Shown one piece after another: positions 1 to 64,000 of a stretch of DNA of 64,000 nucleotides. The DNA comes from Hansschlegelia plantiphila (GTDB lineage Bacteria > Pseudomonadota > Alphaproteobacteria > Rhizobiales > Methylopilaceae): contig NZ_BSFI01000004.1 of NCBI RefSeq assembly GCF_027922265.1, forward strand, positions 310,001-374,000. Reading direction: 5' to 3'. The notes under the pieces were generated by a model, which ran no database searches, was not told the origin of the DNA, and was given only the letters and a program-made list of their open reading frames with translations. Each line of letters starts with the position of its first letter. Within the stretch, counting starts at the first letter, position 1. The position numbers and the translations under genes were made by a program.

Positions 1-3000
1 CGGCCGCGACCGTGCCGACGCCGACCTCGGAGACCAGCTTGACCGAAACGCCGGCCTCGGGGTTCACGTTCTTCAGGTCGTAGATGAGCTGCGCGAGATC
101 CTCGATCGAGTAGATATCGTGGTGCGGCGGCGGCGAAATCAGGCCGACGCCCGGCGTCGAGCGCCGAACCTTGGCGATCGCGGCGTCGACCTTGTGGCCG
201 GGCAGCTGGCCGCCTTCGCCGGGCTTCGCCCCCTGCGCCACCTTGATCTGGATCATGTCGGCGTTGACGAGATACTCGGTCGTCACGCCGAAGCGGCCGG
301 ACGCGACCTGCTTGATCGCCGAGCGCTTCGAATCGCCGTTCGCCATCCGGACGAAGCGCTCGGGCTCCTCGCCGCCTTCGCCGGTGTTCGACTTGCCGCC
401 GATCCGGTTCATGGCGATCGCAAGCGTCTCGTGCGCTTCGCGCGAGATCGATCCGAACGACATGGCCCCGGTGACGAAGCGCTTCACGATCTCGGAAGCC
501 GGCTCGACGTCGTCGAGCGCCACCGCGTCGCGGCCGCGCTCCTCCGCGGTGCGGATGCGGAACAGGCCGCGCAGCGTCAGCAGCCGCTCGGACTGCTGAT
601 TGAGCTCCTGGGCGAAATCCTCGTACTTCGCGAAAGACCGCGTCCGGACTGCGTGCTGGAGATCGGCCACCGATTCCGGCGTCCAGGCGTGGTCCTCGCC
701 GCGAATGCGGTAGCCGTACTCTCCGCCGACGTCGAGCGACGAGCGCAGCACCGGAACGTCCGCGAAGGCGAGCGTGTGGCGCCGCACGGTCTCCTCGGCG
801 ATCTCGGTCAGGCCGACGCCGCCGACGGGGGTCGCGGTGCCGGTGAAGAACCTGTCGACGAACTCCCTGGAGAGCCCGACCGCGTCGAAGATCTGCGCGC
901 CGCAATAGGACTGGTAGGTCGAGATGCCCATCTTGGACATGACCTTGAGCAGGCCCTTGCCGATCGACTTGATGTAGCGCGTGCGCACTTCGGTCGCGTC
1001 GATGCGCTCGGGAAAGTCGAGCGCCTTGTGCATCGAGGCCAGCGTCTCGAAGGCGAGGTAGGGGTTGATCGCCTCCGCGCCATAGCCTGCGAGCACCGCG
1101 AAATGGTGCACCTCGCGCGGTTCGCCGCTCTCGACGACGAGGCCGACCGAGGTTCGTAGGCCCTTGCGGATCAGGTTGTGGTGCACGGCCGCGCAGGCGA
1201 GCGCAGCCGGGATCGCGATCCGGGTGGGGGAGACCAGCCGGTCCGACAGCACGACGATGTTGAAGCCGCCATGGACGGCGGCCTCGGCGCGCTCGCACAG
1301 CCGGTCGATCGCGTCGGCCATGCCGGTCGCACCCTTCTCGGCCGGATAGGTCGTGTCGAGGGTGCGGGTCTGGAAATGGCTTTCCGCCAGATCATCGATC
1401 GCACGGATCTTCTCCAGATCCTCGTTGGTGAGGATCGGCTGGCGCACCTCGAGCCGCTTCTTCTTCGAAGAGCCGTCGAGGTCGAACAGGTTCGGCCGCG
1501 GCCCGATGAACGACACGAGGCTCATCACGAGCTCTTCGCGGATCGGGTCGATCGGCGGGTTCGTCACCTGCGCGAAGTTCTGCTTGAAATAGGTGTAGAG
1601 CAGCTTCGACTTGAGCGAGAGCGCCGACAGCGGCGTGTCGGTGCCCATCGATCCGGTGGCTTCCTGCCCCGTGGTCGCCATCGGCGTCAGCAGGAGCTTG
1701 ACGTCCTCCTGGGTGTAGCCGAACGCCTGCTGGCGATCGAGCAGGCTCGGCTCGCTGCGCGGCCGCGGCGGCGGCGCGTCGGGCAGGTCCTCGAGCACGA
1801 GCTGGGTCTTCTTCAGCCACTCCTTGTAGGGATTGGCGGCCGAAAGCTCGGACTTGATCTCCTCGTCGGAGACGATGCGGCCCTGCTCGAGGTCGATCAG
1901 CAACATGCGGCCGGGCTGCAGCCGCCACTTGCGGATGATCTTGTCCTCGGGAACGGTGAGCACGCCCATTTCGGACGCCATCACGACGAGGTCGTCGTCG
2001 GTCTGGAACCAGCGCGCGGGCCTGAGGCCGTTGCGGTCGAGCGTCGCCCCGATCTGGCGGCCGTCGGTGAAGGCGATCGCCGCCGGGCCGTCCCACGGCT
2101 CCATGATGGCGGCGTGGTACTCGTAGAAAGCGCGGCGCTGGTCGTCCATCAGCGGGTTGCCGGCCCAGGCCTCGGGCACGAGCATCATCACCGCATGGGT
2201 CAGCGAGTAGCCGCCCTGCACCAGGAATTCGAGCGCGTTGTCGAGGCAGGCGGTGTCGGACTGGCCTTCATAGCTGATCGGCCAGAGCTTCGAGATGTCG
2301 TTGCCGTAGAGTTCGCTGTCGACCGACGCCTGACGCGCCGCCATCCAGTTGACGTTGCCGCGCAGCGTGTTGATCTCGCCGTTGTGCGCGACCATCCGGT
2401 AGGGATGGCTGAGCGACCAGGTCGGGAAGGTGTTGGTCGAGAACCTCTGGTGGACGAGCGCGAGCGCGCTCTCGAACCGCTCGTCGCGAAGGTCCGGGTA
2501 ATAGGCCGCGAGCTGGTCGGCGAGGAACATGCCCTTGTAGACGATCGTCCGGCAGGACAGCGACACCGGGTAGTAGCTCGAGCCGCGCGGATCCGCGCCA
2601 TAGATCTCGTTCGAGACCACCTTGCGCAGGATGAACAGCTTGCGCTCGAAATCGTCCTCGCTCTCGATGCCGGCCGAGCGGGCGACGAAGACCTGCCACT
2701 GCGCGGGCTCGGTCGGCTTGACGCTTTCGCCGAGCGAGGAGTTGTCGGTCGGAACCTCGCGCCAGCCGAGGAAGGTCTGGCCTTCGGCCGCGATGACGCG
2801 CTCGAACGTCGCCTTGACGTGTGCGACGGTCTCCGGGTCGCGCGGGATGAAGACGTGGCCGACGGCGTAGCAGCCGGGCTCGGGCAGCGCGAAGCCGAGC
2901 CGCTCGGCTTCGGCGGCGAAGAACCTGTGCGGAATCTGCACCAGCATGCCGGCGCCGTCGCCGGCGCGCGGATCGGCGCCGACGGCGCCGCGATGTTCGA

Positions 3001-3217
3001 GGTTCTCGAGGATGCTGATGCCGTGCTCGATGATCTTGTGGCTCTTGCGGCCCTTCATGTCGCAGACGAAGCCGACGCCGCAGGAATCCTTCTCGTTGCG
3101 CGGATCGTAGAGACCCTGCGCCTCCGGAAGGCCGTCGAGCACAGTCAGCGCGCGGCCGGTAGCGGCCCCGCTCCGCTCCGCGCCGTCGAACGCGCCGTTC
3201 TCGATCATCTTCGTCAT
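1..3217 (-). CDS. gltB: Glutamate synthase (NADPH) large subunit, C-terminus off the left edge
   Basis: This is the large subunit of NADPH-dependent GOGAT, which makes two glutamates from glutamine and 2-oxoglutarate in ammonia assimilation. About 1072 of the usual ~1500 residues are visible. The N-terminal nucleophile lies in the motif SCGVGF near residue 46, so the residues before it are a short propeptide removed during maturation. The class II amidotransferase domain follows (HQRFSTNTFPTWSL, NGEINTLRGN), then the central domain and the start of the FMN-binding synthase domain (GGEEPERF, GEGGQLPGHKV, SPPPHHDIYSIEDL). I chose the ATG at 3217 because GGAG precedes it. An in-frame ATG 12 bases upstream is the alternative. 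The small subunit gene gltD is not in the window. Confidence 0.97.
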   Translation of the reverse strand, partial: MTKMIENGAFDGAERSGAATGRALTVLDGLPEAQGLYDPRNEKDSCGVGFVCDMKGRKSHKIIEHGISILENLEHRGAVGADPRAGDGAGMLVQIPHRFFAAEAERLGFALPEPGCYAVGHVFIPRDPETVAHVKATFERVIAAEGQTFLGWREVPTDNSSLGESVKPTEPAQWQVFVARSAGIESEDDFERKLFILRKVVSNEIYGADPRGSSYYPVSLSCRTIVYKGMFLADQLAAYYPDLRDERFESALALVHQRFSTNTFPTWSLSHPYRMVAHNGEINTLRGNVNWMAARQASVDSELYGNDISKLWPISYEGQSDTACLDNALEFLVQGGYSLTHAVMMLVPEAWAGNPLMDDQRRAFYEYHAAIMEPWDGPAAIAFTDGRQIGATLDRNGLRPARWFQTDDDLVVMASEMGVLTVPEDKIIRKWRLQPGRMLLIDLEQGRIVSDEEIKSELSAANPYKEWLKKTQLVLEDLPDAPPPRPRSEPSLLDRQQAFGYTQEDVKLLLTPMATTGQEATGSMGTDTPLSALSLKSKLLYTYFKQNFAQVTNPPIDPIREELVMSLVSFIGPRPNLFDLDGSSKKKRLEVRQPILTNEDLEKIRAIDDLAESHFQTRTLDTTYPAEKGATGMADAIDRLCERAEAAVHGGFNIVVLSDRLVSPTRIAIPAALACAAVHHNLIRKGLRTSVGLVVESGEPREVHHFAVLAGYGAEAINPYLAFETLASMHKALDFPERIDATEVRTRYIKSIGKGLLKVMSKMGISTYQSYCGAQIFDAVGLSREFVDRFFTGTATPVGGVGLTEIAEETVRRHTLAFADVPVLRSSLDVGGEYGYRIRGEDHAWTPESVADLQHAVRTRSFAKYEDFAQELNQQSERLLTLRGLFRIRTAEERGRDAVALDDVEPASEIVKRFVTGAMSFGSISREAHETLAIAMNRIGGKSNTGEGGEEPERFVRMANGDSKRSAIKQVASGRFGVTTEYLVNADMIQIKVAQGAKPGEGGQLPGHKVDAAIAKVRRSTPGVGLISPPPHHDIYSIEDLAQLIYDLKNVNPEAGVSVKLVSEVGVGTVAA

Positions 3218-3693
3218 GGTCAGCTCCATGATCCCCGGAGGCCGCCCGCCCCCATAGACCGCTTGCATGGCCGGACGGCGCGCCTGATTCCCAGACGACC
3301 GAAGCCGCGGCGGCCAAGACCCCACAAGGAGCCCCACCACCGCGCCTCAAGCGCCGATTGAATTTCAGAACCGCGCCGTCACGCAAATGGACAGTCTTGC
3401 TGTCCTATCTGGTGATCCGGGACGTATCAGAAAAGGGTTGGCCGGTAAAGCGCCGACGTCAAGGGGCGGCGGCGAGGACGGGCGACGGACGCGAGGCGTT
3501 CGGGAGCGCTGGTCGCCGCCATGCTTTGCGCGCGGGGGTGACGGCGAGGGCGCGCTCTGGACATCATCGCCGGCGGTTGCGTATCGGGTCGTGAGCTCGC
3601 TTTACAACGCCCGTGACTTCGCAGCTTCGAATGATGGGCTCGATGCGCCGGCTTTTTGTCGCCGCACCATCGTCACCTTAGGATCGCCGCGTC
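3218..3693. other. Intergenic region between divergent gltB and the aldolase gene
   Basis: This 476-base spacer must carry the promoters of both divergent genes. Open frames cross it but lack ribosome binding sites and recognisable products. I could not identify a promoter or structured RNA with confidence. Confidence 0.5.
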
Positions 3694-4794
3694 ATGAACC
3701 TCACCAGCGACAACATCGCGCCGGCCCATCATTCGGTGCTCTCCGCGCTCGGCGCCGTGAACGCCGGCTCGTCCGCGCCGTACGGAAAGGACGAGGTGAC
3801 CGCTCAGGTCGAGGAGCTGCTCGCCGGGATATTCGAGTGCGAGGTCGGGGTGTTCCTCGTCACAACGGGGACCGCGTCTAACGCCCTGGCGCTGGCGCAG
3901 ATGACGCCGCCGTGGGGCGCGATCATCGCCCATTCCGAAGCGCACGTGCTTCACGACGAGTGCGGGGCGCCGGAGTTCTTCAGCAATGGCGCGAAGATGG
4001 TCGGGCTGCCCGGGGTCGACGGCAAGATCACGGCGGACGGGCTGCGCGCCTTGCTCGCCCGCGATTATTGGACGCCGCCGACCCATGTCACGCCGTCCGC
4101 CGTCACGCTGTCGCAGGCGACCGAGGCGGGCACCGTCTACCGGCCGGGCGAGATCGCGGCGATCGCCGAGGTCGCCCGTGACCGCGGTCTGCGGGTGCAC
4201 ATGGACGGCGCGCGGTTCGCGAACGCGGTGGCGGCCGTCGGCGTGTCGCCCGCCGAGATGACATGGCGGGCCGGCGTCGAGGCGCTCTCCTTCGGATTCA
4301 CCAAGAACGGCGCCATGGCGGCGGAGGCGGTCGTGCTGTTCGCGCCCGACCTCATCCGTAACCTCGCCGAGCGTCGCAAGCGGGGAGGGCACCTCTGGTC
4401 GAAGGGCCGCTTCATCGCGGCGCAGGCGGCGGCGCTGCTGGAGGACGGGCTGTGGCTGAAGCTCGCCCATCAGGCGAACGCGCAGGCCGCGCGGCTTGCG
4501 CTAGGCCTTGAGGCGCGGGGCCTGAAGACGGCGTTCCCAGTGGAGGCGAACGAGGTGTTCGCGCATCTGCCGGCCGCCACCCACGAAGCGCTGAAGGCGC
4601 AGGGGGTCGGCTACTATGTCTGGTCGAGCGATTCGATCGCCCCCCACCGTGCGGGCGGGGCCGACGAGGTGATCGCCCGCCTGATCTGCTCGTTCGCCAC
4701 CGAGCCCCAGGAGATCGACGCCTTCCTGGCCGCGATCGACGGCGCCGGAGCGCAGAAAAAGGCGTCCCGGTCTCCCGGGACGCCCCTGTTCTAG
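3694..4794 (+). CDS. ltaE: Low-specificity L-threonine aldolase / beta-eliminating lyase family
   Basis: A PLP-dependent fold type I enzyme of 366 residues, expected to cleave L-threonine or L-allo-threonine to glycine and acetaldehyde in the cytosol. The family pattern is clear. An N-terminal substrate loop (NAGSSAPYGKD) is followed by the glycine-rich cofactor segment TTGTASNALAL. HMDGARFANA carries the Asp that holds the pyridine nitrogen, and SFGFTKNGAMAAE contains the Schiff-base lysine, K204. A Shine-Dalgarno-like AGGA sits about nine bases before the ATG. The last dozen codons are part of a hairpin that acts as the terminator of the convergent hsp20 gene, so the C-terminal tail may be non-conserved. 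Confidence 0.9.
   Translation: MNLTSDNIAPAHHSVLSALGAVNAGSSAPYGKDEVTAQVEELLAGIFECEVGVFLVTTGTASNALALAQMTPPWGAIIAHSEAHVLHDECGAPEFFSNGAKMVGLPGVDGKITADGLRALLARDYWTPPTHVTPSAVTLSQATEAGTVYRPGEIAAIAEVARDRGLRVHMDGARFANAVAAVGVSPAEMTWRAGVEALSFGFTKNGAMAAEAVVLFAPDLIRNLAERRKRGGHLWSKGRFIAAQAAALLEDGLWLKLAHQANAQAARLALGLEARGLKTAFPVEANEVFAHLPAATHEALKAQGVGYYVWSSDSIAPHRAGGADEVIARLICSFATEPQEIDAFLAAIDGAGAQKKASRSPGTPLF
4755..4784 (-). terminator. Intrinsic terminator of hsp20, inside the aldolase 3' end
   Basis: The arms GGCGTCCCGG and CCGGGACGCC form a perfect 10-bp stem with a TCTC loop at 4761-4784. Read on the minus strand it is followed by five U residues. It lies about 30 bases past the hsp20 stop and overlaps the final codons of the aldolase gene. 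Confidence 0.8.
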
Positions 4795-4816
4795 GATCGG
4801 TCCGTCGAGAACCCGA

Positions 4817-5293
4817 TCAGGCGGCCTGCGCCTGCGGCTCGACGACCTTGGCGTCGATCGCCTTCGCCGCGCCGGAGCCGATCGGAATCGAGCGCGGCTT
4901 CTTCGCTTCAGGCACCTCGCGGACGAGCTCGACATGGAGCAGGCCGTTCTCGAGGCTCGCGCCGGTCACCTGGACGTGGTCGGCGAGCTGGAAGCGTCGC
5001 TCGAAGGCGCGGGCGGCGATGCCCTGATGGAGCACCTCGCTCGTGCGCTCCTCTGCGGCCTTCTCGCCGCGCACGGTGAGCGCGCTCTCGCGCACCTCGA
5101 TGTTGAGATCCTGCTCGCCGAAGCCGGCGACCGCTATGGTGATGCGGTAGGCGTTCTCGGCGGTGCGTTCGATGTTGTAGGGCGGGTACCCCGGAGCGGC
5201 GTTCTCCGAGTTCGCGGCTCCGTCGAGCAGCGCGAACAGGCGGTCGAAACCGACGGTCGAACGATAAAGCGGGGCGAGGTCGTAGCTGCGCAT
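4817..5293 (-). CDS. ibpA: Small heat-shock protein, Hsp20/IbpA family
   Basis: An ATP-independent holdase chaperone of 158 residues that binds unfolding proteins. The N-terminus MRSYDLAPLYRSTVGFDRLF is typical of rhizobial class A IbpA proteins. It is followed by an alpha-crystallin domain (YPPYNIER, ITIAVAGF, LTVRGEK, FERRFQLADHV, ASLENGLLHVEL) and a C-terminal I-x-I-type motif (RSIPIG). The open frame extends eight codons upstream, but the strong GGAGG lies seven bases before the ATG at 5293, so I start there. The 5' leader looks like a ROSE RNA thermometer, so translation should rise with temperature. Confidence 0.95.
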   Translation of the reverse strand: MRSYDLAPLYRSTVGFDRLFALLDGAANSENAAPGYPPYNIERTAENAYRITIAVAGFGEQDLNIEVRESALTVRGEKAAEERTSEVLHQGIAARAFERRFQLADHVQVTGASLENGLLHVELVREVPEAKKPRSIPIGSGAAKAIDAKVVEPQAQAA

Positions 5294-5380
5294 GTCATAT
5301 CCTCCAAAGAGCGACACGATGTCGGCCCGCCATATGGCCGGGCCGTTTTCAAAGCCGTCGCAGCCGTTTTGGCCTGCGAC
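5294..5380 (-). promoter_or_regulatory. ROSE-type RNA thermometer in the hsp20 5' leader
   Basis: Just before the start codon the minus strand reads TCGCTCTTTGGAGGATATG. This matches the ROSE core, in which U(U/C)GCU pairs with the Shine-Dalgarno GGAGGA. Two further hairpins lie upstream in the leader, one at 5323-5345 (arms CGGCCCG and CGGGCCG) and one at 5357-5380 (arms GTCGCAG and CTGCGAC). Several hairpins ending in one that masks the ribosome site is the known ROSE architecture of rhizobial small heat-shock genes. The exact 5' end is not determined. Confidence 0.8.
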
Positions 5381-5496
5381 GAAGCTGAGGTGGTGACGTG
5401 CCCGGCGGCGTTCAAGAGCGTGTTCGCGGATCGGAAACGCCCCGTCTGCTAAGACCGTCGGGCGGCCCTCGCGCCGCCTCGCCGAGGCCTGTTCCG

Positions 5497-6495
5497 ATGC
5501 CGTCCACGCTGTTTCGACTGAACAGAATGCCGCCGCGTTCGGTGCGCGAGGGACTGGTCGCGGCGCCGGGCCTTGCGCTTCCGGCGGGCGCGAGATCCCG
5601 CACGCTGACCTCCGCCGACGGCGTGCTGTTGCGGTCGGCGTTCTGGAAGCCGGACGGCGCCGCGCGCGGCACGGTCTGCCTGTTCCACGGCCGCGTGGAG
5701 TTCATCGAAAAATACGGCGAGGTCATAGGCGACCTGCTGGCCCGGGGTTTCGCGGTCGCGACGCTCGATTTCCGTGGGCAGGGCGGCTCGCAGCGGCTGC
5801 TGTCGAACCCGCTGAAGGGTCATGTCCGCGATTTCGCCGAGTACCGCGCCGACGCCGAGGCGCTTATGCGTCAGGTCGTGCTCACCGACTGTCCGTCGCC
5901 TTACTTCGCGCTCGGCCATTCGATGTCGGCGCCCGTCATCCTGTCGCTCGCGGCCAGGCAGCCGCAGTGGTTCGAGCGCCTCGTGCTGGTCGGGCCGATG
6001 ATAGGTCTGCCGCTCGCCCGCGCCGGCTTCATCGCGCGCGGCCTCGCGACCGGCCTCGGCGGCGTCGGCTTCGCCGGCGCCTTCATCCCAAGCGGAACCA
6101 ACCGGGTGATGCCGCTCGGCGCCTTCGAAGGCAATCCGGTGACGTCGGATCCCGCGCGCTACGCGGTGGCCGCCGCCGTGATCACGGAAGCGCCGGAGCT
6201 TGCGATCGCCTCGCCGACCATCGGATGGGTCCATGCCGCCTTTCGGGCGATGACGGCGACGGCCTCCCCGGGCGCGCCCGAGTCGTTGCGGACCCCGACG
6301 TTGATCATGACGGCGGGCGACGACCGCATCGTCGACGCAGTCGCGAGCGAGCGCTTTGCGCGACGGGTCCGCGGCGGCGGCCATCTGCTGCTGCGCGGCG
6401 CGCGCCACGAGATCATGATGGAGCGCGACGAGATCCGCGATCTGTTCTGGGCGGCGTTCGACGCCTTCGTGCCCGGCCGGCGCGAACTGGCCTGA
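5497..6495 (+). CDS. Alpha/beta hydrolase, monoacylglycerol lipase / lysophospholipase-like
   Basis: A 332-residue serine hydrolase of the Hydrolase_4 (PldB/MGLL) type, expected to release fatty acids from monoacylglycerols or lysophospholipids. It shows LFHGRVEFIEKY near the oxyanion region and LDFRGQGGSQR, a family signature. The nucleophile elbow is GHSMSAP, the acid residue lies in AGDDRIVD, and the catalytic His is in GARHEIMME. The frame is open for 33 codons upstream, but the ATG at 5497 gives the normal N-terminus. The hsp20 leader is divergent. There is no clear signal peptide, so it is probably cytosolic or peripheral to the inner membrane. Confidence 0.85.
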   Translation: MPSTLFRLNRMPPRSVREGLVAAPGLALPAGARSRTLTSADGVLLRSAFWKPDGAARGTVCLFHGRVEFIEKYGEVIGDLLARGFAVATLDFRGQGGSQRLLSNPLKGHVRDFAEYRADAEALMRQVVLTDCPSPYFALGHSMSAPVILSLAARQPQWFERLVLVGPMIGLPLARAGFIARGLATGLGGVGFAGAFIPSGTNRVMPLGAFEGNPVTSDPARYAVAAAVITEAPELAIASPTIGWVHAAFRAMTATASPGAPESLRTPTLIMTAGDDRIVDAVASERFARRVRGGGHLLLRGARHEIMMERDEIRDLFWAAFDAFVPGRRELA

Positions 6496-6504
6496 AGACC
6501 TGCG

Positions 6505-6927
6505 TCAGCGCGCCAGCGGGTCGGGGCCGTAGCGGTTCGGCCCGCGCGTGCCACGGGCGAAGCCGAGATAGACGAACAGCGTGAGGCTGACGACGCCGGC
6601 GAATACGGAGATCGAGATCGGCGCCAGGCTGAACTCCCCGGCGTAGGAGCCGACCGCCGCCGCGGCGCCGATGGCGAGGCCGACCCAGCCGTTGCGGCCG
6701 AGGTCATGGAAACGGCGAACGATCAGGGACGCGCCGGCGAACGCGCCGACGGCGAAGGCGGCGAGCGAGAACAGCAGCACGCCGAACGCGCCGTAGGGCT
6801 GACTGATCGCCGCCAGTCCGCCGAGGGCGGCGCATACCGCCGCTGCGGCGATCGATCGAGCCCAGTAGGTCAACCGGGGAAGGCGGCCCGAGAAGGACAG
6901 ATAGTTCCGAGCGAGCCGCGAGAGCAT
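6505..6927 (-). CDS. DUF805 family inner-membrane protein
   Basis: A 140-residue protein with about four hydrophobic helices. The DUF805 signatures are all present: FSGRLPRLTYW at the N-terminus, VRRFHDLGRNGW in the middle, and GTRGPNRYGPDP at the end. Its molecular role is unknown. It starts 15 bases after the stop of hisN on the same strand and is probably co-transcribed with it. Confidence 0.88.
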   Translation of the reverse strand: MLSRLARNYLSFSGRLPRLTYWARSIAAAAVCAALGGLAAISQPYGAFGVLLFSLAAFAVGAFAGASLIVRRFHDLGRNGWVGLAIGAAAAVGSYAGEFSLAPISISVFAGVVSLTLFVYLGFARGTRGPNRYGPDPLAR

Positions 6928-6942
6928 TCGGATCGAACCGGT

Positions 6943-7728
6943 TTAGCGCCGCGCCAGGCGCTCGATCGCAGCGTCGTGCAGGCGCCTGTCGCCCGCGGCG
7001 ACGATCCTCCCGCCGTTCGTCGCCGGCCCTCCGTCCCAGGTCGTGATGACGCCGCCGGCGCCTTCGACGATCGGAATCAGAGCGACGATGTCGAAGGGCT
7101 TCAGGTCGGCTTCGATGATCAGGTCGACATGGCCGGACGCGAGCATGGCGTAGGCGTAGCAGTCGGCGCTCCAGCGGGTCAGCTTGACCTCGCCTGCGAC
7201 GCCGTCGAACGCATCGCGCTCGTCGCCCGTGAACATGGTGGGCGATGTCGACATCAGCATCGCGTCGCCGAGGGTCTTGCAGGGCCGCGTCCGCAGCGTC
7301 CGATCGCCGCCGCGCCCGCGATAGGTCGCGCTCATGCCGTCGCCGGAGAAGCGCTCGCCGATGAACGGCTGGTGCATCAGGCCGAAGCACGGCGCGCCGC
7401 CGCGCATCAGGCCGATCAGCGTGCCCCAGACCGGCATGCCCAGGATGAAAGAGCGGGTGCCGTCGATCGGATCGAGCACCCAAACGAACTCGGCGTCCTT
7501 CGACTCGTCGCCGAACTCCTCGCCGATCACGCCATGTTCGGGAAAGGTGTCGCGGATCAACGTCCGCATCACGCTCTCGCCGGCGCGGTCGGCGGCGGTG
7601 ACCGGGTCGAACACCGCGCCGCGGCTCTTGTCCTCGACCCCGATCGAGGTGCGGAAGAAGGGAAGGATCGCCTCGCCGGAGGCGATCGCAAGGCGATCGA
7701 CGAATGCTGCGAAATCAACGGCCGTCAT
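6943..7728 (-). CDS. hisN: Histidinol-phosphatase, inositol monophosphatase family
   Basis: A 261-residue Mg-dependent phosphatase expected to dephosphorylate L-histidinol phosphate, the penultimate step of histidine synthesis. It has GEEFG, DPIDGTRSFILGMPVWG for metal binding, RWSADCYAYAMLASG, and DLKPFDIVALIPIVEGAGG with the second metal-binding Asp. The Arg after DPIDGT and the DCYAYAMLASG pattern favour the HisN subgroup over inositol or CysQ phosphatases. In rhizobial genomes hisN lies beside an N-formylglutamate amidohydrolase gene and cpdR, as here. Confidence 0.87.
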   Translation of the reverse strand: MTAVDFAAFVDRLAIASGEAILPFFRTSIGVEDKSRGAVFDPVTAADRAGESVMRTLIRDTFPEHGVIGEEFGDESKDAEFVWVLDPIDGTRSFILGMPVWGTLIGLMRGGAPCFGLMHQPFIGERFSGDGMSATYRGRGGDRTLRTRPCKTLGDAMLMSTSPTMFTGDERDAFDGVAGEVKLTRWSADCYAYAMLASGHVDLIIEADLKPFDIVALIPIVEGAGGVITTWDGGPATNGGRIVAAGDRRLHDAAIERLARR

Positions 7729-7812
7729 GCGGATGAAGCTCCCGATCGCGACGCGATTCGGCGCAGACCCGCGCCGTGTATATGGCCGTTACCCCGTCAT
7801 GCTGCGGCGCGC

Positions 7813-7856
7813 AAAAAAATCGCCGGATAATGCGACAGGCGGTCGCATCCGGCGAT
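7813..7856 (-). terminator. Strong intrinsic terminator, minus strand
   Basis: ATCGCCGG pairs with CCGGCGAT, and ATGCGAC with GTCGCAT, giving a 15-bp stem with a three-base bulge and a five-base loop. Seven U residues follow on the minus strand. It ends the hutG transcript and whatever lies between hutG and hisN. Confidence 0.85.
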
Positions 7857-7972
7857 GATCGAGATTAGCACTTGCTTTTTGTGCGGCGCGGCCGCATCTT
7901 TTTGCAGCGCGGCATTGCGATCTTCCATCGCAGCGCCGCTGCCCTCCTTGGGCGTTTCCTCCCTAGACTTAA

Positions 7973-8006
7973 GGGCCGTTCGCTTTCGCGGGCGGCCCCT
8001 TTTTTT
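7973..8006 (+). terminator. Intrinsic terminator, plus strand, with no obvious upstream gene
   Basis: An 11-bp stem (GGGCCGTTCGC against GCGGGCGGCCC, two G-U pairs) with loop TTTC is followed by seven U residues on the plus strand. No plus-strand protein gene precedes it, so it may end a small or antisense RNA. Confidence 0.65.
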
Positions 8007-8094
8007 GGTCTTAGGTCCAGGCGACGGGACATTGTCCCCATCCCGACGGCATTGCAAGGATTTTCCTATCAGACGATAGGAGCAGGGTTGACGG

Positions 8095-8988
8095 CTACTC
8101 GGCGGCCAGCCGCGAGCCGCCGAGCGCCGCGAACGGCGCCGTCGCGATCTGCTCGACGAAGCGCGAGAGATTGGCCTGCAGGGTTGCGAAGCCCGCAGTC
8201 TTCGCATGGGTCTCCTCGTTCATGTAGAGCGCGCGGTTCACCTCGATCTGCAGCGCGTGGAAGCCGCTCGCCGGCGCGCCGTAATGCTCGGTGATGTAGC
8301 CGCCGGCGTAAGGCCTGTTGCGGACCACGACGAAGCCGAGGTCGCGCAGCGCCTGTTCGGCGAAATCGACGATCGCCGGCGAGCAGCTCGAGCCGTAGCG
8401 GTCGCCGAGCACCACGTCGGCGCGCGGCCGGTCGTCCCGAACGAGCCCGATGGACGGCATCGAGTGGCAGTCGATCAACACGGCGACCCCGTGCAGCCGG
8501 TGCGCGCGGGTGATCAGCCGCCGCAGCGTGCGGTGATAGGGCTTGTAAATGCACTCGATGCGGTCGAGCGCCTCCGCCACCGGCAGCCGGCCGCCATAGA
8601 TCTCCTGCGCCTCGCCGACGATCCGCGCGATGGTGCCCAGTCCCCCGGCGACCCTGAGCGAGCGGGTGTTGGCGAAGGGCGGCAGACGCCCCTCGAACAT
8701 GCGCGGGTCGAGCTCGTAGGGCTCGCGGTTGACGTCGAGGAAGGCGCGCGGGAAATGCGCGCGCATCAGCGGCGCGCCGCTCAGCGGGGCCGCGGCGAAC
8801 AGTTCGTCGACATAGGCGTCCTCGGAGCGCCGCAAAGCCCGCGCGTCGAGCCGCGACGCGGCGAGGAAGCTCTCGGAATAGCGCGCTCCCGAATGCGGCG
8901 AGTTGAACGTCGCCGCGGCGGGATTGCCGCGCGGCTCGACGACCTCGAAAGCCGCTTCGTTCGTGTCCCTATCGTCCAACCACGACAC
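8095..8988 (-). CDS. hutG: N-formylglutamate amidohydrolase family protein
   Basis: A 297-residue Zn-dependent amidohydrolase (PF05013 type). It is expected to hydrolyse N-formylglutamate to formate and glutamate, the end of one histidine degradation route. It shows SPHSGARYSESF near residue 30, FLDVNREPYELDPRMFEG, VLIDCHSMPS, and EHYGAPASGFHALQIEVNR. The start is GTG at 8988, but the GGGAAG upstream is almost adjacent, so a TTG nine bases downstream is equally plausible. No other hut gene lies nearby, so the gene name rests on the family only. It is divergent from cpdR, a conserved rhizobial arrangement. Confidence 0.85.
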   Translation of the reverse strand: MSWLDDRDTNEAAFEVVEPRGNPAAATFNSPHSGARYSESFLAASRLDARALRRSEDAYVDELFAAAPLSGAPLMRAHFPRAFLDVNREPYELDPRMFEGRLPPFANTRSLRVAGGLGTIARIVGEAQEIYGGRLPVAEALDRIECIYKPYHRTLRRLITRAHRLHGVAVLIDCHSMPSIGLVRDDRPRADVVLGDRYGSSCSPAIVDFAEQALRDLGFVVVRNRPYAGGYITEHYGAPASGFHALQIEVNRALYMNEETHAKTAGFATLQANLSRFVEQIATAPFAALGGSRLAAE

Positions 8989-9145
8989 CTTCCCGCAAAG
9001 GCGTTATCCCTGCCGCGAACCCGATTGTTGCCCGCCTGCAAGCCTCGTGTCCATCGCCGCCGCGGCGGAAACGATCTGTTTACCAAAGCGCCGCCTTATG
9101 GAATGAATCTCAGTCGTCGCGCGACCAGCCAGGCTTCCCGGACCC

Positions 9146-9514
9146 GTGATCCCCACCTCAAAAATCCTCCTCGCCGAAGACGACGACGACATGCGTCGCT
9201 TCCTCGTGCGCGCGCTCGAAAATGCGGGCCACACCGTGGTCTCCTTCGACAACGGGCTTTCCGCCTATCACAGGTTGCGCGAAGAGCCGTTCGAACTGCT
9301 TCTGACGGATATCGTGATGCCGGAGATGGACGGCATAGAGCTCGCGCGGCGCGCGACCCAGCTCGATCCCGACATCAAGGTGATGTTCATCACGGGCTTC
9401 GCCGCCGTCGCGCTGAACCCTGATTCGCAGACCCCCAAGGACGCTAAGATCCTGTCAAAGCCGTTCCACCTGCGCGAGCTGGTGACTGAAGTCGACAAGC
9501 TGCTGGCGGCCTGA
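9146..9514 (+). CDS. cpdR: Single-domain response regulator CpdR
   Basis: A 122-residue stand-alone receiver domain. CpdR is phosphorylated through CckA-ChpT. Unphosphorylated, it acts as a ClpXP adaptor that controls destruction of CtrA-linked substrates. The acidic pocket is in LLAEDDDDMRRF, the phosphoacceptor is D55 in LLLTDIVMPEMDG, the switch Thr is in MFITGFAAVALNP, and the conserved Lys is in LSKPFHLRELV. The sequence DDDDMRRFL and the context (hutG-like gene divergent, tRNA-Val downstream) match rhizobial CpdR1. The start codon is GTG. Confidence 0.92.
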   Translation: MIPTSKILLAEDDDDMRRFLVRALENAGHTVVSFDNGLSAYHRLREEPFELLLTDIVMPEMDGIELARRATQLDPDIKVMFITGFAAVALNPDSQTPKDAKILSKPFHLRELVTEVDKLLAA

Positions 9515-9556
9515 GCGATCCCGCAGCTGACGGCCCGCGACCTCGTTCCGCCGGCT

Positions 9557-9721
9557 TTGCTGGTCGCGGCGCTGCTGGCCTGGGCCACGGGCGCGCTCGA
9601 CCGGATCGGCCTCGAGGGGGCGGGCGAAGGGCTCGGAATCGGCGCCGCGGTCTGCGCGCCGCTCTGGCTGCTCAGCCTCTATCGCCGCAGCCGCGGCGGC
9701 CGCCGGAACGGCGAGCCCTGA
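9557..9721 (+). CDS. Candidate small membrane protein after cpdR, start uncertain
   Basis: The same reading frame as cpdR stays open from directly after its stop to 9721. Nearly every third codon position is G or C, as in the real genes here. The predicted peptide has a hydrophobic segment (LLVAALLAWATGAL), a second one (GIGAAVCAPLWLLSLY) and a basic tail. No ATG or GTG exists in this frame. The only conventional start is the TTG at 9557, without a good ribosome site. A CTG upstream near 9527 is the alternative. It could also be an eroded extension of cpdR. Confidence 0.35.
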   Translation: MLVAALLAWATGALDRIGLEGAGEGLGIGAAVCAPLWLLSLYRRSRGGRRNGEP

Positions 9722-9834
9722 TAGGCCGCCGCGCTTGCCAGCCGTCCGGCTATCCGATATAGCCGCGCACTCTTCGGGGGCTGTCCCGCAGCCTCCCGAT
9801 CACTGAAAATGCGCGGGCCTCAAGCCTTCGCTAC

Positions 9835-9909
9835 GGGCGTGTAGCTCAGCGGGAGAGCACTACCTTGACATGGTAGGGGTCACAGGTTCGATCCCTGTCA
9901 CGCCCACCA
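9835..9909 (+). tRNA. tRNA-Val (anticodon GAC)
   Basis: The 75-base sequence folds as a cloverleaf with acceptor arms GGGCGTG and CACGCCC and an encoded ACCA end. The D-arm is AGCTCAGCGGGAGAGC, the anticodon stem CTACC/GGTAG carries loop TTGACAT (anticodon GAC), and the T-arm loop is GTTCGATC. It decodes GUC and GUU valine codons. Confidence 0.97.
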
Positions 9910-9919
9910 CTCATTCTTC

Positions 9920-9957
9920 AGGGGTTTCCGGATTTTCCGGAGACCCCTTTTTCTTTT
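9920..9957 (+). terminator. Intrinsic terminator of tRNA-Val
   Basis: AGGGGTTTCCGG pairs with CCGGAGACCCCT across a five-base loop (12 bp, one G-U pair), followed by a T-rich tail. It starts 11 bases after the tRNA. A near copy of the whole element lies at 31090-31126. Confidence 0.9.
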
Positions 9958-10369
9958 GGCGCCGAAGAGGCCGCGAAAACCCGTCGTCAGCCGGCCGCGC
10001 CTGCCGCCGGACCTCGGGATGACGACGGCCGTGGACGTCCAGCAGGACTTGGGCGACACGCCGAAGCGCCCTGCGGCGTCCGTGATCGGCGCGCCGCGCC
10101 GCATCGCCAAGAGTCCGCTCGCCGCGCCAGTGCGCGAGATGCCGAATCGGATGGGCGGCGGGCCCGGACTCGGCCGCCTTCGCGAGTGGTCCGCGCGGCG
10201 CGCCGGGCGTTTTCTTCGCCGTTCCGAGATTAACGCTGCGCGTAGCGGATACGGCTCTCTCGCGCGCTTTGCCCTTTCATCTTCGGCCCGACGCGCAATA
10301 TGCCTCGTCACGAATGAACGCCGTCGGATGCGCTTGCGCGACCTCCCGATGGCTGACCAAAGGTGTGTC
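9958..10369. other. Intergenic region without a supported gene
   Basis: Long frames cross this 412-base stretch on both strands. Their translations are rich in Arg, Pro and Ser and show no domain, and no ribosome site precedes a start. It should contain the promoter of the Gly/His-rich secreted protein gene. I see no other structure. Confidence 0.5.
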
Positions 10370-10765
10370 ATGAACAAGCTTTCCAACCTTATCCTCGCCG
10401 GCGCCTGCTCGCTCGGAATGGCGTTCAGCGCTATCCCGGCCGAAGCGGCCTCCGGCGCTCCCGCGACGATAGCCGGCGTTCCGATGGATCAGATCCAGAC
10501 GGTCGATCACCGGCGCGGCGGCGGTCGCGGCGGCCATGGCGGTTGGGGAAACCATGGCGGCGGCCGCCACCACGGCGGCTGGGGCGGAGATCGCCATCGC
10601 GGCTATTACGGTCGCGGCTATGGCGGACATCACCGCAGCCACACCGGCCGCTATGTCGCCGCCGGCGTCCTCGGTCTGGCCGCAGGCGCAGCGATCGCGG
10701 GCAGCAACCGCGGCCATAACTGCCGGTACGTTCGGAATGGTCGGGCTTACTATCGTCCCTGCTGA
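10370..10765 (+). CDS. Gly/His/Arg-rich secreted protein of unknown function
   Basis: A 131-residue protein beginning MNKLSNLILAGACSLGMAFS, a clear Sec signal peptide with likely cleavage after AEA. The mature part has a low-complexity stretch of Gly, His, Arg, Trp and Tyr (about residues 46-88), then one hydrophobic Gly/Ala segment (VAAGVLGLAAGAAIAG). The tail, NCRYVRNGRAYYRPC, carries two cysteines that could form a disulfide. His and Gly enrichment could bind metals, but that is inference. The layout loosely resembles rhizobial BA14K-like envelope proteins, without the diagnostic motif. Confidence 0.65.
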   Translation: MNKLSNLILAGACSLGMAFSAIPAEAASGAPATIAGVPMDQIQTVDHRRGGGRGGHGGWGNHGGGRHHGGWGGDRHRGYYGRGYGGHHRSHTGRYVAAGVLGLAAGAAIAGSNRGHNCRYVRNGRAYYRPC

Positions 10766-10783
10766 TATCTGGCGAAGGACCCT

Positions 10784-10812
10784 GCGCCGCTCGATCCCGG
10801 ATCGGGCGGCGC
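10784..10812 (+). terminator. Hairpin after the Gly/His-rich gene, weak terminator
   Basis: GCGCCGCTCGAT and ATCGGGCGGCGC form a long stem with one G-U pair about 20 bases past the stop at 10765. There is no strong U tract, so intrinsic termination is uncertain. Confidence 0.35.
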
Positions 10813-10928
10813 CTTCTGTCCGGGCCTCGCGCCTCACGTCCATCGTGAGATGCGCGGCTCAGGCGCACGGCTGAATAGGTCGTCGCGAAGCTGCGGCGGG
10901 TCGAGGTGACGGCGCGGCCTCCACGGCG

Positions 10929-11717
10929 CTATTCGGGGACGCCCGCGAAGGTGGCCGCCGCGGATGTCTTCCGCAGATGGTGGAGGGGCACGATCGCGAA
11001 GGCGGAGGGGTCCTCTCCCGTGAGCGCGACGCGCCGCACCGGGACGCCATACATGCGCGCGAGATTGGTCTCGTCGACGACCGTTTCCGCGGGGCCTTCG
11101 ACATGGATGCCGTCCGGAAACAGCAGCAGAGCCCGGTGGGCGACGGCGAGCGCGTGCTCGGGATGGTGCGTCGTGAACAGGATCGAGAGCCTTCGCTCGC
11201 GCGAGAGCCTGCCCATCAGACGCAGCACGACCCCCTGATTGGCGAGATCCAGCGCCGAGGTCGGTTCGTCGAGGACGAGCGTTGCCGGATCGCTGGCGAG
11301 CGCGCGGGCGAGCAGCACGAGTTGTCGCTGACCACCGCTGAGCCGATCGTAGCGCTGCCCGGCGATCGAGGAGAGGCCGACCTCATCGAGACACTCCTGG
11401 GCGCGCGCCGTATCCCTGCGAGCTGGAGCCTCGAAGCGCCCGAGGAAACGGCTGCGGCCGAGCAGGACCATGTCCAGAGCCGTGAGGCCCTGATCGGCGG
11501 CCAACGCCTGCGGAACATAGCCGACCGCATCTGACCCGATCCGTTCGCCCTCCCGCGGCGCCAGCGTGCCGCACAGGACGCGCAGCAGCGTCGTCTTGCC
11601 CGTTCCGTTAGGACCGAGGATCGCGGTGATCTGCGACTGCGCCGGGGCGAGGGAGAGGCGCCGGAACAGCCAGCGCGAGGGCTGGAACGAGTGGCCTACG
11701 TCCCGAAGCGCGATCAT
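10929..11717 (-). CDS. FecE-type ABC transporter ATP-binding protein
   Basis: The 262-residue ATPase of a FecBCD/BtuCD-type importer for metal chelates, cobalamin or similar ligands. The Walker A is GPNGTGKTTLL, the Q-loop region is VGYVPQALAADQ, the signature is RLSGGQRQLVLLARAL, and the Walker B is LVLDEPTSALD, followed by a switch His in FTTHHPEHAL. Its ATG overlaps the stop of the permease gene by one base (TGATG), so the two are translationally coupled. It is the last gene of the minus-strand substrate-binding protein, permease, ATPase operon. Confidence 0.9.
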   Translation of the reverse strand: MIALRDVGHSFQPSRWLFRRLSLAPAQSQITAILGPNGTGKTTLLRVLCGTLAPREGERIGSDAVGYVPQALAADQGLTALDMVLLGRSRFLGRFEAPARRDTARAQECLDEVGLSSIAGQRYDRLSGGQRQLVLLARALASDPATLVLDEPTSALDLANQGVVLRLMGRLSRERRLSILFTTHHPEHALAVAHRALLLFPDGIHVEGPAETVVDETNLARMYGVPVRRVALTGEDPSAFAIVPLHHLRKTSAAATFAGVPE

Positions 11718-12772
11718 CACGCCGCGCCCGCCGCGTTCCGGCGCAGCAGATAGGCGAAGACCGGAGTGCCGACGATCGCCGTGACGATGCCGACCGGGAT
11801 CTCCGCGGGCGTCAAGTCGCGCGCCAGCGTGTCCGCGATCACGAGGAAGGTCGCCCCCATCAGGGCGGCGACGGGCAGCAGACGGCGATGGTCGGCTCCC
11901 ACGATCATTCGGGCGAGATTCGGAATGACGAGCCCCACCCAGCCGATCGTGCCGCTGACGGCGACCTGAGCGGATATCGCGAGGCAGGCGGCCGCGAGCA
12001 GCACCAGCCGGTCGCGGACCGGATCCACGCCCAGCGTGCGCGCCTCCTCGTCGCCGAGGGCGAGCACGTTGACGCGCCAGCGCATGCCCAGCATCACGAT
12101 CCCGGCCAGCGCGGTGCACCCGACGACCAGGCCGAGCTTGGGCCAGGTCGCGGAGGCGAAGCTGCCGAGCAGCCAGAACACGACGCCGGGCAGCTTGGTC
12201 TCGGGATCGGCGACATAAGTCACGAGGCCGACCAGCGCGCCGCAGAAGGCGCTCACCACCACTCCTGCAAGCACGAGCGTGAGAACCGGCGAGAGGCCGT
12301 CGCTGCGGTGGATGGCGAGCACGGCGGCGAGCGCCAGCGCGGCCCCTGCGAAGGCGCCGAACTGGACGCTCAGGCCGAAGTCGAGGAACAGGATCGCGGT
12401 CACTCCGCCGAGCGCGGCTCCGGACGCGGCGCCGATCGTCTGCGGGCCGACGAGCGGATTGCGGAAAAGTCCCTGCAGAACCGCGCCGCTCAGCGAGAGA
12501 CCGGCGCCGGCGGCCGCCGCCGTCAGCACGCGTGGCAGCCGCACGACCTCGACCACGATCCGCTCCGTCGGAGACCAGACCGGCGAGACCTCGGCGATCC
12601 GCGCCGCCAGGATCGCGAGCACATGGTCGATCGGCACCGGATAGCGTCCGGCCGTCACGGACCAGAGAAGCGCCGCAATCAGCGCCGCGAACAACGCGAC
12701 GACGAGGGTCGCCTGCCGCGTCCCGCCGACCGCCGGCGCGGTCCCTCCGGAGACGAGCCCGCCTTGGCTCAT
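11717..12772 (-). CDS. FecCD-family ABC transporter permease
   Basis: A 351-residue inner-membrane permease with about nine or ten hydrophobic helices. FecCD signatures are visible: RLPRVLTAAAAGAGLSLSGA, LQGLFRNPLVGPQTIGAASG, WLLGSFASATW, LGDEEARTLGVDP, and GTIGWVGLVIPNLAR with GADHRRLLPVAALMGA after it. It overlaps the substrate-binding protein gene upstream by four bases and the ATPase gene downstream by one base. Only one permease gene is present, so the transporter would use a homodimer, like BtuC. Confidence 0.93.
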   Translation of the reverse strand: MSQGGLVSGGTAPAVGGTRQATLVVALFAALIAALLWSVTAGRYPVPIDHVLAILAARIAEVSPVWSPTERIVVEVVRLPRVLTAAAAGAGLSLSGAVLQGLFRNPLVGPQTIGAASGAALGGVTAILFLDFGLSVQFGAFAGAALALAAVLAIHRSDGLSPVLTLVLAGVVVSAFCGALVGLVTYVADPETKLPGVVFWLLGSFASATWPKLGLVVGCTALAGIVMLGMRWRVNVLALGDEEARTLGVDPVRDRLVLLAAACLAISAQVAVSGTIGWVGLVIPNLARMIVGADHRRLLPVAALMGATFLVIADTLARDLTPAEIPVGIVTAIVGTPVFAYLLRRNAAGAA

Positions 12773-13908
12773 CGCGTCAAATACCGTTCGTAGCCGGCCG
12801 AGGTGCGATTTTCCTTCGCGAACAGGACGCCGTCGATCTCGTCGTCGCTCAGGGCGTGGCCGTAGAGGAAATCGAACCAGCCGCGCATCGCGCCGCGCAG
12901 ATCTTTCGCCGGACCTCCGGGATGGAGCAAACCGGCCAGCCAGATCCAGGTCAGGGCCGACTCCTGGCTAGGCGGATCCCAGCGATAGCCGCCGAGCGGC
13001 ATCCGGTAAACGCGCCGCGACCTGACGGCCTCGACGTCCTGCCAGCGGGGATCGGCGTAAAGATCGGCCGGCATGACCGTGTCGAAATTGCCGAGCAGAA
13101 CGACCTGCGGGTTCCAGGCGAGGATCTGCTCGATGTTGACCGTCGCGGACGACGGACCGCCAGCGGCGACGTTCGCGCCGCCCGTCAGCCGGATGTAGAA
13201 GTCGTTGTACGAGCCGCGACCCGAGGCGCGATAGGCGTCGGAGGCGCGGGCGAGATAGAGCACGCGCGGTCTGCGGGCGTCGTCGAGGCCGGCGAAAGCC
13301 GCCTTCATGCTCTCGAGTTCGCGGCCCTGCCGCTCGTTCAACTCGCGCGCCCGCGCCTCCTGGCCGGCGACGAGCCCCATCATCCCGATATAACCCGCCA
13401 TGTCTTCCTGCGAGCCATAGCGCATGCCGAGCGCCTTGAGGCCCACGCGCTCCAGCGAGGCCAGCGCGTCGTCGCCGGCGGCCGCCCATGCGAAGACGGC
13501 GTCGGGGCGCAGCGCCAGAATGCTCTCGACGTTTGGCGCGGTTCCCGCCCCCAGGGTGATGTTCGTCGCGATGCGCGCGTAGCCCGGGAACAGCTTGCCG
13601 AGGACGCCGTCCCGCATTGCCGCCGCGGAGGCCGCGTTCATGCCCGCGACGCCGCGCTCGCCTCTGTTGATGGCGATATAGGTTGAGGCGGCCGGCATGG
13701 GCAGGAAAACGGCGCGTTCGGCCGGCTTTTCGAAGATGAAGCTTGCGCCGCGTTGGTCGGTCACTTCGACCGCGCGCGCGGGAACGCTCGCCGCTGCTGC
13801 GAGCGCGAGCGCGAGGGCGAACCGGCGGGGCGGCCGCCTGCACGGCGTGGCCTCGATCGTGGGGCGTTTCAGCGCCGCCTGCAGGCCAAGCGTCATGTCG
13901 CGTGTCAT
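12769..13908 (-). CDS. Periplasmic substrate-binding protein of a FecB/TroA-type ABC importer
   Basis: A 379-residue binding protein with a basic N-terminus and hydrophobic core (RRFALALALAAAASVPARA), consistent with an export signal. The mature part begins VEVTDQRGASFIF, typical of iron-siderophore or cobalamin binding proteins. Later motifs are NVESILALRPDAVF, RVLYLARASDAYR, NIEQILAWNPQVVLLGN, and YRWDPPSQESALTWIWLA. The DPPSQES segment marks a subgroup whose ligand I cannot name. I start at the ATG at 13908. The ATG at 13896 is possible, and the frame is open further upstream. The ligand should match that of the divergent TonB-dependent receptor. Confidence 0.85.
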   Translation of the reverse strand: MTRDMTLGLQAALKRPTIEATPCRRPPRRFALALALAAAASVPARAVEVTDQRGASFIFEKPAERAVFLPMPAASTYIAINRGERGVAGMNAASAAAMRDGVLGKLFPGYARIATNITLGAGTAPNVESILALRPDAVFAWAAAGDDALASLERVGLKALGMRYGSQEDMAGYIGMMGLVAGQEARARELNERQGRELESMKAAFAGLDDARRPRVLYLARASDAYRASGRGSYNDFYIRLTGGANVAAGGPSSATVNIEQILAWNPQVVLLGNFDTVMPADLYADPRWQDVEAVRSRRVYRMPLGGYRWDPPSQESALTWIWLAGLLHPGGPAKDLRGAMRGWFDFLYGHALSDDEIDGVLFAKENRTSAGYERYLTR

Positions 13909-14107
13909 CCAGAAAGCCGGTCGCCATCGCGCGGCGACCGGAAGAAGCCGTTCTGTGTGAGTCCAATGTGCGCAAGTCCACAAGAGCGATAATGACGCAG
14001 CCAGCATGTTGTAATTATTCTAGTTAAATATACTTGGAATACGCTTGCTCTGTATATCGAGTATGCATAAGAAATCAGGCGCGTGATCGCCCCTGGAACA
14101 CTGTATT
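13909..14107. promoter_or_regulatory. AT-rich divergent promoter region of the uptake island
   Basis: This spacer between the binding-protein gene and the receptor gene drops well below the surrounding GC content from about 13995 onward (for example TGTTGTAATTATTC and AAATATTTTGATATT). It must hold promoters for both directions. I saw no clear Fur, Irr or RirA box and no cobalamin riboswitch motif, so the regulator is unknown. Confidence 0.5.
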
Positions 14108-16390
14108 ATGCACAACTGCACATTGAAATATTTTGATATTGCCGACGATCTGGCGAGGACGTCGTGTAAAGGTGACGGGCGTCGTGTGGTGATTTTGAGG
14201 TGTTCGGCCTCGTTGTTCGCTCTCACGACGGCTTTGTCGCTGCCCGGGCCGGCTCTGGCGCAGAGCGCGACGTCGGCCGAGACCGTCGAGCTTCCGGCGA
14301 TCGAAGTGTCGGGCGAGCGGAAGAGTGAGCGCGATTCTCTGCAGCCGCGCGGCGGCAGTCTTCCGCAGCCGCAGACTCTCAATCGCCAGATCACGCAGAG
14401 CGCCACCGTGGTCGACCGGGCCCAGATTGAGCAGACGTCTCCAACCGGCCTGCTCGACATCCTCGCCACGGTGCCCGGAATCTCGGTGGCGCGGGCGGGA
14501 GGCATCGGCGGCCAGATTTATCTGCGGGGGTTCAGCTCGAACAATTTTCGCTCGCCGCTCTTTGTGGACGGCCAGCGCTTCCGCGGCCGCAACACCCTGC
14601 AGCTCAACTATTTCTCGCCCGGTGAGATCGAGCGGGTCGAGGTGATCCGAGGGCCTGCCTCCGTGCTCTACGGCAGCGAGGCGCTGACCGGTCTCGTCAA
14701 TATCGTGACCCGCACTCCCAGCGGCGATCCGAGCGGCCCCTTCCGGATCACGCATGGCGGCTCTTCGGCCAGCTTCGGCACCGCCGCAAAATCGGTGGCG
14801 ACGGACAACTGGATCGAGGGCGCGGGCGGCGGCTTCGACTATCTTGCGAGCGTCAGCGGCCGCTGGGGCGACGATTACCACACGCCGCTCGGCAAGGCGC
14901 CCAACAGCGACTACAAGAGCCTCGGCGGCAGCCTGAAGCTGGGATACACGCCCACCGCCGGACAGCGGTTCGAACTCGCGTTGCGCCACTACACCGAGGA
15001 GGACGGCCGCGCCGGCGGCGTCGGCGGGGCTCCCGGAGCGCCCTACCTGAAAGTCAGGCAGAGCCCGAACGACGTCACGATGGGCCGGCTGTCCTACACC
15101 GGCGAATTCGACGGGCCGGTCAAGAAGGTCGAGGCGTCAGTCTACGCAAACTACTACGACACCACGCTCAAGACGAACAGCAACACGATCAACGCCGATG
15201 GGATCACGACGCGCCACGTCTCTTCCGGAAGTCATGTCATCGGCCCGCTCGTGTTCGGCGGCCGCGCGGTTGGAACGATCCCGTGGAGCTTCGGAATCGG
15301 CGACGTCAAGACGCTGATTGGCGTCGACGCCTTCAAAGAAAATCGCCCGGGGTCCAAGGGTTGGTCACGCGTAACCACGTTTGATCCGGGGACCGGCGCG
15401 ACGACCGGCGTCACCTTCTCGGGCAAGGCCAAGAACGGGCCGGATACGACGCAGGCCAACGCCGGCGTCTTCATGCTGAACGAATGGACGCCCGTGGAGC
15501 CGCTGACGCTCTCCGCTGGCCTGCGCTACGACTGGTTCCACACCACGTCCGAACTCTCGCCGCTGCCGGCTTCGGTCCGGCCCGCCTTCGTCGGCAACAA
15601 CACGACCGACGGCCACGCGCCGACTGGAAGCATAGGCGCTGTATTCCGTATCCTACCCAACGTCGATCTTCTCGCCAGCGTGGCGACATCCTTCAGAGAG
15701 CCGACGAACTCCGAGATGTACGCCTTTTCGGCGACGACGATTCCCAATCCTTCGCTGAAGCCCGAGAAGGGTTTGACCTATGAAGGCGGCGTCCGCTTCC
15801 ACACCGACGACGCGGAACTGAAGGTCACGGCGTTCGACAGCCATTACAGGAACTTTCTCCAGACCATCGCGGTCAGTTACAATGGAGTCTCGGGCTTCAC
15901 CCAAAGCCAGAACATCGGCAAGGCGGAAGTCAGGGGCATCGAGGCCGAGGGAACCTGGCAGGCGACCCGGACCATCAACCTCTTCGCCTCGCTTACCTAT
16001 TTGCACGGCGACAACAAGACTGCCGGCACGCCGCTTCCATTCCTTGCGCCTTGGCGCGGCCGGGTCGGCGCGCAGTACGCCGCGCCCGACGCGTCCTATT
16101 CGGTCATGGCGGTGGTCGACTGGGCGACGCGCAAAACACGCATCGTCCCCGCTCAGGAATTCGAAACGGCAGGCTATGCGGTTCCGAAGGTATATACGAC
16201 GCTGAATCTCGGAAATATCGTCTCCCCGCAGCTCGGAGACACCAAGCTTATCCTCGGCGTGGAAAATGTATTCGATAAAAAATACGCCGATGCATCGACA
16301 TTCGTGAACGTAGCCTATGATCGGAGCCTGACCAATCCGCTGATCGAGGTCGGCAGGAACTTCACCTTCAAGCTGCAGCACACGTTTTGA
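14108..16390 (+). CDS. TonB-dependent outer-membrane receptor
   Basis: A 760-residue ligand-gated outer-membrane porin. After a hydrophobic signal segment (ASLFALTTALSLPGPALAQ), a TonB-box-like ELPAIEVSGER precedes the plug domain. The plug carries VVDRAQIEQTSPTGLLDIL, GQIYLRGFSSNNFRSPLFVD, and RVEVIRGPASVLYGSEALTG. The beta-barrel follows, with FREPTNSEMYAF, NPSLKPEKGLTYEGG, and KLILGVENVFDKKYAD, and ends in a terminal Phe. The ATG at 14108 leaves a long N-terminal extension. GTG at 14186 or 14189, behind AAAGGTG, would give a more normal signal peptide. It is divergent from a FecBCD operon and followed by three coupled unknown genes. Its ligand is unknown. Confidence 0.92.
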   Translation: MHNCTLKYFDIADDLARTSCKGDGRRVVILRCSASLFALTTALSLPGPALAQSATSAETVELPAIEVSGERKSERDSLQPRGGSLPQPQTLNRQITQSATVVDRAQIEQTSPTGLLDILATVPGISVARAGGIGGQIYLRGFSSNNFRSPLFVDGQRFRGRNTLQLNYFSPGEIERVEVIRGPASVLYGSEALTGLVNIVTRTPSGDPSGPFRITHGGSSASFGTAAKSVATDNWIEGAGGGFDYLASVSGRWGDDYHTPLGKAPNSDYKSLGGSLKLGYTPTAGQRFELALRHYTEEDGRAGGVGGAPGAPYLKVRQSPNDVTMGRLSYTGEFDGPVKKVEASVYANYYDTTLKTNSNTINADGITTRHVSSGSHVIGPLVFGGRAVGTIPWSFGIGDVKTLIGVDAFKENRPGSKGWSRVTTFDPGTGATTGVTFSGKAKNGPDTTQANAGVFMLNEWTPVEPLTLSAGLRYDWFHTTSELSPLPASVRPAFVGNNTTDGHAPTGSIGAVFRILPNVDLLASVATSFREPTNSEMYAFSATTIPNPSLKPEKGLTYEGGVRFHTDDAELKVTAFDSHYRNFLQTIAVSYNGVSGFTQSQNIGKAEVRGIEAEGTWQATRTINLFASLTYLHGDNKTAGTPLPFLAPWRGRVGAQYAAPDASYSVMAVVDWATRKTRIVPAQEFETAGYAVPKVYTTLNLGNIVSPQLGDTKLILGVENVFDKKYADASTFVNVAYDRSLTNPLIEVGRNFTFKLQHTF

Positions 16391-16445
16391 CGAGCCGACG
16401 GTCCGGCTGCCGGAACGGAACCCCGCCCGCCTGGAGAAACGACAG

Positions 16446-16979
16446 GTGACGACGTTCCCGCCGGTCAGCTCCGTTATCACGATCCAGGGCGAGGAGGAGC
16501 CGATCGCAATCGGCTTCTCGGCGGTGGCCGCCTATCACGGTCAGGCAGCGCTCGCGATGCTCGCCGTGACGTTCCAGGCCCTGAAGACGGCGATCGCCCT
16601 GCTGTCGCCTGAAGCGCCGCCGCGCCGCGACGATATTTCGATCGTCAGCGGCCATCCCGGACCGGGGGTGCGCGACGCGTTTGAATTCGTCGCGCGGGCC
16701 GTGACGCGCGGCGCTTATGCGGTCGACCGTTCGCTGCCGGAGGCGCGGCTCGCGCCGGGCTTCGATATCTCCTACAGCTTCCGCATCACGATCGGCGGCA
16801 GAACGGCCGAGCTCGCCCTCCGGTCCGACGCTCTGCCGGAGCGCTTCTTCTCCCTCAACTTCACGCCCGACCGCAGCACAGACGAAAACGCTGAACTGAG
16901 CCGGCTGAAACGCGCCATCGCGGCCGACGTTCTCGCCGGGCCGGCCCACGCTCTCTTCGACGTCAGGATCGTGTCCTGA
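16446..16979 (+). CDS. Conserved hypothetical protein, possibly FmdE-like
   Basis: A 177-residue cytosolic protein without a signal peptide. The segments GFSAVAAYHGQAALAML and ISIVSGHPGPGVRDAFEFV recall the FmdE fold (PF02663), which has an HG motif near the N-terminus and a later conserved Gly/Asp region. The match is weak and the usual cysteines are absent. FmdE was named from a formylmethanofuran dehydrogenase operon and its role is unsettled. The start is GTG, ten bases after GGAG and 55 bases after the receptor stop. The stop overlaps the next gene, so this is the first member of a coupled trio. Confidence 0.6.
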   Translation: MTTFPPVSSVITIQGEEEPIAIGFSAVAAYHGQAALAMLAVTFQALKTAIALLSPEAPPRRDDISIVSGHPGPGVRDAFEFVARAVTRGAYAVDRSLPEARLAPGFDISYSFRITIGGRTAELALRSDALPERFFSLNFTPDRSTDENAELSRLKRAIAADVLAGPAHALFDVRIVS

Positions 16980-17590
16980 TCCGGCCCGCTCTCTATTTCA
17001 CCTTCGGGCATCCCGACGGCTCCGGGGAAGCTCTGGCGAACCGCGAGGAAGCCCGCGGGCTGATCGAGCGCCGCAGTCTCTACGACTTCGACGAGACCGA
17101 TCTCGACCGCTATCGCGCGCTGCTGATCGGCATGCACGCCGACCAGCGCTTCCTGGCCAGCCGAGCCGAACGGATCGCGTCTTTCCTCGACGCCGGCGGC
17201 ACGGTCGTCGCCAACGGCCACGTCGCCTATCCTTTCCTGCCCGGGATCGACTCCGCGAGAACGTCGCCGAACTCCCGACTGGACGATCTGCGCATCCTGA
17301 GGCTCGCGTCCCACCCGATCTGGGAGGGCGTCTCCGGAGAGGACCTGACCTTCCGGAAGGGCGTCGCGGGCTTTTACGGGCGCGCCTGGCACGAGCCGCC
17401 GCCAGGCGCGCTCGTCGTCAACGCCGTCGGTGCGCCGGAGCGCGCGCTCGACATCCTCTATCCCGTCGGCCATGGGCGCGTCCTGCTCCATGGCGGCAAC
17501 GACCTCTGGCAGTTCGGCGCGATGGACTCGACGGCGCGCCTCGCGCCGCAGTTTCTGGAATGGCTGCTCGCGCCGGAGGACAGGTCGTGA
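16976..17590 (+). CDS. Class I amidotransferase-like / ThuA-like protein, CTG start inferred
   Basis: A ~204-residue protein read from a CTG that overlaps the preceding TGA (C-TGA), the same four-base coupling seen at the next junction. No ATG, GTG or TTG exists in frame near this point, while coding bias continues from here. The first in-frame ATG, at 17132, would remove the first beta strand. Features are ALYFTFGHPDGSGEAL, RYRALLIGMHADQRFL, and ERIASFLDAGGTVVANGHVAYPFLP, which fit a flavodoxin-like GATase1 or ThuA fold. The position of the catalytic Cys of true amidotransferases is occupied by other residues (VVANGHV), so this is probably a binding or non-canonical enzyme. Its function is unknown. 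Confidence 0.6.
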   Translation: MIRPALYFTFGHPDGSGEALANREEARGLIERRSLYDFDETDLDRYRALLIGMHADQRFLASRAERIASFLDAGGTVVANGHVAYPFLPGIDSARTSPNSRLDDLRILRLASHPIWEGVSGEDLTFRKGVAGFYGRAWHEPPPGALVVNAVGAPERALDILYPVGHGRVLLHGGNDLWQFGAMDSTARLAPQFLEWLLAPEDRS

Positions 17591-18258
17591 AGCTCGCCGT
17601 GCTCGACGGAGGCGCCTTCTACCATCACGCGACCATCTACGGCCCGCGCTATCGAGACCTGTTCGACCGGCCGATCTACATGCGCGACCTGACGCCCGAC
17701 GACCTCACCGACGTGGGAGTCCTGATCGTGCCGGATCGGATCAACCCCGACGTGCTGAGGGCGAAAAAGGACGTCCTCACGAACTTTCTCGATCGGGGCC
17801 GGACGCTCATCGCGCTCGGCGAGAACCAGGTCGAGACCTGGCTGCCGGGGGTCGGCTGGTCGCCCCGCCCGACGAATTTCTGGTGGTGGCTCGACGAGAA
17901 CGCGGAGCCCGAGCAGCGCCTTGTCGAGCCGGCGCATGAGTTGTTTGTAGCCGTGCCTTTCGCCGACGCCATCTGGCACTACCATGGCGTGTTGACGCCG
18001 CCGGCGGGAGCCCGAACGCTGATCGACGTGCCCGCCGATCCCGAAGGCCGCGACGAAGGCGGAGCGCTGCTCTATGACGACCAGGCGAGCTTCGCGGGTC
18101 GGGCGATCGTCTCGACGCTGGACCCCTTCTATCATCACGGCAGCAGCTTCATGCCGGCGACGACGCGCTTCCTCGATGGCTTCCTGCCCTGGGCCCAGAG
18201 GCTCGCGTCAGCGGTCTCAGAAATTCCCGGCGCCGGCGCCGAAGATGAACTTGCCTGA
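17587..18258 (+). CDS. Second class I amidotransferase-like protein, unknown function
   Basis: A 223-residue protein that starts at a GTG overlapping the stop of the previous gene (GTGA). It begins KLAVLDGGAFYHHATIYGPRY, and the core includes DVGVLIVPDRINPD, LTNFLDRGRTLIALGENQVE and a Trp-rich stretch (NFWWWLDE). The C-terminal strand ends IVSTLDPFYHHGSSFMPATTRF. This again suggests a GATase1-like fold related to the upstream neighbour, with distinctive paired His (FYHH) near both ends. The His pairs could be metal or ligand sites, which is inference. The 3' end overlaps a convergent lipoprotein gene by 42 bases. Confidence 0.7.
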   Translation: MKLAVLDGGAFYHHATIYGPRYRDLFDRPIYMRDLTPDDLTDVGVLIVPDRINPDVLRAKKDVLTNFLDRGRTLIALGENQVETWLPGVGWSPRPTNFWWWLDENAEPEQRLVEPAHELFVAVPFADAIWHYHGVLTPPAGARTLIDVPADPEGRDEGGALLYDDQASFAGRAIVSTLDPFYHHGSSFMPATTRFLDGFLPWAQRLASAVSEIPGAGAEDELA

Positions 18259-18570
18259 CGTCCCGTCGTCGAGCGTGAACGTCCCCTGTCCGCTCGAGCC
18301 GCTGGAATCGCGCTTGGCGACGATGGTCCCCTTGCGGCCGTTGCTGCAGGCGACCTGAGCCCTGATGTTCGGATCGACCGGCCGCGTGTCGAACACGCCG
18401 TCGCATTTGATCTTGCCGTCGGTAAAGGTGAACCGAGATCCAGGCTTCGCGCCTGGCGCCGCGGAGCCGGTGAACACATGATTCTCGCCGCTGATCGCAA
18501 CAAGCGGAATGGACGATGCGCAGCCCGCCAGGAGCCCTGCAAGCACTACGGCGCTGAAACGAACCTTCAC
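18217..18570 (-). CDS. Small lipoprotein of unknown function
   Basis: A 117-residue protein with signal VRFSAVVLAGLLAGC, whose lipobox LAGC predicts lipidation. The mature part is a small polar domain with ENHVFTGSA, GSRFTFTDGKIKCDGVFD, and GTFTLDDGTSGKFIFGAG. I chose GTG at 18570, eight bases after GGAGGGGA, over the ATG six codons upstream. I recognise no named domain. It is convergent with the amidotransferase-like gene and overlaps its end. Confidence 0.7.
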   Translation of the reverse strand: MKVRFSAVVLAGLLAGCASSIPLVAISGENHVFTGSAAPGAKPGSRFTFTDGKIKCDGVFDTRPVDPNIRAQVACSNGRKGTIVAKRDSSGSSGQGTFTLDDGTSGKFIFGAGAGNF

Positions 18571-18764
18571 GGGCGCTCCCCTCCTCAATCACGCGATCCA
18601 TGGCGCGGGCGGGCGCCCGCCCGCGCAGAAAACGCCCAGTAACACAAGGTCCGCCTCCGCCACACCTACGTTGCGGTCGCGGCCACGACGGGCGTCAGCG
18701 CGAACAGGCTGGCCGCCGCAGCAGCTTCGAGACTTGGACCGTTTTTCCCACGAACCGCGATACG

Positions 18765-20549
18765 TCACGGCGCGCGGTCGGCCTGCTGCGGCCGGATGGC
18801 GTTTCGGCGTCGCGCATTCTTTCCCTTCGCTCTGATCGCACCGCGAAACTCGTCCCGCTGCTCATGGATCGAGGCTATGACGCGACCCAGCGGGACGCCC
18901 AGCTCCACGAGCACGAGTTCCGAGAGGTGCAGGCTGGGTTCAACGTCAATCGGCACCGCGTCCGTCACGCCGAACCGATAGAGCCGCTTCGCCACGGCGA
19001 GATCCCGAGCGCGCGCGAAAATCGGCAGCGTGGCGTTCTCCGACCTGACGCCAGCGACGATCGCCTTCGCCGTCTCGGGGGATGTCGGCGTGACCACCAG
19101 GGCCCGGGCGTCTGACAGCCCGCAACACCGCAGCATCTCCGGGTTGGTGGCGTCGCCATAGAAAACGCGCGCTTCCGCTTGGCGCCGCGCCCGCCTGACG
19201 ACGCGTATGTCGTCATCGATCGCGATGAAGGACACGCCATGGCGCGCGAGCATTCGAGCCACGAGGACACCTGTGCGGCCATAGCCAGCAATCACCACAG
19301 CCGCCTCCGCTCCGCCATCCGCCGGACCAAACACGGGCGCTTTCGTCTCCCCCGCCGTCCTCGCGAAATGGCGCTCCGCCAACGCCACGAGGAAGGGAAT
19401 CGTCAGCATCGAGATGGTGACGGCGGCCGTCGCGGTCGCTGCGACGTCAGGCGGCAAAATGTGACCCGAGATCGGGGCGCTCAGGAGGACGAAGGCGAAC
19501 TCGCCTCCGCCGGCGATGGTCAGGGCGGTCTCGCCTGCGGAAGCGCGGGACAGGCTGAAGCCTCTCGCCGCCAGGAACACCACGGTCGCTTTCGTAGCGA
19601 TCAGTCCGATGGCGATCATGAGCGTGGCGGTCAGAGACGCGTAGACCCGCGCCAGATCCATCGTCGCTCCGACGGACAGGAAGAACAGCCCGAGCAGCAG
19701 GCCCTTGAAGGGATCGATCAGAGCTTCAATCTGGCGCCGGAACTCGGTCTCTGCGAGCAACAGGCCCGCGACGAACGCTCCAAGAGCCATCGATTGCCCG
19801 GCCGCAGCCGTGACGAAGCTGGTTCCCAGAATCACCAGCAGACAGGCCGCCATGAACAGCTCAGGGCTGCGCGCCGCGGCGACCCAGCCGAAGAGCGGCC
19901 GCAGCGCCAACTGGCCGAACGCCACCAGGGCGGCGACGGCGATCACCCCGGGGCCAAGCGTCTCGATCAGTCGAATCCCGACCGGTCCCTCTGAGCTCAG
20001 GAGGGAGACCATGAACAGCAGCGGCGCTACGGAAAGATCCTGGAACAGAAGTATGGCGAAGCTCGTGCGTCCGGCGACGGTCTGAAGACGCCCCCGCTCG
20101 GCCAATGTCGGCAGCGCGATCGCCGTCGAGGAAAGGGAGCCGGCGGCGCCGAGGACAACCGCGGACGAAGTGGGTTGGCCGAGAATATAGGCGAGTAGGC
20201 CGAGCGCGACGGAGCACGACAGAACCTGCAGGGCGCCGAGGCCGAACACCATTCGCCGCGCGAGCCAGAGCCGCGCTGCGGAAAGCTCCAGCCCCACCAT
20301 GAACATGAGAAACACAACGCCGAGCTCCGCGAGCGCGCCGATGTCCTCCCCGTTGTTGATCGTGAAGGGAGCGATCCAGGGCGCTTCGCTTTCGAGCCCC
20401 CCGAGACCAAACGGGCCAAGAGCCAGTCCGGCCAGGAGAAATCCATGGACCGGACTCAATTTGAGCTGCTTGAAGAGCGGCACGACGACGCCGGCGACCG
20501 CTAGGAATACAAGAGTTTCGGAATAGTAGTGGCTGAAGTAGATTTCCAC
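18765..20549 (-). CDS. Kef-type cation:proton antiporter with RCK_N domain (CPA2 family)
   Basis: A 594-residue inner-membrane monovalent cation/proton antiporter. The N-terminal two thirds form about 12 hydrophobic helices with CPA2 landmarks (GFLLAGLALGPFGLGG, LGAAGSLSSTAIALPTLAE, ILLFQDLSVAPLLFMVS, GEFAFVLLSAPI). The C-terminal part is a nucleotide-binding RCK_N domain (VVIAGYGRTGVLVARMLARH, VFYGDATNPEMLRCCGL) that would gate transport. There is no RCK_C extension. GTG at 20549 follows GGGGA and is preferred over a TTG 11 codons upstream. The substrate is probably K+ by family. Confidence 0.88.
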   Translation of the reverse strand: MEIYFSHYYSETLVFLAVAGVVVPLFKQLKLSPVHGFLLAGLALGPFGLGGLESEAPWIAPFTINNGEDIGALAELGVVFLMFMVGLELSAARLWLARRMVFGLGALQVLSCSVALGLLAYILGQPTSSAVVLGAAGSLSSTAIALPTLAERGRLQTVAGRTSFAILLFQDLSVAPLLFMVSLLSSEGPVGIRLIETLGPGVIAVAALVAFGQLALRPLFGWVAAARSPELFMAACLLVILGTSFVTAAAGQSMALGAFVAGLLLAETEFRRQIEALIDPFKGLLLGLFFLSVGATMDLARVYASLTATLMIAIGLIATKATVVFLAARGFSLSRASAGETALTIAGGGEFAFVLLSAPISGHILPPDVAATATAAVTISMLTIPFLVALAERHFARTAGETKAPVFGPADGGAEAAVVIAGYGRTGVLVARMLARHGVSFIAIDDDIRVVRRARRQAEARVFYGDATNPEMLRCCGLSDARALVVTPTSPETAKAIVAGVRSENATLPIFARARDLAVAKRLYRFGVTDAVPIDVEPSLHLSELVLVELGVPLGRVIASIHEQRDEFRGAIRAKGKNARRRNAIRPQQADRAP

Positions 20550-20992
20550 GGAATCCCCGTTCACTGCGACGGTCGGCGCCAATTCAAGGCTGAACTATGC
20601 GGACACGACGGCTGCGAAACTCGGCGTAGACGTCGTCCGTCTGATCTCCCGACGCCCCGGCTGAAGCGCGATTCTCGCCGTCTTCGGATGACCGCCGCGA
20701 TATCCTCCGCCCTGTTCCCAACTGTTCTCAAGGAACCCATGTTCCGGATCAAAGGGGGCGGGTCATGGGCGCAGCCGAGCCGACAAGGGTAGGCGACCGC
20801 GGGTCGGCCGTCGACGGGGGGCGGCATGCGGGCGGCGATCCGAGAGACGCGATCAAAGCGTTGATCGCATAGCGGAAGCGGAGGCGAGGGCGCTCTTCAC
20901 GCGCAGGACGTCGCTCGGCCCCGTCTTTAGGGGGCTACCCTTGTGACGTTCCCTGAGCAAAGATCCTCGGGGAGGCTCAGGATCAAGAGCCG
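20550..20992. other. Intergenic region between the antiporter and the MerR regulator
   Basis: This 443-base stretch has no supported gene. A hairpin with arms CCTGAGC and GCTCAGG at 20952-20981 lies just past the merR stop. It lacks a U tract, so it is at best a weak terminator. The antiporter promoter should lie near 20560-20700. Confidence 0.45.
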
Positions 20993-21463
20993 TCAGAGAG
21001 CGGCCGTGGGATCCTCCGGCTCCGCGTGAAGGTGGCCGCACAGCGAATGGTCGCCTAGCACCTCGATCACACGGCACTCCCGGATCGAGCCGTGGCGGCA
21101 GTCCCCCAGCATGCGTTCCAGTTCGGTCTCGAGCGCCTTGAGCCTGACGATCCTCCTCTGGACCGCGACCAGCTGCTCCTTCGCGATGCGGTCCGCGTCG
21201 AAGCAGGATCGATCCGGATCGTCCGACAGCGCAAGCAATTCGCGGATCGCGTCGAGCGCGAATCCCAGTTCACGGGCGTGCCGGATGAAGGCGAGGCGCG
21301 TCGCGTGTCGGTCACCATAGGCCCGCTGGTTGCCGGCGGACCGCGCTGGCTCCGGCATCAGCCCGATCGACTCGTAATACCGTATCGTCGGAATCTTGGT
21401 TCCAGTCATGGCGGCCAGATCGCCGATCGACCGTCGCCCGGAGTCAGCTCGGTTCTTCGTCAT
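20993..21463 (-). CDS. MerR-family metal-responsive regulator (ZntR/CadR/PbrR-like)
   Basis: A 156-residue dimeric activator. The winged-helix part includes SIGDLAAMTGTKIPTIRYYE and NQRAYGDRHATRLAFIRHA. The C-terminal sensor region has Cys87, Cys122 and Cys130, then HSLCGHLH with Cys142, a layout that fits Zn, Cd or Pb sensing better than Cu or Hg. The ATG at 21463 follows AAGAGG. The divergent zntA gene has a MerR-type promoter with a CTCTAG-N3-CTAGAG operator, so this protein very likely controls it by DNA distortion and represses itself. Confidence 0.92.
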   Translation of the reverse strand: MTKNRADSGRRSIGDLAAMTGTKIPTIRYYESIGLMPEPARSAGNQRAYGDRHATRLAFIRHARELGFALDAIRELLALSDDPDRSCFDADRIAKEQLVAVQRRIVRLKALETELERMLGDCRHGSIRECRVIEVLGDHSLCGHLHAEPEDPTAAL

Positions 21464-21474
21464 CGAAATGCCTC

Positions 21475-21505
21475 TTGCAGCTCTAGCCGCTAGAGGTCGT
21501 ATCAC
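21475..21505 (+). promoter_or_regulatory. MerR-type operator and over-spaced promoter for the metal ATPase
   Basis: TTGCAG (21475-21480) and TATCAC (21500-21505) serve as -35 and -10 elements separated by 19 bases instead of 17. The spacer contains the perfect palindrome CTCTAG-CCG-CTAGAG (21481-21495). A long spacer with a central dyad is the hallmark of MerR-activated promoters. Confidence 0.85.
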
Positions 21506-21538
21506 CGTCTCTCGAAATCAATCGCCGGGGAGGCGGAC

Positions 21539-23842
21539 ATGGATCGAGCGGCGACGCTCTCGACCGAGCGACATGTTTGGTTCCGGATCGAAGGCATGGA
21601 TTGCGCGAGCTGCGCGGCGAAGATCGAGACGGTGGTCAAACGCCGTCCGGGAGTTCGCGACGTCGCGGTGAACGTGACCATGGGGCTGGTCGATGTGACG
21701 ACCATCGCCGATGGACCCGACGACGGCCTCGCCGCATCGATCCGCGGCCTGGGCTTCGGCGTCCGTCCGGTCGCTCCGCAGACCGCGGTCGTCGCCCAGC
21801 CCGAGATCGGCGGCTGCTGTGCTCACGATCACGATCACAAGGACCATGGCGTTGGTCACGCCACGCACGATCATGAACCGGCGCAAGCCGGCGCGCCGGA
21901 CCTTCACGCCGGGCATAACCATGCCGTGGATCCGGACGAGGGCAATGACGCCAAGCGCTGGTGGCAGAAGACGAAGGGCCGGCTTGTCCTGGCGCTTGCC
22001 GCGGTCCTTGGCGCTGCATGGCTGATGAGCCTGGCGGAGCCGGCCTATTCGCGCTGGATCTTCACGGCCGCCGCCTTGGTTGGCGTCGTCCCGTTCTCCA
22101 AGCGCGCCTTCACGATGGCTCGAGCGGGCTTCCCGTTCTCGATCGAGACGTTGATGTCGGTGGCCGCCATCGGCGCCCTCTTCGTCGGCGCGGCGGAGGA
22201 GGCCGCGGTCGTCGTGTTTCTGTTCGCGGTCGGAGAACTCATCGAGGGTATCGCAGCCGGCAGCGCCCGCTCCGGCATTCGCGGGCTCGCCAAACTGATG
22301 CCCAGCACGGCGGTGATCGAGGAGAACGGCGCTCTGCGTACGGTGGAGGCCGCCAGCCTGCGGCCTGAACAGACGCTCGTGGTGCGCGCCGGCGACCGGA
22401 TCGCGACCGACGGCGACATCATCGACGGCACGTCCGACATTGATCAGTCGGCGATCACCGGAGAATCCGCGCCCGTGACGCGCGGCCCCGGCGACGCCGT
22501 GTTCGCCGGTAGCGTCAACGCCAATGCGACACTGAAGGTCAGGGTGACCCGCACTGTCGCGAACAACACGATCGCCCGCATTATCGATGAGGTGCAGAGC
22601 GCGCAGTCGAAGAAAGCGCCCACGGCGCGCTTCATCGACGACTTCAGCCGTTGGTACACGCCCGCTGCGATGGCGGCGGCGGGGGTCGTCGCGCTGGCGC
22701 CGCCGCTGCTGTTTGGCGGCGACTGGACGACCTGGGTCTATCGTTCGCTCGCGCTGCTGCTGATCGCCTGTCCCTGCGCGCTGGTGCTGTCCACCCCCGC
22801 CGCGATCGCATCCGGCATCGCCGCCGCCGCTCGGCGTGGGCTGCTGATCAAGAGCGGCGCTGCGCTCGAGGCCCTCGGACGCGTCAAGACCGTCGCGTTC
22901 GACAAGACCGGCACGCTGACCGCCGGCGAACCGCGCGTCACCGACGTGATCGCGCTTGGCGCAACCGAACCGGAGGTCGTCGGGCTCGCCGCCGCAGTCG
23001 AGAGCGCGTCGAGCCATCCGATCGGTCGCGCGATCCTCGATCGCGCCGAAGCGCTTGGCGTCGCCGTGGCGGAAGTCGCCGAGGCGGCGGCGGAGCCGGG
23101 GCGCGGCGTTTCCGGCCGTGTGGCGGGGCGGCTGATCCACGTGCTTGCGCCGCGCGCCGCCGGAAATCGGCTCGGCGCCGAGGCGTCGGCGCGCATCGCC
23201 GAGCTTGAAAGCGAGGGCAAGACCGTCGTCGTGGTGGCTGACGACGCCTCGGCGCTCGGCCTGATCGCCGTGCGCGACGAGCCGCGCTCCGACGCCGCCG
23301 CGGGACTCTCGGCGCTGAAGGCGATGGGCGTGCGGAGCCTGATGTTGACCGGCGACAACGCCCGCACTGCGGAGGCGATCGCCGGAGGGCTTGGGCTCGA
23401 GGCCCGCGCCGACCTCATGCCCGCGGACAAGCTCGCGGCAATCGAGGCGTTCAAGAAGGACGGCCCGATCGCGATGATCGGCGACGGCATCAATGACGCG
23501 CCGGCGCTGGCGGCGGCGAACGTCGGCGTCGCCATGGGCGGCGGCACGGAGGTGGCGCTGTCCACAGCAGACGCAGCATTGCTCGGAGGCCGTGTAACCG
23601 GCGTCGCCGACCTCATCTCCATCTCGCGGGCGACGCTCCGCAACATCCATCAGAACGTCGCGATCGCGCTCGGTCTGAAGGGTGTGTTCCTCATCACAAG
23701 CATCTTGGGCGTCACGTCGCTCTGGATGGCGATCCTGGCGGACACCGGCGCCACCGTCCTCGTCACGGCCAACGCGCTTCGGCTATTGGCGCTCGCAAAA
23801 GTTCCGGGAGATCGGCTCGACCGCAGTCGCACGCCGACATGA
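21539..23842 (+). CDS. zntA: Heavy-metal-exporting P1B-type ATPase (Zn/Cd/Pb)
   Basis: A 767-residue inner-membrane pump that exports soft divalent metals using ATP. One N-terminal HMA domain carries GMDCASC (Cys22, Cys25). A His/Asp-rich linker follows at about residues 96-140, including HDHDHKDH and HAGHNH. The membrane metal site is C411-P-C413, the phosphorylated Asp is D455 in DKTGT, the nucleotide domain has SSHPIGRAIL (the HP motif), and the hinge is GDGINDAPAL. CPC with a His-rich N-terminus fits the Zn/Cd/Pb class. The ATG follows GGGGAGG. It is controlled by the divergent MerR regulator. Confidence 0.95.
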   Translation: MDRAATLSTERHVWFRIEGMDCASCAAKIETVVKRRPGVRDVAVNVTMGLVDVTTIADGPDDGLAASIRGLGFGVRPVAPQTAVVAQPEIGGCCAHDHDHKDHGVGHATHDHEPAQAGAPDLHAGHNHAVDPDEGNDAKRWWQKTKGRLVLALAAVLGAAWLMSLAEPAYSRWIFTAAALVGVVPFSKRAFTMARAGFPFSIETLMSVAAIGALFVGAAEEAAVVVFLFAVGELIEGIAAGSARSGIRGLAKLMPSTAVIEENGALRTVEAASLRPEQTLVVRAGDRIATDGDIIDGTSDIDQSAITGESAPVTRGPGDAVFAGSVNANATLKVRVTRTVANNTIARIIDEVQSAQSKKAPTARFIDDFSRWYTPAAMAAAGVVALAPPLLFGGDWTTWVYRSLALLLIACPCALVLSTPAAIASGIAAAARRGLLIKSGAALEALGRVKTVAFDKTGTLTAGEPRVTDVIALGATEPEVVGLAAAVESASSHPIGRAILDRAEALGVAVAEVAEAAAEPGRGVSGRVAGRLIHVLAPRAAGNRLGAEASARIAELESEGKTVVVVADDASALGLIAVRDEPRSDAAAGLSALKAMGVRSLMLTGDNARTAEAIAGGLGLEARADLMPADKLAAIEAFKKDGPIAMIGDGINDAPALAAANVGVAMGGGTEVALSTADAALLGGRVTGVADLISISRATLRNIHQNVAIALGLKGVFLITSILGVTSLWMAILADTGATVLVTANALRLLALAKVPGDRLDRSRTPT

Positions 23843-23950
23843 CGCAGGGGGTGGAGCGAGGCTTGGCCCATGCCGCCGGCGCCGCTTAATAAGCTGTGGC
23901 GACGGAACGCAGCCACTTAGCCCGCCGTTGCCGGTTAGGAGCACCACCGT

Positions 23951-24154
23951 ATGAGCCTCGACGATCGACAGCGGCCCGACCATGATCGAGATCGGCTGTC
24001 GGCGGATGGCAAGCCGCCGGGCAGGGGGAGGTCGATGGCGTGCTTGGTGGCGCTCGCCGTCGCGGTGATCATGGGCGCGATTTTCCTGGCGAACCGACCT
24101 GACGCGTGGCGGCAGAACGATCCACAGTTGACCGCGCCGGCGACACGGCCCTAG
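23951..24154 (+). CDS. Small single-pass membrane protein, unknown
   Basis: A 67-residue frame that starts with ATG behind TTAGGAG, 108 bases after zntA. The N-terminal 27 residues are charged and polar (Asp, Arg, Gly). One hydrophobic helix follows, ACLVALAVAVIMGAIFLAN, and then a short polar tail. It may be co-expressed with the metal ATPase. I recognise no family. Confidence 0.5.
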   Translation: MSLDDRQRPDHDRDRLSADGKPPGRGRSMACLVALAVAVIMGAIFLANRPDAWRQNDPQLTAPATRP

Positions 24155-24345
24155 GCCGACAGGCGACAGGGATCGGGCGCTCGTGGCGAGGCTGAACAGA
24201 GCAGCCATCGCGCCTCACCGGCCGCCGGCGGTCGGGCGCGCGCCAGGACTTATCAGCGGACGGTCCCCGAACTCTGATGTTGCAGCTCTGGCCGAGCGCC
24301 GACTGACGCGCTGTGGTCTTCGCAAGCTCGACGAGGAAACAAGCG

Positions 24346-26955
24346 ATGCAGCCATCCGGGCCTGTCACGCAATCGTCGCCCATGGACAACGCCATTCCCT
24401 CGGCCGCCTACTGGTCGCGGCCTGTCGCCGATGTGAGCGTCGAATTGAAGGCGACGATGGCCGGGCTGTCCTCCGATGAGGCGCGCTCCCGGCTGATGCG
24501 GGATGGGCGAAACAGCCTGAGCAGCGAGGGCGGCGCGACGCCGCTCCAGGTCTTCGCCCGACAGTTCTACAGTCCGCTGGTCCTGATCCTGATCTTCGCG
24601 GCTATTGTTTCTGCGTTCGTCGGCGAAGGTCACGAGGCGCTGATCATCGGCGTGATCGTGCTTGCAAGCTGCGCGCTGAGCTTCAGCCAGGAGTACAGCG
24701 CCTCCAGGGCTATGGAAACGCTGAAGAAGCGTATTTCCAGCAAGGCGACGATCCTGCGCGATGGAGTGGAAACGACCATTCCGACGGAAGAGATCGTTCC
24801 GGGCGATATCCTGAGACTGTCGGCGGGCAGCCTGATACCGGCGGATGGCGTCATCGCGGAAGCGCGGGACTTCAACGTCAGCGAGGCCGCGTTGACGGGC
24901 GAAACCTTTCCGGTGGTGAAATCTCCCGGTCAGGTGGCTTCGGACGCAGGGCTTTCGGCTCGCAGCAATGTCGTCTTCACCGGAACCTCGGTGCGCAGCG
25001 GCACAGCGACCGTGCTCGTGGTGAAGACCGGCAATCGAACGGAGTTCGCCGGCATAGCGGCGTCCATCCAACGCAAGACGCCGGAAACCGAGTTCGCCGC
25101 CGGCATCCGCCGGTTCGGCTATCTGATGACGCAGATCATGCTCGTCATCGTCGTTCTGGTGTTCGTCGCCAATCTGCTGCTCGACAAGCCGCTGATCGAC
25201 TCGCTGCTCTTTTCCCTGGCGCTCGCCGTAGGCCTCACCCCCGAACTTCTGCCGGCGATCATCAGCGTCACGCTATCTCGCGGCGCCCGGACGCTCGCCG
25301 GCAACGGCGTCATCGTCAGACGCCTCGAAGCGATCGAGAACCTCGGCAGCATGGATATCCTATGCACCGACAAGACCGGGACGCTGACGGAAGGAGTGAT
25401 CCATCTCGATGGCTGCTTCGGCGCCGATGGCGAGGCGTCGGCCGATGTGACGCTGTGGGCGCGCCTGAACGCGGTGCTTCAGACCGGACTGAAGAACCCG
25501 CTCGACGAAGCCATCGCCGTCTCTTGCGCCGGAAACGACGATCTCGCCGGATACGCCAAGGTGGATGAGATCCCCTACGATTTCGTGCGGAAGTCCCTCT
25601 CGGTCGTCGTGCGTGACGGGACCGCCGGGCAGGACGACCTCATGATCTGCAAGGGCGCGGTGCACAATGTCTCCGCGGCCTGCACGTCTGTCCTGACCAC
25701 AGCAGGACCGGCGCCGCTCGACGACGAACGGCGGATTGCGCTCGAGGAGAGGTTCAAGGCGTGGAGCGCCGAGGGCTATCGGGTGCTCGCGCTCGCGATC
25801 CGCCATATCCCCCGGCGCCCGTCCTACAGCCGGTCGGACGAAGCCGATCTCGCCTTCGCCGGCTTCCTGCTCTTCCTCGATCCGCCCAAGCCGGGAATGG
25901 CGGAGACGCTCAGGGCGATGTCGGCGCGCGGCATCGGCGTGAAGGTCATCACCGGCGACAACCGCTACGTCGCCCAGCATCTGGCCGCGACGGTCGGACT
26001 GAAGACCCACGGCATGATCACCGGCGAAGAGCTTTCGCACATGACGAAGGAGGCGCTGTTCGGACTTGCGCCGAAAACCGATCTCTTCGTCGAGATCGAC
26101 CCGAACCAGAAGGAACGGATCATCGCGGCCCTGCGCCAGCGGGGCCATGCCGTCGGCTATCTCGGCGACGGCATTAACGACGCCCCTGCGCTGCACACGG
26201 CCGATATCGGCATCTCCGTGGAGAGCGCGGTCGATGTGGCGCGCGAAGCCGCGGACATGATCCTTCTGCAACGCGATCTGGGCGTGCTGCTGACGGGCAT
26301 CGACGACAGCCGCAAGACTTTCGCAAACACGATGAAGTACATCTCGATCACCACCAGCGCCAGCTTCGGCAACATGATCAGCATGGCGTTCGCGTCGCTG
26401 TTCCTGCCGTTCCTTCCCTTGCTCGCCAAGCAGATCCTGCTGAACAATTTCCTGTCCGACCTTCCGTCTCTGGCGATCGCCTCCGACAATGTCGACGACG
26501 ACCAGACGAAATCGCCAAAGCATTGGGATATCGGCTATATCCGCCGGTTCATGCTAATCTTCGGCCTCGTCAGCACAGTGTTCGATTTCATCACTTTCGG
26601 CTTTCTGCTCGGGGTCGTTCAAGCGGCTCCCGGAACGTTCCAGACGGCGTGGTTCGTGGAATCGCTGATCACCGAACTCGCCATCGTCTTCATCATCCGG
26701 ACCCGCAAAGCGTTCTGGCGCAGCAGGCCCGGCAGCCTGCTCGCCTGGCTCAGCCTCGCCACGCTCCTGCTGGCGGTCGCCATTCCTTATCTGCCCTTTG
26801 CGGACTGGTTCGGATTTTCGCCGCTGTCACCCTTCGTAATGGGGGGGATACTCGTGATCACCGTGCTGTATCTGCTGGCGTCGGAAGCGACGAAGCACTG
26901 GTTCTTCAAGCGCGAAAGTCGCCGAGCGCCTGTGAGGGAAATAGCGCACGTGTGA
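24346..26955 (+). CDS. mgtA: Magnesium-translocating P-type ATPase (MgtA/MgtB type)
   Basis: An 869-residue P3-type ATPase that imports Mg2+ across the inner membrane. It has the N-terminal cation ATPase domain (GLSSDEARSRL), the actuator motif ALTGETFPV and a membrane segment with VGLTPELLPAIIS. The phosphorylation site is D342 in CTDKTGTLT, and the hinge is GDGINDAPALHTADIGISV. NNFLSDLPSLAIASDNVD in the last helices is characteristic of MgtA proteins. I use the ATG at 24346, eight bases after GAGGAA, instead of the GTG 11 codons upstream. No Mg-sensing leader was recognised in the 190-base upstream gap. Confidence 0.92.
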   Translation: MQPSGPVTQSSPMDNAIPSAAYWSRPVADVSVELKATMAGLSSDEARSRLMRDGRNSLSSEGGATPLQVFARQFYSPLVLILIFAAIVSAFVGEGHEALIIGVIVLASCALSFSQEYSASRAMETLKKRISSKATILRDGVETTIPTEEIVPGDILRLSAGSLIPADGVIAEARDFNVSEAALTGETFPVVKSPGQVASDAGLSARSNVVFTGTSVRSGTATVLVVKTGNRTEFAGIAASIQRKTPETEFAAGIRRFGYLMTQIMLVIVVLVFVANLLLDKPLIDSLLFSLALAVGLTPELLPAIISVTLSRGARTLAGNGVIVRRLEAIENLGSMDILCTDKTGTLTEGVIHLDGCFGADGEASADVTLWARLNAVLQTGLKNPLDEAIAVSCAGNDDLAGYAKVDEIPYDFVRKSLSVVVRDGTAGQDDLMICKGAVHNVSAACTSVLTTAGPAPLDDERRIALEERFKAWSAEGYRVLALAIRHIPRRPSYSRSDEADLAFAGFLLFLDPPKPGMAETLRAMSARGIGVKVITGDNRYVAQHLAATVGLKTHGMITGEELSHMTKEALFGLAPKTDLFVEIDPNQKERIIAALRQRGHAVGYLGDGINDAPALHTADIGISVESAVDVAREAADMILLQRDLGVLLTGIDDSRKTFANTMKYISITTSASFGNMISMAFASLFLPFLPLLAKQILLNNFLSDLPSLAIASDNVDDDQTKSPKHWDIGYIRRFMLIFGLVSTVFDFITFGFLLGVVQAAPGTFQTAWFVESLITELAIVFIIRTRKAFWRSRPGSLLAWLSLATLLLAVAIPYLPFADWFGFSPLSPFVMGGILVITVLYLLASEATKHWFFKRESRRAPVREIAHV

Positions 26956-27135
26956 CCCGCAGGGCTCGCGGCTGCGCGCACTCCTCGGACAAACTGGGCG
27001 CCGTGGTCGCGCCCGGCGGCTTGCAGGCCGCTGGGCGAGGAACAGACCAAGCGCGCAGGTTGCGACCGGTCGACAAGATCCGAGGTCGTCCGAGGAGGGC
27101 GCACGAGCTTGTCTCAGCGCCTTGCGGGCGGCGGT

Positions 27136-27999
27136 CTACCCGATCCGATTCAACGCGGCGATCGCGTCGGCTGGCAGTTCGAGATCGACTGCGGCGAGGT
27201 TTTCGCGCAGGTGGCCGAGCGACGACGTGCCGGGGATCAGGAGGATATTGGGCGAACGCTGAAGCAGCCACGCCAGCGCGACCTGCATCGGCGTGGCGCT
27301 GAGCTCCTGCGCGACGCGAGACAGCGCATCGGACTGCAGCGGAGAAAAGCCTCCAAGCGGGAAGAACGGGACATACGCGACGCCAGCGGCCGCAAGTTCG
27401 TCGATCAGCGCGTCGTCATCCCTGTGAGCCAGATTGTACTGGTTCTGCACGCAGACGATCTCGACCAGGCCGCGTCCCTCAGCGATCTGTCGCGACGTCA
27501 CGTTGCTGAGGCCGATATGCCGGATGAGCCCCTGCCGCTTCAGTTCGGCGAGCGCCGCGACCGGCTCGGAGATCGAGCCTTCGGCAGGGCGATGGGCGTC
27601 GAACATGATCCGCATGTTGACGACGTCGAGCGCTTCGAGCCCGAGATTGCGCAGGTTGTCCTCCATCGCGCGCTTCAGTTCGTCGGCCGAGAAGGCCGGA
27701 AGCCAGGCGCCGTCGTCCCCGCGGCGCGCGCCCACCTTGGTCACGATCACGAGGTCTTCCGGATATGGCCTCAACGCCTCGCGGATGAGTTCATTGGTGA
27801 CGTGCGGACCGTAGAAGTCGCTGGTGTCGATATGGTCGACGCCCCGCGCCACAGCTTCTCTGAGCACGGCGAGCGCGCCGTCGCGGTCCTTTGGCGGGCC
27901 GAAGACGCCGGGCCCCGCCAATTGCATCGCCCCATAGCCCATTCGCTTCACGCGCCGCTCGCCGAGCGTGAACGTTCCGGCTTTGCCGATCTCGGTCAT
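27136..27999 (-). CDS. Aldo/keto reductase family oxidoreductase
   Basis: A 287-residue NADPH-dependent (beta/alpha)8 oxidoreductase. It shows RRVKRMGYGAMQLAG, VDHIDTSDFYGPHVTNELI with the catalytic Asp and Tyr, and LVIVTKVGARRG with the Lys. The cofactor end includes IRHIGLSNVTSRQIAEG and NILLIPGTSSLGHLREN. The segment where many family members carry the catalytic His reads DVVNMRIMFD, so the tetrad is probably non-canonical. The ATG at 27999 follows GGGAGA and removes nine codons of open frame. It is divergent from a LysR regulator, which probably controls it. The substrate is unknown. Confidence 0.88.
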   Translation of the reverse strand: MTEIGKAGTFTLGERRVKRMGYGAMQLAGPGVFGPPKDRDGALAVLREAVARGVDHIDTSDFYGPHVTNELIREALRPYPEDLVIVTKVGARRGDDGAWLPAFSADELKRAMEDNLRNLGLEALDVVNMRIMFDAHRPAEGSISEPVAALAELKRQGLIRHIGLSNVTSRQIAEGRGLVEIVCVQNQYNLAHRDDDALIDELAAAGVAYVPFFPLGGFSPLQSDALSRVAQELSATPMQVALAWLLQRSPNILLIPGTSSLGHLRENLAAVDLELPADAIAALNRIG

Positions 28000-28091
28000 G
28001 ATTGTCTCCCTGACTGCGGAACACATCTAGGGTCTATCCGTGCGCGCGAAAATCAGGCCCTATCCACACGGGCTGTGCGGAGCGCCGAACA

Positions 28092-29012
28092 ATGGCCGCA
28101 GATCTGAGCGACCTCGCGTCTTTCGTGGCGGTCGCAAACGCAGGCGGCTTCCGAGAAGCCGCGCGCGCGATCGGCGGAAGCGCTTCCGCCCTCAGCGAAG
28201 CTGTGCGACGTCTGGAGGCGAAGCTCGGAGTGCGCCTGCTGAACCGCACCACGCGGAGCATCGCTCCCACCGAAGCGGGCCGTCGCCTGCTCGAAAGACT
28301 GACCCCGGCGCTTGGCGAGATCGAAGCTGCGCTCGACGTCGTCAACGGATTCCGCGACCGGCCGGCCGGGGTCCTGAAGCTCAACGTCCCGGTCAGCGCG
28401 GCTCGTCTCGTGCTACCCCGTATCGTGCCGCGCTTTCTGGCCGCCTATCCCGACATCCGTCTGGAGGTGATCGCGGACGACAGGTTCGTAGACGTGCTGG
28501 CGGCCGGCTGCGACGCCGGCATCCGCTACGACGAACGCCTCGAGCAGGATATGATCGCGGTTCCTATCGGCCCGCGCAGGCAACGTTACGCGACGGCGGC
28601 GGCGCCTGCCTATCTCGACCGGCGCGGCCGGCCCGAACATCCGCGCGATCTGCTGGACCACGCCTGCCTGCGCGGCCAGTTCGCCAGCGGCGCGATGACC
28701 ATCTGGGAGTTCGAGCGTGACGGCGAAGTCGTGACCCTGGAGCCTGGCGGACCGCTGATCGTTCGGGTGGGCGCCGCTACAGACCTCGCCGTCGACGCTG
28801 CGGTCGCCGGAAGCGGAGTGATCCAGCTGTTCGAGGACTGGTTGCGCCCGCATCTCGACAGCGGTGCGCTGGAGCCGGTGCTCGAGCCGTGGTGGCAGGT
28901 GTTTTCGGGGCCGTTCCTTTACTACCCAGGCCGCCGCTACTTGCCCACGCCGCTCCGAGCTTTCATCGACTTCACGCGATCGCTGGGCGATGAGGCCGGG
29001 CCGGATCAGTAA
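28092..29012 (+). CDS. LysR-family transcriptional regulator
   Basis: A 306-residue regulator with an N-terminal winged helix (LASFVAVANAGGFREAARAI, ASALSEAVRRLEAKLGVRLL, RTTRSIAPTEAGRRLLE). A type 2 periplasmic-binding-like effector domain follows (GVLKLNVPVSAARLVLPRIV, CDAGIRYDERLEQDMIAVPI). It resembles the DsdC/AaeR-like group that often sits divergent to oxidoreductases. The 92-base spacer to the aldo/keto reductase should hold the T-N11-A sites. The related hexamers CTATCC at 28032 and 28060 are candidates. Confidence 0.92.
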   Translation: MAADLSDLASFVAVANAGGFREAARAIGGSASALSEAVRRLEAKLGVRLLNRTTRSIAPTEAGRRLLERLTPALGEIEAALDVVNGFRDRPAGVLKLNVPVSAARLVLPRIVPRFLAAYPDIRLEVIADDRFVDVLAAGCDAGIRYDERLEQDMIAVPIGPRRQRYATAAAPAYLDRRGRPEHPRDLLDHACLRGQFASGAMTIWEFERDGEVVTLEPGGPLIVRVGAATDLAVDAAVAGSGVIQLFEDWLRPHLDSGALEPVLEPWWQVFSGPFLYYPGRRYLPTPLRAFIDFTRSLGDEAGPDQ

Positions 29013-29181
29013 TCAGCCAGCAAAGCTGGAGCGCTCGCGTCCAGCCGCCTTATCGACCGCAGCCAGAAATCAAGTTTTCAATTTAGTCAAAGCCCCAAGA
29101 GATAATGATCTTTGACTTCAATGGAGGGGTCGGCCACCTTGAGATAGCTGGAAATGAAAGCATCTCCGAGAGGGCAATGAA

Positions 29182-31026
29182 ATGATAGCCGGCAGTTTTG
29201 AGAGATTTCCGAAGTCAATAAGGAAAAATACGTACCGATGCAATCTTCTGTCCAGTGAAGGCGGAGCCTTCATCCTGAATGGGATCGATGAAGAGACCAA
29301 AAGCCGGATTAGGATTGAATTTCAGCCTGCGTCAGGCCTCTACTCCGTGCTGAAGGTCGACGGGGCGACATGGTTCGAAAGCTCTGTCGCGGTCGCCTGC
29401 AACAAATTCCTGGATCTTTCGGTTTCGCAACGGACCGCCTCGTTCGATGGCTCCGGTCCCGTCAGAGGCGTGTCGTCCCGACTGTCGACGACAGGCCGTC
29501 GTTCGGTCGCGAGAGTGCAGATCGACGGCGTCGAGAAACGCCGCTGGAAAGTGGTCGACCGCCTGTCGGACGGCTCGGTGGTGCAGGGCGAAGGCGCGGG
29601 GCGCGCCGTCGTTCAGGCGTCGCTCAGCAAGGCGGACAAGTCAGGGCGGCGCATCTGGTCCCGTCGCGTTCACGTCGCGAGCAAGGAGATCGGCGCGCTC
29701 GAATTCGGATTGGCCGCTCGGGCGGTGCGAGTGGCGGAGATCGAGACCTCACTGGCGGACGGCGGCGTTTTAACGGCCGAGAAGCGGATCTGGAGAACGG
29801 CCGAAGGGGCTTTCCTCTCGATCAGGACCAAGCCGTCAGGCGGCGTTCTCGAAAGCGGGTCCGATGTCCTCGCTCGCGTCCCGGGCCACGTGACGGGCCA
29901 CGCCGACCGGACCGGCTCGCGCGAGATGGTCACGACCTACCTTGATGGAAGCGTGCGAACCGTCAGGGTGACGGAGACCGCCGGTCCCGCCGGCCGGACG
30001 GAAAGCATCGTCTCGCGCTTCGAAGGAAGCAGGGGGATCGAGAGCCATTCCGCCACCAAGAATTTTCATACGCCCGGCGGCATGTCGTGGCGCGCCGAGT
30101 CAACGTTCGACACGCCTTTCGAAAAGCGGGATGGGACGTCCAAACGACAGTCGGAGACCTTCGGGGAGGACGGCAGCTATTCGAAGACCGAGGTCACAAT
30201 CGACGTTCAGGGCGGCAGCGGCACCATCATCATCGACACCGTCACACGCGCGGCGGACGGGACGGGCTCGCAGCACACGACGGTGACCGATCTCGACGGG
30301 AACGTGAAGTCCGACGAGACGCATCCGTTGCCGGGATATGGAACGGTCGACGACGAGGATCCGGGAGGGACCGGAGGCGAGGATGGCGGAGACGACGGAA
30401 CTGACGACGGGGATGACGGCGGAGATGGCGGGGACGACGGCGGAGATGACGGGACCGACGGTGGGGAAGACGGAGACGGCGACGAGGGCGACGGTTCGGG
30501 TGAGGACGACCCGCAAGGCGGCGGAGATGACGGCGGCGAATCCGGCGATTGGGACGACGAGGGCGGAGGTGAAGAAGGTCCGAGCCTTCCGCCGCAGAGT
30601 TCCGGCGCTTCGATCGACATCGTGCTTGGCGAGCATGAGATCGGCGAGACCGACGACGAATGGGGCTCGGAAGGCGTCTACGGCGCCGCGATCGGCCGGC
30701 ATCTGAACGATGCGGCCCAATCCGCCGCGCCTACGCACCTGTCCGGATCGGGCTGGGGCGACGCGGGGAGCGAGCGCGGAACCGACATCCGGGCGGCGGC
30801 CCAGAGTTCGGGCGTCTATGTGGCGGTGGGCGCCACGGATGGCTGGGACGGCACCAATCCTCGGGCGTTGATCGCGTCCTTCGCCCGGCTCACAAGCCAG
30901 ATGGCGGGCCAGACCTCGGGTTCAGCGACCTTCCATGTCATGGCCGCGTCCACGGCGAATCTTCGCCTCGGCGCTCAGATCGACAGGGTCTTGGCTCGCG
31001 CCGGGACGAAGACCATGCCCACTTGA
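29182..31026 (+). CDS. Large Asp/Gly-rich protein of unknown function
   Basis: A 614-residue protein I do not recognise. The N-terminus lacks a typical signal peptide and its gene start is AT-richer than its surroundings. Residues ~1-385 look like repetitive beta-strand material rich in Ser, Thr, Gly and Arg (EKRIWRTAEGAFLSIRTKPS, DGSVRTVRVTETAG). Residues ~390-472 are an extreme low-complexity tract of Asp, Gly and Glu. The C-terminal ~140 residues return to a folded composition (SIDIVLGEHEIGETDDEWG, VYVAVGATDGWDGTNPRAL). The Asp/Gly tract could bind Ca2+ like RTX-type linkers, but no true RTX nonapeptide is present. It ends before a strong terminator and appears monocistronic. Confidence 0.75.
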   Translation: MIAGSFERFPKSIRKNTYRCNLLSSEGGAFILNGIDEETKSRIRIEFQPASGLYSVLKVDGATWFESSVAVACNKFLDLSVSQRTASFDGSGPVRGVSSRLSTTGRRSVARVQIDGVEKRRWKVVDRLSDGSVVQGEGAGRAVVQASLSKADKSGRRIWSRRVHVASKEIGALEFGLAARAVRVAEIETSLADGGVLTAEKRIWRTAEGAFLSIRTKPSGGVLESGSDVLARVPGHVTGHADRTGSREMVTTYLDGSVRTVRVTETAGPAGRTESIVSRFEGSRGIESHSATKNFHTPGGMSWRAESTFDTPFEKRDGTSKRQSETFGEDGSYSKTEVTIDVQGGSGTIIIDTVTRAADGTGSQHTTVTDLDGNVKSDETHPLPGYGTVDDEDPGGTGGEDGGDDGTDDGDDGGDGGDDGGDDGTDGGEDGDGDEGDGSGEDDPQGGGDDGGESGDWDDEGGGEEGPSLPPQSSGASIDIVLGEHEIGETDDEWGSEGVYGAAIGRHLNDAAQSAAPTHLSGSGWGDAGSERGTDIRAAAQSSGVYVAVGATDGWDGTNPRALIASFARLTSQMAGQTSGSATFHVMAASTANLRLGAQIDRVLARAGTKTMPT

Positions 31027-31089
31027 GCCAGTCACCGGGCCGCCGTCCAAAGAGAAGGTGGAGTTCGGCGGTCAAGCCGATCGGTCTTC

Positions 31090-31126
31090 AGGGGTTTCCG
31101 GGTGTTCCGGAAACCCCTTTTCTTTT
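31090..31126 (+). terminator. Intrinsic terminator, near copy of the tRNA-Val terminator
   Basis: AGGGGTTTCCGG and CCGGAAACCCCT form a perfect 12-bp stem with a five-base loop, followed by TTTTCTTTTG. It ends the transcript of the Asp/Gly-rich gene. Both stem arms and both flanks match the element at 9920-9957. Confidence 0.88.
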
Positions 31127-31211
31127 GTCGCGTCGCGGCGTCCGACGAGCGTCGCATGGGCCGGGCCGATCGCAACGCTAGCTGGCGGCGTGACGCTTCC
31201 TGGGAGGATTC

Positions 31212-32438
31212 ATGCCGAAGACCGACGTCATCATCCCCGAGCCTCCCGAACTGACCTCGCCGTGGCGCACGGAACCCCGCGTCCGGCTGCAGCAGGAGGC
31301 CCGCGCCTTCGCCCGCGACGTCGTCCTGCCCATCGCCGACGAGCTCGACCCGCAGAAGGCCGAGATGCCGCGCTCGCTGATCGACCAGATGGCGGCGAAG
31401 GGCTGGTTCGGGATCACGATTCCCGCAAAGCACGGCGGCATGGGGCTCGGCGTGTTCGAATACTGCCTGGTGTCGGAGGAGCTGGCGCGGGCGTGGCTGT
31501 CGGTCGGCAGCATCCTGGCGCGGGGGCAGGGGCTCGGCACCCAGACGCTCGACGACAGGCGCAGGCTGGAGCTGCTCGCGAAGTCCGCGCGCGGGGAATG
31601 GATCGGAAGCATTTCCCTGTCGGAGCCGACGGCCGGCTCCGACCTCGCCGGCGTCAGGACACGAGCGGTGCGCGACGGCGACCACTGGGTGCTGACCGGA
31701 ACCAAGCGATGGGCGGGCTTCGCGCAGGCCGCGGACTTCATCGAAGTTCTAGCGCGAACGCGCGAGCCGGAGGAGGGCGAGCCGCGCTCGGCGGGACTGG
31801 AGCCGTTTCTCGTCGTCAAGCAACCGGGAAGCTTCCCGAAGGGCGTGACCGGCCGCGTCATCGACAAGATCGGCTATCACGGCTTCCTGACGTTCGAACT
31901 CGAACTCGACGGCGTGCGCGTGCCGGAGAGCGACCGGCTGACGGGCCTCTATGGCGACGGCGGCGCGGACGCCGATTCCGGCGGCTTCGCGGCCGTGCAG
32001 CGCGGTCTCAACATCGCGCGCGTCCACACCGCGGCGAGGGCCGTCGGCGTGGCGCAGGCCGCGGTCGAGGACTGCCAGGCCTATCTGCAGGAGCGCGAGC
32101 AGTTCGGCCGCGCGATCGGCGACTTCCAGGCGCTGCGCTTCGCGCTCGCCGACATGGCGGCGGAGGTTCGGCAGGCGCGCGCCTTCTGGCGGCAGGTCGC
32201 GCATCTCCTCGACGAGGGCTGCTCCGCCGAGAGCGAGACGGCGATGGTCAAGCTGCTCGCGACCGAGATGGCGGTCCGTGTCACCAGTCAGGCGATGCAG
32301 CTTCACGGCGGCAACGGCTACACCACCGAGCGCCGGGTGGAGCGCTATTGGCGGGACGCTCGGCTGACGACGATCTTCGAAGGCACCAGCGAGATCCAGC
32401 GCCGCATCATCAGCGACCGCCTGCTGCCGCGGCCTTAG
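31212..32438 (+). CDS. Acyl-CoA dehydrogenase
   Basis: A 408-residue FAD-dependent dehydrogenase that introduces the alpha-beta double bond in an acyl-CoA. It shows GWFGITIPAKHGGMGLG, GSISLSEPTAGSDLAGVRT for FAD and substrate binding, and YLQEREQFGRAIGDFQALRF. The C-terminus is QLHGGNGYTTERRVERYWRD then TIFEGTSEIQRRII, where the Glu of FEGTSEIQ is the expected catalytic base. A strong GGGAGGATTC precedes the ATG. The nearby malyl-CoA thioesterase-like gene raises the ethylmalonyl-CoA pathway, but methylsuccinyl-CoA dehydrogenase is usually about 140 residues longer, so the substrate is open. Confidence 0.9.
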   Translation: MPKTDVIIPEPPELTSPWRTEPRVRLQQEARAFARDVVLPIADELDPQKAEMPRSLIDQMAAKGWFGITIPAKHGGMGLGVFEYCLVSEELARAWLSVGSILARGQGLGTQTLDDRRRLELLAKSARGEWIGSISLSEPTAGSDLAGVRTRAVRDGDHWVLTGTKRWAGFAQAADFIEVLARTREPEEGEPRSAGLEPFLVVKQPGSFPKGVTGRVIDKIGYHGFLTFELELDGVRVPESDRLTGLYGDGGADADSGGFAAVQRGLNIARVHTAARAVGVAQAAVEDCQAYLQEREQFGRAIGDFQALRFALADMAAEVRQARAFWRQVAHLLDEGCSAESETAMVKLLATEMAVRVTSQAMQLHGGNGYTTERRVERYWRDARLTTIFEGTSEIQRRIISDRLLPRP

Positions 32439-32896
32439 CGCGCGGAGTGGCTGGCCTGCGCGGCGGCCGCGGTCGCGGTCGGCGCGCCCGTCGCGCTCCA
32501 TTCGGCGAACAGCTCAAGTCCGCGCGGAACGGGCGGGGCCGCGCCTGCGAGCGTCGCGGCGAAATAGTCCAGCGCCGACGTCACGTCGGAGGCGACCGAC
32601 AGCCGGGCGATGACGCCCGCCGCCGCGGCCCTGTCGTCCGCGCCGAGCGCGGCGTCGGCGGTGGTGAAGACCACCGCGACGCCATGCGCTGCGGCCGCCG
32701 CGCCCATGTCGCCGCCCGTCCATCCGTTTGCGAGCCGCAGGCCGACCAGAACGAGATGGACCTTGGCGGACCGCAGCAGCGCGACGGCGGTGTCCCGATC
32801 GGCGGCCAGCCCGACGAGCTCATGCCCGGCATCGACGACTATGGGGGCGAGGCGTCCCGCCACCATCATGTCGTCGTCGACGATCAGCACCCGCAT
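32435..32896 (-). CDS. Degenerate receiver-domain protein lacking the phosphoacceptor Asp
   Basis: A 153-residue protein whose first ~120 residues follow the receiver fold. MRVLIVDDDMMVAGRL supplies the acidic pocket, GHELVGLAADRDTAVALL and VHLVLVGLRLANGW follow, and VAVVFTTAD contains the switch Thr region. The phosphorylated Asp is replaced by Gly at residue 52 (GGC; a GAC codon is one base away), and the conserved Lys is also missing. It is therefore a pseudo-receiver, probably acting without phosphorylation if functional. The tail is Ala/Thr-rich. The ATG at 32896 follows GGGGAGA. Its stop overlaps that of the convergent acyl-CoA dehydrogenase. Confidence 0.8.
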   Translation of the reverse strand: MRVLIVDDDMMVAGRLAPIVVDAGHELVGLAADRDTAVALLRSAKVHLVLVGLRLANGWTGGDMGAAAAAHGVAVVFTTADAALGADDRAAAAGVIARLSVASDVTSALDYFAATLAGAAPPVPRGLELFAEWSATGAPTATAAAAQASHSAR

Positions 32897-33009
32897 GCGG
32901 TCTCCCCGAATCACTCCCCATCCGGTGTTACCTCCAGGCGCCGTGCGACGCCATCAGGACGACTACGCGCCTGTGGACGGATCGGTCGCAGCCGCCGCGA
33001 CCGGCGCCG

Positions 33010-33897
33010 TCAGCGGTCCCTCGCCGAGATCGCCTCGTGCCATGAGACGGCGCGACGGGCCATGCCGATGTGCTGACGCTCATACATGCGGCCGTCGATC
33101 TTGATCGCGCCGCGGCGGGCGTTCTCCGGCAGGTCGAACGCCTCGATCACCTTGCGCGCGCGGGCGACCTCTTCGGCGCTCGGCGCGAAGCAGGTGTTGG
33201 CGGGCTCGATCTGGCTCGGATGGATGATGGTCTTGCCGTCGAATCCAAGGTCGCGCGCCTGGCGGCATTCCTCCCGGCAGCCGTCGACGTCGCCGATGTC
33301 GTTGAACACGCCGTCGAGGATGGTCAGCCCCTCCGCCCGTGCGGCCGCAAGGGCGAACATGATCCAGGGCATCATCGGCGCGCGGCCCTTCACGATCTGA
33401 GCCCAGGTGTCCTTGGCGAGGTCGTTGGTTCCGAGCACGAGGCAGGTGAGGCGCGCGCCGGGGACTGTGCGGCGGGAGGCCGCCACCTCCTTGATGTTGA
33501 GGATCGAGGCCGGCGTCTCGATCATCGCCCAGACGTCGATGCTCTCGGGCGCGTCGAGCGCCTCCAGCCGGTTGGCGATGCTCTCGAGCACCGCGGGCGA
33601 CGAGACCTTCGGCATCAGGATCGCGTCGGGCCGGGCCTCGATCGCGGCCTTGAGGTCGGCTTCGCCCCACGGGGTCTGCGGCGCGTTGACCCGGATGATG
33701 AGTTCGCGGTCGCCGTAGCCGCCCTGGGCGATCGCCGCGCAGACCTGCTCCCGCGCGATCTCCTTGGCCTCCGGCGCGACGGCGTCCTCGAGGTCGAGGA
33801 TCAGCGCGTCGGCGGGCAGCGTCCGCGCCTTCTCGAGCGCCCGCTGGTTGGAGCCGGGCATGTACAGAACGCTGCGGCGAAGGCGGAGGTCGGCCAT
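33010..33897 (-). CDS. mcl2: CitE-like CoA-ester lyase, probable (3S)-malyl-CoA thioesterase
   Basis: A 295-residue protein of the HpcH/HpaI/CitE family. It has RRSVLYMPGSNQRALEKA, DALILDLEDAVAPEAK with the metal-binding Asp/Glu, ELIIRVNAPQTPWG, and DAILMPKV. MIETPASILNIKEVAAS carries the second metal ligand, followed by LVLGTNDLAKD and GKTIIHPSQIEPAN. The length and the LGTNDLAKD and GVFNDIGDVDG segments favour the Mcl2-type malyl-CoA thioesterase over the longer Mcl1 malyl-CoA lyase. In the ethylmalonyl-CoA pathway Mcl2 hydrolyses (3S)-malyl-CoA to malate. The gene assignment is by similarity only, and a generic CitE-like lyase remains possible. Confidence 0.8.
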   Translation of the reverse strand: MADLRLRRSVLYMPGSNQRALEKARTLPADALILDLEDAVAPEAKEIAREQVCAAIAQGGYGDRELIIRVNAPQTPWGEADLKAAIEARPDAILMPKVSSPAVLESIANRLEALDAPESIDVWAMIETPASILNIKEVAASRRTVPGARLTCLVLGTNDLAKDTWAQIVKGRAPMMPWIMFALAAARAEGLTILDGVFNDIGDVDGCREECRQARDLGFDGKTIIHPSQIEPANTCFAPSAEEVARARKVIEAFDLPENARRGAIKIDGRMYERQHIGMARRAVSWHEAISARDR

Positions 33898-34104
33898 GGG
33901 CGGAGTCCGTTTGCGTGTTCAGATCGCCTCTCGTAGCAGACAAGGCGGGGCGCGGCGTATTCGCCTCAGGTCGCGGCGATGGCGCTGCGGACCTATCCTG
34001 TTGCAAAACCACGATTGCCAAACCACCGGGCCGGCGCCATTCCCCGGTCCGGCGCGGCCTGTCGCGCTGGAGGGCCGCTCCGAGGCGGCGGGGAAAAGCG
34101 CTCA

Positions 34105-35352
34105 ATGGCCGGCGTCGCTCTGCTGCTTCTGCACGCGACCGTCTACTTCACGGTGATGGCCGCCCTGCTAAAGGCGCGGCGGCGCTACGGCATCGGCCTT
34201 TTCGTGTGCGCCCTCGGCGTCATGCACTTCCTCGAGACCTATCTCGCCGCGGTGTTCTTTATAGAACTGCCGTTCGGGCTGCTGTCGCCGGGGTCCACCG
34301 TTTTGTTCAGCGGCAAGCTGATGATGTTCCTGTTGCTCTACATCCGCGAGGACGCGGAGGTGGTGCGCCAGCCGATCTACGGCCTGTTCATCGGCAATCT
34401 GCTTCTGGTCGTGCTTGCGTTGATCCTGCGGATGCACACCTCCGTCGCGCACCTCGCCGGCGGGGCCCCGGATCTTGGCTTCATCGATCAGATCGGCGTG
34501 CTGATGGTGTGGGGCACGCTGCTGCTGTTCGTCGACTGCATCGCGCTGATCCTGCTTTACGAGAATCTGTCGCGGCTGTTCGCGCGCAACGTGGTCGCGG
34601 TCGCCTTCGTCAGCGCGTCGCTGGTGCTGACCTTCGACCAGCTCGCCTTCTTCCCCGTGTTGCGCTGGACCAGCGGCGTCCCGTTCTCCGCGCTGGTGGG
34701 AGGATTGGTCGCCAAGCTCGGAGCGGCGGCGTTCTACAGCCTTCTGATCGGCGTCTATCTGCGCTTCGTCGAGCAGGGCGAGGACCGCCGGTCGCGGCGC
34801 GGCGTGTGGGACGTCTTCCAGGCGCTGACCTACCGCAACCGCTACGAGGATCTGCTCAAGCGCTCGCTGATCGATGAGGTCACGGGCGTTCGCAATCGCG
34901 GGGCCTTCGAGCAGACCTGCCGCGAGTGGCTCGACCGACCGGCGCCGGACGGGCGGCCGGTGACGGTCGCGATGGCCGACATCGATCATTTCAAGGCGAT
35001 CAACGACGCCCTCGGCCACGTCGCCGGCGACGCGGTGCTGCGCTCGGTCGGCGGCGCGCTCGAGCGCTTCGTGCGGAACGGCGACCTCGTCTTCCGCTAT
35101 GGCGGCGAGGAGTTCGTCCTGCTGGTCAGGGATCTCGACCACGCCGGGGCCGTGACGCTTGCGGAGCGGTTGCGGGCCTCGGTCTCGGAGGAAGTCCGAG
35201 CCGCGGACGGCGCCCCTGTGACGGTGAGCGTCGGCGTCGCGACCTCGACCTCCGGAGATCTGCGCGGTCTGCTGCACACCGCAGACCAGCGCCTCTACGA
35301 GGCCAAGCGGCTCGGCCGCAACCGCGTCGTCGGCGAGGCCCAGTCGGCCTGA
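34105..35352 (+). CDS. Membrane-bound diguanylate cyclase (GGDEF)
   Basis: A 415-residue protein with about six or seven transmembrane helices in residues 1-225, then a GGDEF domain. The active loop is intact as GGEEF (residues 333-337), preceded by MADIDHFKAINDALGHVAGD with metal-binding Asp. An inhibitory RxxD site (RNGD) sits five residues before the GGEEF motif. It should make cyclic di-GMP from two GTP and show product feedback. The N-terminal membrane region is an unrecognised sensor. I use the ATG at 34105 after GGGGAAAA rather than the longer frame from 33979. It is convergent with the flbD remnant. Confidence 0.9.
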   Translation: MAGVALLLLHATVYFTVMAALLKARRRYGIGLFVCALGVMHFLETYLAAVFFIELPFGLLSPGSTVLFSGKLMMFLLLYIREDAEVVRQPIYGLFIGNLLLVVLALILRMHTSVAHLAGGAPDLGFIDQIGVLMVWGTLLLFVDCIALILLYENLSRLFARNVVAVAFVSASLVLTFDQLAFFPVLRWTSGVPFSALVGGLVAKLGAAAFYSLLIGVYLRFVEQGEDRRSRRGVWDVFQALTYRNRYEDLLKRSLIDEVTGVRNRGAFEQTCREWLDRPAPDGRPVTVAMADIDHFKAINDALGHVAGDAVLRSVGGALERFVRNGDLVFRYGGEEFVLLVRDLDHAGAVTLAERLRASVSEEVRAADGAPVTVSVGVATSTSGDLRGLLHTADQRLYEAKRLGRNRVVGEAQSA

Positions 35353-35359
35353 ACGGTCT

Positions 35360-35865
35360 CTAGGCCGCCGCCACCCCACCTTGCGGCGGGGGCACGGCGA
35401 AGCCTTCGTCGTCGTACTGGTTGAGCTTGTTGCGCAACGTGCGGATCGAGATGCCGAGGATGTTCGCGGCGTGGGTCCGGTTGCCGCGGGTGTGGCCGAG
35501 CGTGTCGAAGATCAGGTCGCGCTCGACGTCGGCGATCGTGCGCCCGACGAAGCCACGCGTCACGCTTTCGGCCGCCTCCGCGGCGCCGCGCGGGCCGGAA
35601 TCGAGCATCGAGCCGTCCGGCGTGCGGATCACGTCCGCGCCGATCTCCAGCCCCGACGACAGCGGGACCGCGCGGTGGATGGCGTTCTCGAGCTCGCGGA
35701 CGTTGCCGGGGAAGCGCCCGCGCCCGAGCCCGCGCGCGAGCGCGGGCTCGGCCTCGACCGAGCGCGGCCGCACGGGCATGCCGTTCATGACCGCGTATTT
35801 CCCATGGCGATGCGCGTCGCCGCGGTGAGTTGGCCCTTCAGGCGGCCGACTATGGTGAGGCGCAT
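35360..35865 (-). pseudogene. flbD: flbD remnant with a large internal deletion
   Basis: FlbD is the sigma-54 activator of class III/IV flagellar genes, normally about 450-480 residues. A true start with AAGGAG ahead of the ATG at 35865 encodes MRLTIVGRLKGQLTAATRIA, which matches the FlbD N-terminus, but this frame stops after 26 codons. A shifted frame from 35788 then encodes only the C-terminal part. It has NGMPVRP, FPGNVRELENAIHRAV at the end of the AAA+ region, and the Fis-type helix-turn-helix GNRTHAANILGISIRTLRNK. The receiver remainder and the whole ATPase core, around 300 codons, are missing. The protein cannot activate sigma-54 promoters. Confidence 0.85.
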
Positions 35866-36184
35866 GGGGCTCTCCTTGCTGTCAGGGGCCGACCGATTCC
35901 GCCTTCAACCGTCCGACCATCTCGGCGGCGATCATGCGGCGTCCGGCCTCTCCGGCTCCAGCTGAGAGCGCAAGCTCGCCGCCGCCGGCCTCCCCGAACG
36001 ACCGCAAGAACTGAAGAAGACCGCTCAACCGCGAAACCTCCGGCCGCTCCCCGAAGGAGCGGCGCCCGGCAAGAATTGCCCGGCGCTTGGTAAACGCGGC
36101 GTTAACTCCATCGGCGGTCAGCGCAAAAACGAAAACGCCGGCCACGAGGGCCGGCGCGTTTGCGGTCTGCTATGCTTTGTGGAT
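35866..36184. other. Region between sciP and the flbD remnant
   Basis: A minus-strand frame (35882-36145) fills most of this stretch, ending just before the flbD ribosome site. Its only early start lies within the sciP terminator and its product has no recognisable motif. It might be a decayed flagellar gene, but I cannot support that. Confidence 0.4.
36125..36156 (-). terminator. Intrinsic terminator of sciP
   Basis: CGCCGGCC and GGCCGGCG form an 8-bp stem with a five-base loop, followed on the minus strand by TTTTCGTTTTTG. It starts about 28 bases after the sciP stop. Confidence 0.8.
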
Positions 36185-36460
36185 TCAGGCGCGATACTGC
36201 TGGATACGCGTCGTGCGGAGGCCGGCGAGACCGTGCCTGTCGATCGACGCCTGCCAGGACAGGAATTCCTCGACGGTCAGCGTATAGCGCTGGCACGCCT
36301 CTTCCAGGCTGAGAAGCCCGCCTCGGACGGCCGCGACCACTTCGGCTTTGCGGCGAATGACCCAACGTTTCGTATCCGTCGGCGGCAGATCCGCGACCGT
36401 GAGCGGACTACCGTCCGGCCCGATCACGTATTTGGTTCGCCCGCGATGCATTTCGGTCAT
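36185..36460 (-). CDS. sciP: CtrA inhibitor SciP (DUF1153)
   Basis: A 91-residue helix-turn-helix protein that binds CtrA and blocks its activation of target promoters, including flagellar ones. The family core is almost invariant: MHRGRTKYVIGPDGSPLT, DTKRWVIRRKAEVVAAVRGG, LLSLEEACQRYTLTVEEFLS, and a terminal TTRIQQYRA. The ATG at 36460 gives the usual N-terminus. The frame extends four codons further. In Caulobacter sciP is CtrA-activated, and CtrA-like half sites lie upstream here. It stays intact while the neighbouring flbD is decayed. Confidence 0.95.
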   Translation of the reverse strand: MTEMHRGRTKYVIGPDGSPLTVADLPPTDTKRWVIRRKAEVVAAVRGGLLSLEEACQRYTLTVEEFLSWQASIDRHGLAGLRTTRIQQYRA

Positions 36461-37081
36461 CGATACTCTCACGCGTCTGACCCGTACTCGACGACGTTAC
36501 GAGACGTGATTTAACATTTGGCTAAGCGGAAAAGCGGTTTTCGATTGATTTCGAAAGGTTAAGAGAAAGTAATTCAATAGCTAACGATTTATGATCTTTG
36601 CGCCTCGTCAGTCGCATCTTGCGCGCGGCATATTTTGCCGCGCCTGGCAGAAACAGCCCGGGACGCCGGCGGTAAATCCCTTGAATTTTCAGGGAATAGC
36701 CACGGCATCGCGATTGCTCGGTCTCGGACGACGTCGTGTCCCGAGCGTTTCATGTCCGTTACCGCCGCCATCGCCCCGAACAGCCAGCCGACCGCCGGGC
36801 CGGTCGGGTCCGTGCGTTCGAGGGAAGGGAAAGGGGACCGTAAGGGGACGGTCGGAGGCCTTCTCTAAGGCGAAGACCCGAAGACCGAATCGTCCTCCGA
36901 CTCGATGTCCGCCGCCGCTACGCCGATGCTGACGATCGGCGGCCTGTCGGTTCCGCTCGGCTCGGTCACCAGAGTGCGCGCCCCGGCTTCGGGCGCGTAA
37001 GGCGGGCCTTGCTTCCGTCCCGGCGCGTAAGGGGGTAAGAGGACGCGGACATTCCCGAGCCTCTTCAAGCCTTCGACGCCC
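36461..37081. other. Intergenic region upstream of sciP and mnmA
   Basis: The 621-base gap has an AT-rich part (about 36500-36640) carrying CtrA-like motifs for sciP. The GC-rich part (36680-37081) has no supported gene, although open frames cross it on both strands. GCGCGTAAG recurs within it near 36995 and 37023. The mnmA promoter should lie at its right end. Confidence 0.5.
36511..36573. promoter_or_regulatory. Two CtrA-like boxes upstream of sciP
   Basis: TTAA-CATTTGG-CTAA at 36511-36525 and TTAA-GAGAAAG-TAAT at 36559-36573 each differ by a few bases from the CtrA consensus TTAA-N7-TTAA. Their position 50-115 bases before the sciP start agrees with CtrA control known in Caulobacter. Confidence 0.5.
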
Positions 37082-38257
37082 ATGACACTCGATCTCGACC
37101 TGCCCGGTCCGCCGGAGACGACCCGGATCGTCGTCGCCATGTCCGGCGGCGTCGACAGCTCGGTCGTCGCCGGCCTGCTGAAGCGGGCGGGCTACGACGT
37201 CGTCGGCGTCACCATGCAGCTCTACGATCACGGCGCTGCGACCGCCCGTAAAGGCGCCTGCTGCGCCGGCCGCGACATCCATGACGCGCGCGACGTGGCG
37301 GACCGCCTCGGCGTGCCGCACTATGTGCTGGACTACGAAGCGCGGTTCCGCGAGGCGGTGATCGAGCCCTTCGCCGCAAGCTATCTCAAGGGCGAGACGC
37401 CGATCCCCTGCGTCGCCTGCAACCAGACCGTCAAGTTCCTCGACCTGCTCGGCATGGCGCGCGACCTCGGGGCCGCTGCGCTTGCGACCGGCCACTACGT
37501 CGCGTCGAAGGCGTTGGCCGGCGGGGGCAGGGGACTGTTCCGCGCCGCGGACGGCGACCGCGACCAGAGCTATTTCCTCTATGGCACGACGCCGGAGCAG
37601 CTCGCGACGCTGCGTTTCCCGCTTGGTGGCCTGACGAAGCCCGAGGTGCGCGAGGCCGCCCGCGAGCTCGGCCTTTCCGTCGCCGACAAGCCGGACAGCC
37701 AGGACATCTGCTTCGTGCCGAACGGGCGCTATTCGGACGTGATCGAGAAGCTGAAGCCCGGCGCCGCCGAGCCCGGCCCGATCCGGCATGTCGACGGCCG
37801 CGAGCTTGGAACCCATGAGGGCGTGCTGCGCTACACGGTCGGCCAGCGCCGCGGGCTCGGCGTCTCCGGCGCCGAACCGCTGTTTGTGGTCCGCATCGAC
37901 GCAGCGTCCCGGACGCTCGTCGTCGGCCCCCGCGAAGCGCTCGCGACCAGAACGATCCGCCTCCGCGCGGTCAACTGGCTCGGGGACGGCGCCTTCGGCG
38001 ATCTTCCGGCGGAAGGCGTCGCGCTGCGCGCCAAGGTGCGGTCGACACGGCCCGCTGCGCCGGCGCGCTTGCGTCCGCTCGGGCGGGGCGAGGCCGAGGT
38101 CGAACTGCTCGACGGCGAGAGCGGCGTCGCGCCGGGGCAGGCCTGCGTGCTCTACGACGAGGCTACGGGCGACCGCGTGCTCGGGGGCGGGATCATCTGC
38201 AGTCCACCGAGCGTTCAGGCGCTCCCGGTCCGGCGCGTCAGCGAGGCGATTGCGTGA
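37082..38257 (+). CDS. mnmA: tRNA-specific 2-thiouridylase MnmA
   Basis: A 391-residue cytosolic ATP pyrophosphatase that thiolates U34 of Lys, Glu and Gln tRNAs. The PP-loop is [14 protein letters not shown] near residue 20. The first catalytic Cys lies in [14 protein letters not shown], and ATGHYVA and DQSYFLYG follow. The second Cys is in [11 protein letters not shown], and the C-terminal beta-barrel contains [16 protein letters not shown]. The last codon overlaps the GTG of the downstream methyltransferase (GTGA), so the two are coupled. Confidence 0.96.
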
Positions 38258-38895
38258 GCGTTCAGTACGACCTCCAGGGTCAGAAGCAGGCGTACGAAGG
38301 CTGGGCCCCCTTCTACGACAAGGTCTATGTGAGGTTTCTGGCGGACGGGCAGCGCAAGGCCGCCGCCGCCGCCGCCGCCTGCGGCCGCGACATCCTCGAG
38401 GTCGGCGTCGGCACCGGGCTGGTGCTGCGCTATTATCCTTCGGACGCACGGGTCGTCGGCGTCGACCTTTCCATCCACATGCTCGCCAAGGCGCGCGAGA
38501 AGGTTCTGTCGCAGGGGCTCGCCCAGGTGCGCGGCCTCTGTGCGATGGACGCCTGCAATCTCGGCCTGCCCGACGCCTCGTTCGACGCCGTCACCGTGCC
38601 CTTCGTCATCACGCTGGTCCCCGATCCCGAAGCCGCGCTCGACGAGATGCGCCGCGTGCTGCGCCCGGGCGGCGAGATCATCGTCGCTTCCAAGATGGGC
38701 GCCGAGAGCGGCCTGCGCATGAAGGTCGAGACGGCCCTCGCGCCGCTGGTGAAGAAGGTCGGGTGGTCCACGGACTTCAAGGTGTCGCGCCTCGCTGCGT
38801 GGGCGGCCACGACGCCGGACATGCAGGTCGTCGACGTCTTCGACATCTTCCCCGCGCCTTTCTTCAAGATCATCAGGATCAAGCGGGCGGCCTGA
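38254..38895 (+). CDS. pmtA: Class I SAM-dependent methyltransferase, phospholipid N-methyltransferase-like
   Basis: A 213-residue Rossmann methyltransferase. Motif I is [16 protein letters not shown], motif II is [17 protein letters not shown], motif III is [20 protein letters not shown], and motif IV is [15 protein letters not shown]. The N-terminal [12 protein letters not shown] and the size match the Rhodobacter-type phosphatidylethanolamine N-methyltransferase, which makes phosphatidylcholine. The substrate is an inference, because UbiE-like relatives look similar. It starts with GTG overlapping the mnmA stop. Confidence 0.75.
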
Positions 38896-38958
38896 GCATC
38901 GGCCGCGTCATGATCGCGCTCTGGTCAACCGCGCCGCGGCGCACGACGTAAGCGGCTC

Positions 38959-40320
38959 ATGGCCGACGAAACCGACATCGAACGCAACCGCTTCTCCGCC
39001 CGCGCGGCCCGCTACGCCCGCGTGGGCGTCAATGTCGGCGGGGTGGCGGCGCGCGTGGCGGGCGCCCGCCTGTTTGGCGGCGCGGACCGGGCGGACCGGG
39101 CCGCCGACCTCAGGGCGGCGCTGGGCGGCCTCAAAGGCCCGATCATGAAGGTGGCGCAGCTGCTCGCGACCATCCCCGACGCGCTGCCGCCGGAATATGC
39201 GGCGGAGCTCTCCCAGCTGCAGTCCGACGCGCCGCCGATGGGCTACGGCTTCGTCCGCCGCCGCATGGCGGCCGAGCTCGGCCCGGACTGGATGACGAAA
39301 TTCGGCTCGTTCGAGAAGGAGCCGGCGGCGGCCGCCTCGCTCGGACAGGTCCACAAGGCGACGGCGCTCGATGGCGCGCCGCTTGCGGTGAAGCTGCAAT
39401 ATCCGGACATGGCCTCGGCGGTGGAGGCGGATCTCCAGCAGCTTCGCCTGCTGTTCGACCTACGCCGGCGCATCGATTCGTCGATCGACACCAGCCAGAT
39501 CGCCGCGGAGATCGGCGCCCGCATCCGCGAGGAGCTGGACTACCGGCACGAGGCGAAGAACGCCGCGCTCTACAGGCTGATCCTCGCCGGCACGCCGGAA
39601 GTGCGCGTGCCCGGAGTGTGGCCGGAGCTTTCCACCGGCCGTCTGCTCACGCTCGACTGGCTCGAGGGCCGCAAGCTGCTCGAGTTCAAGGACGACGCGC
39701 TCGAGGTCCGCAACCGGCTCGCGGTCGCGATGTTCAAGGCCTGGTGGGGGCCCTTCAGCTCGCACGGCGTGATCCATGGCGATCCGCATCTCGGCAACTA
39801 CGCCGCGTTCTCCGAGGACGGCGCGCCGCAGGGGATCAACCTGCTGGATTATGGCTGCATCCGGGTGTTTCCGGCCTCGTTCGTCGGGGGCGTGGTCGAC
39901 CTCTACGAGGGCCTGCGCGATGGCGACGACGAGCGCGTGGCGCACGCCTATCAGGTGTGGGGCTTCAAGGACCTGAAACGCGAACTGATCGACATTCTCA
40001 ACATCTGGGCCCGGTTCATCTACGGGCCGCTGCTCGACGACCGGGTGCGCACCATCGCCGATGGCGTGTCGCCCGGCGAATATGGCCGGCGCGAGGCTTT
40101 CAAGGTGCAGCAGGAGCTGAAGCGCAACGGTCCGGTGACGGTGCCGCGCGAGTTCGTGTTCATGGATCGCGCCGCGATCGGGCTCGGCGGGGTGTTTCTC
40201 CACCTGCGGGCGGAGCTGAACTTCTCCCAGCTGTTTCGCGACGCGATGGCGGATTTTTCCGTTGACGGCGTCGCCCGCAGACAGGCGGCAGCGCTGTCGT
40301 CTGTCGGGCTCGAGTCCTGA
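38959..40320 (+). CDS. ABC1/UbiB (COQ8-type) atypical kinase family protein
   Basis: A 453-residue protein with COQ8 family hallmarks. A modified KxGQ region reads LKGPIMKVAQLLATIPDALP, where Val replaces Gly. The Ala-rich loop is AAAASLGQVHKA, the ATP-binding Lys lies in LAVKLQYPDM, REELDYRHEAKNAALYR is a family block, and GVIHGDPHLGNYA is the catalytic loop. Such proteins support ubiquinone biosynthesis or other lipid-linked processes. It differs from classic UbiB in lacking C-terminal membrane helices, so it is better read as a COQ8-like paralogue. Confidence 0.88.
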   Translation: MADETDIERNRFSARAARYARVGVNVGGVAARVAGARLFGGADRADRAADLRAALGGLKGPIMKVAQLLATIPDALPPEYAAELSQLQSDAPPMGYGFVRRRMAAELGPDWMTKFGSFEKEPAAAASLGQVHKATALDGAPLAVKLQYPDMASAVEADLQQLRLLFDLRRRIDSSIDTSQIAAEIGARIREELDYRHEAKNAALYRLILAGTPEVRVPGVWPELSTGRLLTLDWLEGRKLLEFKDDALEVRNRLAVAMFKAWWGPFSSHGVIHGDPHLGNYAAFSEDGAPQGINLLDYGCIRVFPASFVGGVVDLYEGLRDGDDERVAHAYQVWGFKDLKRELIDILNIWARFIYGPLLDDRVRTIADGVSPGEYGRREAFKVQQELKRNGPVTVPREFVFMDRAAIGLGGVFLHLRAELNFSQLFRDAMADFSVDGVARRQAAALSSVGLES

Positions 40321-40473
40321 AACCACAAGACTTTTCGACGTTCAGAGCGCGCCTCTATCATAGCGTCTGGTATGTGGCATGCCAGACTTTCGACGAGATT
40401 GCCGCAGGTGCGTCTTTCCGCTACATGGCGACAGAAGGACGCTTCAAGAACGCCAATCAGGGGAAGTTACGGT

Positions 40474-40764
40474 ATGGCCGATCACGCCGTCGAATATGCC
40501 ACCGCGACCGGGAACGACTACGCCGAGCACGAGCGCACCTATGGTCTGGTGATGAAGCTCGCCAAGGTCGCGACGGCCCATCTCGTCGTGATCCTGATCT
40601 CGCTCGCCATCGGCGGCGTGAAGGGCGATTGGAAGATTTGTGGCGTCGGCATCGTGCTCGCGATCGTGACCGGCGTCATCGGCGCGATGAGCCCGAAGGG
40701 CAGCCTGATCCCCGCCGCCGTCGCCGGCGTCGTTGTTCTGGGCCTCTACGCGCTGTTCGGCTGA
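40474..40764 (+). CDS. aa3-type cytochrome c oxidase subunit IV
   Basis: A 96-residue small membrane protein. The N-terminal DYAEHERTYGLVMKLAKVAT matches the bacterial aa3 subunit IV family (PF07835 type), which packs against the core oxidase. Two or three hydrophobic segments follow (AHLVVILISLAIGGV, VGIVLAIVTGVIGAM, VAGVVVLGLYALFG), more than the usual single helix, so it may be a longer family variant. The ATG at 40474 is about nine bases after GGGGAAG. A position directly before pntA is common in Hyphomicrobiales. Confidence 0.82.
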   Translation: MADHAVEYATATGNDYAEHERTYGLVMKLAKVATAHLVVILISLAIGGVKGDWKICGVGIVLAIVTGVIGAMSPKGSLIPAAVAGVVVLGLYALFG

Positions 40765-40768
40765 CCCC

Positions 40769-41968
40769 ATGCGCATCGCTGTCGCCAAGGAGACGGACCC
40801 GGGCGAACCCCGGGTCGCGCTGACGCCTGACGTCGTTAAACGACTTGTCGGCCTTGGCGCAGAGGTTGTGATCGAAAGCGGAGCCGGCCTGAAGGCCGGC
40901 GCCACCGACGCCGCCTACAAGGACATGGGCGCGACCATCGCAGGGGCGCGCTCGCAGGCGCTCTCCGGCGCCGACGTGCTGCTCACGGTGCGCCGTCCGG
41001 CGCCTGGCGGGCTCGACGGGCTGAAGCCCGGCGCGCTCGTGATCGGAATCATGGATCCTTACGGCAGGTCCGCCGAAATCGGCGAACTCGCCAAGACCGG
41101 CGTCTCGATCTTCGCGATGGAGCTGATGCCGCGCATCACACGCGCGCAGGTGATGGACGTGCTGTCGTCGCAGGCGAACCTGGCGGGCTACCGCGCGGTG
41201 ATCGACGCCGCCGCGGAATTCGGCCGCGCCTTCCCGCAGATGATGACGGCCGCCGGGACCGTTCCGCCGGCCAGGGCCTTCGTGATGGGCGCGGGCGTCG
41301 CCGGCCTCCAGGCGATCGCGACCGCCCGGCGCCTTGGCGCCATGGTGTCGGCGACCGACGTCCGTCCCGCCTCCAAGGAGCAGGTGGCGAGCCTCGGCGC
41401 CAAGTTCGTCGCGGTCGAGGACGACGAGTTCAAGCAGGCCGAGACCTCCGGCGGCTACGCCAAGGAGATGTCCGATGGCTACAAGGCCAAGCAGGCCGAG
41501 CTGATCGCGAGTCACATCGCCAAGCAGGACGTCGTCGTCACGACGGCCCTGATCCCCGGTCGCCCGGCGCCGCGCCTCGTCACCACGGCGATGGTGAAGT
41601 CGATGAAGCCGGGCTCGGTGATCGTCGACCTCGCGGTCGAGCGCGGAGGCAATGTCGAGGGCGCGGTCGCAGACCAGGTGGTCGAGGTCGAAGGCGTCAA
41701 GATCGTCGGCTACGCCAATGTGGCGGGCCGCCTCGCGGCGTCGTCCTCGGCGCTCTACGCCAAGAACCTGTCCGCTTTCCTCGAGACGCTGATCTCCAAG
41801 GAGACCAAGCAGATCGCGGTCGACTGGGACGACGAACTCGTCAAGGCGACGGCGCTCGTGAAAGACGGGACGCCGATCCATCCGATCGTCAAGCCCGCCG
41901 ATGCGCCGACGCCCGCTCCCGCGGCGGAAGCGCCCTCCGACGTTCCGCCCTTGCAGGAGCCTAGCTGA
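40769..41968 (+). CDS. pntAA: NAD(P) transhydrogenase subunit alpha part 1 (domain I)
   Basis: The 399-residue soluble NAD(H)-binding subunit of the proton-translocating transhydrogenase, which makes NADPH using the proton gradient. It starts [20 protein letters not shown]. It then shows [20 protein letters not shown], the NAD fold [17 protein letters not shown], and [20 protein letters not shown] for the mobile loop. The C-terminal Pro/Ala-rich extension is usual for the three-gene type. The start lies five bases after the oxidase subunit IV gene, and its stop overlaps pntAB by one base. Confidence 0.95.
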
Positions 41969-42411
41969 TGGCCGAGCTCACCCCGGACCAGGCGCTCGAA
42001 CGCGCGCGCGCAGCGGCCGAGGCCGCCCGCGAATCCGCGAACGCCGCGCAGTCCTACGCCGACCAGATCGCCGATTCCGCCGGCGTCGCGCTGCATGGCG
42101 CGACCGGCGGCGTGATCGACCCGTTCGTCTTCCGCCTCGCGATCTTCGTGCTCGCGGTGTTCGTCGGATACTACGTCGTGTGGAGCGTGACGCCCGCGCT
42201 GCACACGCCGCTGATGGCCGTCACCAACGCGATCTCCTCCGTCATCGTGGTCGGGGCGCTGCTCGCCGTCGGCGTCGAGCTCGCCGGCGGCTCGGGCCCC
42301 TGGTGGGCGCGGGCGTTCGGCTTCATCGCCCTCGTGCTCGCGAGCGTGAACATCTTCGGCGGCTTCCTCGTCACCGAGCGCATGCTCGGCATGTACAAGA
42401 AGAAGGGCTGA
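41968..42411 (+). CDS. pntAB: NAD(P) transhydrogenase subunit alpha part 2
   Basis: A 147-residue subunit that carries the first part of the membrane domain II. Residues ~1-45 are an Ala-rich helical linker. Four hydrophobic helices follow, with [20 protein letters not shown] and [21 protein letters not shown] as family motifs, and then [20 protein letters not shown]. The ATG overlaps the pntAA stop (TGATG). Confidence 0.95.
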
Positions 42412-42415
42412 CGCC

Positions 42416-43810
42416 GTGACCGACGTCGTCCAGATCATCTACCTCGTCGCAGGCGTTCTGTTCATCCTTGCGCTGCAGGGGCTTTCGAGCCCGGCGACCT
42501 CGCGCCGCGGCAACTACATGGGCATCGCGGGCATGACGCTCGCGATCGCCACCACGCTGTTCGTCTCTCCCCCGCACGGGGTGAGCGGCTGGCTGCTGGT
42601 GGTCGGCGGCCTCGCCATCGGCGGCGCGGTCGGCGCGGTCACGGCCAAGCGCATCGCGATGACCGCGATGCCGCAACTCGTCGCCGCCTTCCATTCGCTG
42701 GTCGGTCTCGCCGCCGTCGTCGTGGCGGCCGCGGCGCTCTATGCGCCCGAGGCCTTCGGCATCGGGACGTCCGGCGCGATCCACGGGCAGAGCCTGTTCG
42801 AGATGTCGCTCGGCGTCGCGATCGGCGCGATCACCTTCTCGGGGTCGATCATCGCCTTCGCCAAGCTCGACGGGCGGATGTCGGGCAAACCGATCATCCT
42901 GCCGATGCGGCACGCCATCAACATCGGCCTGTTCGCGCTGCTGGTCGTCCTGATCGCGCTGTTCGTGACGACCCAGAGCATCGCGGTGTTCTGGCTGATC
43001 ACGCTGGTCGCGCTCGCCTTCGGCTTCCTGCTCATCATTCCGATCGGCGGCGCCGACATGCCGGTCGTCGTCTCGATGCTGAACTCCTACTCCGGCTGGG
43101 CCGCGGCAGGCATCGGCTTCACGCTCGGCAACCTCGCGCTGATCATCACCGGCGCGCTGGTCGGCTCTTCGGGCGCGATCCTCAGCTACATCATGTGCAA
43201 GGGCATGAACCGCTCCTTCATCTCCGTCATCGTCGGCGGCTTCGGCGGCGAGACGGCGGGCGGAGCGGCCGGCGAGGCGGAGACGCGGCCGGTCAAGCAG
43301 GGTTCGGCCGAGGACGCCGCCTTCATCATGAAGAACGCGTCCAAGGTCATCATCGTCCCCGGCTACGGCATGGCGGTCGCCCAGGCGCAGCACGCTCTGC
43401 GCGAGATGGCCGACAAGCTGAAGGAGGAAGGCGTCGAGGTGAAGTACGCCATCCACCCCGTCGCCGGCCGCATGCCGGGCCACATGAACGTCCTGCTGGC
43501 CGAAGCGCAGGTGCCCTATGACGAGGTGTTCGAGCTCGACGACATCAATCCCGAGTTCCGCGACGCCGACGTCGCCTTCGTGATCGGCGCGAACGACGTC
43601 ACCAATCCGGCCGCCAAGACCGACAAGACCTCCCCGATCTACGGCATGCCGATCCTCGACGTCGAAAAGGCCGGCACCGTGCTGTTCATCAAGCGGGGCA
43701 TGGGGTCGGGCTACGCCGGCGTCGAGAACGAGCTGTTCTTCCGCGACAACACCATGATGCTGTTCGGCGACGCCAAGAAGATGACGGAGCAGATCGTCAA
43801 GGGGCTCTGA
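42416..43810 (+). CDS. pntB: NAD(P) transhydrogenase subunit beta
   Basis: A 464-residue protein combining the rest of the membrane domain (GLSSPATSRRGNYMGIAGM, AAFHSLVGLAAVVVA, NSYSGWAAAGIGFTLGN) with the NADP-binding domain III (IIVPGYGMAVAQAQHAL, HPVAGRMPGHMNVLLAEA, YDEVFELDDIN, FVIGANDVTNPAA, GYAGVENELFF). Start codon GTG lies five bases after the pntAB stop. A terminator follows at 43840, closing the oxidase IV-pnt operon. Confidence 0.96.
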   Translation: MTDVVQIIYLVAGVLFILALQGLSSPATSRRGNYMGIAGMTLAIATTLFVSPPHGVSGWLLVVGGLAIGGAVGAVTAKRIAMTAMPQLVAAFHSLVGLAAVVVAAAALYAPEAFGIGTSGAIHGQSLFEMSLGVAIGAITFSGSIIAFAKLDGRMSGKPIILPMRHAINIGLFALLVVLIALFVTTQSIAVFWLITLVALAFGFLLIIPIGGADMPVVVSMLNSYSGWAAAGIGFTLGNLALIITGALVGSSGAILSYIMCKGMNRSFISVIVGGFGGETAGGAAGEAETRPVKQGSAEDAAFIMKNASKVIIVPGYGMAVAQAQHALREMADKLKEEGVEVKYAIHPVAGRMPGHMNVLLAEAQVPYDEVFELDDINPEFRDADVAFVIGANDVTNPAAKTDKTSPIYGMPILDVEKAGTVLFIKRGMGSGYAGVENELFFRDNTMMLFGDAKKMTEQIVKGL

Positions 43811-43839
43811 GCCATACTGCCGCCCGGAGGGGCAACGAA

Positions 43840-43878
43840 AAAGGCCCGCGCGAGCGACTTCTTGCGCGGGCCTTTTTT
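43840..43878. terminator. Bidirectional intrinsic terminator
   Basis: AAAGGCCCGCGC pairs with GCGCGGGCCTTT over a 12-base loop. U tracts follow on both strands (CCTTTTTTG on plus, CCTTTTTCG on minus). It ends the pnt operon and could end a convergent minus-strand transcript as well. Confidence 0.88.
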
Positions 43879-43897
43879 GTCGCAGTGTTCCGGCGCG

Positions 43898-44008
43898 TCA
43901 CGATAGACCGGTCACGGCCTCGAACTCTCGGGGAATGCCCAAGGTATTCCACGACTGCATTGCAGAATTGCGTGAGGCGAATGCCTCGGCCTCTCGTTTT
44001 CGTGACAT
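43898..44008 (-). CDS. Candidate 36-residue peptide convergent to pntB
   Basis: An ATG at 44008 lies about 12 bases after GGGAGAAG and opens a frame of 36 codons ending TGA at 43898. The stop is 20 bases before a terminator that is U-rich on this strand. The peptide is polar (MSRKREAEAFASRNSAMQSW at the start) with no membrane segment. Codon bias is only moderate, so coding is uncertain. The rest of the gap between pntB and cfa shows nothing else. Confidence 0.35.
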   Translation of the reverse strand: MSRKREAEAFASRNSAMQSWNTLGIPREFEAVTGLS

Positions 44009-44124
44009 CTGAAACTTAAGCTTCTCCCGTGAGTTAGCCCTGCCGCCCGGCAACCTCGGCTGTCCGACGCTGCGAAAGTCGAATGGTCCTGGTCGCGCCG
44101 GCGTGCACGAGCGGGATCTTCGGC

Positions 44125-45381
44125 ATGGAATCGCTGCTTCGCAGGCTCTTCGGTCGCATCGTTCAGCGAGGCGACCTGTTGGTGACGTCGGCGTCGGGGG
44201 AGCGCTGGCGCTTCGGCGACGGTTCCGGCCAGCGGGTCGCGATCCGCTTCACCGATCGGCGTGCGCAATGGGGGATATTGCTCGCGCCCGACAAGAAGCT
44301 CGGCGAGCTTTTCATGGATGGCAGGCTGATCGTCGAGCAGGGCGACATCTACGCCTTCCTCGACCTCGTCCTCGGCCAGCTCCACGGCCAGCGCGATCCG
44401 CTGATCATCAGGATCATCGAACGCGGTCGTATGCTGTACCGCCGTATCGCACAGGCCAATGGCCAGCAGCGGTCGCGTCGGAACGTCGCGCACCACTACG
44501 ATCTGGACGGCGGCCTCTACGACCTGTTCCTCGATTCCGACCGGCAATACTCCTGCGCCTATTATGAGGACGGGGACGCCACGCTGGAGGACGCCCAGCT
44601 CGCCAAGCGTCGTCATATCGCGGCGAAGCTCGTGATGCGTCCGGGCGACCGCGTGCTCGACATCGGCTGCGGATGGGGAGGGCTCGGGCTCTACCTCGCG
44701 GACGTCGCAGGCGCCGCAGAGGTGCTTGGCGTCACGCTGTCGAGCGAACAGCTCGGGATCGCGCGCCGTCGCGCGAAGGACGCGGGCCTCGACCGGCAGG
44801 TCTCGTTCGAGCTTCAGGACTACCGCACGCTCGGCGGCTCGTTCGACCGCATCGTGTCGGTCGGGATGTTCGAGCATGTCGGGGTCACGAACTACCGCAC
44901 CTTCTTCGAGACCTGCCGCGACCGGCTGTCCGAGGACGGCGTCATGCTGCTGCACACTATCGGCCTGTCCGACGGGCCGCACTCCAACAATCCGTGGATC
45001 GAGAAGTACATCTTCCCCGGCGGCGCGCTGCCTGCGCTGTCGGAGCTCCTGCCGATCATCGAACGCTCCGGCCTCGTGCTGACCGACGTCGAGGTGCTGC
45101 GGCTGCATTACGCCTTCACGCTGCGGGACTGGCGGGAGCGGTTCCTCGCCCGGCGTGACGAGGCGCTTGCGCTCTATGACGAGCGCTTCTGTCGGATGTG
45201 GGAATTCTACCTCGCGGCCTGCGAGGTCGCGTTCAGGCATCGCAACGTGGTGGTCTTCCAGCTCCAGCTGGCGCGCCGACAGGAGGCCGTCCCCCTGACC
45301 CGCGGCTACATCGCGGAGATGGAAGAGGCGCTGAAGCGCGCGGAGCGCCGTGACTCGCAGTCGGCGGTCGCCGCGGAATAG
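44125..45381 (+). CDS. cfa: Cyclopropane-fatty-acyl-phospholipid synthase family
   Basis: A 418-residue SAM-dependent enzyme that adds a methylene bridge to unsaturated phospholipid acyl chains. The N-terminal domain (residues 1-110) is followed by NVAHHYDLDGGLYDLFLDSD and YSCAYYEDGDATLEDAQLAK. The SAM site is VLDIGCGWGGLGLYLA, and SVGMFEHVGVTNYRTFFETC carries active-site residues. HTIGLSDGPHSNNPWIEKYI and FPGGALPALSEL complete the family blocks. I start at the ATG encoding MESLLRRLF. An ATG 14 codons upstream is possible. It is probably a peripheral inner-membrane protein. Confidence 0.92.
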   Translation: MESLLRRLFGRIVQRGDLLVTSASGERWRFGDGSGQRVAIRFTDRRAQWGILLAPDKKLGELFMDGRLIVEQGDIYAFLDLVLGQLHGQRDPLIIRIIERGRMLYRRIAQANGQQRSRRNVAHHYDLDGGLYDLFLDSDRQYSCAYYEDGDATLEDAQLAKRRHIAAKLVMRPGDRVLDIGCGWGGLGLYLADVAGAAEVLGVTLSSEQLGIARRRAKDAGLDRQVSFELQDYRTLGGSFDRIVSVGMFEHVGVTNYRTFFETCRDRLSEDGVMLLHTIGLSDGPHSNNPWIEKYIFPGGALPALSELLPIIERSGLVLTDVEVLRLHYAFTLRDWRERFLARRDEALALYDERFCRMWEFYLAACEVAFRHRNVVVFQLQLARRQEAVPLTRGYIAEMEEALKRAERRDSQSAVAAE

Positions 45382-45450
45382 CCGCATCGGGACCTGCGCC
45401 GTTCGGGCGCCGGTCCCTCGACATCCCCGCCGATCGCTCCTAACCTCGGC

Positions 45451-45547
45451 TCCGTTCCGAGGGGCGTCCCGCTGCGATGCGGGGCTGAGATGGCCAGAGG
45501 CCGATCCCTTCGAACCTGATCCGGGTCATGCCGGCGAAGGGACGGGA
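45451..45547 (+). promoter_or_regulatory. TPP riboswitch (THI element)
   Basis: The conserved THI-box parts appear in order: AGGGGCGTCCC, then GGGGCTGAGATGG, then CCCTTCGAACCTGATCCGGG and TCATGCCGGCGAAGGGA. The outer stem P1 forms between TCCGTTCC and GGGACGGGA. It lies about 90 bases ahead of thiC and should turn the gene off when thiamine pyrophosphate is abundant. Confidence 0.97.
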
Positions 45548-45580
45548 CCGACGGCCGAGCCATGCGCGCGGCCTCCCTGA

Positions 45581-47497
<1,917 letters not shown>

Positions 47498-47539
47498 AGC
47501 GCCTCGTCCTGATGCCTCTCTCCTTTCAGAGCGTGGCGG

Positions 47540-47739
47540 CCTCGGCTGACAGGCCGAGGTCGGGGGGCCAGGATTGAGCTCGACGCCCGTCCAAGTCGGA
47601 TGTTTCCGACTTGGATCACGCCCGAGAGCCAACTCCGCAACAGCGGGGTTGGCCGCCCACCGGACCCCGCTCCCAGCGGGGCCGCGCTTCGCGCTACCGC
47701 GAAGAGGGGCCAGAGCATCTATCTCGCGCCTTTGGCGAG
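47540..47739. repeat. Array of six consecutive hairpins in the thiC-glgP spacer
   Basis: The 346-base spacer (47498-47843) holds six separate perfect or near-perfect hairpins: 47540-47559 (arms CCTCGGC/GCCGAGG), 47589-47616 (CCAAGTCGGA/TCCGACTTGG), 47629-47652 (10 bp, loop AACA), 47665-47681 (CCCCGC/GCGGGG), 47687-47704 (CTTCGCG/CGCGAAG), and 47723-47739 (CTCGC/GCGAG). None has a U tract. The layout suggests a composite palindromic repeat element or a structured RNA. No gene is supported here. Confidence 0.7.
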
Positions 47740-47843
47740 GTCCTGCGAATTTTCCCGCACTGCGGCAATCGCCATCGCCGCCGGCCCGTGATTGACTGCG
47801 AGCGAGCGTCGAAGCAGGCGCGGGCGACACGGGAGACAGCGGC

Positions 47844-50354
47844 ATGACAGACACGGCCACCGCGACGACGACGGCTGACGTGGCGCGCAGGCCAGTGCGC
47901 GAAACGGCTGACGGGACGCCGGACGCGGGCGTCGACGTCACCAAACTGCGCAAGGAGATCCTCGCTGAACTCACCTATTCGGTGGGACGATCGCCGGAGA
48001 CGGCGAGCGTCCGCGACTGGTTCGTGGCGACCGCGCTCGCGGTGCGCGATCGCATCGTCGACCGCTGGGTGATCGAGCACGATTCCGAACACGCGCGCCC
48101 GAAGAAGCGCGTCTACTACCTGTCGCTCGAGTTCCTGATCGGGCGCATGCTCTTCGATGCGCTGCACAATCTCGGCCTGACGGAGGCCACCCGCGAGGCG
48201 CTCGCGGGGCTCGGCGTCGACCTCGACCAGGTGCGCGGGGCCGAGCCCGACGCGGCGCTTGGGAATGGCGGCCTCGGCCGCCTCGCCGCCTGCTTCATGG
48301 ATTCGATGGCCTCGATCGGCGTGCCCGCCTTCGGCTACGGCATCCGCTACGACCACGGCCTGTTCCGCCAGGGCATGCGCGACGGCTGGCAGCAGGAATA
48401 CCCGGAAGACTGGCTGTCCTTCGGCAATCCCTGGGAGTTCGCGCATCCGGAAGTCGACTATCCCATCGGCTTCGGCGGCTATGTCGAGCAGGTGAACGAC
48501 GGCGGCAAGCCGAAGCACATCTGGCGGCCGGCTGAGAAGGTCGAGGCGGTCGCCTTCGACATGCCAGTGGTCGGCTGGCGCGGGCGCCACGTCAACACGC
48601 TGCGGCTGTGGTCGGCGCGCGCCCCCGACCCGATCAGCCTCGACGCCTTCAACCGCGGCGACTATGTCGGCGCGCTCGCGGACCGGGTGCGCATCGAGTC
48701 GATCTCGAAGGTGCTCTATCCCTCGGACGAGACGCCCAATGGGCAGGAGCTCCGCCTGAGGCAGGAGTTCATGTTCGCCTCGGCTTCGCTGCAGGACCTC
48801 GTCCGCCGCCATATCGAGGACTATGGCGACCTGCGCACGCTGCCGGACCACGTCGCGATCCAGCTCAACGACACCCATCCCTCGATCGCCGTGCCGGAGC
48901 TGATGCGCATCCTCGTCGACCTGCACGACCTGCCCTGGGCGGAAGCCTGGCAGATCACGGTCGCGACCTTCTCCTACACCAACCACACGCTGCTGCCCGA
49001 GGCGCTCGAGAGCTGGCCGGTGTCGCTGATGGAGCGGCTGCTGCCGCGCCACATGCAGATCATCTACCTGATCAATGCGCTGGAGCTCGAGGGCGCGCGC
49101 GGGAAGCGGCCGGGCGACGACGCGCTGCTGGCCTCGATCTCGCTCATCGAAGAGGGCGGCGGCCGCCGCGTCCGGATGGGCGTCCTCGCCTTCGTCGGCT
49201 CGCACAAGGTCAACGGCGTGTCGGCGCTGCACACGGAGCTGATGAAGCAGACGGTGTTCCGTGACCTGCACGGGCTGCATCCCCACCGCATCACCAACAA
49301 GACCAACGGCATCACCTTTCGACGCTGGCTGGCGCAGTGCAATCCGCGGATGACGCAAATTCTGATCGACGCCGTGGGCGTCGAGGTGCTTGACGATCCG
49401 TCGCGGCTCGAACGCCTGATCCCGATGGCGAGGGATTCCGCGCTTCAGGAGGCGCTCTACGCCGCCAAGCGCGAGAACAAGATGGAGCTCGCCAGGATCG
49501 TGGCCGACCGCAACGACGTCTGGGTCGATCCCGACGCCCTCTTCGACGTCCAGATCAAGCGCATCCATGAATACAAGCGGCAGCTGCTCAACATCCTGGA
49601 GACGGTCGCGATCTACAATGCGATGCGCGCACAGCCGATGCGCGCCTGGATGCCGCGGGTGAAGATCTTCGCCGGCAAAGCGGCGGCCAGCTACCGGCAG
49701 GCCAAGCTCATCATCAAGCTCGCGAACGACGTCGCGAAGGTCGTGAACTCCGACCCGACGGTGCGGGGTCTGCTGAAGGTGGCGTTCCTGCCGAACTACA
49801 ATGTCAGCCTGGCCGAAGTGATCATTCCGGCCGCAGACCTTTCCGAGCAGATCTCGACCGCCGGCATGGAGGCGTCGGGCACCGGCAACATGAAGCTCGC
49901 GCTCAACGGCGCTCTCACCATTGGCACGCTCGACGGCGCCAATGTCGAGATCAAGGAGCACGTCGGCGACGACCACATCTTCATCTTCGGCCTGACCGCG
50001 CAGGAGGTGGAGGCGAGAAAGCGCAAGGGCTTCGACGCCCGCGCCGCGGTCGACGCCTCGCCGACGCTGAAGCAGGTGCTCGACGCGATCCGCGACGGCG
50101 TGTTCTCGCCCGACGATCCAGGCCGCTACCGCGAGCTGGTCGACGGGCTGCTCGACCACGACAATTTCCTCGTGACGGCGGACTTCGACGCCTACTTCGC
50201 GGCCCAGCGCCGGGTCTACAAGCTCTGGCGCGACCGGGCCGCCTGGATGAATTCGAGCATCATCAACACGGCGAACATGGGCTGGTTCTCGTCCGATAGG
50301 ACGATAGGTGAGTACGCGAGCGAGATCTGGGACGTGAAGCCGACACTGGGGTGA
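47844..50354 (+). CDS. glgP: Glycogen/starch/alpha-glucan phosphorylase
   Basis: An 836-residue PLP enzyme that releases glucose 1-phosphate from alpha-1,4-glucan ends. Family blocks include KKRVYYLSLEFLIGRMLFDA, AALGNGGLGRLAACFMDSMA, IQLNDTHPSIAVPELMRIL, NKTNGITFRRWL, VQIKRIHEYKRQLLN and KIFAGKAAASYRQAK. The cofactor Lys lies in EASGTGNMKLALNGALTIGT. The ATG follows GGGAGACAGCGGC. It is first of the glgP-glgC-glgA series, all on one strand with gaps of 57 and 97 bases. Confidence 0.97.
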   Translation: MTDTATATTTADVARRPVRETADGTPDAGVDVTKLRKEILAELTYSVGRSPETASVRDWFVATALAVRDRIVDRWVIEHDSEHARPKKRVYYLSLEFLIGRMLFDALHNLGLTEATREALAGLGVDLDQVRGAEPDAALGNGGLGRLAACFMDSMASIGVPAFGYGIRYDHGLFRQGMRDGWQQEYPEDWLSFGNPWEFAHPEVDYPIGFGGYVEQVNDGGKPKHIWRPAEKVEAVAFDMPVVGWRGRHVNTLRLWSARAPDPISLDAFNRGDYVGALADRVRIESISKVLYPSDETPNGQELRLRQEFMFASASLQDLVRRHIEDYGDLRTLPDHVAIQLNDTHPSIAVPELMRILVDLHDLPWAEAWQITVATFSYTNHTLLPEALESWPVSLMERLLPRHMQIIYLINALELEGARGKRPGDDALLASISLIEEGGGRRVRMGVLAFVGSHKVNGVSALHTELMKQTVFRDLHGLHPHRITNKTNGITFRRWLAQCNPRMTQILIDAVGVEVLDDPSRLERLIPMARDSALQEALYAAKRENKMELARIVADRNDVWVDPDALFDVQIKRIHEYKRQLLNILETVAIYNAMRAQPMRAWMPRVKIFAGKAAASYRQAKLIIKLANDVAKVVNSDPTVRGLLKVAFLPNYNVSLAEVIIPAADLSEQISTAGMEASGTGNMKLALNGALTIGTLDGANVEIKEHVGDDHIFIFGLTAQEVEARKRKGFDARAAVDASPTLKQVLDAIRDGVFSPDDPGRYRELVDGLLDHDNFLVTADFDAYFAAQRRVYKLWRDRAAWMNSSIINTANMGWFSSDRTIGEYASEIWDVKPTLG

Positions 50355-50411
50355 TCCAGGCGGCCCACGCGGAAACCCGGCCGCAGAGAGTCGAGTAGGG
50401 AGACGCCCGCG

Positions 50412-51677
50412 ATGACCGCCGCAAAGACGCCGTTAGGCCCGCCATACGCCCGCGGGGCGATGGCGTTCATCCTCGCGGGCGGCCGCGGGTCACGGCTGAT
50501 GGAGCTGACCGACAGGCGCGCCAAGCCTGCGGTCTATTTCGGCGGCAAGTCGCGTATCATCGACTTCACGCTGTCGAACGCGCTGAACTCCGGCGTCCGG
50601 CGCATCGGCGTCGCGACCCAGTACAAGGCGCACAGCCTGATCCGCCACATGCAGCGCGGCTGGAACTTCTTTCGCTCCGGGAGCAACGAGAGCTTCGATC
50701 TGCTGCCGGCGAGCCAGCGCATATCGGAGGACGCCTGGTATCTCGGCACGGCCGACGCGGTGTTTCAGAACATCGACATCATCGAGGACTATGCGCCGCG
50801 CCATATGATCATTCTGGCCGGCGACCACATCTACAAGATGGACTACGAGCAGATGCTCGCCCAGCACGTCGAGAGCGGGGCGGACGTCACCGTCGGCTGC
50901 CTCGAAGTGCCCCGCGCGGAGGCGCACGCCTTCGGCGTGATGCACATCGACGAGCACGACCGCATCATCGATTTCCTTGAGAAGCCCGCCGATCCGCCCT
51001 CGATGCCGGGCCGAAGCGACGTCTCGCTCGCGAGCATGGGCATCTACGTGTTCGACACGCAGTATCTGTTCGAGCGGTTGCGTGAGGACGCGGCGGACCC
51101 CAACTCGGCTCGCGACTTCGGCAAGGACATCATTCCTGCGATCGTAAGACACGGCAAAGCGGTCGCGCATCACTTCGCGCGCTCCTGCGTGCGTTCGGCC
51201 TCGGAGAAGGAGCCCTATTGGCGCGACGTCGGCACGGTCGACGCCTATTTCGAGGCGAATATCGATCTCACGGATTTCGTGCCGGCGCTCGACCTCTACG
51301 ATCACAACTGGCCGATCTCGACCTACGCCGAGGTCACGCCGCCCGCGAAGTTCATCCACGACGAGAACGACCGCCGCGGCTGCGCGGTCTCGTCGCTGGT
51401 GTCGGGCGGTTGCATCGTCTCGGGCGCGAGCGTGAGGGAGTCGCTGCTCTTCACCGGGGTGCGCGTGAACTCCTATTCCGAAGTCCAGCGCGCTGTGATC
51501 CTGCCTTACGCCGAGGTCGGTCGCTCCTCGCGGCTGAAGAACGTGGTCCTCGACCGCGGCGTGAAGATCCCCGAGAAGCTGGTCGTCGGCGAGGATGCGG
51601 AACTCGACGCCGCGCGCTTCCGCCGGACCGAGAAGGGAGTTTGCCTCATCACGCAGTCGATGATCGACCGGCTGTAG
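50412..51677 (+). CDS. glgC: Glucose-1-phosphate adenylyltransferase
   Basis: A 421-residue ADP-glucose pyrophosphorylase, the committed step of glycogen synthesis. It shows [40 protein letters not shown], and [24 protein letters not shown] includes the catalytic Asp, and [13 protein letters not shown] and [16 protein letters not shown] follow. The C-terminal left-handed beta-helix has [20 protein letters not shown]. Start ATG follows GGGAGACGCCCGCG. Confidence 0.97.
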
Positions 51678-51774
51678 GCTCGCGATGATCTGCCTCTTTT
51701 GAAGCATCGCGTCGGAGGCCGGCGCCCGCTACCATCTCCTCCCGCCACGTCCTTCGCCAAGCCGCTCAGCCCAG

Positions 51775-53214
51775 ATGATCAACGTCCTCTCCGTCGCCTC
51801 GGAGGCCTATCCGCTGGTCAAGACCGGCGGCCTTGCCGACGTCGTCGGCGCCCTGCCGCGGGCGCTCGCTCCGCACGGCGTCGCGATGGCGACGCTGCTG
51901 CCGGGCTACCCTGCCGTGATGACGGCGATCCCCGACCGTGAGACGGTGGCGTCGTTCGACGATCTGTTCGGCGGCCGAGCCTCGGTCGTGCGTGGTCGGA
52001 TCGACGGGCGCGACCTCCTGGCGGTCGACGCGCCTCATCTCTACGCCCGCGACGGCGGTCCTTACGTCGACGCCTCCGGGGCCGACTGGCCGGACAACGC
52101 GCAGCGTTTCGCGGCGCTCGGCAAGGTCGCCGCCGAGATCGGCCGCGGCGCGACCGCGCTGCCCGCGCCGCACATCGTGCATCTGCACGACTGGCAGCCG
52201 GGGCTTGCGCCGGCCTATCTCGCCTATGGCGGCGGAGAGCGGCCAAGGATCGTCGCGACCATCCACAACATCGCCTTCCAGGGGTGGTTTCCGGCCTCGC
52301 TGGCGCCGGCGCTCGGGCTGCCGCCGGAGGCGATGGGGGTGGAGGGCGTCGAATATTACGGCGGCGTCGGGTTCCTGAAGTCCGCGCTCTACTTCGCCGA
52401 TCGCATCACGACGGTCTCGCCGACCTACGCCTCCGAGATTCTCGAACCGGACGGCGGGCTCGGCCTCGAGGGGCTGCTCAGGGCCCGCGCCGACGTCGTC
52501 TCGGGCGTGCTGAACGGCGTCGACGTCGACGTCTGGGATCCGCAGACCGACCCGCGCCTCGCCGCGCGGTTCTCGGCGCAGGATCTGTCAGGGCGGCGGG
52601 TCAACAAGCAGGCTCTGTTCGCGCGCTTTGGGCTCGATCCCGCAGGCGACCCGCTGACCTTCGGCGTCGTCAGCCGGCTGTCGAGCCAGAAGGGCCTCGA
52701 TCTGCTGGCGGACGCGGTCCCCGTGCTGATTGGTCTCGGCGCCAGTCTCGCGCTGCTCGGCGCAGGCGAGGCGTGGCTCGAGGAGCGGTTCCGCGCGCTC
52801 GCCGCCGCCCATCCCGGCCGGATCGGTTGCGTGTTCGGCTACGACGAAGAACTGGCCCACCTCGTCCAGGGCGGCTGCGACGCGCTCATCGTGCCGTCGC
52901 GGTTCGAGCCCTGCGGGCTGACGCAGCTGTGCGCGCTGCGCTACGGCGCGACGCCGGTGGTCGCGCGCGTCGGCGGCCTCGCCGACACGGTGATCGACGC
53001 CAACCCGATGGCGCTCGCCGCGGGCGTCGCCACCGGCGTGCAGTTTTCGCCGGCGGGCCAGGCGCCGCTCGAATCCGCGCTCCGCCGCACGGCCGCTCTC
53101 CACGCCGACCGCGACGGCTGGCGGCGGCTGCAGGCGAACGGCATGGCGACCGACGTGTCGTGGAGCGCGTCGGCCAAGGCCTACGCCGGGCTCTACCGCG
53201 ATCTGCTCGGCTGA
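51775..53214 (+). CDS. glgA: Glycogen synthase (ADP-glucose)
   Basis: A 479-residue GT5 glycosyltransferase that elongates glycogen from ADP-glucose. The N-terminal KTGGLADVVGALPRAL binds ADP-glucose. HIVHLHDWQPGLAPAYLAY, TIHNIAFQGWFPASL, and DRITTVSPTYASEIL follow. The second domain has VVSRLSSQKGLDLLADAV and the catalytic end VPSRFEPCGLTQLCALRYG. No glgB or glgX is seen in the window. Confidence 0.97.
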   Translation: MINVLSVASEAYPLVKTGGLADVVGALPRALAPHGVAMATLLPGYPAVMTAIPDRETVASFDDLFGGRASVVRGRIDGRDLLAVDAPHLYARDGGPYVDASGADWPDNAQRFAALGKVAAEIGRGATALPAPHIVHLHDWQPGLAPAYLAYGGGERPRIVATIHNIAFQGWFPASLAPALGLPPEAMGVEGVEYYGGVGFLKSALYFADRITTVSPTYASEILEPDGGLGLEGLLRARADVVSGVLNGVDVDVWDPQTDPRLAARFSAQDLSGRRVNKQALFARFGLDPAGDPLTFGVVSRLSSQKGLDLLADAVPVLIGLGASLALLGAGEAWLEERFRALAAAHPGRIGCVFGYDEELAHLVQGGCDALIVPSRFEPCGLTQLCALRYGATPVVARVGGLADTVIDANPMALAAGVATGVQFSPAGQAPLESALRRTAALHADRDGWRRLQANGMATDVSWSASAKAYAGLYRDLLG

Positions 53215-53395
53215 AGAACGGCGCCGAAACTGTGGCGCAGGCGACACGAGCCGAGAGCAAAAGTCGTTCCAGACGCAAACGCGCTCACGCATGCTGAAGT
53301 CGCGCGTTTAACCTGCATGGGGGAATGGGGAGTCGCGAGGCTCCTCCGCGACCGGCGGCGACGCCCCGGGCGCGCTTTAAGCGTCAGGGTATGTA

Positions 53396-53995
53396 ATGAA
53401 GTCAGCGTCGATCGGCCTTGCGCGCGCCTGTCTGGCGTCCGCGGCCATGGCCCTTGCGGCACTCGTCTCCGGCTGCTCCACCGCGCCGTCTTCCGATCCG
53501 ATCGCGGCCGCGATGGCGACCACCTATCCGTCGGCGCTCCCGGTCGAGTATCGGCGGCAGGAGGTCGTGGACACGACCGGCGAGGCGCCGGGAACGATCG
53601 TGATCGATACCGGCTCCAAGTTCCTCTATTTCGTCGAGCCGGACGGCAGGGCGATGCGCTACGGCGTCGGCGTCGGCAAGGAGGGCTTCGGCTGGACCGG
53701 CCAGGCCAAGGTCGGCGCCAAGCAGGAATGGCCGGACTGGGTTCCGCCGCCCGAGATGCTGCAGCGCCGGCCGGAGTTACCGCTTCGCATGTCCGGCGGT
53801 CCGGAGAACCCGCTCGGCGCGCGGGCGATGTATCTCTACAAGGACGGCAAGGACACCCTGTTCCGAATCCACGGCACCAACGAGCCGCTGACGATCGGGA
53901 AGGCGATGTCCTCGGGCTGCATCCGGATGATCAATTTCGACGTCCAGGACCTCTACGAGCGCGTGCCGGTGGGCACCAAGGTCGTGGTTCGCTGA
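53396..53995 (+). CDS. L,D-transpeptidase (YkuD) lipoprotein
   Basis: A 199-residue periplasmic enzyme that forms 3-3 peptidoglycan cross-links or attaches proteins to peptidoglycan. The signal ends in a lipobox (AALVSGC, Cys27), so it is probably lipid-anchored. The YkuD domain shows TIVIDTGSKFLYFVEPDG and YGVGVGKEGFGWTG. The catalytic part IHGTNEPLTIGKAMSSGCIR contains the conserved HGT, S/GC and R residues. It stands alone after glgA. Confidence 0.93.
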   Translation: MKSASIGLARACLASAAMALAALVSGCSTAPSSDPIAAAMATTYPSALPVEYRRQEVVDTTGEAPGTIVIDTGSKFLYFVEPDGRAMRYGVGVGKEGFGWTGQAKVGAKQEWPDWVPPPEMLQRRPELPLRMSGGPENPLGARAMYLYKDGKDTLFRIHGTNEPLTIGKAMSSGCIRMINFDVQDLYERVPVGTKVVVR

Positions 53996-54087
53996 CGACG
54001 CGGCGCAGCTCGCCGGCGTCGTCCGGCGAGCCGCGGACCTGATCGGCCGGGGGCACGCCGTCAGACGGGCCTGCGACAGCCCGGAAA

Positions 54088-54120
54088 CAGAAAACGCCGC
54101 CGGCCACAATGGTCGACGGC
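54088..54120 (-). terminator. Intrinsic terminator of the minus-strand DUF465 gene
   Basis: GCCGTCGACCA pairs with TGGCCGGCGGC (one mismatch, one G-U) on the minus strand and is followed by GTTTTCTGTTTC. It lies about 33 bases after the stop of the minus-strand gene. Confidence 0.65.
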
Positions 54121-54152
54121 GCGGACTCGATACCTAGGGGAATGTGGGACGA

Positions 54153-54335
54153 TCAGTGGATCGTCGGCGCCAGTGGCTGCAATCGTGTCATTTCGTCTTT
54201 GATGCGGAGTTTCTTCCGCTTAAGTGACGAGACTTTGACTTCGTCGGTGCTGGGGTGCGTGAGTTCGACTTCAATCTCACGTTCGATCGCGCGATGCTTT
54301 TTCTCGAGCTCGGCGATATGTGACTCCATCGACAT
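54153..54335 (-). CDS. DUF465 (YdcH-like) small coiled-coil protein
   Basis: A 60-residue protein, probably one helical hairpin. It reads SHIAELEKKHRAIEREIEVE, then VSSLKRKKLRIKDEMTRLQ, the LKxxKLxxKDE pattern of DUF465. A good AAGGGAGA lies ahead of the ATG. Function is unknown. A related gene lies divergent at 54531. Confidence 0.88.
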   Translation of the reverse strand: MSMESHIAELEKKHRAIEREIEVELTHPSTDEVKVSSLKRKKLRIKDEMTRLQPLAPTIH

Positions 54336-54530
54336 TCGGCACGTCTCCCTTTGTTAAGATCGACCCCGGGAGCATGTCACGAGAGCGGGCGGCTGTCGAA
54401 CGAAGATGGGCGGGACGGCTTCACCTCCGCGTGCGAGGTTGACCAACTTCGTCGGGGCGAGCCTTGCCGGTCTTCGCGTCGGCGGCGATAATCGCGACCT
54501 GACATTTGTGGCGTTGACGGACGGGGGTCT

Positions 54531-54755
54531 ATGGCGGGGCGAGACGAGGAGAGGCGGGTCCAGGAGCAGGCGGCCCGAGAAGAGCTCGCTCGTCTTCGCG
54601 AAGAGCATCGCGACCTCGACAATGCGATCGAAGCGCTCGAGCGCCTGGGCTCCACCGATCGGCTCGCCGTCCAGAGGCTGAAGAAGCGCAAGCTCAGCCT
54701 GAAGGACCGCGTGGCCTTCCTCGAGGACCAGCTCACCCCCGACATCATCGCGTGA
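54531..54755 (+). CDS. DUF465 (YdcH-like) small coiled-coil protein, second copy
   Basis: A 74-residue protein with the same family core. LREEHRDLDNAIEALERLG is followed by LAVQRLKKRKLSLKDRVAFL. It carries a longer charged N-terminus than its divergent neighbour. GGACGGGGG precedes the ATG. A paired DUF465 arrangement next to purEK is common in Hyphomicrobiales, but the role is unknown. Confidence 0.88.
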   Translation: MAGRDEERRVQEQAAREELARLREEHRDLDNAIEALERLGSTDRLAVQRLKKRKLSLKDRVAFLEDQLTPDIIA

Positions 54756-54871
54756 CAGGGCTGCGGCGGACCCCTTCGGCGCGACGATCGGACGAGGCTG
54801 TCCGCCTTGCCTGCGGCCTGGGCGGCGCCTATGGTCGACCCATCGTCTCACCCGTCCTGGAGCATGCCTAG

Positions 54872-55381
54872 ATGGTCGCGGATGTCCGCGCCGAGCCTGC
54901 GCCTGTCGCCATCGTCATGGGCAGCCAGTCCGACTGGGCGACGCTCGTCCACGCCGCCGAGACCCTGCAGCAGCTCGAAGTCGCGCATGAGGCGCGCATC
55001 GTCTCCGCACACCGCACGCCGGATCGCCTCGTCGCCTTCGCCAAGGGCGCGAAGGCGGAGGGTTTTCGCGTCGTGATCGCCGGCGCGGGCGGCGCCGCGC
55101 ATCTTCCGGGCATGGTGGCCTCGATGACGCCGCTGCCGGTCTTCGGCGTGCCCGTCCAGTCGAGCACGCTGTCGGGCCTCGACAGCCTGCTCTCCATCGT
55201 CCAGATGCCGGCGGGCGTGCCGGTCGGAACGCTTGCGATCGGCAAGGCCGGCGCGGTCAACGCCGCGCTGCTTGCGGCCTCCGTGCTCGCCCTGACCGAC
55301 GACCGTCTCGCCGCACGTCTTGCGGCCTGGCGCCAGGCGCAGACCGACGGCGTCGCCGACGCTCCAGTCGGAGGCTCATGA
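54872..55381 (+). CDS. purE: 5-(carboxyamino)imidazole ribonucleotide mutase
   Basis: A 169-residue class I PurE that isomerises N5-CAIR to CAIR in purine synthesis. It shows [58 protein letters not shown], and [20 protein letters not shown]. Its stop overlaps the purK ATG by four bases, giving tight coupling with the enzyme that supplies its substrate. Confidence 0.97.
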
Positions 55382-56466
55382 CCACGATGGCCCTAGCGCC
55401 ACTCTCTCCCGGCGCCACGATCGGCGTTCTCGGCGGCGGCCAGCTCGGCCGCATGATCGCGCTCGCCGCGGCGCCGCTCGGCCTCAAGGTCCACATCTAC
55501 GCGCCGGACGCGCACAGCCCGGCCTTCGACGTCGCGGCCGAGCGCACCGTCGCGCCCTACGAGGACGAGACGGCGCTGGCGATGTTCGCCGAGAGCGTCG
55601 ACGTCGTCACCTACGAGTTCGAGAACGTGCCCGCCGAGACCGCGCGGCTGGTGGCGCAGCACAAGCCCTTGTTTCCCGGCGAGAAGGCTCTCGCGACCAC
55701 GCAGGACCGGCTGACCGAGAAGACCTTCCTGCGCAATCTCGGCCTGCCGACGCCGAACTTCGCGTCCGTCGACGACCGCGCCAGCATGGCGGCGGCGGTC
55801 GCGGCCGTCGGGCGTCCCGCGGTGCTGAAGACACGGCGCTTCGGCTATGACGGCAAGGGCCAGACGCTGGTGCGCGAAGGCGTCGCGCTCGACGCCGCGC
55901 TCCAGATGATGGGCGGCCAGCCGGCGATCCTCGAGGCCTTCGTGCCGTTCCGCGCCGAGGTTTCGGTGGTCGCCGCGCGCGGCCGCGACGGCGGCTTCGC
56001 GACGTTCGACATCGTCGAGAACCGCCACGAGAACCACATCCTGCGCTCCTCCCATGTTCCGGCGGCGGTCAAGCCGGAGACCGCGGCCTCCGCCATCGCG
56101 ATCGCCCGCAAGATCGCGCAGGCGCTCGACTATGTCGGCGTGTTCGCGGTCGAGATGTTCCTGGTCGACGGACCGACCGGCGAGCGCGTCGTCGTCAACG
56201 AGATCGCCCCACGGGTGCACAATTCCGGACACTGGACCATCGAGGGAGCGGCGACCAGCCAGTTCGAGCAGCATGTCCGCGCGATCGCCGGGTGGCCGCT
56301 CGGCGCCACGACCACGCGTGGCCGGGTGACGATGACCAACCTTCTCGGCGCCGAGGCCAACCGCTGGCGCGAGCTGCTGGCGGAGCCCGGGACCGCCGTT
56401 CACCTCTACGGCAAGGGCGAGCCGAAGCCGGGCCGCAAGATGGGACATGTCACGCGCGTCGAGTGA
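55378..56466 (+). CDS. purK: 5-(carboxyamino)imidazole ribonucleotide synthase
   Basis: A 362-residue ATP-grasp ligase that carboxylates aminoimidazole ribonucleotide with bicarbonate and ATP. It shows [37 protein letters not shown] and [16 protein letters not shown] for ATP binding. [25 protein letters not shown], and [18 protein letters not shown] for metal and substrate binding complete the set. It ends about 170 bases before rpsU. Confidence 0.97.
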
Positions 56467-56505
56467 CGGCGGCCCGCGCGCCCGCGTATGGCGCTTTTCT
56501 TCGCA

Positions 56506-56533
56506 TGGACAAGGGGCTCGCCCTTTGCTATCC
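56506..56533 (+). promoter_or_regulatory. Possible promoter of rpsU
   Basis: TGGACA (56506-56511) and CTATCC (56528-56533) are spaced by 16 bases and fit the loose alphaproteobacterial sigma-70 pattern. They would give an rpsU leader of about 100 bases. This is a visual match only. Confidence 0.3.
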
Positions 56534-56639
56534 ATCGACGGGATAGGCGGCGCGCGGCAACGTGTGCGTCGCCTTGTTGTTTTTGGGCCCGCTCGCGGAG
56601 CCCGTTCCGCCGACCCCGAATTGCAACCCGAGGCACGAC

Positions 56640-56864
56640 GTGCAGGTTCTCGTTCGCGACAATAATGTCGACCAGGCCCTCAAGGCCCTCAAGAAGAAGA
56701 TGCAGCGCGAAGGCATCTTCCGCGAAATGAAGCTCCGCGGCCATTACGAAAAGCCGTCCGAGAAGCGCGCCCGCGAGGAGGCCGAGGCCGTCCGTCGCGC
56801 GCGCAAGCTGGCCCGCAAGCGCGCCCAGCGCGAAGGCCTGCTCCCGGCGCCGAAGAAGAAGTGA
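56640..56864 (+). CDS. rpsU: 30S ribosomal protein S21
   Basis: A 74-residue basic ribosomal protein that acts near the 16S anti-Shine-Dalgarno region. It starts with GTG ([20 protein letters not shown]), then has [19 protein letters not shown] and a strongly basic C-terminus with [14 protein letters not shown], as in alphaproteobacterial S21. The longer frame from 56562 encodes an unrelated hydrophobic leader and is not used. GAGG lies before the GTG. Confidence 0.95.
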
Positions 56865-56910
56865 TTCGCTGAATTCTCCCGCGCTCCGTCGCGGCGAGGA
56901 GCGAACAGTG

Positions 56911-56944
56911 CGCCCGCCCGGCAACGCCGGCGGGCGTTTTTGCG
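56911..56944 (+). terminator. Intrinsic terminator of rpsU
   Basis: CGCCCGCC and GGCGGGCG form the stem, and the next inner bases can extend it. Five U residues follow. It lies 46 bases after the rpsU stop. Confidence 0.85.
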
Positions 56945-57063
56945 TCTTGCGCGGCCCATCGGCGGGGTTCGCCCGGATTTCGCTTCGGGAAATCCCAATC
57001 CTGCCGCAATCGCCCTATGTCTGACGGGCGTAAGCTGCAATCGGCGGTAAGGCGGTGGGGTCA

Positions 57064-57927
57064 ATGAACGGTCGCGAGATGTCCAAGCTGCTGAGCCGCG
57101 CAGGCGTCATCGCCCTCGCGGCGCTCTCCGTCGCAGCCTGCGACACGATGGGCGGCGGAGGCGGCCGCTCCGTCGACCCGGACGTCTACGCCGCGCGTCA
57201 GTCCGACCTCGGGTCGCTCACCCAGGTCGTGAACGCCAATCCGACCGATCCCGAAGCGCTCAACATGCGCGGCTCGGCCTATGCGCGGCTCGGCCAGTAC
57301 GACAACGCGATCGGCGATTTCAACCGCGCCATCCAGCTCAACGGCTCGTTCGCCAAGGCCTACGCCAACCGCGCGCTGGCCTACCGCTCGCAGAAGAACA
57401 ACGCCGCCGCGCTCGCCGACTACAACCGCGCGATCGAGGTCGATCCTGGCTACGCCGCGGCCTATGTCGGGCGCGGCAACCTCTACCGGCAGACGGGCCG
57501 CATCGACGACGCGCTCTCTGACTACAACAGCGCGATCAAGGCCGACCCGAACAACGCGCAGGCCTGGCACAACCGCGGCCTGATTCACCAGGCGCAGGGC
57601 CGCAACGAGGACGCGATCGACGACTTCACCAAGGCGACCGCGATCTCGGTGACGGCGGCAGAGCCCTATGTGGGGCGCGGCATGAGCTATCTCGCGCAGA
57701 ACGACGTCAACGCCGCGATCGACGACTTCAACACCGCGCGGACGCTCAATCCCAAATATGTCGACGCCTGGGTCGGCCGCGGTCTGGCGTTCGAGAAGCG
57801 CGGCGACACGAACAATGCGCGCGCCTCCTACGCCCAGGCGCTGAACCTGGACCGCAACGACCCCCGCGCGACGGAGGGCTTCCGCCGCGTTGGCGGCAAG
57901 GCTGGCGAGACCTACTCGGAGCACTGA
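57064..57927 (+). CDS. TPR-repeat lipoprotein
   Basis: A 287-residue protein with a lipoprotein signal (VIALAALSVAAC). A Gly-rich linker is followed by about six tetratricopeptide repeats, each with the W/Y-x-x-R-G/A pattern (ALNMRGSAYARLGQYDNAIG, AYVGRGNLYRQTGRIDDALS, AWHNRGLIHQAQGRNEDAID). Such proteins are NlpI-like scaffolds at the inner or outer membrane, and the partner cannot be named. The start is ATG at 57064. An ATG five codons later also fits. Confidence 0.88.
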   Translation: MNGREMSKLLSRAGVIALAALSVAACDTMGGGGGRSVDPDVYAARQSDLGSLTQVVNANPTDPEALNMRGSAYARLGQYDNAIGDFNRAIQLNGSFAKAYANRALAYRSQKNNAAALADYNRAIEVDPGYAAAYVGRGNLYRQTGRIDDALSDYNSAIKADPNNAQAWHNRGLIHQAQGRNEDAIDDFTKATAISVTAAEPYVGRGMSYLAQNDVNAAIDDFNTARTLNPKYVDAWVGRGLAFEKRGDTNNARASYAQALNLDRNDPRATEGFRRVGGKAGETYSEH

Positions 57928-58258
57928 CGGACTCTCTATGGCGCGCTTGTGCTCTTGAAGAGCCAAGCTTTGCGCCCGGCGCGCGCGGGGTGGGACGTCG
58001 CGTTAGCGCGCCCGTTTCACGCCGAAACGACCGCCGTCCCCCGGCCCGAAGCGCCGGGGCCCAGACGTACGGGAGCTGCCGGGCTTGTCCCAGTCGTGGT
58101 TCTGATTTCGGCTGGATGACGACGCGGGCGCGGCCCACGGCCTCCGGCGGATCGTCGCCGGCGTCTCATCCTGATGAAGCCCGAAGGGCGGTCTCAACGC
58201 GCGCGCCCGGTTTGGCGGCGGGAAAGCTGCGTTGCAAAGTCGTAGCCGGCGGTCCGGT
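57928..58258. other. Intergenic region after the TPR gene
   Basis: This 331-base spacer between convergent genes has no supported ORF. It contains several GC-rich inverted repeats but no clear U tract, so I do not call a terminator. Confidence 0.45.
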
Positions 58259-58489
58259 TCAGGCGCGGGCGAAGATCACCACGTTGCCGTCGTCGTCTTC
58301 CGCCGCCTCGCGCACCGCGTCCTGCCGGGCCGAGGTCTCGTCGAGGCGCTCGCGCAGGCCGCGCACGGCGACCAGCATTTCGAGGCCGAGGCCCAGAGGG
58401 GCGCACATCAGCGTCGTGGCGTAGACGTCGAGGGCCTGTCCGAGAAGTTCCGCGTCCTGGCGGGACACTGAGAAACTCAGCGAGTCCAT
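58259..58489 (-). CDS. Small conserved-looking hypothetical protein
   Basis: A 76-residue polar, probably helical protein. It begins MDSLSFSVSRQDAELLGQAL, continues with GLGLEMLVAVRGLRERLDE, and ends in an acidic stretch EAAEDDDGNVVIFARA. GGGGTGTGACCC precedes the ATG and codon use is like that of neighbouring genes. I recognise no domain. Confidence 0.55.
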   Translation of the reverse strand: MDSLSFSVSRQDAELLGQALDVYATTLMCAPLGLGLEMLVAVRGLRERLDETSARQDAVREAAEDDDGNVVIFARA

Positions 58490-58616
58490 GGGTCACACCC
58501 CGTCGACTCCCGACCCGCCGGGCGCCCCCGTTAGGCGCAATTGCGGTCGCGCGTCGTTTGTCGACCGACATAGAAAACCATGAATCGCAGCAAAAGACAT
58601 AGGCGGATAGGCTAGG

Positions 58617-61253
58617 TCAGTCCGCCGCAGTCAGGAACGCGACCGGCAACTGCAGCAGATCGGCCAAGAGCATCTTGGGGGAAAGCGTGATGGCGCGGCC
58701 GGTCAGTCGATCGATCATCTTGGCGCCCTCCAGCGTGTTCGGAAGCGTGACGTGATCGTCCTGCAACAGTTCGGCGCGCAACAGTAGCGACGGGGCCGGC
58801 GCGAGTCGGCCCGCCACCGTCCTAAGCCCGATGACGAGCGCGGCCTCCGTGTCCCGAAGGCGGGCGAAGGCGACCAGGTGGCCTGCGATCGGCCCGCTCG
58901 ATCCCAGGGGAAGATAGTCGCCCTCAGAGAACAGTTTCGGCCGCTTCGCCCGCTCGGCGAGCGCGGCGGCCATCACCGCCTGTTTGACGGCGCCGTCATG
59001 CCAGCGTCCCGCGGCCTTGATGGCGGCGGCGCCTGCCGCGAGCGTCGTTTCGCGGGCGGCGTAATCGACCGGCCGGCGATTGTCGGGGTCGACCAGCGTC
59101 AGATCCCAGAACTCGGTGCCCTGGTAGACGTCGGGAACGCCAGGGACCGTCAGCTTCAGCAAGGTCTGGAGCAGGCCGTTCGCCGCCCCCGCCGGACCGA
59201 TGCGGGCGGCGAATGCGGCGATGTCCGCGCGGAGCGGCAGGTCCGGCTCCGTCAGGAGTTTCGTCAGCAGGCCCTGCGCGGCGGATTCGTAAGGCTCGTT
59301 CGGCGCCGACCAGTCGGTCTGGAGTTTCGCCTCGCGCAGCGCCTTCTGCTGCCAGCGCGCGAGGCGCTCGGCGAAGGCCCTGCAGCCCTCAGTGTCGTTC
59401 GGCGACAGGTCGTGCGGCCAGGCGCCGACCAGCGTCTGGTACAGGATCTGCTCGTCGGCCGCCGACGGCGCGTCGGCGCCCCGCAACGGCGCAGCGGCCT
59501 CCCGCCAGCGCGTGACGGCCGCGATCCACTCGTCGGGAATTTCGCTCAGCACCGCGAGCCGGGCGCGCACGTCCTCGCCGCGTTTGTGGTCATGGGTCGA
59601 GGTGGTGAGCATCGCGTTGGGGAAGGTGTTCGCCTTCGCCGCCATCTTGTCGTGAAAGGTCGGCACGTCGATCGAGAACGTCGCGACGTCGAAGCCGACG
59701 TCGGTGCGCGAGAGCAGCTTGCCGTAGCGATAGAAGGCGGTGTCCTCGACGGCCTTGGCCGCGACGGGCGCGGACAACTGCTGGAAGCGCTGGATCGCCC
59801 GGTCTCTGGCCGCGAGCTGCTCGGCGGGGCCGACCTCGCCGCCGAGCCAGCCGTCGAGCAGGTCGAGCACGGGCGCGTCGGCCGGCAGGATCGAGGCGCG
59901 CGCCTTCTCCAGCGCGCGGGCGAAGATCGGCTTGTCGGCCTCGGTGCGGCCCCGATCGGGCGACGCATAGGTGCGGTAGGCCGGGAAGTGCGCCAGAAGC
60001 TCGATCAGCGCGCGGCGGATGGCGGCGCGCGGCGTGTCGCGCGTCCGGTAGTCGAGCCGCGCCAGCGCATGCAGGGCGTTGGTCGCCTGATCGAGCTGGG
60101 CTGAGAACGAGCGGTCGAGGATCTCGCGGCGCGCGGTCTCCTCCTCGACGTGGAAGTCCGACGGCCGGCCGGAAATTTCCGCCCAGAAGGCCGAGAGCTT
60201 CTCGTCGCCCGAGGCGGCGTGCAGCAGCGCGCTGACGTCGTCCATGAAATCGTAGCCGCTCGCGCCGTCGACCTTCCAGTCGGTCGGAAGGTTTTCGCCG
60301 GGGCCGAGGATCTTCTCGATCACCAGATAGGCGGGCTGACTGGCGAGAGCGCCCGGACGTGCGCTCTGCGCGGCCTCCAGATGCTCGCGCAGGCGGCGCG
60401 CATAGAGCCGGGGGTCGGCGAGCCCGTCGATGTGGTCGACGCGGAAACCGTCGATCAGGCCCTCGGCGTAGAGCTTCAGCAGCAACTCGTGGGTCGCCTC
60501 GAACACTGCGGGGTCGCCGATCCGGAGACCGGCGAGCTCGTTGACGTCGAAGAAGCGGCGCCAGTTGATCTCGTCGCCCGCCACCGTCCAGGACGCCAGC
60601 CGCCAGTTCTGTTTTTCGAGCAGCGTATGGAGCCTCGCGCGGCCCTCTTCGGAGGTCCCGTCATAGGCGTCGAGACCGTTGGTCTCGACCTCCTGCCGGT
60701 CCTCCGGCCGCAGCGGGAACAGGTGGTCGGCGTAGCGCAGCGCCAGGCCGCCGCGCCGTCCCTCATGGGTGAGCTTCAGGTCGCCGGAGGCGAGCGCCTC
60801 GCCGTAGGACACGCCGAGCGTCGGCACGAGGATCTTGCCGTGCAGGGCGGGATCGGCCGGCGTCCAGTCGATGTCGAAGAAGTGCCCGAACCGGCTGCCG
60901 CGGCCATGCGCCAGCACGTCGAGCCACCAGGCGTTGTCGTCGCCGCCGACCGCCATGTGGTTCGGCACGATGTCGACGATCATGCCGAGCCCCTCGGCCC
61001 GCAACGCCGCGACGAGTTCGCGAAAACCCTCCTCGCCGCCGAGCTCGGGGTTCACCGTCGTCGGGTCGACGACGTCATAACCATGCATCGAGCCGGCGCG
61101 GGCGGTCAGGATCGGCGAGGAATAGAGGTGGCTGATCCCGAGCTCGCGCAGATAGGGCGCGAGCGGAATCGCCTTCGAGAACGGGAAATCCTTGTGGAAC
61201 TGCAGGCGCATCGTCGCGCGCGGCGGGCTTGCGGGATCCTGCGGATGCGTCAC
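58617..61253 (-). CDS. treY: Malto-oligosyltrehalose synthase
   Basis: An 878-residue GH13 enzyme that converts the reducing-end alpha-1,4 bond of a maltodextrin into a trehalose bond. It shows TMRLQFHKDFPFSKAIPLAP, SHLYSSPILTARAGSMHGYD and VDIVPNHMAVGGDDNAWW. GFRVDHIDGLADP carries the nucleophile Asp, and LTTSTHDHKRGEDVRARLAV and VPGVPDVYQGTEFWDLTLVD follow. The start is a GTG that overlaps the malQ stop by four bases. The frame is open far upstream through malQ, but that part is out of frame with malQ and not coding. It is the last gene of the minus-strand treZ-malQ-treY operon. Confidence 0.96.
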   Translation of the reverse strand: MTHPQDPASPPRATMRLQFHKDFPFSKAIPLAPYLRELGISHLYSSPILTARAGSMHGYDVVDPTTVNPELGGEEGFRELVAALRAEGLGMIVDIVPNHMAVGGDDNAWWLDVLAHGRGSRFGHFFDIDWTPADPALHGKILVPTLGVSYGEALASGDLKLTHEGRRGGLALRYADHLFPLRPEDRQEVETNGLDAYDGTSEEGRARLHTLLEKQNWRLASWTVAGDEINWRRFFDVNELAGLRIGDPAVFEATHELLLKLYAEGLIDGFRVDHIDGLADPRLYARRLREHLEAAQSARPGALASQPAYLVIEKILGPGENLPTDWKVDGASGYDFMDDVSALLHAASGDEKLSAFWAEISGRPSDFHVEEETARREILDRSFSAQLDQATNALHALARLDYRTRDTPRAAIRRALIELLAHFPAYRTYASPDRGRTEADKPIFARALEKARASILPADAPVLDLLDGWLGGEVGPAEQLAARDRAIQRFQQLSAPVAAKAVEDTAFYRYGKLLSRTDVGFDVATFSIDVPTFHDKMAAKANTFPNAMLTTSTHDHKRGEDVRARLAVLSEIPDEWIAAVTRWREAAAPLRGADAPSAADEQILYQTLVGAWPHDLSPNDTEGCRAFAERLARWQQKALREAKLQTDWSAPNEPYESAAQGLLTKLLTEPDLPLRADIAAFAARIGPAGAANGLLQTLLKLTVPGVPDVYQGTEFWDLTLVDPDNRRPVDYAARETTLAAGAAAIKAAGRWHDGAVKQAVMAAALAERAKRPKLFSEGDYLPLGSSGPIAGHLVAFARLRDTEAALVIGLRTVAGRLAPAPSLLLRAELLQDDHVTLPNTLEGAKMIDRLTGRAITLSPKMLLADLLQLPVAFLTAAD

Positions 61254-63337
61254 GCGTCGCGTCTCCTGTTCAGTGTCCTGAGCCTCGCGGCCGGGGCGCT
61301 TTCCGCCAGCATGTCCGGCGCCGGGTTCGGCAGCCGCCGTCGCCAGTTCGGATGCTCGTCGAGGGTGCCGGGAAGGTTCGGCTGTTCGAGCTGGCCGAGC
61401 GCGTCCTCCATCGGCAGCAGCACGAGCTTCGACGGCGTCGTCGAGAGAAACGCCACCGCGGCGTCCACGACCACGTCCGGCGCGTCGGGCGCAGGCGGAT
61501 CGCCCGCGGCGACGTCCGCCGCGACGAAGGCGCGCCAGAGCGCGGACCGCTCCTGCTCGCGCTCCAGCCGGTCGTTCGCTGCGGTCTCGCCGAACTGGCC
61601 GCCGGCGACGGAGGCGCGCAGATCGATGTCGGCGCCGGACCACCACCCCGCCGTGGTCGGCAGGTCGTGCGTCGTCGTCATCGCGAGCGCGTCCGCCGGG
61701 TAATAGGAGGGCGGGAAGAATCTTCGCTCGTGGCGCTCGAACTGCAGCACGCGCATGCCCGCGACGCCGGCCTCCGCCAGCCGCTCTCGGAAGCCTTCCG
61801 GCACCGTGCCGAGATCTTCGCCCACGACGACCGCTTCGTTGCGCAGCGACTCCAGCGCCGTGAGACGAAGCATGTCGTCCACGGGGAAGGCGAGATAGGC
61901 GCCCTCGGTCGCCTTCGCGCCCTCCGGCGCCATCCACAGCCTCGCGAACCCCATCGCGTGGTCTATGCGGACGCCGCCGGCGTTCTTCATGCAGGCGCGC
62001 AAGGTCGCAAGGAACGGCGCGAAGCCGGATGTCTTCAGCGCGATCGGCGAGAAAGTGGCGAGCCCCCAGGCCTGGCCGTTCGGGTTGAACAGATCGGGCG
62101 GCGAGCCGACGGAGAGGCCCACGAGCACATCCTGCTGCCGGCTCCAGGCGTGGCTGCCCCCGGCGTCCATGCCGACCGCGAGGTCGGAGATCAGGCCGAT
62201 CGCCATGCCCGAGTCGCGCGCGGCCTTCTGCGCTGCGGCGAAGGATCGGTCGGCGATCCACTGCAGGAAGACGTGGAAGTCGACCTCGCCCGCGTGTTCC
62301 GACGAAAACTCTGCGACCGCCGCGCTCTGCGGGTCGCGCAGGGCCTCGGGCCAGCTCCGCCAGTCCCACTGACGCATGTCCGCGCCGAAGCGCGCGGCGT
62401 GCAGCGCCTCGAAGCGCGCATGCCGCTCGAGCAGGTCGCCGCCTTCGGCGCGGAACGCGTCGAAATCCATGGCGAGCCTGCCGCGCCCGCTCTCCGCGCA
62501 TTCCACGGAGCGGAAGCTCTCGAACAGCTTGCGGAAGGTGGCGAGCTTGGCGCGGGCGGAGTCCGGCCAGTCGATCAGCGGCGCCGATTCCAGAGCGCGG
62601 CGGATGTCCGCGACGCCGGCGGCGCGCGAGGCTTCCTCGACCCGGTCTTCGCTGAACAGGAAATCCGGGTCGGCGTGGAGCGCGTTCAGGAACAGCCGGC
62701 TCGACGGCGAGTATGGTCCGAAATGGTGCGGGTCGGCGGTGAAGCCGGCGTGCAGCGGACTGAGCGCCAGCGCGTCGGCGCCGGCGCGGCCGAGCGTCTC
62801 CGCCAGCGTCGCGACGCCGCCGAGATCGCCGATCCCGCCATCCCCTCTGCGGGTGAGGCCGTAGACCTGAGCGGCGAGCCCCCACATCCGGCGCCCGCTC
62901 GCCGCGTCGACGATGCTGCGGCCGCGCGGGGGGGCGACGGCGAGCGTGACCCCGCCGTCCCTGGTCTCAAGCCGATGATAGCCCGCCTCCAGGATGGGCC
63001 GCATCAGCGCGCGGCCGTCTCCGGCGTCGCCGAGGATCACGTCGAAGGTCTCGCCGTCCTCGCGGATCAGGCGCGCCGCCGTTCCGGGCTTTCCGGGAAC
63101 CGGGACCGTGTGGCCGACGGTCGCCGTGACGAGCGCTGCGGGCGCGCCGGCGATCTCGCTCAGCCGCTCCAGCGACCCGCGGGTCTCGGTCTCGCTGTCG
63201 CAGCCGAGCCCAAGCGCCGAGAGCAGCCGCCGAAGCGTCTCGGGCGTCACCGTGCGGGATTGGCCTGCCTGATCAGTCCAATGAACCGAAAACCCGGCGC
63301 GCGCGGCGAGGTCACGAACGGCGTCGTCTTGGCTCAA
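61250..63337 (-). CDS. malQ: 4-alpha-glucanotransferase
   Basis: A 695-residue GH77 disproportionating enzyme that moves maltosyl units between maltodextrins. It has an N-terminal extension (about residues 1-145). Then come RRMWGLAAQVYGLTRRGDGG, LALSPLHAGFTADPHHFGPY, GLISDLAVGMDAGGSHAWSR, GGVRIDHAMGFARLW with the nucleophile Asp, VGEDLGTVPEGFRERL with the acid Glu, and MTTTHDLPTTAGWW. The start is a TTG that overlaps the treZ stop (TTGA). Placed between treZ and treY, it would recycle the short maltodextrins left after trehalose release. Confidence 0.95.
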   Translation of the reverse strand: MSQDDAVRDLAARAGFSVHWTDQAGQSRTVTPETLRRLLSALGLGCDSETETRGSLERLSEIAGAPAALVTATVGHTVPVPGKPGTAARLIREDGETFDVILGDAGDGRALMRPILEAGYHRLETRDGGVTLAVAPPRGRSIVDAASGRRMWGLAAQVYGLTRRGDGGIGDLGGVATLAETLGRAGADALALSPLHAGFTADPHHFGPYSPSSRLFLNALHADPDFLFSEDRVEEASRAAGVADIRRALESAPLIDWPDSARAKLATFRKLFESFRSVECAESGRGRLAMDFDAFRAEGGDLLERHARFEALHAARFGADMRQWDWRSWPEALRDPQSAAVAEFSSEHAGEVDFHVFLQWIADRSFAAAQKAARDSGMAIGLISDLAVGMDAGGSHAWSRQQDVLVGLSVGSPPDLFNPNGQAWGLATFSPIALKTSGFAPFLATLRACMKNAGGVRIDHAMGFARLWMAPEGAKATEGAYLAFPVDDMLRLTALESLRNEAVVVGEDLGTVPEGFRERLAEAGVAGMRVLQFERHERRFFPPSYYPADALAMTTTHDLPTTAGWWSGADIDLRASVAGGQFGETAANDRLEREQERSALWRAFVAADVAAGDPPAPDAPDVVVDAAVAFLSTTPSKLVLLPMEDALGQLEQPNLPGTLDEHPNWRRRLPNPAPDMLAESAPAARLRTLNRRRDA

Positions 63338-64000
63338 GCTGCTGGCTCCAGCAAAGCGACGGTGGAGAAGCCGGGCAGGCTGCCGGAGCGCGCGGCGTCA
63401 GCTGCGCCGATGGGGGATTCAAACAGCACGGTGCCCTCAAGGCTGGGCAGAGGAACACGACTATCGGCGAGGTTGATCGCGAGGGTCAGTTTCGCGCCGT
63501 CGCCCATCGTCCACCGCGAGACGACGGCCTTCTCGCCGACCACGTCCGCGCCGGCGGACCGGCAGCCCGGAATGCCCGGCGTGATCTTCGCCGCGCGGAT
63601 CGCGAGCAGCTTGCGGAACAAGGCGGTGCGCGCCTCCGCCCGCTCGGAGTGCGGCTCGGGGATCGAATTCTCGAAGGTCGTCACCGCATTCGGGTCCGGG
63701 ATCTCGGCGCCGGCGAAGGCCGCGAACTTGGCGAATTCCTTGCGCCGTCCGTTCCGCACGGCCTCGGCGAGTTCCGGCTCGTGGTCGGTGAAGAACAGGA
63801 AGGGAGTCTCGCTCGCCACCTCCTCGCCCATGAAGATCATCGGGATGTGGGGGGACAGCAGCAGCGCGGCGGTCGCGGCTTCGACGCCCTCCGGCGGGGC
63901 GAGCGTCGTCAGCCTGTCGCCGAAGGCGCGGTTGCCGATCTGGTCGTGGTTCTGCAGGAAGCTGACGAAGGCGGTCGGGGGAAGATGGTCGCTCGGCGTG
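63334..64000 (-). CDS. treZ: Malto-oligosyltrehalose trehalohydrolase, N-terminal part off the right edge
   Basis: The visible 221 C-terminal residues of the GH13 enzyme that cleaves trehalose from maltooligosyl-trehalose. They include TAFVSFLQNHDQIGNRAFGD, LLLSPHIPMIFMGEEVASET, FLFFTDHEPELAEAVRNGRR, and the C-terminal beta domain ending STVALLEPAA. It is the first of the three operon genes seen here and is coupled to malQ. Confidence 0.95.
   Translation of the reverse strand, partial: TPSDHLPPTAFVSFLQNHDQIGNRAFGDRLTTLAPPEGVEAATAALLLSPHIPMIFMGEEVASETPFLFFTDHEPELAEAVRNGRRKEFAKFAAFAGAEIPDPNAVTTFENSIPEPHSERAEARTALFRKLLAIRAAKITPGIPGCRSAGADVVGEKAVVSRWTMGDGAKLTLAINLADSRVPLPSLEGTVLFESPIGAADAARSGSLPGFSTVALLEPAA

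Follow-up and report, generated by a model that had tools for sequence, protein, structure and literature searches.

The locus at positions 10929-18258 of our window, a stretch of 64,000 nucleotides from a contig of Hansschlegelia plantiphila, raises two connected questions: which ligand is taken up by its TonB-dependent receptor and importer, and what is done by the three genes that follow? To our knowledge, their products (here G1, G2 and G3) are part of no described uptake system. We also know of no solution, for many uptake systems, to how iron is released from its chelator after import.

Organization of the locus

The receptor gene (14108-16390, + strand, 760 aa) is divergent from a FecBCD-type importer operon on the - strand, as a preceding sequence-only reading had proposed; coordinates and Pfam domains both hold. 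The receptor carries the Plug (PF07715, 9.8e-24) and barrel (PF00593, 1.1e-52) domains of TonB-dependent receptors. The operon encodes all three components of its type: a periplasmic substrate-binding protein (12769 to about 13896; Peripla_BP_2, 1.2e-24), whose start is uncertain in a reading frame open to 14007, a FecCD-type (FecC-type) permease of 351 aa (11717-12772; PF01032, E = 1.3e-82) and an ATPase of 268 aa (10929-11735; Pfam ABC_tran, 1.3e-24), the gene of which overlaps that of the permease. Both operons share a divergent promoter, within which lies the candidate operator AATTATTCTAGTT (14013-14025, + strand). The AT-rich character ascribed to this region is borne out by a GC content of 0.49 in the intergenic stretch 13880-14130, against 0.63-0.71 in the adjoining 1-kb windows.

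Fifty-five bases separate the end of the receptor gene from G1 (16446-16979, 177 aa), the first of three coupled genes on the + strand, followed by G2 (16976-17590, 204 aa) and G3 (17587-18258, 223 aa, GTG start). The overlaps said to join them are real, namely CTGA at 16976-16979 (G1/G2) and GTGA at 17587-17590 (G2/G3). Because the G2 frame contains no ATG, GTG or TTG upstream of 17132, we infer a CTG start for G2. AGGA lies 7 bases 5' of this putative start, and GGAGGA lies 6 bases 5' of the GTG of G3. All three proteins are presumably cytosolic.

Sequence and predicted structure of G1, G2 and G3

None of the three proteins reached a Pfam or NCBIfam cut-off. The earlier claim of an undescribed uptake-linked set is upheld, with importer linkage in 52 of 52 relatives as described below. 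Sequence comparison suggests that G1 is a distant FmdE relative without the metal-binding Cys, in agreement with its earlier description as FmdE-like. Window G1 matched no Pfam family at E up to 1; PF02663 (FmdE) was matched weakly by 4/10 aligned relatives (E up to 1; best 6.7e-4, below the Pfam cut-off), Glyco_hydro_65C was also matched by 3/10 (best 0.0032), and a profile built from G1 finds FmdE proteins. Where FmdE has the metal motif FHGHxC, window G1 reads YHGQAA, so that the second His and the Cys are missing; the Y, first H and G are conserved in 12-13 of the 14 rows of the alignment. Metal-ion transporter genes adjoin most FmdE genes (PMC2954224, section 3.7), which accords with a metal ligand. 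Searches by sequence with G1, the G1 alignment and G3 gave no credible match among solved structures, and viral contigs held no relative of G1 or G3.

G2 and G3 are paralogous (hhalign probability 99.1) and form a single open frame in 16/52 relatives. The sequence-only reading saw them as a pair of class I amidotransferase-like proteins without a catalytic Cys, and this description stands, with the fold only probable because the predicted models are low-confidence (pLDDT 57.6 and 53.8) and no family cut-off was reached. Structural matches at Z 7-9 on these low-confidence models included STM1381, STM3548, ThuA-like and Pdx2 proteins for G3 (Z 7.5-8.9) and DJ-1/PfpI types for G2 (Z about 9). Foldseek with the G3 model returned nothing at E up to 0.001, its top rows being mostly flavodoxins. 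The predicted topology resembles that of class I amidotransferase-like, ThuA-like and DJ-1 fold proteins, but the catalytic Cys of class I glutamine amidotransferases is lacking: window G1, G2 and G3 contain no Cys at all, and in the 24-row family alignment no Cys column exceeded 13 rows. G2 gave sub-threshold matches to DUF4350/DUF4159. The ThuA family, which we take to be PF06283, was matched neither by window G2/G3 (E up to 1) nor, at E up to 0.1, by Paenibacillus G3 and the G2/G3 of Methylosinus. We recognized no set of enzymatic residues in G2 and G3; G3 has an invariant set of Trp, His and Asp at strongly conserved positions, which looks like a ligand or metal site. We regard G2 and G3 as two undescribed protein families. 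In the literature, no title or opening of an abstract was found to describe them as a system, a weak absence because families without names are hard to find by words.

Importer linkage and distribution among relatives

We show that an ABC importer adjoins all 52 distinct G3 relatives examined (50 loci in 48 records or genomes, after removal of L033, a duplicate of L002). They come from the neighbourhoods of 15 of the 32 plasmid records with G3 relatives and of 33/33 other genomes with G3. Both bacteria and archaea are represented, and G1 often accompanies the G2-G3 pair. Since the importer accompanies the pair in every relative examined, the grouping goes beyond chance, and the linkage to transporter genes that the sequence-only reading wanted checked in other genomes is kept throughout. 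Classified by sequence match to one reference set per type, the importers are FecBCD-type in 30 cases, Dpp/Nik-type in 18, Ssu-type in three and Fbp-type in one; that is, 22/52 relatives adjoin a non-FecBCD importer. The importer lies on the same strand as G3 in 51/52 and is divergent in one, as in the window. A TonB receptor was detected within 4 kb of at least 5/52 relatives (a lower bound from three receptor probes); one of the five is of the heme type and lies 2.5 kb away from the genes of the importer. Of the expected linkage to both FecBCD and a TonB receptor, the importer part therefore holds in general, but FecBCD accounts for 30/52 and the receptor for a minority. In Methylosinus and Methylocystis, relatives of the window receptor likewise adjoin the module.

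The module is patchily distributed (of 13 genomes from the genus, one carries it), and the G3 tree requires 8 importer changes. Although the window's importer is Fec-type, its G3 clusters with relatives linked to Ssu, which means that the parts have been recombined at some stage. The best reading is a module that moves horizontally and swaps importers; the transfer as a unit proposed earlier is borne out in part, given this recombination. In the closest genome within the genus, blastn aligned the flanking antiporter gene alone; the gene sits in another context there, and therefore the empty-site comparison allows no inference on insertion. Clustering of neighbour frames (muddied by antisense frames and annotated in part) and Pfam searches with ten locus proteins identified no family that was clearly part of the module. 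The neighbour families recovered were transporter, regulator, chemotaxis or signalling genes.

Iron regulation

As a group, the relatives are preceded by Fur or Irr operators, in a minority of operons. Across 49 upstream regions (L033 not counted; L090 left out as too short), the best Fur-box match was at least 13/19 in 14 (expectation 2.37), at least 14/19 in nine (GC-matched expectation 0.53) and at least 15/19 in five (expectation 0.07), with no match of 13 or more in 35/49. The Fur-box-like sites span three importer types and include Fec-type (L005, L072, L031) and Ssu-type (L034) operons as well as a Dpp-type operon of Paenibacillus with a match of 18/19 (L028). Some sites are individually weak, the fraction of Markov shuffles that score as high being 0.055 (L021), 0.02 (L071) and 0.015 (L010). 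Irr-type matches of at least 12/14 precede 3/50 operons (0.05-0.07 expected); the Irr and Markov analyses used 50 regions, including the duplicate L033. Candidate Fur boxes before a phn operon of Proteus and before the G1-Ssu operon on pECOED of E. coli reached 13/19 at best and were rejected as unconvincing. A module that stands beside four unrelated importer families, several of them preceded by iron-regulator boxes, would mark a common post-transport step.

The window promoter itself scored 11/19 for Fur and 9/14 for Irr, neither above chance, and the exact core TTAGAANNNTTCTAA is absent from the genome. A 13-mer of this promoter is common to siderophore-type receptor promoters of the same genome: AATTATTCYAGTT has two exact genomic copies, the second upstream of a siderophore-type TonB receptor, and a copy with one mismatch lies inside a palindrome 5' of a ferrioxamine-type receptor. 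Two more one-mismatch sites are not upstream of receptors. The window operon is putatively iron-regulated.

Expression data from Aliivibrio point in the same direction. According to a table in PMC4324432, iron depletion raised the iron importer genes VSAL_p320_27 and VSAL_p320_29 of pVSAL320 by 2.4-fold (p 0.01) and 1.7-fold (p 0.07), respectively. The single annotated iron importer of pVSAL320 is followed immediately by the fused G3-G2 gene. Iron-dependent, probably Fur-controlled expression is cited in PMC2627896. On the other side, the passages considered of the A. salmonicida fur-mutant paper do not name the p320 genes. As iron shortage switches on a related operon, the proteins probably help to unload imported iron complexes.

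Proposed function and alternative explanations

An iron complex as the ligand is well supported by these inferences, and the molybdenum or tungsten complex or organic cofactor suggested earlier gives way to it. We consider it reasonably probable that the locus is an acquired ferric-chelate uptake system whose module unloads or processes the imported chelate. The receptor would carry the ferric chelate across the outer membrane, and the binding protein and FecCD-type importer would deliver the complex to the cytosol, where the G2-G3 pair, aided by the FmdE-like G1, may bind it and release or process the iron or its ligand. G1-G3 would thus act on the imported complex, unloading included. The module is bound to no single importer, since its relatives stand with importers of the FecBCD, Dpp/Nik, Ssu or Fbp type. 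Siderophore uptake of the TonB plus FecBCD/BtuCD type shares the receptor, binding protein, FecCD permease, ATPase, divergent operons and (with the module's relatives) iron regulation, but the module differs from it in that an importer of the Dpp, Ssu or Fbp type can take the place of FecBCD. Cytosolic siderophore unloaders include ferric reductases of the FhuF and SIP types and Fes/IroD esterases; G1-G3 would occupy the same place in the pathway, yet they show no Pfam or NCBIfam match to these proteins.

A ligand that carries a metal other than iron (Ni, Mo, W, Zn, Cu or Co), or that is heme or a corrinoid, seems improbable, the least favoured of the alternatives considered here. The binding protein does resemble HI_1472 (3psa; E = 1.5e-15, sequence similarity only), the MolA protein of the molybdate/tungstate importer MolABC, alongside the solved relatives 4ovk, 4hn9 and 4pag, and it reached no NCBIfam cut-off. 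A gene of the HupE/UreJ type, a family known for nickel, occurs at two Dpp-type loci, and a heme-type receptor lies close to the Chelatococcus locus. The best NCBIfam scores of the window receptor were to heme/transferrin subfamilies, all under cut-off; a heme ligand, raised by these scores, was set aside because the receptor misses the heme/hemoglobin cut-offs (TIGR01786, 233.9 of 323.75 bits; TIGR01785, 221.3 of 316.85), and it falls further below that for B12 (TIGR01779, 134.4 of 599.7). Against such ligands also stand the Fur boxes in relatives and the riboswitch search. Across 31 of the loci it gave two tRNAs but no riboswitch that reached the gathering score, and there was none near the window operon, whereas a different receptor of the same genome sits behind a cobalamin riboswitch.

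It is also unlikely, if slightly less so, that an organic chelate or phosphonate is imported mainly for C, N or P, with G1-G3 starting its breakdown. At some loci G1 immediately precedes phnG of C-P lyase operons, in Labrenzia and Martelella a G2-G3 fusion shares such an operon with G1, and genes for a sulfonate monooxygenase and an FMN reductase adjoin the Methylocystis locus. However, PhnJ is absent from the window's genome, no catabolic family was prominent in the neighbour clustering (itself muddied by antisense frames and partial annotation), and the Fur/Irr boxes and the induction by iron limitation argue for iron. A role of G2-G3 as accessory or regulatory importer subunits that do not handle the ligand appears just as unlikely. 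It would account for the importer at every locus and for the haloarchaeal locus where G2-G3 is placed between importer genes, but a docking surface common to four unrelated importer types is hard to imagine, and the Trp/His/Asp set of G3 resembles a ligand or metal site.

Handling of an imported ferric chelate remains our preferred reading, under which the two undescribed protein families acquire a role that can be tested. The module may also serve as a handle for spotting unrecognized importers of ferric chelates, among them Dpp- and Ssu-type systems otherwise annotated as peptide or sulfonate transporters. More tentatively, G2-G3, with G1 optional, could represent a new non-esterase, non-flavin class of cytosolic ferric-chelate handling that plugs into any delivering importer and spans Proteobacteria, Firmicutes and haloarchaea, with C-P lyase receiving the organic ligand, once stripped, in some lineages. 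Against iron as the general purpose, certain G1 genes are members of C-P lyase (phn) operons with LysR regulators, so that at those loci the nutrient may be the organic ligand.

Layout and gene starts

The window belongs to a genome of 3.8 Mb in 23 contigs (contig C4:310001-374000), and its uptake genes span 10929-18258, with a FecBCD-type importer on the minus strand (10929 to about 13896), a divergent TonB-dependent receptor on the plus strand (14108-16390) and, after the receptor on that same strand, three coupled genes, G1 (16446-16979), G2 (16976-17590) and G3 (17587-18258). The sequence-only reading had proposed that these three genes overlap and that the whole is an undescribed uptake set; the overlaps are exact (CTGA at the G1/G2 junction, GTGA at the G2/G3 junction), and the set is real, with no description found in our literature search. 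Because the earliest ATG, GTG or TTG in the G2 frame does not occur before 17132, and AGGA lies 7 bases 5' of the CTG at 16976, this CTG is the likely start of G2. A small lipoprotein-like frame (18217-18588) is convergent with G3 and overlaps its 3' end by 42 bases. Elsewhere, the window holds a TPP riboswitch (45450-45559) and an mmgR/suhB small RNA (7934-8013).

Importer linkage and exchange

Relatives of G3 were present in 32 of 72,556 plasmid records. Counting the window's own genome, G3 was recovered with the window protein as query in 2 of 101 relatives' genomes and 7 of 385 genomes of the class, and with an alignment as query in 4 of 398 genomes of the phylum and 26 of 397 of the order; in the genus, it occurs in one of 13 genomes, the window's own. 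Neighbourhoods were taken from 15 of those 32 records and from each of the 33 other genomes, which gave 52 distinct G3 domains at 50 loci. An importer adjoins every one, on the same strand in 51 (a chain with gaps below 900 bases) and divergently in one. The importers were of FecBCD type in 30 cases (including the divergent one), Dpp/Nik in 18, Ssu in three and Fbp in one, a haloarchaeon. G1 was present in 22 of the 52 cases, and G2 and G3 shared one open frame in 16, in both orders. A TonB receptor lay within 4 kb of the module (G2-G3, with or without G1) in at least five of 52 cases, a lower bound from three receptor probes; that of Chelatococcus passes a heme-receptor cut-off, and other genes intervene. 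In Methylosinus and Methylocystis the window's full set recurs: an importer together with G2, G3 and G1, plus a receptor closely related to that of the window.

The G3 tree has 53 rows and was built by a quick method with SH-aLRT as its only support. Importer type requires 8 changes on it, where 3 is the minimum and shuffling gives a mean of 18.6; branches with support of at least 95 require 4 or more changes for Fec and 3 or more for Dpp. Window G3, whose own importer is Fec-type, forms a group with three Ssu-linked relatives at support 100, its nesting inside the Ssu-linked group being weakly supported (81-83). These importer changes, together with the position of window G3, provide phylogenetic evidence that module and importer recombine, and we regard such swapping as a more striking point than the ligand.

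Two Dpp-type loci carry an additional gene between importer and G2, a HupE/UreJ_2 membrane protein gene by Pfam in L011 (6185-7396) and, by similarity, a relative of it in L084. At L077 (5272-9935), the operon reads DppB-DppC-DppA-G2-G3; no ATPase gene was found in this operon, which may share one encoded elsewhere.

Properties of G1, G2 and G3

None of the three window proteins reached Pfam or NCBIfam cut-offs. G2 is a paralogue of G3 by hhalign (probability 99.1, E 1.2e-18, 164 columns). AlphaFold2, given two-sequence alignments, produced weak models of both (pLDDT 57.6 and 53.8; pTM 0.62 and 0.57). The best structural matches of these models include proteins resembling class I amidotransferases, ThuA and DJ-1, with Z of 7.5-9.4, a level that a shared arrangement by itself may explain. 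Cys is absent from all three window proteins, and neither the G2 nor the G3 family has a conserved Cys column (maximum 6 and 13 of 24 rows, respectively). Residues kept in all 24 G3 rows are G71, W100, W101, H117, W130, H131, G134, G171, L178, D179, P180, H183 and G185; the invariant His, Asp and Trp residues among them would fit a site for a metal or an aromatic ligand.

G1 is distantly FmdE-like. FmdE (PF02663) was matched by four of ten aligned G1 relatives (best E 6.7e-4), and a glycosidase domain was also matched by three of the ten (best E 0.0032). In six of eight independent FmdE loci, a 14-row G1 profile selected the FmdE protein, under the inclusion threshold, with a best E of 3e-7 that is valid for the small set of ORFs from those loci. 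The metal motif of FmdE is FHGHxC according to the available part of PMC2954224, whereas window G1 has YHGQAA at that place. The same part of that paper states that metal-ion transporter genes adjoin most FmdE genes. L102, in a 1.8 Mb genome, has an FmdE family gene placed between two genes that by eye resemble those of a FecCD-type permease and an ATPase.

Iron as the probable ligand

Upstream regions of 430 bases from 49 operons were scored against what we take to be the Fur consensus, and Irr-type sites against what we take to be that of Irr. Fur matches of at least 14/19 occurred upstream of 9 operons (0.53 expected, GC-matched) and of at least 15/19 upstream of 5 (0.07 expected); under additional Markov controls, three of the nine are individually weak. 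The best match (18/19) precedes a Paenibacillus Dpp-type operon, and matches of 15/19 precede three Fec-type operons (L005 from Cupriavidus, L072 from the same phylum but another class, and L031 from the same class) and an Ssu-type operon (L034). No match of at least 13/19 was found in 35 of the 49 regions. Irr-type matches of at least 12/14 occurred upstream of 3 of 50 operons (0.05-0.07 expected).

On plasmid pVSAL320 of Aliivibrio salmonicida, the single annotated iron ABC transporter is followed, with a 4-base overlap, by a fused G3-G2 gene. The accessible text of PMC4324432 reports that under iron depletion the binding-protein gene VSAL_p320_27 rose 2.4-fold (p 0.01) and the ATPase gene VSAL_p320_29 1.7-fold (p 0.07); from product names and order, these appear to be the importer genes beside the fusion. 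Iron-dependent, probably Fur-controlled expression of this transporter is cited in the accessible text of the genome paper (PMC2627896), and p320 genes are not listed in that of a fur-mutant paper (PMC5511505). On the strength of the relatives' Fur and Irr boxes and this published induction, the molybdenum or tungsten complex or organic cofactor suggested by the sequence-only reading should be replaced by iron, and we favour, with moderate confidence, a reading of receptor, importer and G1-G3 together as a ferric-chelate uptake system.

The window's divergent promoter has no canonical Fur or Irr box (best 11/19 and 9/14), and a search of the whole genome gave no copy of the exact Irr core. It does contain AATTATTCYAGTT (14013-14025), 82 bases 5' of the receptor ATG. 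The only other exact copy in the genome lies upstream of another TonB receptor, opposite a phosphopantetheinyl-transferase-like gene; NCBIfam ranks this receptor, a partial protein scoring below cut-offs, as siderophore-type. Allowing one mismatch gives five sites, against two for a reversed control pattern. The third site lies within a perfect palindrome with 13-base arms around AATTATTCTATTT, upstream of a receptor of ferrioxamine type (a partial protein that stays below the cut-off). Since the motif was picked by comparing two of the receptor promoters, only this third site is independent; the other two have no receptor downstream, as far as frames show. Another receptor of this genome stands behind a cobalamin riboswitch, and the window's receptor has none.

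Possible role and phosphonate loci

The G2-G3 module would perform a step after import that is the same for any carrier, in which the complex is bound and unloaded or else chemically processed; this is the simplest role because the same module is found with four unrelated importers. G1 also accompanies phosphonate use. FecBCD-G1-phn loci occur on plasmids of Proteus, Labrenzia, Martelella, Agrobacterium and Rhizobium, and at L018/L019 (Proteus mirabilis plasmids), L024 and L026, where the plasmids are typed as mobilizable or conjugative, the operons join C-P lyase genes to a siderophore-type importer. The phosphonates used there are perhaps metal phosphonates. PhnJ has no match in the window's genome. 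At L020 (8935-12370), on the conjugative IncK2/Z plasmid pECOED of E. coli ED1a, a complete Ssu-type importer operon is flanked by two G1-like genes.
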